A DNA stretch of 5,560 nt from Pseudomonadota bacterium. GTDB taxonomy: Bacteria; Pseudomonadota; Gammaproteobacteria; Burkholderiales; SG8-39. Below the pieces are notes generated by a model, which was not told the DNA's origin, ran no database searches, and saw only the letters and a program-made list of their open reading frames with translations. Positions 1 through 5,560 of this stretch are shown here, piece after piece; within the stretch, counting starts at the first letter, position 1, and each line of letters opens with the position of its first letter. Location: assembly GCA_021847125.1 (NCBI GenBank), contig JAJZUK010000103.1:1-5560 (forward strand). Reading direction: 5' to 3'. The position numbers and the translations under genes are program-made.

Positions 1-959
1 AAGTCGTAGCGCGGCGCCGCCAGCGCCTGCCACTCCTGGGCCACGAGGTTGAGGTCGTACAGTTTCGCCTCGGCGAGCCAGGCGCTGTAGCGTTCGAACA
101 GGTCGTAGAGTTTGTCGCGCTGGCTTTCCGGAAAAATCGATTGGCGCACGCCGAGCGCCCGATAGTCGTCTCGCGACAGGATACCGCCGGCGCCGGCGGC
201 AACCACGCCGCGGATTTCCTCGAACGCCCGGTGCGCGTCGAACTCCTTGAACGCCTGCCGCATCCGCGCAAACCAGAGCGCAAAGTCGCGCCAACTTGCT
301 TCCCGCCCGGCAGGTACTCGGATCGATTCGACGAACTCGCGATAGGAAAGAAATACCGCCTCCTGCCCGTCTCGTTCAAAGCCGTTGGCATAGTAAATGT
401 CCCGCGCGCTTTGGGCGAGATAGGCGGAGTGGGTGACGTAGAGCACCTCGCCTTGTTCGTGCTTGAGCTTTTCCAGGGTCAGCGCCGTTTTGCCGCTGCC
501 GGCGCTGCCCACCACGACCAGGGGTGGCGGAAGGCGGTAAATCGCCTCCTGCGTGTCGTCGAAGGAAATCGGCTTGTCGAGCAGGTGAATCGCGGTGCGC
601 TCCGGGTGCAGATAGCGCAGCGGCTGCGCCTCGTTGATGGCTTCGGCCGCATCGATATCCACAATCCTGGATTCATCAATGGCCGCGCCGCGCAGGAAGC
701 GCGACTTGTCGTAATCGTGATTGACGATCACTTCCAGCATCAGGGCGCAGACTTCGTCTCCGCGCCGAACCAGGGAAAACAGCAGGCGGTCGGCCTCATC
801 GAGCTTGGCGCGGTAGAATTTTCCGTTCCCGTGGCCGAGATTGGCCAGCTTCTTCACCTGCGCTGCGCGAAAGTCCTGGCGGGCGATGGCATCGGCGACC
901 TTGCGATAGCTGGCCTTGACGCGGGAAGTGTCGAGGCCGATGTATTCGAGGACCTTCAT
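1..959 (-). CDS. UvrD-like superfamily-1 helicase with RelE-like N-terminal region (partial, C-terminus off window)
   Basis: The first 319 residues are present and the reading frame stays open to the window edge. Residues 1-95 do not look like helicase: the stretch FYRAKLDEADRLLF (48-61) followed by VCALMLEVIVNHDYDKSRFL (70-89) resembles the core strands of RelE/ParE-type toxins. From about residue 130 the protein is helicase: a Q-motif-like Gln at 137 (DDTQEAI) and a Walker A P-loop GSAGSGKTA at 151-159, typical of UvrD/Rep/PcrA ATP-dependent 3'-5' translocases. The segment ending YDLNLVAQEW (301-310) resembles the stretch before Walker B in UvrD-like proteins; Walker B and later motifs lie outside the window. 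The start is fixed by an in-frame TAG at 966-968, only two codons upstream. The ribosome binding site is weak, and the preceding small gene ends 30 nt upstream, so cotranscription is likely. The helicase call is firm; the RelE-like reading is my inference from pattern. The role (DNA repair or phage defence) is undetermined. Confidence 0.85.
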   Translation of the reverse strand, partial: MKVLEYIGLDTSRVKASYRKVADAIARQDFRAAQVKKLANLGHGNGKFYRAKLDEADRLLFSLVRRGDEVCALMLEVIVNHDYDKSRFLRGAAIDESRIVDIDAAEAINEAQPLRYLHPERTAIHLLDKPISFDDTQEAIYRLPPPLVVVGSAGSGKTALTLEKLKHEQGEVLYVTHSAYLAQSARDIYYANGFERDGQEAVFLSYREFVESIRVPAGREASWRDFALWFARMRQAFKEFDAHRAFEEIRGVVAAGAGGILSRDDYRALGVRQSIFPESQRDKLYDLFERYSAWLAEAKLYDLNLVAQEWQALAAPRYD

Positions 960-989
960 CGGTCGCTACCGGCGCTCGGGGCAGGAAAG

Positions 990-1202
990 CTACGCTTCTT
1001 TGGTGAAGATCGCCTGGTCGCCACCAACGTTCTGCCCCAACGGCTGGTCATCAACATTCTCGAACAAGCGCCTGATTTCCGGATCCGCCAACTTCAGCAG
1101 CGCCGGATCAGACTGATACGCAAGCAGCATGAAAGCGCGATTCGCCTCGATCTCCTGCAGGAGCAGCAGGTTCTCTTCAGCGGTCAATTCAACCCTGGCC
1201 AT
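990..1202 (-). CDS. Small acidic protein of unknown function between nucleotidyltransferase and helicase
   Basis: I do not recognise this 70-residue product. It starts MARVELTAEENLLLL and is predicted by eye to be mostly helical. It is acidic (13 Asp/Glu against 6 Lys/Arg) and has no signal peptide, membrane segment or cysteine. The case for a real gene is the translation signal: a near-perfect Shine-Dalgarno (GGAGGAGGT, read on the minus strand) lies 5 nt before the ATG, inside the end of the nucleotidyltransferase gene. The two genes overlap by 14 nt in different frames, and the helicase starts 30 nt after this stop. A small acidic protein placed immediately before a helicase with a RelE-like N-terminus could be an antitoxin-like or adaptor partner. 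That is inference from position only. Confidence 0.65.
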   Translation of the reverse strand: MARVELTAEENLLLLQEIEANRAFMLLAYQSDPALLKLADPEIRRLFENVDDQPLGQNVGGDQAIFTKEA

Positions 1203-1701
1203 GTTGCACCTCCTCCAGTTGCCGCTTGATCTTGCGCAACTCTTCGATATCCAGCATGTCCTTGCTCCGACCGGTTCCGGTTTTCAAGCGTATCAGGTCG
1301 TCGATGCTCGCCACAGGAATCGACAGCGGCCCGATGCGCTTGGTGAGCGCATTGCGCTTGAGTTCGTCGAACGAAACCACCGGACGCAGCAGCACGTCGA
1401 TGACGGTCGCCAGCATGTCCGGGCCGCGCAAGGCGAAAACCAGCATGCCCTTGTCGCGCTGCCATTGGTCGACAAGCGCGGCGTCGCGCAGGGAATCCAG
1501 CGGAATCGGCAGCACCGGCTTGAGCTTGGCGCTCCTGGCGCAGTCAACGAACTTCGCAAGGTTCTCATCGTTCAAAGCCAAAACCACATCCACGTCCATG
1601 GTAAGGCGTTGATAGCCGTGCAAGGTCACCGCTAGGCCCCCGACCAAAACGTAGTCGATTTTGGCGCTGGACAGGGTAGCAAGAAGCTTGTACATGCTCA
1701 T
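1189..1701 (-). CDS. AbiEii-like / minimal nucleotidyltransferase (170 aa)
   Basis: The protein has the signature of the DNA polymerase beta-type nucleotidyltransferase fold: LVGGLAVTLHG at 19-29 (the GG motif, in place of the canonical GS) followed by RLTMDVDVVLAL at 32-43, where Asp36 and Asp38 would bind the catalytic metals. The C-terminal part has the conserved LIRLK..TGRSKDMLDIEEL pattern (137-155) seen in AbiEii/DUF6036-type nucleotidyltransferases, which include toxins that modify tRNA or proteins. Length suits a stand-alone single-domain member. The upstream ATG (1701) has no good ribosome binding site, and a second ATG two codons in (1695) is an equally possible start. It is first in a three-gene unit with the small acidic protein (14-nt overlap) and the helicase. 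The fold is clear; the substrate and any toxin role are not visible from sequence. Confidence 0.85.
   Translation of the reverse strand: MSMYKLLATLSSAKIDYVLVGGLAVTLHGYQRLTMDVDVVLALNDENLAKFVDCARSAKLKPVLPIPLDSLRDAALVDQWQRDKGMLVFALRGPDMLATVIDVLLRPVVSFDELKRNALTKRIGPLSIPVASIDDLIRLKTGTGRSKDMLDIEELRKIKRQLEEVQHGQG
1208..1216 (-). promoter_or_regulatory. Strong Shine-Dalgarno for the small acidic protein
   Basis: On the minus strand this reads GGAGGAGGT, nearly a full complement to the 16S rRNA 3' end, with 5 nt before the ATG at 1202. It lies within the last codons of the nucleotidyltransferase gene. It is the strongest such site on the minus-strand unit and is the main reason to accept the 70-residue gene. 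Confidence 0.8.
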
Positions 1702-1939
1702 GGTCGAAGTGTACCCAGTCTGGGCTTCCCTTGCTATCTCGAGTCGGCGCGACGCTAATAGCGCTCCCTGGCGCCACGGCTCTTTGCTAAACTAGCTGCC
1801 CGCAAATCTTGCTCGCTACACCGGATCGCTCGATAGGCGGAGGTCGGCATGCATCGCGCCCGAGTCCGAACATCGCTGCACCGGCACTTCAACACAGGTT
1901 TCCGTCCATACCCGATAACACGAAAGAGCAGGTCCCCCC
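1702..1939. other. Divergent intergenic region with short palindromes
   Basis: No convincing gene is seen between the nucleotidyltransferase (leftward) and the nitroreductase-like frame (rightward), so promoters for both should lie here. Three short perfect inverted repeats are visible: CCCAG-T-CTGGG at 1714-1724, CGCTA-A-TAGCG at 1753-1763 and TGGCGCCA at 1769-1776. The first is only about 12 nt upstream of the nucleotidyltransferase ATG. A possible extended -10 (TGCTAAACT, ending near 1792) points rightward but has no clear -35. No promoter can be assigned firmly on either strand. Confidence 0.5.
1714..1724. repeat. Inverted repeat CCCAG-T-CTGGG upstream of nucleotidyltransferase
   Basis: This is a perfect 5-bp-arm palindrome with a one-base centre, about 12 nt before the nucleotidyltransferase ATG. 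GAAG and CTTC tetramers flank it (1706-1709 and 1725-1728), with unequal spacing, and extend the partial symmetry. The position would suit an operator or a leader hairpin controlling the minus-strand unit. Such short palindromes also arise by chance in GC-rich DNA. Confidence 0.4.
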
Positions 1940-2110
1940 ATGTTGCCAACCGCGATGTCCGTTTCCGAAGCGTTACAAAAGCGCTTTTCCGTTCGCGCCT
2001 TCAAGGACACCCTTGTGCCGCAGGAAGTGCTGGAAGAGATTTTCACCCTCGCCCGGCACGCGCCTTCCAACTGCAACGTCCAGCCCTGCCGGGCCTACGT
2101 CGTATCCGGC
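1940..2110 (+). pseudogene. Nitroreductase remnant (N-terminal ~57 residues only)
   Basis: This is the part of the chimeric frame that is recognisably nitroreductase. It contains the N-terminal helix and the FMN-phosphate contact region but lacks the central dimer-forming helices and the C-terminal substrate and FMN contacts, so it cannot form a normal nitroreductase by itself. The family's usual Trp after the conserved QP is Cys50 here, a further sign of degeneration or divergence. Similarity stops abruptly at about base 2110. Confidence 0.6.
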
Positions 2111-2428
2111 GCGATCGGACACTCTCCCTCCCGCAAGCCCTGGATGCTTGCGCATGACGATATCGGCGTGCTGATGGCGTGGTGGTTCGTCATCGCCGCT
2201 TGCCTTGCCGCTTTCGACCTGGTGTCTTCGCGCGCTGGCTACGTTCCGCTCTATGCGAGCGTAGGCGAGCATGCTTGGCAGGCGACGCTGTGCGCCGGCG
2301 TCATCGGCGCGCTCTGCGCCGAGCACAACCGGCTGCTGTGGTGCTGCATCTCGGCGCTGGGCGGATTGATCGCGCTCGTCGTCATGGTCGCCGCAATCAC
2401 GCTCGTGTCCGGCCTGCTGGCCGCCTGA
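1940..2428 (+). CDS. Chimeric frame: nitroreductase N-terminus fused to a three-helix membrane segment
   Basis: The 162-residue product has two unrelated parts. Residues 6-57 match the start of FMN-dependent nitroreductases: KRFSVRAF at 14-21 (the Arg-x-Ser-x-Arg that contacts FMN phosphate) and ARHAPSNCNVQP at 38-49, then the strand AYVVSG. A full nitroreductase has roughly 200 residues; nothing after residue 57 resembles that family, and no continuation is seen in the other two frames. From about residue 75 the chain is strongly hydrophobic, with likely transmembrane helices near 75-95, 112-127 and 133-162. I do not recognise that membrane part. It may once have had its own start: in-frame ATGs lie at 2144 and 2171-2175, neither with a ribosome binding site. 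The chosen ATG at 1940 has a modest GAGCAGG site 7 nt upstream; ATG 1955 is the usual nitroreductase start. A deletion joining two genes is the simplest explanation. Whether the chimera is functional is unknown. Confidence 0.55.
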   Translation: MLPTAMSVSEALQKRFSVRAFKDTLVPQEVLEEIFTLARHAPSNCNVQPCRAYVVSGAIGHSPSRKPWMLAHDDIGVLMAWWFVIAACLAAFDLVSSRAGYVPLYASVGEHAWQATLCAGVIGALCAEHNRLLWCCISALGGLIALVVMVAAITLVSGLLAA

Positions 2429-2486
2429 CCGCCTCCGCCGAAACACGCGGCCGCATCGCGCTGCATGATGGCCAAGGCCCAGTAAA

Positions 2487-2498
2487 CAAAGGCCTTTG
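2487..2498. repeat. 12-bp palindrome CAAAGGCCTTTG at the TetR promoter
   Basis: This perfect 12-bp inverted repeat overlaps the first bases of the -35 box (2496-2501) of the tetR promoter. Its centre lies 19 bp from the centre of the second palindrome (2507-2516). It could be a second operator, or a chance feature. Confidence 0.45.
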
Positions 2499-2525
2499 AC
2501 ATTTATCGAACGTTCGTGCTATTAT
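2496..2525 (+). promoter_or_regulatory. Sigma70-like promoter of the tetR-GNAT operon
   Basis: A perfect -35 TTGACA (2496-2501) and a -10 TATTAT (2520-2525) are separated by 18 bp. This is the best consensus promoter in the window. Transcription would begin about 7 nt after the -10, at or next to the ATG at 2533. Confidence 0.75.
2507..2516. promoter_or_regulatory. Likely TetR operator, palindrome CGAACGTTCG
   Basis: This perfect 10-bp palindrome lies in the spacer between the -35 and -10 boxes. Dyads of this AACGTT type in this position are typical operators for TetR-family proteins, which commonly repress their own gene. Binding here would block RNA polymerase. That the neighbouring TetR protein is the ligand is inference. 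Confidence 0.6.
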
Positions 2526-2532
2526 TTGCGTC

Positions 2533-3183
2533 ATGCGCAAAGGACAGCAAACCCGGACCGCGATTCTGGAACAGGCTCTGGCCATAGCCAGCCAAGCCGG
2601 CCTGGCCGGCCTGACCATAGGCACGCTCGCCGAGCGCAGCGGCCTGTCCAAGAGCGGATTGTTCGCCCACTTCGGCTCCAAGGAAGGGCTGCAGCTTGCC
2701 GTCATACACGGCGTGCGCCAACTCTACTCCGACCTCGTGTTTCAGCCTGCTATACAGCAGCAGCCCGGCCTTGCACGGCTGCGCGCGATCGTCGAGAACT
2801 GGCTCAAATGGACCGCCAGCGCGAAACTCCCGGGCGGCTGCATCATGACCGCGGCCGCCTACGAATTCGACGACTGGCCCGGCCCGGTCCGGGAACTCGT
2901 TTCGCAAAGCCTGCGCGAATTGCGCAAGACTCTCGCCCGCAGCGTGCGTCTGGCCCTGCAGGCCGGCCAATTGCACGCGGATACCGATGCGGACCAGCTT
3001 GCATTCGAGATTTTCTCGCTCTATCTCGGCGCGCAGCTCGATGCCCGCCTGTTCGGCGACCCGCACGCCTACGCGCGTGCGCTCGTCGCATTCGAAAACC
3101 TGCTCGAGCGCCACGGCGGCGGCAGAGCGCCGGCTCGCGCCGGCGACCGTCCTGCACTGGCAGCGGCAAACGGCGCCCATTGA
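2533..3183 (+). CDS. TetR/AcrR-family transcriptional regulator (216 aa)
   Basis: The N-terminus is a standard TetR DNA-binding domain: helix 1 (TRTAILEQALAIASQAG, 7-23), then the helix-turn-helix LTIGTLAERSGLSKSGLFAHF (27-47), with the recognition helix around 39-45, followed by GSKEGL (48-53). The C-terminal ligand-binding domain contains GGCIMTAAAYEFDDWPGPVRE (101-121), a conserved block of a TetR subgroup; the effector cannot be told from sequence. The last ~20 residues are an Ala/Arg/Gly-rich tail beyond the usual domain. The start is certain: an in-frame TGA lies at 2497 and no other start codon fits between it and the ATG. There is no Shine-Dalgarno, and the promoter -10 ends only 7 nt upstream, pointing to a leaderless mRNA. 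It probably represses its own operon with the GNAT gene, which begins 2 nt after its stop. Control of the upstream nitroreductase-like frame is possible but not shown. Confidence 0.93.
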   Translation: MRKGQQTRTAILEQALAIASQAGLAGLTIGTLAERSGLSKSGLFAHFGSKEGLQLAVIHGVRQLYSDLVFQPAIQQQPGLARLRAIVENWLKWTASAKLPGGCIMTAAAYEFDDWPGPVRELVSQSLRELRKTLARSVRLALQAGQLHADTDADQLAFEIFSLYLGAQLDARLFGDPHAYARALVAFENLLERHGGGRAPARAGDRPALAAANGAH

Positions 3184-3185
3184 AC

Positions 3186-3791
3186 ATGAACGCGCAAGCC
3201 CATTCCGACTACCTGGCGCAGCTGACCAGCTCGTATTCGCCGATTTACGGCCAGGCGATCAGCATTCGCCCGATGCTGCCGGCCGATCTCGATATCGAGA
3301 CCGAGTTCGTGCAGAGCTGGTCCGCCGAGACGCGCTACAACCGCCTGTTCAGCGCCGGCTCCTACACTTCGCCCGAGCGCCTGAAGAAAATCACGCGCAT
3401 CGACTTCACGCGCGACATGGCCCTGATCGCGACCATGATGCTGGAGGACAAGGAAGTGCAGATCGGCGTGGCGCGCTACGTGCGGCGCCCCGACGGCAGA
3501 ACCTGCGAATTCGCCCTCACCGTGGCCGACGCCTGGCAGCATCGCGGCATCGGCCGCGCGCTGATGCTCAACCTGATCGACACCGCCGCCGCGGCCGGGA
3601 TAGAGACCATGGTCGGCGACATCCTCTCCACCAACAGGCCCATGCTCCATTTCATGCGCTCGCTCGGCTTCAGCATCGAGTTCTCGCAGGACGGCCCGGA
3701 AATCCGCCACGTCAGCAAACGCCTAGTGCCGATCGCTCCGGCTGCTACGCCTTCGAATTCGCAGCCCAGCGCGTCCGCCGCAGCGCAATAG
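3186..3791 (+). CDS. GNAT-family N-acetyltransferase, Pat-like (201 aa)
   Basis: This is a single GNAT domain that transfers acetyl from acetyl-CoA to an amino group. Beta strand 1 is AISIRPMLPADLD (24-36), the region ETRYNRLFS (48-56) resembles the acetyltransferase domain of protein lysine acetyltransferases of the Pat/YfiQ type, and motif A with the CoA pyrophosphate loop is WQHRGIGRALM (117-127; Q118-x-x-G121-x-G123). Motif B follows as NRPMLHFMRSLGFSI (150-164). Residues 182-201 form an Ala/Pro/Ser-rich, probably disordered tail. The ATG lies 2 nt after the tetR stop with no clear ribosome binding site, so translation is probably coupled. The frame is open far upstream to 2496, but that part is only an overlap of the tetR gene. 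A protein substrate such as acetyl-CoA synthetase is suggested by similarity to Pat; a small-molecule substrate is equally possible. Confidence 0.88.
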   Translation: MNAQAHSDYLAQLTSSYSPIYGQAISIRPMLPADLDIETEFVQSWSAETRYNRLFSAGSYTSPERLKKITRIDFTRDMALIATMMLEDKEVQIGVARYVRRPDGRTCEFALTVADAWQHRGIGRALMLNLIDTAAAAGIETMVGDILSTNRPMLHFMRSLGFSIEFSQDGPEIRHVSKRLVPIAPAATPSNSQPSASAAAQ

Positions 3792-3797
3792 CCGCGG

Positions 3798-3818
3798 CCC
3801 GGGGTAAGCACCCCCGGG
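3798..3818. terminator. GC-rich hairpin between convergent operons
   Basis: The arms CCCGGGG (3798-3804) and CCCCGGG (3812-3818) form a perfect 7-bp stem with a 7-nt loop. It sits in the 44-nt gap between the GNAT stop and the aconitase-X small-subunit stop, so it could end transcription from both sides. Neither strand has a following T-run, so it is not a classical intrinsic terminator. Confidence 0.5.
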
Positions 3819-3835
3819 GATTCAAAACGCCAGCT

Positions 3836-4252
3836 CTATTCCACCAGCGTGAGCGTGCCCGTTTGCGGATCGACTTCCACTTCGGCGCCATTGGGAACAG
3901 CCGCCGTAATGTCTTCGTCAAATCCGGCGAGCATAGTCACATCGCCCAATGCGGCGCCCTGCGCGAGAATGGGATTCACGGAGTTGAGCACCAGCGCCAG
4001 CGGCACGATGCCGCGCGATTGCATCTCGTGCAGCATCCATGCAGTGGCGACGCCGCCCTTGGCGGTATCCAGCACCAATATCTTGCCCACGTAGGACTGG
4101 CCGGCCAGCTTGTGTGCGGGACGGGAGAATATGCCGGCAATGCGGTCGAGGTCATAACGCGCCGAAAAACCGTCGTGCGCGACCAATGCGGATCCACGTA
4201 CCGCGCGCCCCATCCCCTGCCGCGCGCGAAACACCCTGGGCTTCGCGTTCAT
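3836..4252 (-). CDS. Aconitase X small subunit / swivel domain (DUF126 type, 138 aa)
   Basis: This is the swivel half of an aconitase-X dehydratase, which closes over the active site of the catalytic subunit. The order of elements fits the family: an early HDGFSARYDLD (26-36), AHKLAGQSYVGKILVLDTAKGG (46-67), MLHEMQSRGIVPLALVLN (73-90), and DVTMLAGFDEDI (104-115) with a C-terminal NGAEVEVDPQTG (121-132). The ATG overlaps the TGA of the catalytic gene (ATGA), preceded by GGGAG, so translation is coupled. An upstream in-frame extension to 4543 runs through the catalytic gene in another frame and is not real. Oddity: the family's serine-rich loop (GRGSSxGS in the members I recall) reads AKGGVATA here (64-71), with no serine. 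In characterised members a serine here is thought to act in catalysis, so the reaction may differ. Confidence 0.87.
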   Translation of the reverse strand: MNAKPRVFRARQGMGRAVRGSALVAHDGFSARYDLDRIAGIFSRPAHKLAGQSYVGKILVLDTAKGGVATAWMLHEMQSRGIVPLALVLNSVNPILAQGAALGDVTMLAGFDEDITAAVPNGAEVEVDPQTGTLTLVE

Positions 4253-5481
4253 GCCAATCTCCCGCTTACCGCGGCATCCACGCAGGCTTGCATCGAGCCC
4301 AGCATGGGTTGATAGCCGTAGCCGCCCAGTATGTTGACCAGCTTTGCGCTGTTGGTCGCCAAGCGCTTCCACCCCTTGGCCTCTGCGATCTCGCGCGCGT
4401 AGGACTGATAGAAGCACATGCCGGAAAACACGGTACCGCCGGCCGCCTCGATGCTTGCGGTATAGCCCATGCGGTCGGAGTCCGGCTTTACCTGGGGGCT
4501 GGTCACCGCCAGCAGCGGCACGGCGAACTGCCTGCCTGCGCATAGCCCGGCCAGCTCGCGTAGCTCGTACAGGCTCAGCTGCGGCGCCGAGAATACGACC
4601 ACGTCTACCCTATCGTCCTTGCGGTAGGACTGCTGCAGGGCGTCGATGTCGGCGCGCGTGACGCGATGGCTGGGCAAGCCGGGGGCCGCCACGTCGGCCA
4701 GACGGTAGGCTTCGGGCGTAATGCCCGCCAGGTGAAACAGCGCAATCGAGCCGAAGCTCGCCATCGCCGCGCCGAAATGCTTGAGCTGATCCGATCCGGG
4801 CGCAGCCTCGATGCCCTCGATCGCCGGCACGGCCCAGTAGTTGCCCGCGATGCGCCCGATCACCCCGCCCAAGGCGCCCCACTCATTGAGCGAGGCCGGC
4901 GTGAAGTCCACGCGTACGTGCAGCGTCGCACGCCGCTGTTCGGGCAGGTGAAAACCGTAGCGCGGCGTGCGTCCGGTAAGACCAGCCGACAGCGCCGATG
5001 GCCCTCCCTCGAAGTTGGAGTACGCACCGCAGACCGAATTGGAATAGATGACCACGCCGGTGTCGCCGAAGGCCACGTGCTCGTTGCGCGTAGGCGCCTG
5101 TATGGTCTGATAGTTGATGCAGGTGTCGGTCATCACCACGCCGAGCTTTACGAACGCGGCGATCGCGCGCCGTTCGAGATCGAGCATCGCGCAGGTCTGG
5201 CCCAGAAACTCCGCCTTGGCAAAGTCGGTGCCGCGCGGATCCGTGATCGTCGGAATGCGCACGCGCCTTTGCCCCTCCACGGCGGCGGCGAGCCCCTCCA
5301 GCCAGCGCACGCCGGCCTCGCCCAGGCTTTCGGTGTCGGCCATGATATGTGCCTGCGTCACCGGAACGAAATCCTTCGCACCGAAAAAATCGCCCACCTT
5401 GATCTGGTGCTGCAGCGCCAGCAGCGGCACCGGGCCGCGCTTGCCGGCCAGGATCTCTTGTTCTTCGTCGTTGAGTTTCAT
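4249..5481 (-). CDS. Aconitase X catalytic subunit (DUF521 type, 410 aa)
   Basis: This is the large subunit of the two-chain aconitase X, an iron-sulphur dehydratase. Bacterial members characterised so far dehydrate cis-3-hydroxy-L-proline, and archaeal ones act on mevalonate 5-phosphate. Landmarks are IPTITDPRGTDF (76-87), MTDTCINYQTIQAPTRNEHVAFGDTG (117-142) with YSNSVCGAYSNFEGGPSAL (146-164), TSPQ (327-330) and FSGMCFYQSY (352-361). Cys121, Cys151 and Cys356 are in the conserved blocks and are the likely cluster ligands (inference). The length is normal for the large subunit alone. I chose ATG 5481 because MKLNDEEQ is the usual family start and a GGTGGA motif lies upstream; an ATG at 5529 would add 16 residues overlapping the upstream gene. 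The gene starts 5 nt after the stop of a Bug/TctC-like gene and overlaps the swivel gene by 4 nt, so all three form one operon. The exact substrate is not determined. Confidence 0.9.
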   Translation of the reverse strand: MKLNDEEQEILAGKRGPVPLLALQHQIKVGDFFGAKDFVPVTQAHIMADTESLGEAGVRWLEGLAAAVEGQRRVRIPTITDPRGTDFAKAEFLGQTCAMLDLERRAIAAFVKLGVVMTDTCINYQTIQAPTRNEHVAFGDTGVVIYSNSVCGAYSNFEGGPSALSAGLTGRTPRYGFHLPEQRRATLHVRVDFTPASLNEWGALGGVIGRIAGNYWAVPAIEGIEAAPGSDQLKHFGAAMASFGSIALFHLAGITPEAYRLADVAAPGLPSHRVTRADIDALQQSYRKDDRVDVVVFSAPQLSLYELRELAGLCAGRQFAVPLLAVTSPQVKPDSDRMGYTASIEAAGGTVFSGMCFYQSYAREIAEAKGWKRLATNSAKLVNILGGYGYQPMLGSMQACVDAAVSGRLA

Positions 5482-5486
5482 CGTAG

Positions 5487-5560
5487 TCAGTCCACCGTTG
5501 CGCCGGAGTCGCGCACCGCCTTGCCCCACTTGACCATCTCTGTGCGCTGAAATTCGGCAA
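5487..5560 (-). CDS. Bug/TctC-type tripartite tricarboxylate transporter binding protein (C-terminal 23 residues only)
   Basis: Only the last 23 codons lie in the window: AEFQRTEMVKWGKAVRDSGA followed by TVD and a TGA stop. The pattern E-x-x-K-W-G-K-x-V-x-D-S-G-A near the stop is the characteristic end of Bug/TctC periplasmic solute-binding proteins, which are greatly expanded in Burkholderiales and deliver organic acids to transporters. The stop is 5 nt before the aconitase-X start, so the genes are cotranscribed. It suggests that the ligand taken up is related to the aconitase-X substrate. The call rests on a short tail only. Confidence 0.7.
   Translation of the reverse strand, partial: AEFQRTEMVKWGKAVRDSGATVD

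What the first reader, a model, noticed from the sequence alone, without database searches (positions are those of the whole stretch)
1..1701. Tight nucleotidyltransferase - small acidic protein - helicase unit: possible undescribed defence or toxin-antitoxin module
Seen: three minus-strand genes with a 14-nt overlap and a 30-nt gap, encoding an AbiEii-like nucleotidyltransferase, an unknown 70-residue acidic protein and a UvrD-like helicase with an extra N-terminal domain. Known: AbiEii-type nucleotidyltransferases act as toxins in abortive infection, and UvrD-like helicases are core parts of defence systems such as Gabija. Inference: the triad could be one system in which the nucleotidyltransferase or RelE-like domain is an effector and the helicase a sensor. 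I do not recognise this exact trio as a named system.
Basis: partly seen in the sequence, partly recalled or inferred. Interest (0 to 1): 0.75.

Follow-up and report, generated by a model that had tools for sequence, protein, structure and literature searches.

The report
Two unrelated gene units side by side
The three neighbouring genes are real but do not look like one machine: two of them form a widespread toxin-antitoxin-like pair, and the third is an independently travelling, little-studied protein that joins a toxin-like domain to a helicase.

Summary
In detail: an AbiEii/DUF6036-type nucleotidyltransferase (NTase, 1189-1701), a 70-residue acidic protein (990-1202) and a UvrD-like helicase cut off by the window edge (3-959). 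The helicase's extra N-terminal domain is predicted to fold like RelE/YoeB toxins.

The trio is not a unit. In 399 genomes of one order (21 helicase, 50 NTase) and 98 of one family (8 and 36) matches to the two are never adjacent; relative G001 carries both (94%, 88% identical) on different contigs. DNA homology to G001 falls into two blocks (1-984; 1048-1737).

NTase and small protein are a real two-gene module: 55 of 61 NTase loci have a small downstream partner, of four types that follow the NTase tree (6 changes; 33 if shuffled). It most resembles tuberculosis MenAT1 with reversed gene order; toxicity is untested. In two genomes a distant partner type is fused to a type I-G CRISPR protein.

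The helicase is a mobile single gene (RelE-UvrD-ankyrin, about 950 residues; 111 of 5426 E. coli genomes, 133 plasmid records); no constant neighbour or antitoxin was found. Its role is open.

The parts
1189..1701 (-). Nucleotidyltransferase (DUF6036/AbiEii-like), 170 aa, putative toxin; G21, G22, T34, D36, D38, D102, K140, R145, D148, D151 identical in the window and 18 aligned relatives
990..1202 (-). Small acidic partner (type A), 70 aa; about the first 50 residues conserved, the last ~18 encoded by junction sequence not matched in relatives; putative antitoxin
1708..1721 (-). AGACTGGGTACACT just upstream of the NTase ATG, kept (one A/G change) in six close relatives; -10-like TACACT six bases before the ATG, suggesting a leaderless transcript and a promoter of its own (inferred)
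1048..1737 (-). Block of DNA homology with G001 = NTase + small gene module; DNA outside is not matched in the NTase relatives
985..1047 (.). 63 bases between the two G001-matching blocks; 985-1042 matched by no fetched locus, one relative (L117) reaches 1043
3..959 (-). First 319 residues of a ~950-aa RelE-UvrD-ankyrin protein; separate unit, cut off by the window edge
705..959 (-). RelE/YoeB-like (BECR-fold) N-terminal domain by predicted structure, residues 1-85; K37, R50, R58, E76, H81, Y83 identical in 13 of 13 aligned members
486..509 (-). Walker A motif GSAGSGKT (residues 151-158) of the helicase

Best explanation
Two independent units lie side by side. Unit 1 (about 1048-1737) is a two-gene toxin-antitoxin-like module. 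Shown: a nucleotidyltransferase with all recognised active-site residues is followed by an overlapping gene for a partner of about 60-70 residues, the partner type follows the NTase tree, and the module has short conserved upstream DNA of its own. Inferred: the NTase adds nucleotides to an RNA, most likely tRNA 3' ends as MenT1 does, and stops translation; the small partner, translated by coupling at the overlap, binds the NTase and covers its active site until stress or infection frees it. Unit 2 (1-984) is a mobile single-gene protein that joins a RelE/YoeB-like domain to a UvrD-type helicase and a C-terminal ankyrin part. Shown: architecture of relatives, conserved active-site-like residues, helicase motifs, patchy spread across phyla, no neighbour shared by more than 3 of 19 loci. 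Inferred: helicase and ankyrin parts sense a nucleic acid or protein state and gate a RelE-like RNase in place of an antitoxin. The two units meet here by chance or because both land in variable regions.
For: Separate units: helicase 21/399 and NTase 50/399 genomes of the order, both in 5, same contig only in G141 and there ~10.5 kb apart; family: 8/98 and 36/98, both in 7, same contig 0; G001 has the helicase on C9 and NTase on C59, G004 on C238 and C104. DNA blocks 1-984 (93.4% to G001; the match of L113 also ends at 984) and 1048-1737 (92.2% to G001). No NTase match in the three plasmid helicase loci with 6-7 kb flanks. Pair: ATG ORF of 40-110 aa at the NTase stop in 31 of 38 loci against 50 of 375 genes of the control set, which still held up to 21 NTases; a partner of one of four profile types in 55 of 61 NTase loci, 29 of 35 when the 26 seed loci are set aside; partner type needs 6 changes on the NTase tree, shuffled mean 33.3, as low in 0 of 200. 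Active-site residues identical in 19 of 19 sequences; nearest solved structure by sequence is MenT1, E 0.023. MenA1 is 68 aa, without DNA-binding domain, and blocks the MenT1 active site (PMC10435456, passages); T39, D41, K137, D152 of MenT1, tested by mutation (PMC11375011, passages), have motif-level counterparts T34, D36, K140 and D148 or D151. RelE fold. Active-site-like residues: 13 of 13. Mobility: 111/5426 E. coli genomes, three inspected loci among IS and satellite-like genes, 133/72,556 plasmid records.
Confidence: 0.62

Rival explanations
1. The three genes form one defence system, with NTase or RelE-like domain as effector and helicase as sensor.
For: Same strand, 14-nt overlap and 30-nt gap in the window. 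In G141 a helicase relative and a distant NTase lie 10.5 kb apart in one type I-G CRISPR locus.
Against: 0 adjacent pairs in 399 and 98 genomes; DNA junction between two blocks; helicase found without NTase.
Confidence: 0.03
2. The NTase and small partner are not a toxin-antitoxin pair but a two-subunit RNA- or small-molecule-modifying enzyme, the small protein being a substrate-binding subunit.
For: DUF6036 is a family of unknown function and scores above its cut-off, AbiEii just below. Similar doubt was voiced for MNT-HEPN pairs (PMC2701414, passages).
Against: Patchy distribution (50/399 genomes), unmatched flanks at high identity and four partner types look more like mobile conflict modules than metabolism.
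Confidence: 0.25
3. The small partner is an adaptor that docks the NTase onto other machinery, such as defence complexes, rather than or as well as an antitoxin.
For: A type D partner is fused to the N terminus of Cas3g in G141 and of Cas8g1/Csx17 in G057, each directly after an NTase gene.
Against: 2 of 12 type D loci and none of 13 type A loci show such a fusion. A type B partner (L040) reads in frame into a sequence that looks to me like a prepilin, not a defence protein. Homology of types A and D is not supported (hhalign probability 0.9%).
Confidence: 0.15
4. The RelE-UvrD-ankyrin protein is a fitness or maintenance factor of mobile elements or a nucleic-acid repair enzyme, its RelE-like domain being only a binding module.
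For: Mobile-island setting in E. coli; metabolic neighbours in other genomes; few PADLOC hits near it (25 of 71 families shown, single members each).
Against: K37, R50, R58, E76, H81 and Y83 unchanged in 13 of 13 members down to 37% identity suggest a working active site; in G141 the gene sits inside a type I-G CRISPR locus.
Confidence: 0.35

Closest known systems
MenA1-MenT1 (MenAT1) nucleotidyltransferase toxin-antitoxin of Mycobacterium tuberculosis (PMC10435456, PMC11375011; passages seen)
   Same: Single NTase of similar size (here 170 aa; the solved chain has 196) with a T-x-D-x-D motif and a later K and D; partner of 60-70 aa, in MenA1 without DNA-binding domain and with a dispensable C-terminal tail, here with a variable tail.
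   Different: Gene order reversed; sequence match to MenT1 only E 0.023; no solved relative of the partner; activity untested.
AbiE (AbiEi/AbiEii) type IV toxin-antitoxin
   Same: NTase active-site motif; Pfam AbiEii at 22.0 bits.
   Different: Below the cut-off of 22.5; partner is a 70-aa protein without a recognised domain, not a two-domain AbiEi.
MNT-HEPN modules (PMC2701414; passages seen)
   Same: Patchy two-gene module of an NTase with a small protein.
   Different: No HEPN match in the partner and no histidine in its sequence, so no Rx4-6H motif (motif recalled).
RelE/ParE (BECR-fold) toxins, mono- and multidomain (PMC11980606; passages seen)
   Same: N-terminal domain of the helicase is predicted to have this fold.
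   Different: No antitoxin found; fused to UvrD helicase and ankyrin. That paper says many multidomain cases without a recognisable antitoxin were left out; 'helicase' and 'ankyrin' occur 0 times in its main text.
Gabija GajB
   Same: UvrD-type helicase core (PADLOC GajB, partial matches).
   Different: Carries RelE-like and ankyrin parts; matches are partial; no GajA annotated beside it in six annotated loci.

Membership tests
AbiEii/MenT NTase toxin family | Match to Pfam AbiEii over its gathering score | tested here: not met
   22.0 bits against 22.5; DUF6036 is over its own cut-off
AbiEii/MenT NTase toxin family | NTase active-site residues (GG, T-x-D-x-D, later K and D) | tested here: met
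   G21, G22, T34, D36, D38, D102, K140, D148, D151 identical in 19 of 19 sequences; correspondence to MenT1 residues is by motif, not by alignment
MenAT1-like toxin-antitoxin | Linked small (~68 aa) partner gene | tested here: met
   55 of 61 loci; tracks the NTase tree
MenAT1-like toxin-antitoxin | Antitoxin gene upstream of toxin gene | tested here: not met
   In the window the small gene is downstream and overlapping. In the relatives partners were sought only downstream, so an upstream partner was not tested there
MenAT1-like toxin-antitoxin | Toxicity relieved by the partner | not testable with these tools
   Needs expression
AbiE | Two-domain AbiEi antitoxin partner | tested here: not met
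   Partner is 70 aa with no family match; that AbiEi is a two-domain protein is from an abstract in a search listing
MNT-HEPN | HEPN-domain partner | tested here: not met
   No Pfam match for the partner; no histidine in its sequence
RelE/ParE superfamily | BECR fold | tested here: met
Type II toxin-antitoxin (RelE type) | Cognate antitoxin gene adjacent | tested here: inconclusive
   The widest neighbour cluster is in 3 of 19 fetched helicase loci (kilobases away; the two members scanned are GGDEF proteins); the only shared gene directly upstream is in 2 (L069, L070; no Pfam match). ORFs under 50 aa were not called and several contigs are short
Gabija | GajA nuclease gene beside GajB | tested here: inconclusive
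   None annotated in six loci; only 25 of 71 PADLOC families were shown for 72 neighbours; the far side of the helicase is outside the window

The most novel reading that the evidence does not exclude
The helicase belongs to a cross-phylum family of one-gene immune proteins in which a RelE/YoeB-like RNase has no antitoxin and is instead held in check by its own UvrD-type helicase and ankyrin parts, firing when the helicase engages invading nucleic acid. Separately, NTase/small-partner modules like the one beside it have been wired into type I-G CRISPR operons by fusion of the partner to Cas3g or Cas8g1.
Probability: 0.3. Interest if true: 0.72.

Novelty: new variant of a known kind. Interest (0 to 1): 0.45.

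Why it matters
It removes a false three-gene defence system and replaces it with two testable objects: an NTase toxin-antitoxin-like module with four partner types in the loci examined, which stay with their NTase lineages, and a widespread RelE-helicase-ankyrin protein, an architecture that a recent survey of RelE/ParE multidomain proteins does not mention in its main text. The CRISPR fusions suggest that NTase modules can become parts of adaptive immunity.

Tried and rejected
Trio as a unit: rejected. Gabija membership: only partial helicase matches. Hairpin or cassette-like site at the junction: 960-1060 folds little better than shuffles (z -1.13; 20 of 200 shuffles as good), dropped. A palindrome in the NTase upstream DNA (CCCAGACTGGG) is not kept exactly in L001, L004, L005 and L117, so it was not called an operator. 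Full-length structure of the helicase: model too poor (mean pLDDT 60.3), not used. Viral fold library: no hit at E up to 0.001. Defence content of neighbours: helicase set, 72 proteins passed of 85 listed, gave 71 PADLOC families of which 25 were shown, each matching one member (Cas1/Cas4, DrmD/DrmA/HmaA/BrxH-type, SoFic); the Cas1 is the Cas4-Cas1 gene of G141. Type A NTase set, 48 proteins passed of 50 listed, gave 13 families, several generic ATPases. My ORF caller takes some genes on the wrong strand in GC-rich DNA (it missed the window's own helicase and small gene, and four helicases), so neighbour lists are approximate. In the ORF test one of the 31 hits (L062) is another reading frame than the profile partner, and the control set held up to 21 NTases. 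The helicase motif pattern [VA][AL].TRA was missed in P0002, L032 and L033, and Walker A by the strict pattern in L031. Papers on DUF6036: none. Papers on a RelE-UvrD-ankyrin protein: none recognised in the listings (20, 20, 8 and 20 listed). Papers holding type I-G, Csx17 and nucleotidyltransferase together: none of the 3 listed.

Full report
What is there. The three minus-strand genes exist as described: NTase 1189-1701 (170 aa), small acidic protein 990-1202 (70 aa, overlap 14 nt), helicase 3-959 (first 319 aa, open at the window edge, gap 30 nt). The rest of the window has no evident link to them: a nitroreductase N-terminal match, a TetR regulator, a GNAT acetyltransferase and the two aconitase X parts.

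Are the three one unit? The nine NTase loci show no helicase match (flanks up to 6 kb, shorter at contig ends). Two of those nine genomes carry the helicase elsewhere: G001 on contig C9 with the NTase on C59, G004 on C238 with the NTase on C104. In 399 genomes of the order of G001, 21 have a helicase match (20 strong, one at E 9.6e-4) and 50 an NTase match; five have both (G001, G087, G141, G266, G358), and only in G141 on one contig, about 10.5 kb apart. In 98 genomes of the family (overlapping the order set) 8 and 36 match, seven have both, none on one contig. Many assemblies are fragmented, but no NTase match was found in the helicase loci L010-L034. DNA comparison gives the junction: relatives match window 1-984 (G001 93.4%; the match of L113 also ends at 984; most others end at 950-963, about the start codon) or a block from 1043-1053 to 1722-1738 (L001-L005, L117; G001 1048-1737 at 92.2%). 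Bases 985-1042 are matched by no fetched locus. About the last 18 residues of the small protein come from this junction; relatives have other tails. The trio is therefore a local juxtaposition.

The NTase and small protein. The NTase scores over the cut-off for DUF6036 and just under it for AbiEii. The window and 18 relatives of 33-88% identity keep G21, G22, T34, D36, D38, D102, K140, R145, D148 and D151. By sequence the only solved relative is MenT1 at E 0.023. An ATG ORF of 40-110 aa beginning within -30 to +15 of the NTase stop is present in 31 of 38 loci (window included), against 50 of 375 genes of at least 150 aa in the fetched loci; that control still held up to 21 NTases, which can only raise it. 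Profiles of four partner types (A as in the window, B, C, D) place a partner downstream of 55 of 61 NTases; 26 of the 61 gave the seed sequences, so 29 of 35 others are found. The six misses are one partial match at 44%, one cut by a contig end and four at 27-30% identity. Only the downstream side was searched. Types A and B are probably related (hhalign probability 72%), C and D possibly (58%), the other pairs not supported (22% or less). On a tree of 60 NTases (one short row of the 61 was left out) the labels, 'none' included, need 6 changes against a shuffled mean of 33.3, as low in 0 of 200. So NTase and partner are inherited together.

Upstream of the NTase the window and six close relatives share (A/G)GACTGGGTACACT, ending six bases before the ATG; the exact 15-mer CAGACTGGGTACACT is in 7 of 140 fetched loci, all NTase loci and three of them duplicates; the 14-mer is once in the window, 0.11 expected with up to 3 mismatches allowed. 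TACACT at that distance would be a -10 box of a leaderless transcript; several distant NTases have similar TAnnnT boxes there, others do not. This is inference from sequence.

How the pair probably works. The closest characterised system is MenAT1, whose 68-aa antitoxin lacks a DNA-binding domain, forms a long helix, binds two toxins and blocks their active sites; its last 17 residues are not resolved and can be removed; 15 of 21 menA1 genes lie upstream of a menT-like gene (PMC10435456, passages). MenT1 residues T39, D41, K137 and D152 were tested by mutation (PMC11375011, passages). The window pair matches in NTase motif and partner size, but has the reverse gene order and no detectable partner homology. 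I therefore say that it probably works like MenAT1, not that it is a member.

A link to CRISPR. In G141 a type D NTase is followed at once by a 1119-aa gene whose residues 116-1105 are Cas3g and whose start matches the type D partner profile, then by Cas8g2, Csb1/Cas7g and Csb2. The RelE-UvrD-ankyrin gene of G141 lies between these and a Cas4-Cas1 gene at L082:689-2722, that is, inside the CRISPR locus. In G057 the partner makes up about the first 74 residues of a Cas8g1/Csx17 gene, and Cas3g ends just before the NTase. Cas3g is over its cut-off in 3 of 12 type D genomes: in G141 and G057 beside the NTase, in G449 about 5 kb from a weak NTase match (30%, E 1.2e-5) and on another contig than its type D NTase. 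Against a special tie to defence: a type B partner (L040) reads in frame into a prepilin-like sequence (my reading).

Verdict. Observation confirmed; trio refuted in the collections searched; pair supported as a toxin-antitoxin-like module by comparative evidence only; helicase an independent architecture, not described in the papers found, whose defence role is open.

Noticed in passing
L082:13857-17216 (G141) and L062:1977-3455 (G057): Small NTase partner (type D) fused to the N terminus of type I-G CRISPR proteins Cas3g and Cas8g1/Csx17, each directly after an NTase gene.
   Followed up: partly
L082:3654-6821 (G141:C36): A RelE-UvrD-ankyrin helicase (54% identical over the window part) lies inside that type I-G CRISPR locus, between a Cas4-Cas1 gene (689-2722) and the effector genes (9596-17216).
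   Followed up: partly
window 1940-2428 (+): ORF with a nitroreductase match only over residues 13-58 and a different, hydrophobic remainder; looks like a truncated or rearranged nitroreductase next to the NTase module.
   Followed up: no
window 3836-5481 (-): Aconitase X large part and swivel domain as two adjacent genes (PF04412, PF01989).
   Followed up: no
upstream of NTases in several loci: TAnnnT boxes a few bases before the NTase start, suggesting leaderless transcription in part of the family.
   Followed up: partly
L040 (G163): Type B partner reads in frame into a prepilin-like sequence (237-aa ORF); fusion, read-through or assembly error was not settled.
   Followed up: no
L105, L106, L107: In three E. 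coli chromosomes the RelE-UvrD-ankyrin gene sits among inovirus-Gp2-like or YagK/YfjJ, helix-turn-helix, Rpn and IS genes.
   Followed up: partly
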